Below, piece after piece: positions 1 to 5,022 of a stretch of 5,022 nucleotides of DNA (positions within the stretch are counted from its first letter, which is position 1; each line of letters begins with the position of its first letter). The position numbers were made by a program, and so were the translations under genes. The DNA comes from Candidatus Undinarchaeales archaeon (GTDB taxonomy: Archaea > SpSt-1190 > JASMDC01): contig JASMDC010000079.1 of assembly GCA_030753015.1 (NCBI GenBank), forward strand, positions 1 to 5,022. Direction: 5' to 3'. The notes beneath the pieces were generated by a model. It was given only the letters and a program-made list of their open reading frames with translations, was not told the origin of the DNA and searched no databases.

Positions 1-1
1 C

Positions 2-838
2 GTCACGGCCGAGGGGCCCGGGACCGCTCTCACCACCACGCTCTCATCGCTCACCGTGGGCGACGATACCGCTCACACGAGCTGCCAGCTGAGCGGCTCG
101 GTCTGGTACTGTCCCGTCACGCTCGCCAACTCGAACGGTGCCATGGTGGCCACTCCGAGCAAGAACGGGTACGTGCAGAAGGACTACGCTCTGGGCACAC
201 CCACCAACCGCGGGTCCAACACTGCGTCCCAGGTGTCCTCGACCGTCAGCAGCGTCCAGTTCGCGTACAAGATCACATCGGTCACGACCCAGGTGCTCGC
301 TGCGTCCCTCGCCACCGCCCTCGCCACCCTCAGTGTGGGTGACGACACCGCTAAGACCACCTGCTCGATCAGCGGATCCACCTGGTACTGTCCCGTCCTT
401 CTCACCAACAGCGACGGCACCATGGTGGCCGTCCCCACCCTCGACGGTTACGTGCAGAAGGACTATGGCCTGGGCACACCTACGAACAGGGGGGCCAACA
501 CCGCATCACAGGTCTCATCGGCCCTCACCGGCATCGAGTACGCCTACACGATCACTGGGATCGCCACCGAGGGTCCGGGCAACGCTATCATTACATCGGT
601 CTCCTCGCTCGCCGTGGGCGACGACACCGGGCAGGACTCCTGTGCCAGGAGCGGATCCACCTGGTACTGCCCGACAACGACAGCCAACTCCAACGGTGCA
701 CTCGTGGCCGTCCCGACGCTCGACGGCTACGTGCAGAAGTCGTACGCTCTAGGCACGCAGACCAACCGCGGATCTAACACGGCCTCTCAGGTCTCGTCCA
801 CAGTTTCGGGGATCCAGTACGCCTACAAGATCAACGGT
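2..838 (+). repeat. Units 1-3: subfamily A of the domain array
   Basis: These three 93-residue copies share features that are rare later on. They have S-G-S before the tryptophan (S-G-S-V-W or S-G-S-T-W), the variable segment reads NSNGA or NSDGT, and the stretch after G-Y-V runs VQK-[DS]-Y-x-LGT-[PQ]-TNRG-[SA]-NTASQVSS. Units 2 and 3 have P-T-L-D-G-Y-V where most later copies have P-T-K-D-G-Y-V. Unit 2 (281-559) is odd: the entry motif EGPA is replaced by QVLA and the following stretch becomes rich in Ala and Leu, with no change in length. Cysteine codons of unit 1 are at 83 and 110. Confidence 0.9.
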
Positions 839-3800
839 GTCACCTCCGAGGGGCCTGCGAACGACCTCACCGGCACGCTCTCGTCGCTCACCATGGGCGA
901 CACCACAGGCGAGGATTCCTGCGAGCTCAACGGGGGTGCGTGGTATTGTCCCGTGAGGCTGACGTACAGCGACCAGACGCTGGTAGCGACGCCCACCAAG
1001 GACGGGTACGTCCAGAAGGACTACAATCTAGGGACGCAGACAAACCGCGGGGCGCACACCACCGGACAGGTCTCATCGACCGTTAGCAGTGTGCAATTCG
1101 CTTACAGGATCACGTCCGTATCTACCGAGGGACCTGCCAACGCGCTCACCACGTCCCTCTCCGCCCTCACCGTGGGCGACACTACGGGCGAGAACACATG
1201 CCAGCTCAACTCGGGGACGTGGTACTGCCCCGTCGTGCTCGCCAACAGTAACCAGGTCTTGGTCGCGACACCCACCAAGGACGGGTACGTAGAGAAGGAC
1301 TACTCGCTGGCCACGCCGACAACGCGCGGTTCGCACTCGGCATCCCAGGTATCCTCAGCCGTAAACAGCATACAGTTCGCATACAGGATAACCGGACTCA
1401 CCAGCGAGGGACCCGCCAACGACCTCACAGGATCGCTCTCGTCCCTCACCGTCGGCGACGCGACCGGCGAGGAAACATGTCAGCTCAACTCGGGGACATG
1501 GTACTGCCCCGTGCGCTTGACCTACAGCGATCAGACGCTGGTAGCGACACCGACCAAGGACGGCTATGTCGAGCAGGACTACAACCTCGGTACGCAGACG
1601 AACCGTGGTGCAAACACAGTAGCACAGGTCTCGTCCACCGTGTCTGGATTGAAGTTCGCCTACAAGATCACCGGAGTCACCAGCGAGGGGCCTGGAACAG
1701 ACCTCACAGGATCGCTCTCCGCTCTCACCATGGGCGATGCCACCGGCGAGGACACATGCCAGCTCAACTCGGGGACGTGGTACTGCCCCGTCCGGCTGAC
1801 GTACAGCGACCAGACGCTGGTAGCGACGCCCACCAAGGACGGGTATGTGCAGAAGGACTACAATCTCGGGACGCAGACAAACCGCGGGGCGCACACCACT
1901 GGACAGGTCTCATCGACCGTCAGCGGTGTGCAGTTCGGCTATAAGGTCACCGGTGTAGCCAGTGAGGGCCCCACCAACGACCTTACAGGATCGCTCTCGG
2001 CGCTCACCGTGGGCGACGGGACAGGAAAGGACACTTGCACGCTCAACAGCGGTTCGTGGTATTGTCCGGTCCGTACTTCGTACTCGGACCAGACGCCGAT
2101 ATCGGCCAGGCCCACCAAGGACGGCTACGTCCAGGCTGACTACGACCTTGCTGCCCAGACCACCAGGTCATCCAACACCGCGGTACAAGTGGCCACCACT
2201 GTAGCCAGCGTCAGATTCGGCTACAAGGTCACGGGCGTAACCACCGAAACCTTGGGCTCCGCCATCACCGGCTCGCTCTCCTCGCTCACCGTGGGCGACG
2301 CATCTGGTCAGGATACCTGTCAACTCTATTCCGGTGCATGGTACTGCCCCGTCCGGCTGACGTACAGCGACCAGACGCTCGTGAGTACGCCGACGCTCGA
2401 CGGGTACGTGCGCAAGAGCACCTACCAGCTAACCGCGGGCATTAAGCGTACCGGTCAGGATAGTGCGCAGGTGAGCGACACAATCACTGGGATGGAGTAC
2501 GCCTACAAGATCGCCGGCATCACCAGTGAGGGGCCCGCCAACACGCTCACCTCATCGGTCACCGTGCTCACCGTGGGTGACGACACCGGACAGACGACAT
2601 GCACACGCAGCGGCTCGACCTGGTTCTGCCCCGTCATCCTCGCCAACTCGAACGGTGCCCTGGAAGGCACACCGACGCTCAACGGCTACGTCAAGCAGTC
2701 CTACGGCCTCACCGTCGCCAGCACGCGCGGCTCCCACGACACCGCGCAGGTCGCCGATACCATCGCGAGCGTGCAGTTCGGCTACAAGGTCACCGGCGTC
2801 AGCACAGAAGGCCCCGGTACGGCCCTCACCGGCTCGCTCTCGACGCTCACCCTGGGCGACTCGACCGGGAAGACGACATGCCAGCTCAACGGCGGTGCAT
2901 GGTACTGTCCTGTCGTGACCGCGAACAGCGACCAGACGCCGCTTGCGGTGCTTCCTACCAAGGACGGGTACGTCCAGAAGGACTATTCTATAGGCACCCA
3001 GACGGCCCGGTCCGTCGACACGGCCGCTCAGGTATCCACCACGGTGTCCGGGATACAGTTCGCCTACAAGGTCACCGGCGTCACCAGCGAAGGGCCCGCA
3101 AACGACCTCACCGGGATCCTATCGGCGCTCACCGTCGGTGACGCCACAGGCCAGAACGCCTGCACCCTCAACAGCGGCGCATGGTACTGCCCCGTCATGC
3201 TGGCGAACAGCGACCAGACGCTTGTGGCGACCCCGACGAAGGACGGCTACGTACGCAAGACCACGTACGCCCTGACCTCGGGCACGACGCGCGGGGCGCA
3301 CACCACCGGACAGGTCACCGATACCATCACCGGGCTGCAGTTCGCCTACAAGGTCACCGCTATCACCAGCGAGGGGCCCACCAACACGCTCACGACATCG
3401 GTGACCGCCCTCACGGTGGGCGACGCCACAGGCCAGACCGCCTGCCAGCTCCACTCGGGGTCATGGTACTGTCCTACGGTCCTTGCAAACAGCGACCAGA
3501 CGCTCGTCGCCACACCCACCAAGGACGGTTATGTCCAGCAGTCCTATTCCCTCACCTCAGGGACCACCCGTGGTTCGCACGACTCTACGCAAGTGAGCGA
3601 CACCCTCGCTAGCGTCAAGTTCGCCTACAAGGTTACCTCCGTCGCCACGGAGGGGCCCGCTAACGTCCTCACCAGTACGCTGTCTTCTCTCTCGGTGGGG
3701 GACGCGACCGGTCAGAATGCATGCCAGCTCAACGGTGGTGCATGGTATTGCCCCGTCGTGACCGCGAACAGCGACCAGACGCTGGTAGCGACGCCCACCC

Positions 3801-5022
3801 TCGACGGCTACGTACAGGCGTCGTATGGTCTCACCGCAGGCAACACCAGGGGCGCGAACACGGCAGCCCAGGTAGCCGACACCGTCACTGGCTTGCAGTT
3901 CGGCTACAAGGTCACCGGCGTCACTAGCGAGGGGCCCGCCAATGACCTCACGGGATCGCTCTCATCGCTCACTGTGGGCGACGCATCGGGACAGACCGCC
4001 TGCCAGCTCCACTCAGGTGCATGGTACTGCCCCGTCGTGACCGCGAACAGCGACCAGACGCTCGTCGCCACTCCCACCAAGGACGGCTACGTGCGCAAGG
4101 CCACGTACGCCCTGACCTCGGGCACGACGCGCGGTGCGCACTCGACCGCCCAGGTCGCCGATACCGTCACCGGGATACAGTTCGCCTACAAGGTCACTGG
4201 CATCACCACCGAGGGGCCCGCCAGCGACCTCACCGGTTCGCTCACGTCGCTCACGGTCGGTGACGATACGGGACAGAACGCATGCCAGCTCAATTCCGGT
4301 GCGTGGTACTGTCCCGTCGTCCTCGCCAACACCAACGGAGCGCTCGTGGCCACGCCGACCAAGGACGGGTATGTCCAGGGCTCCTATGGCCTCACCGTTG
4401 CCACTACCCGCGGCTCGCACGACGCTGGGCAGGTTGCCGACACCGTCGTAGGAATCCAGTTCGCTTACAAGGTCACCAGCATCACCACCGAGGGACCGGG
4501 CGCAGACCTCACGTCCTCGGTCACCGGTCTGACCGTTGGCGACGACACGGGGAAGGACGCCTGCCTTTTGAACAGCGGTGCATGGTACTGCCCGGTCGTG
4601 CTCGCCAACTCCAACGGTGCGCTCAAGGCCCGTCCCGTCAAGGATGGGTACGTGGAGGAGGACCACACCCTCACCGGCGCGTCGACCAGGGGCACTCACG
4701 CGACCGCCCGTTCCACCGGTACCGTCGCCGGCGTCCGCTTCTCCTACACGGTCCAGGTCGAGGACCAGCGCACCACTGCGGGCTCTGTGACAGGCGCCAC
4801 AGTCACCGCCGGGGCCAGCGACGTGGGCTGCACGTTCAATGTGGACCGGTACTACTGCCCGATCACCCTGGCCGATGACACCGGGGCCGATGCGGACGCG
4901 GACGCCGCGAAGACCGGGTACGTCACCACCCACTGGGACGCCGCCCTCGCCGCCGGCCGCACACAGCACACCGACTCACCTCTTGCGGTCACCGTTACCG
5001 ACATGCCCTTCGCGCAGAAGCT
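2..5022 (+). CDS. Giant tandem-repeat protein, probable secreted or surface stalk/adhesin (internal fragment, both ends missing)
   Basis: The frame starting at base 2 has no stop through to the window end, and its translation is a regular array of 18 related domains. The W-Y-C anchor codons begin at 104, 383, 662, 941, 1220, 1499, 1778, 2057, 2339, 2621, 2900, 3182, 3464, 3743, 4022, 4304 and 4583, with Y-Y-C at 4850; all spacings are multiples of three. The domain order is [ST]EGP, LTVGD, CX8C, a variable segment such as ANSDQT, TPTKDGYV, TTRG, then FAYKVTG. Every unit has exactly two cysteines and I see none elsewhere, which fits disulfide-bonded domains outside the cytoplasm. Synonymous change between near-identical copies supports real coding. 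In-frame ATGs at 143, 422, 893 and 1730 lie inside repeats and are not credible starts. No signal peptide, membrane segment, LPXTG-type anchor or enzymatic motif is visible. The surface-stalk role is inferred; the family is not recognised. Confidence 0.93.
959..1083 (+). repeat. Recently copied segment, unit 4 partner (matches 1796-1920)
   Basis: This 125-base stretch matches the stretch 837 bp downstream (three units away) at 121 positions. The four differences, at 1009, 1012, 1030 and 1063, are all third-codon changes and leave the protein unchanged (L-T-Y-S-D-Q-T to S-S-T). Neighbouring copies 5 and 6 are clearly less alike, so the match reflects a recent duplication or gene conversion acting on non-adjacent units. 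Confidence 0.88.
1796..1920 (+). repeat. Recently copied segment, unit 7 partner (matches 959-1083)
   Basis: This is the downstream member of the near-identical pair. Unit 9 also shares exact DNA with the beginning of unit 7's anchor region: about 41 bases from the Trp codon at 1778 match those from 2339. This unit therefore seems to have exchanged or shared sequence with more than one copy. Confidence 0.85.
1955..2797 (+). repeat. Units 8-10: first round of a three-unit higher-order repeat
   Basis: The block is 843 bp. Unit 8 (94 residues) has an extra Pro after Q-T in the variable segment (Pro codon 2096) and R-S in place of R-G. Unit 9 (94 residues) has an extra residue in V-R-K-S-T-Y, and its entry motif EGP is changed to ETL. 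Unit 10 (93 residues) has GSHDTAQV and the entry NTLTSSVT. These marks recur in the same order in units 11-13 and partly in 14-16. Unit 10 also carries W-F-C instead of W-Y-C (Trp codon 2621), S-G-S-T-W and NSNGAL, which resemble units 1-3 and suggest a mosaic copy. Confidence 0.82.
2798..3640 (+). repeat. Units 11-13: second round of the three-unit higher-order repeat
   Basis: This block is again 843 bp. Unit 11 repeats the marks of unit 8 (Pro insertion after Q-T with Pro codon 2939, R-S for R-G, T-T-V before the unit end). Unit 12 repeats those of unit 9 (V-R-K-T-T-Y, DTITG). Unit 13 repeats those of unit 10 (GSHD, NTLTTSVT). All three now have the ANSDQT version of the variable segment. 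Units 12 and 13 have Ala before the first cysteine, the version that continues through unit 17. Confidence 0.82.
3641..4480 (+). repeat. Units 14-16: third round of the three-unit higher-order repeat
   Basis: This block is 840 bp, because unit 14 lacks the Pro insertion found in units 8 and 11. Unit 14 shares LNGGAWYCPVVTANSDQT with unit 11 and V-Q-A with unit 8. Unit 15 (94 residues) has V-R-K-A-T-Y and DTVTG as in units 9 and 12, and the A-S-G-Q variant otherwise seen only in unit 9. Unit 16 has SYGLTVA and GSHD as in unit 10. Bases 4081-4140 match 3241-3300 at 57 of 60 positions (units 15 and 12, offset 840). Confidence 0.8.
4481..4759 (+). repeat. Unit 17: last canonical-length copy, partly diverged
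   Basis: This 93-residue copy keeps EGP, TVGDD, CX8C with W-Y-C (Trp codon 4583) and DGYV, and has the NSNGAL variable segment of unit 10 and the early units. After G-Y-V it departs from the consensus: V-E-E-D-H replaces V-Q-K-D-Y, the usual A-Q-V-x-D-T segment reads A-R-S-T-G-T, and the end reads FSYTVQ instead of FAYKVT. Conservation falls along its length, so the edge of the homogenised array lies within this unit. Confidence 0.85.
4760..5022 (+). repeat. Unit 18: strongly diverged terminal copy, cut by the window end
   Basis: The EGP and LTVGD motifs are gone, and there are four fewer residues before the aromatic-Cys anchor. The frame still gives CTFNVDRYYCP, with the same CX8C spacing, then I-T-L-A, K-T-G-Y-V, and near the edge T-V-T-D-M-P-F-A, which matches the Q-V-x-D-T-V-x-G-x-x-F-A part of canonical units. 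The variable segment is replaced by an acidic loop with Asp at codons 4874, 4877, 4889, 4895 and 4901, including D-A-D-A-D. This is probably a boundary domain linking the array to a different downstream region. Homology to the other units is supported by order and spacing more than by identity. Confidence 0.72.

Follow-up and report, generated by a model that had tools for sequence, protein, structure and literature searches.

The window analyzed here, the whole 5022-bp contig C94 of an archaeal MAG, appears to encode the shaft portion of a giant surface protein exported by a DPANN-type archaeon, a disulfide-clamped transthyretin-like rod that would form the stalk of a putative adhesin; we give this reading a probability of about 0.62. 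Its parts differ in strength. The rod of tandem domains is fairly well supported; since no head, anchor, or C terminus is present in the sequence of C94 or of its sister gene on contig C89, the adhesive function is something that we infer rather than observe.

The plus-strand frame beginning at base 2 is open at both ends of the window, with neither a start nor a stop codon (Table 1), and the longest frame in base-shuffled versions of the window reached at most 335 codons, compared to 1,673 in the real sequence. The dN/dS ratio (Nei-Gojobori) averaged about 0.3 between the 93-residue units and fell to about 0.1 when the terminal unit of C94 was compared with that of C89; this purifying selection indicated that the frame is a real coding sequence that is kept as protein. 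Moreover, since the gene runs past both ends of C94, the full protein must be longer than 1,673 residues. The frame was found to consist of 18 tandem units of 93 to 94 residues with an identical motif order, namely, a first unit without its initial residues (about 7, as the contig begins within it), 16 standard units, and a divergent terminal unit that was 24% identical to the reference unit and, by eye, looked most like the DELG-type units found in the relatives described below. The first-pass annotation had proposed a single giant repeat gene with 18 domains in a fixed motif order and a true product longer than the window, and these proposals were all borne out. Across the 17 whole units, Y2, C34, C43, P44, G62, Y63, V64, and R76 (first-row numbering) were invariant, WYCP and GYV motifs were conserved, and the 36 cysteines of the window fell into 18 pairs, every one with C-x8-C spacing (a spacing of nine). 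The MAG measures 3.85 Mb, compared to 0.6 to 1.1 Mb for nine members of the same class, which points either to an exceptionally large genome within this lineage or to a bin of composite origin; no archaeal small-subunit rRNA was found in the bin.

Table 1. Positions of the open frame, the tandem units, and the shared contig end in the window
Feature	Position	Strand	Remark
ORF without start or stop, internal part of the putative giant exported repeat protein	2..5020	+	1,673 codons
Unit 1, 5'-truncated by contig end, 86 aa	2..259	+	
Unit 2	260..538	+	
Unit 3	539..817	+	
Unit 4, in a local expansion with units 6 and 7	818..1096	+	Unit tree
Unit 5	1097..1375	+	
Unit 6	1376..1654	+	
Unit 7	1655..1933	+	
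Unit 8, tree partner of c89_1743_1836 in the sister gene	1934..2215	+	Unit tree
Unit 9, in one cluster with units 12 and 15	2216..2497	+	Unit tree
Unit 10	2498..2776	+	
Unit 11	2777..3058	+	
Unit 12	3059..3340	+	
Unit 13	3341..3619	+	
Unit 14, first in AlphaFold model	3620..3898	+	
Unit 15, second in AlphaFold model	3899..4180	+	
Unit 16, third in AlphaFold model	4181..4459	+	
Unit 17, penultimate; positional counterpart of C89 penultimate unit, 74% identical	4460..4738	+	
Unit 18, divergent terminal; 93% identical to C89 terminal unit	4739..5020	+	
77 bases identical to 3' end of C89	4946..5022	+	Shared end of both contigs

A paralogue of the window gene was present on C89, a contig of the same bin (frame 777-6845; 2,023 aa; start codon present), in which a signal-peptide-like N terminus is followed by a first domain, 19 standard units, and a terminal unit of the window type. 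Its N-terminal hydrophobic segment, VGLMAVLATALLLVLAVAT (KD 2.56), is typical of export, so that the start and export segment that the annotation had suggested seeking by extension of the contig were supplied by the sister gene; an export signal, one of the criteria for fibrillar adhesins, is thus found in the C89 gene, and the window itself is without its start. The first domain of the C89 product, IKVTVTDELGSALQGATVEV, starts with DIKVTVTDELGSALQGATVEV, carries a DELG...GATV signature, and matched CarboxypepD_reg (PF13620) weakly (17.2 bits; E = 0.0067; cut-off, 32.3). At the other end of the gene, about 40% of synonymous sites differed between the terminal units of C94 and C89 directly upstream of the identical 77 bases, and we interpret the shared 77-mer as the point where a k=77 assembly broke at a downstream segment that is common to both genes, nearly identical, and absent from the bin. 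Because both contigs stop at this break, the C terminus, and hence any head or anchor, lies outside the available sequence. The bin held no contig continuing the window at either end, and a search of a genome-contig collection with the window's last units gave no match. N-x-S/T sequons numbered 0 in the window protein versus about 16 expected from composition and 1 in the C89 paralogue versus 28 expected, and the contrast with the excess in the relatives described below suggests that both stalks avoid N-glycosylation, the units being homologous and the counts therefore not independent.

The mean identity of units was 59% within the window, 55% within C89, and 50% between the two. In the unit tree, the terminal units of both genes grouped together (100/100), the penultimate units paired across the genes, as did two further cross-gene pairs, and the remaining structure included local expansions (window units 4, 6, and 7; window units 9, 12, and 15; and 13 C89 units). 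The cross-gene pairs and local expansions together indicated that the C94 and C89 genes diverged long ago as paralogues and that their arrays, rather than being freshly homogenised, expand through local duplication. An earlier description of the domains as homogenised therefore held only in part: the units are alike, yet they are only 59% identical, with few positional pairs with C89 and with local expansions of their own. Within C89, positions 1482-4598 showed a two-unit higher-order alternation (YAFKIDT... and YAYKIT...), a mode of growth unlike that of the window array.

Searches of Pfam and NCBIfam with the whole window protein returned only summed scraps of 15 to 60 residues, no single one of which passed by itself; DUF2115, DUF5827, PKI, and others from Pfam, together with PRK01022 from NCBIfam and the PHROGs matches, were rejected as such. 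Single units had no credible match in the family libraries, the unit had no match in the PDB by sequence, and the CarboxypepD_reg profile rose above its cut-off in no unit. The view that the unit fits no named family was thus upheld by the profile search that had been put forward as its check, and the further suggestion that it might be undescribed holds for the sequence family, which is unnamed in the libraries searched, though the fold is probably known. The unit is outside the sequence families searched, and the kind of protein is nevertheless recognizable as a giant tandem beta-sandwich surface protein.

Relatives were sought with a mixed profile in 394 archaeal genomes, 4 of which matched: the window's own genome, G002 and G004 from the same class, and G202 from outside the class. 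G002 (DYHY01000001.1) is "Candidatus Micrarchaeum sp. DR5_63_9," a genus that NCBI places within the archaeal kingdom Nanobdellati, the group commonly called DPANN; it is through its kinship to G002 only that the window's own genome may be termed DPANN type. Two adjacent giant genes of G002 encode exported proteins of 1,983 and 2,366 aa, each with five to six units of the pattern C...WGCP...GYV. These units are about 15 to 30% identical to those of the window, from which they differ in being rich in N-glycosylation sequons and mixed with other beta domains. The window profile found G002 at an E value of 1.7e-4, and the link was reciprocal, as the G002 profile found the window at 1e-6, G004 at 1e-8, and a protein on C47, a 35-kb contig of the window's own genome, at 3e-4. 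Profile-profile comparison (hhalign) of the window units gave E values, pairwise and not database-wide, of 4.5e-9 against G002 and 3.7e-7 against G458, a genome from the G202 phylum, where 4 of 156 genomes matched. In 100 column shuffles of each target profile, the observed score was never reached, and reversing the profiles yielded no match. G458 carries a 2,218-aa frame (273-6926) with many units of about 81 aa, two of which have the cysteine pair. As a separate observation, the motifs of the G458 array read TNELG...AYINAT...GYVNKT, and its units, mostly without cysteines, are unnamed in Pfam. The C47 protein (1,217 aa) offers one possible architecture, in which an export segment is accompanied by one or two related units, cysteine-rich CGDGxC repeats, and, found only here, a membrane segment at the C terminus; it is a tentative relative, a different profile having given an E value of only 0.3. 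The relatives have N-terminal hydrophobic export segments, and sequons in the relatives and in the C47 protein occurred at roughly double the expectation or higher. Weak and short matches in G001, judged by eye only, and in G410 were not counted as relatives. Taken at the level of sequence, these profile matches connect the unit with giant exported proteins from its own class and, more weakly, with those of another small-genome archaeal phylum.

AlphaFold2 modeling of units 14 to 16, a step that the first-pass annotation had recommended, was performed with an alignment of 15 window rows and yielded three all-beta domains (pLDDT, 85.4; pTM, 0.80) whose boundaries match the sequence units; the extracellular type that had been ascribed to the domains also held up. 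The terminal unit, modeled alone with a mixed alignment, had a pLDDT of 45, and this model was set aside. The best solved structure in Foldseek was the TIE protein of B. anthracis (6fwv; E = 8e-6), followed by the pilin PitA (7vcr), with TM-scores that were low across the three-domain model. Both are stalk proteins of the CnaB type. The top row in VIA-align was SlaB, the Sulfolobus S-layer protein (Z, 6.0; rmsd, 3.4; 83 aligned), and the tool also listed the transthyretin-like domain of carboxypeptidase D (5aq0; Z, 5.3; rmsd, 3.3; 81 of 82 residues aligned), carboxypeptidases N and M, the NTE domain of SusC, and 5-hydroxyisourate hydrolase; the carboxypeptidase domains matched over nearly the full domain (Z, 5.3 to 4.9; rmsd, about 3.3), and all Z values here are below 8, a range in which the tool warns of a possible mere common arrangement. 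Although the single Z values are modest, this set and the DELG...GATV signature of the C89 first domain together point to a transthyretin-like sandwich. Each unit is predicted by the model to be a transthyretin-like or CnaB-like beta-sandwich, and a tandem beta-sandwich stalk, a further criterion for fibrillar adhesins, is present in the predicted structure. The window unit resembles CarboxypepD_reg domains in its predicted sandwich of the same size, and the typical VTVTDELGSALQGATVEV start of that family is present in the C89 first domain; it differs in falling below the profile cut-off, in its extra invariant C-x8-C pair and WYCP and GYV motifs, and in its long arrays of a single type. In the first modeled unit, C35 and C44 sit on opposite sides of a hairpin turn (residues 39-40), and the pair would form an intradomain disulfide across the beta-hairpin after export.

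The assignment of the window to an adhesin, stalk, or fiber class, as initially suggested, remains probable, and the export segment of the C89 gene, the predicted transthyretin-like or CnaB-like fold, and the archaeal relatives add to it. Nonetheless, a structural envelope protein, either an S-layer protein or the stalk of one, would contribute to a lattice or cell coat rather than to adhesion, and beta-sandwich arrays are usual in archaeal S-layers. The leading position of SlaB in VIA-align favors this possibility, but the two paralogues differ strongly in unit number and sequence, unlike a core lattice protein, the matches are patchy (4 of 394 genomes), and the available sequence contains no lattice or anchor domain. 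We therefore consider an envelope role unlikely, though it is the strongest of the alternatives. A second possibility takes its lead from the SPEARE proteins of Nanohaloarchaeota (PMC10266531), which like the window protein are giant DPANN surface proteins built mostly of tandem beta-sandwich domains of about 100 aa. For the giant nanohaloarchaeal surface proteins, composed mostly of Ig-like domains of this size, a role in host-cell binding has been proposed (PMC10266531), and they are, by analogy, the nearest described functional parallel. The window could then be part of a SPEARE-like protein in which one end of the array bears a secretion ATPase module used to attack host cells. Tandem Ig-like and VirB4/TraG-like ATPase domains have been described together in such proteins, which reach about 9,000 aa (PMC10266531), and the C terminus of the window protein lies beyond the available sequence; however, C94 and C89 contain no ATPase or other enzymatic domain, and the complete G002 frames have only beta-type domains in Pfam, which makes this arrangement quite improbable.

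The top Foldseek matches raised the possibility of a CnaB-type stalk held by intramolecular isopeptide bonds. CnaB adhesin and pilin stalks, including TIE and PitA, likewise use tandem transthyretin-like sandwiches as a stalk, and in these the isopeptide bond does the clamping (PMC12617251). Rather than a conserved isopeptide lysine, the window units have a cysteine pair in every domain: no invariant or near-invariant lysine column was present in the unit alignments (A1 and A2), in which the invariant residues are two cysteines, P, GYV, Y, and R, and isopeptide clamping is accordingly very improbable. The DUF11/CLIPPER stalk domains of archaeal fibrillar adhesins resemble the window in being covalently stabilized tandem beta-sandwiches, sometimes with disulfides (PMC12617251), but they have a CnaA-like (Ig) fold with an isopeptide bond, and the DUF11 profile of Pfam had no match in the window. 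We hold it just as improbable that the array, or its assignment to this genome, is an artefact of assembly or binning. The window is the whole of a short contig in a MAG of 117 contigs with an estimated contamination of 5.01%, and both repeat contigs stop at a k-mer break, but the units differ from one another (59% mean identity) with a synonymous bias, third-position GC (0.82 and 0.80) fits that of other genes in the genome (0.80), and related units occur on C47 and in the same class. Tandem beta domains occur in phage fibers, but a viral or proviral fiber is the least probable reading, since tblastn against 50,697 phage records and 72,556 plasmids found nothing, the sole viral-contig match was a frame full of stops (a second viral-contig scan was empty), and the relatives carry export segments.

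In the favored reading, the stalk of a putative adhesin, the C-x8-C disulfide would clamp each exported domain, doing what isopeptide bonds do in the CnaB stalks of Gram-positive bacteria, and the domains would line up one after another as a stiff rod tens of nanometers long. The rod could link a C-terminal module, outside the known sequence, to the cell or hold it away from the cell, and it may serve to touch partner cells or surfaces. Local duplication makes both the copy number and the type of unit drift, giving paralogues of unequal length. At somewhat less than even odds, we further suggest that the unit is the first of an undescribed domain family. Its disulfide-clamped transthyretin-like module would build giant stalks for cell contact across at least two DPANN-type phyla, and the cysteine pair would stand in for the isopeptide bond of Gram-positive stalks. 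Little is known of how DPANN-type archaea hold their partner cells, the giant proteins of Nanohaloarchaeota being the candidates described best. A sequence-defined stalk module from at least two archaeal phyla would provide a handle, in the form of a profile, a testable disulfide, and a modeled fold, for finding surface proteins of this kind, which the public family libraries searched do not flag.

Two further observations concern the neighborhoods of the relatives. On C47, two large cysteine-rich frames of the exported type lie near each other (3-4424 and 5972-9622), one with WD40-like repeats by eye and the other with the membrane segment and CGDGxC repeats noted above. In G002, the tandem giant genes (664-13706) overlap by a few bases and likely form an operon of paired surface proteins.
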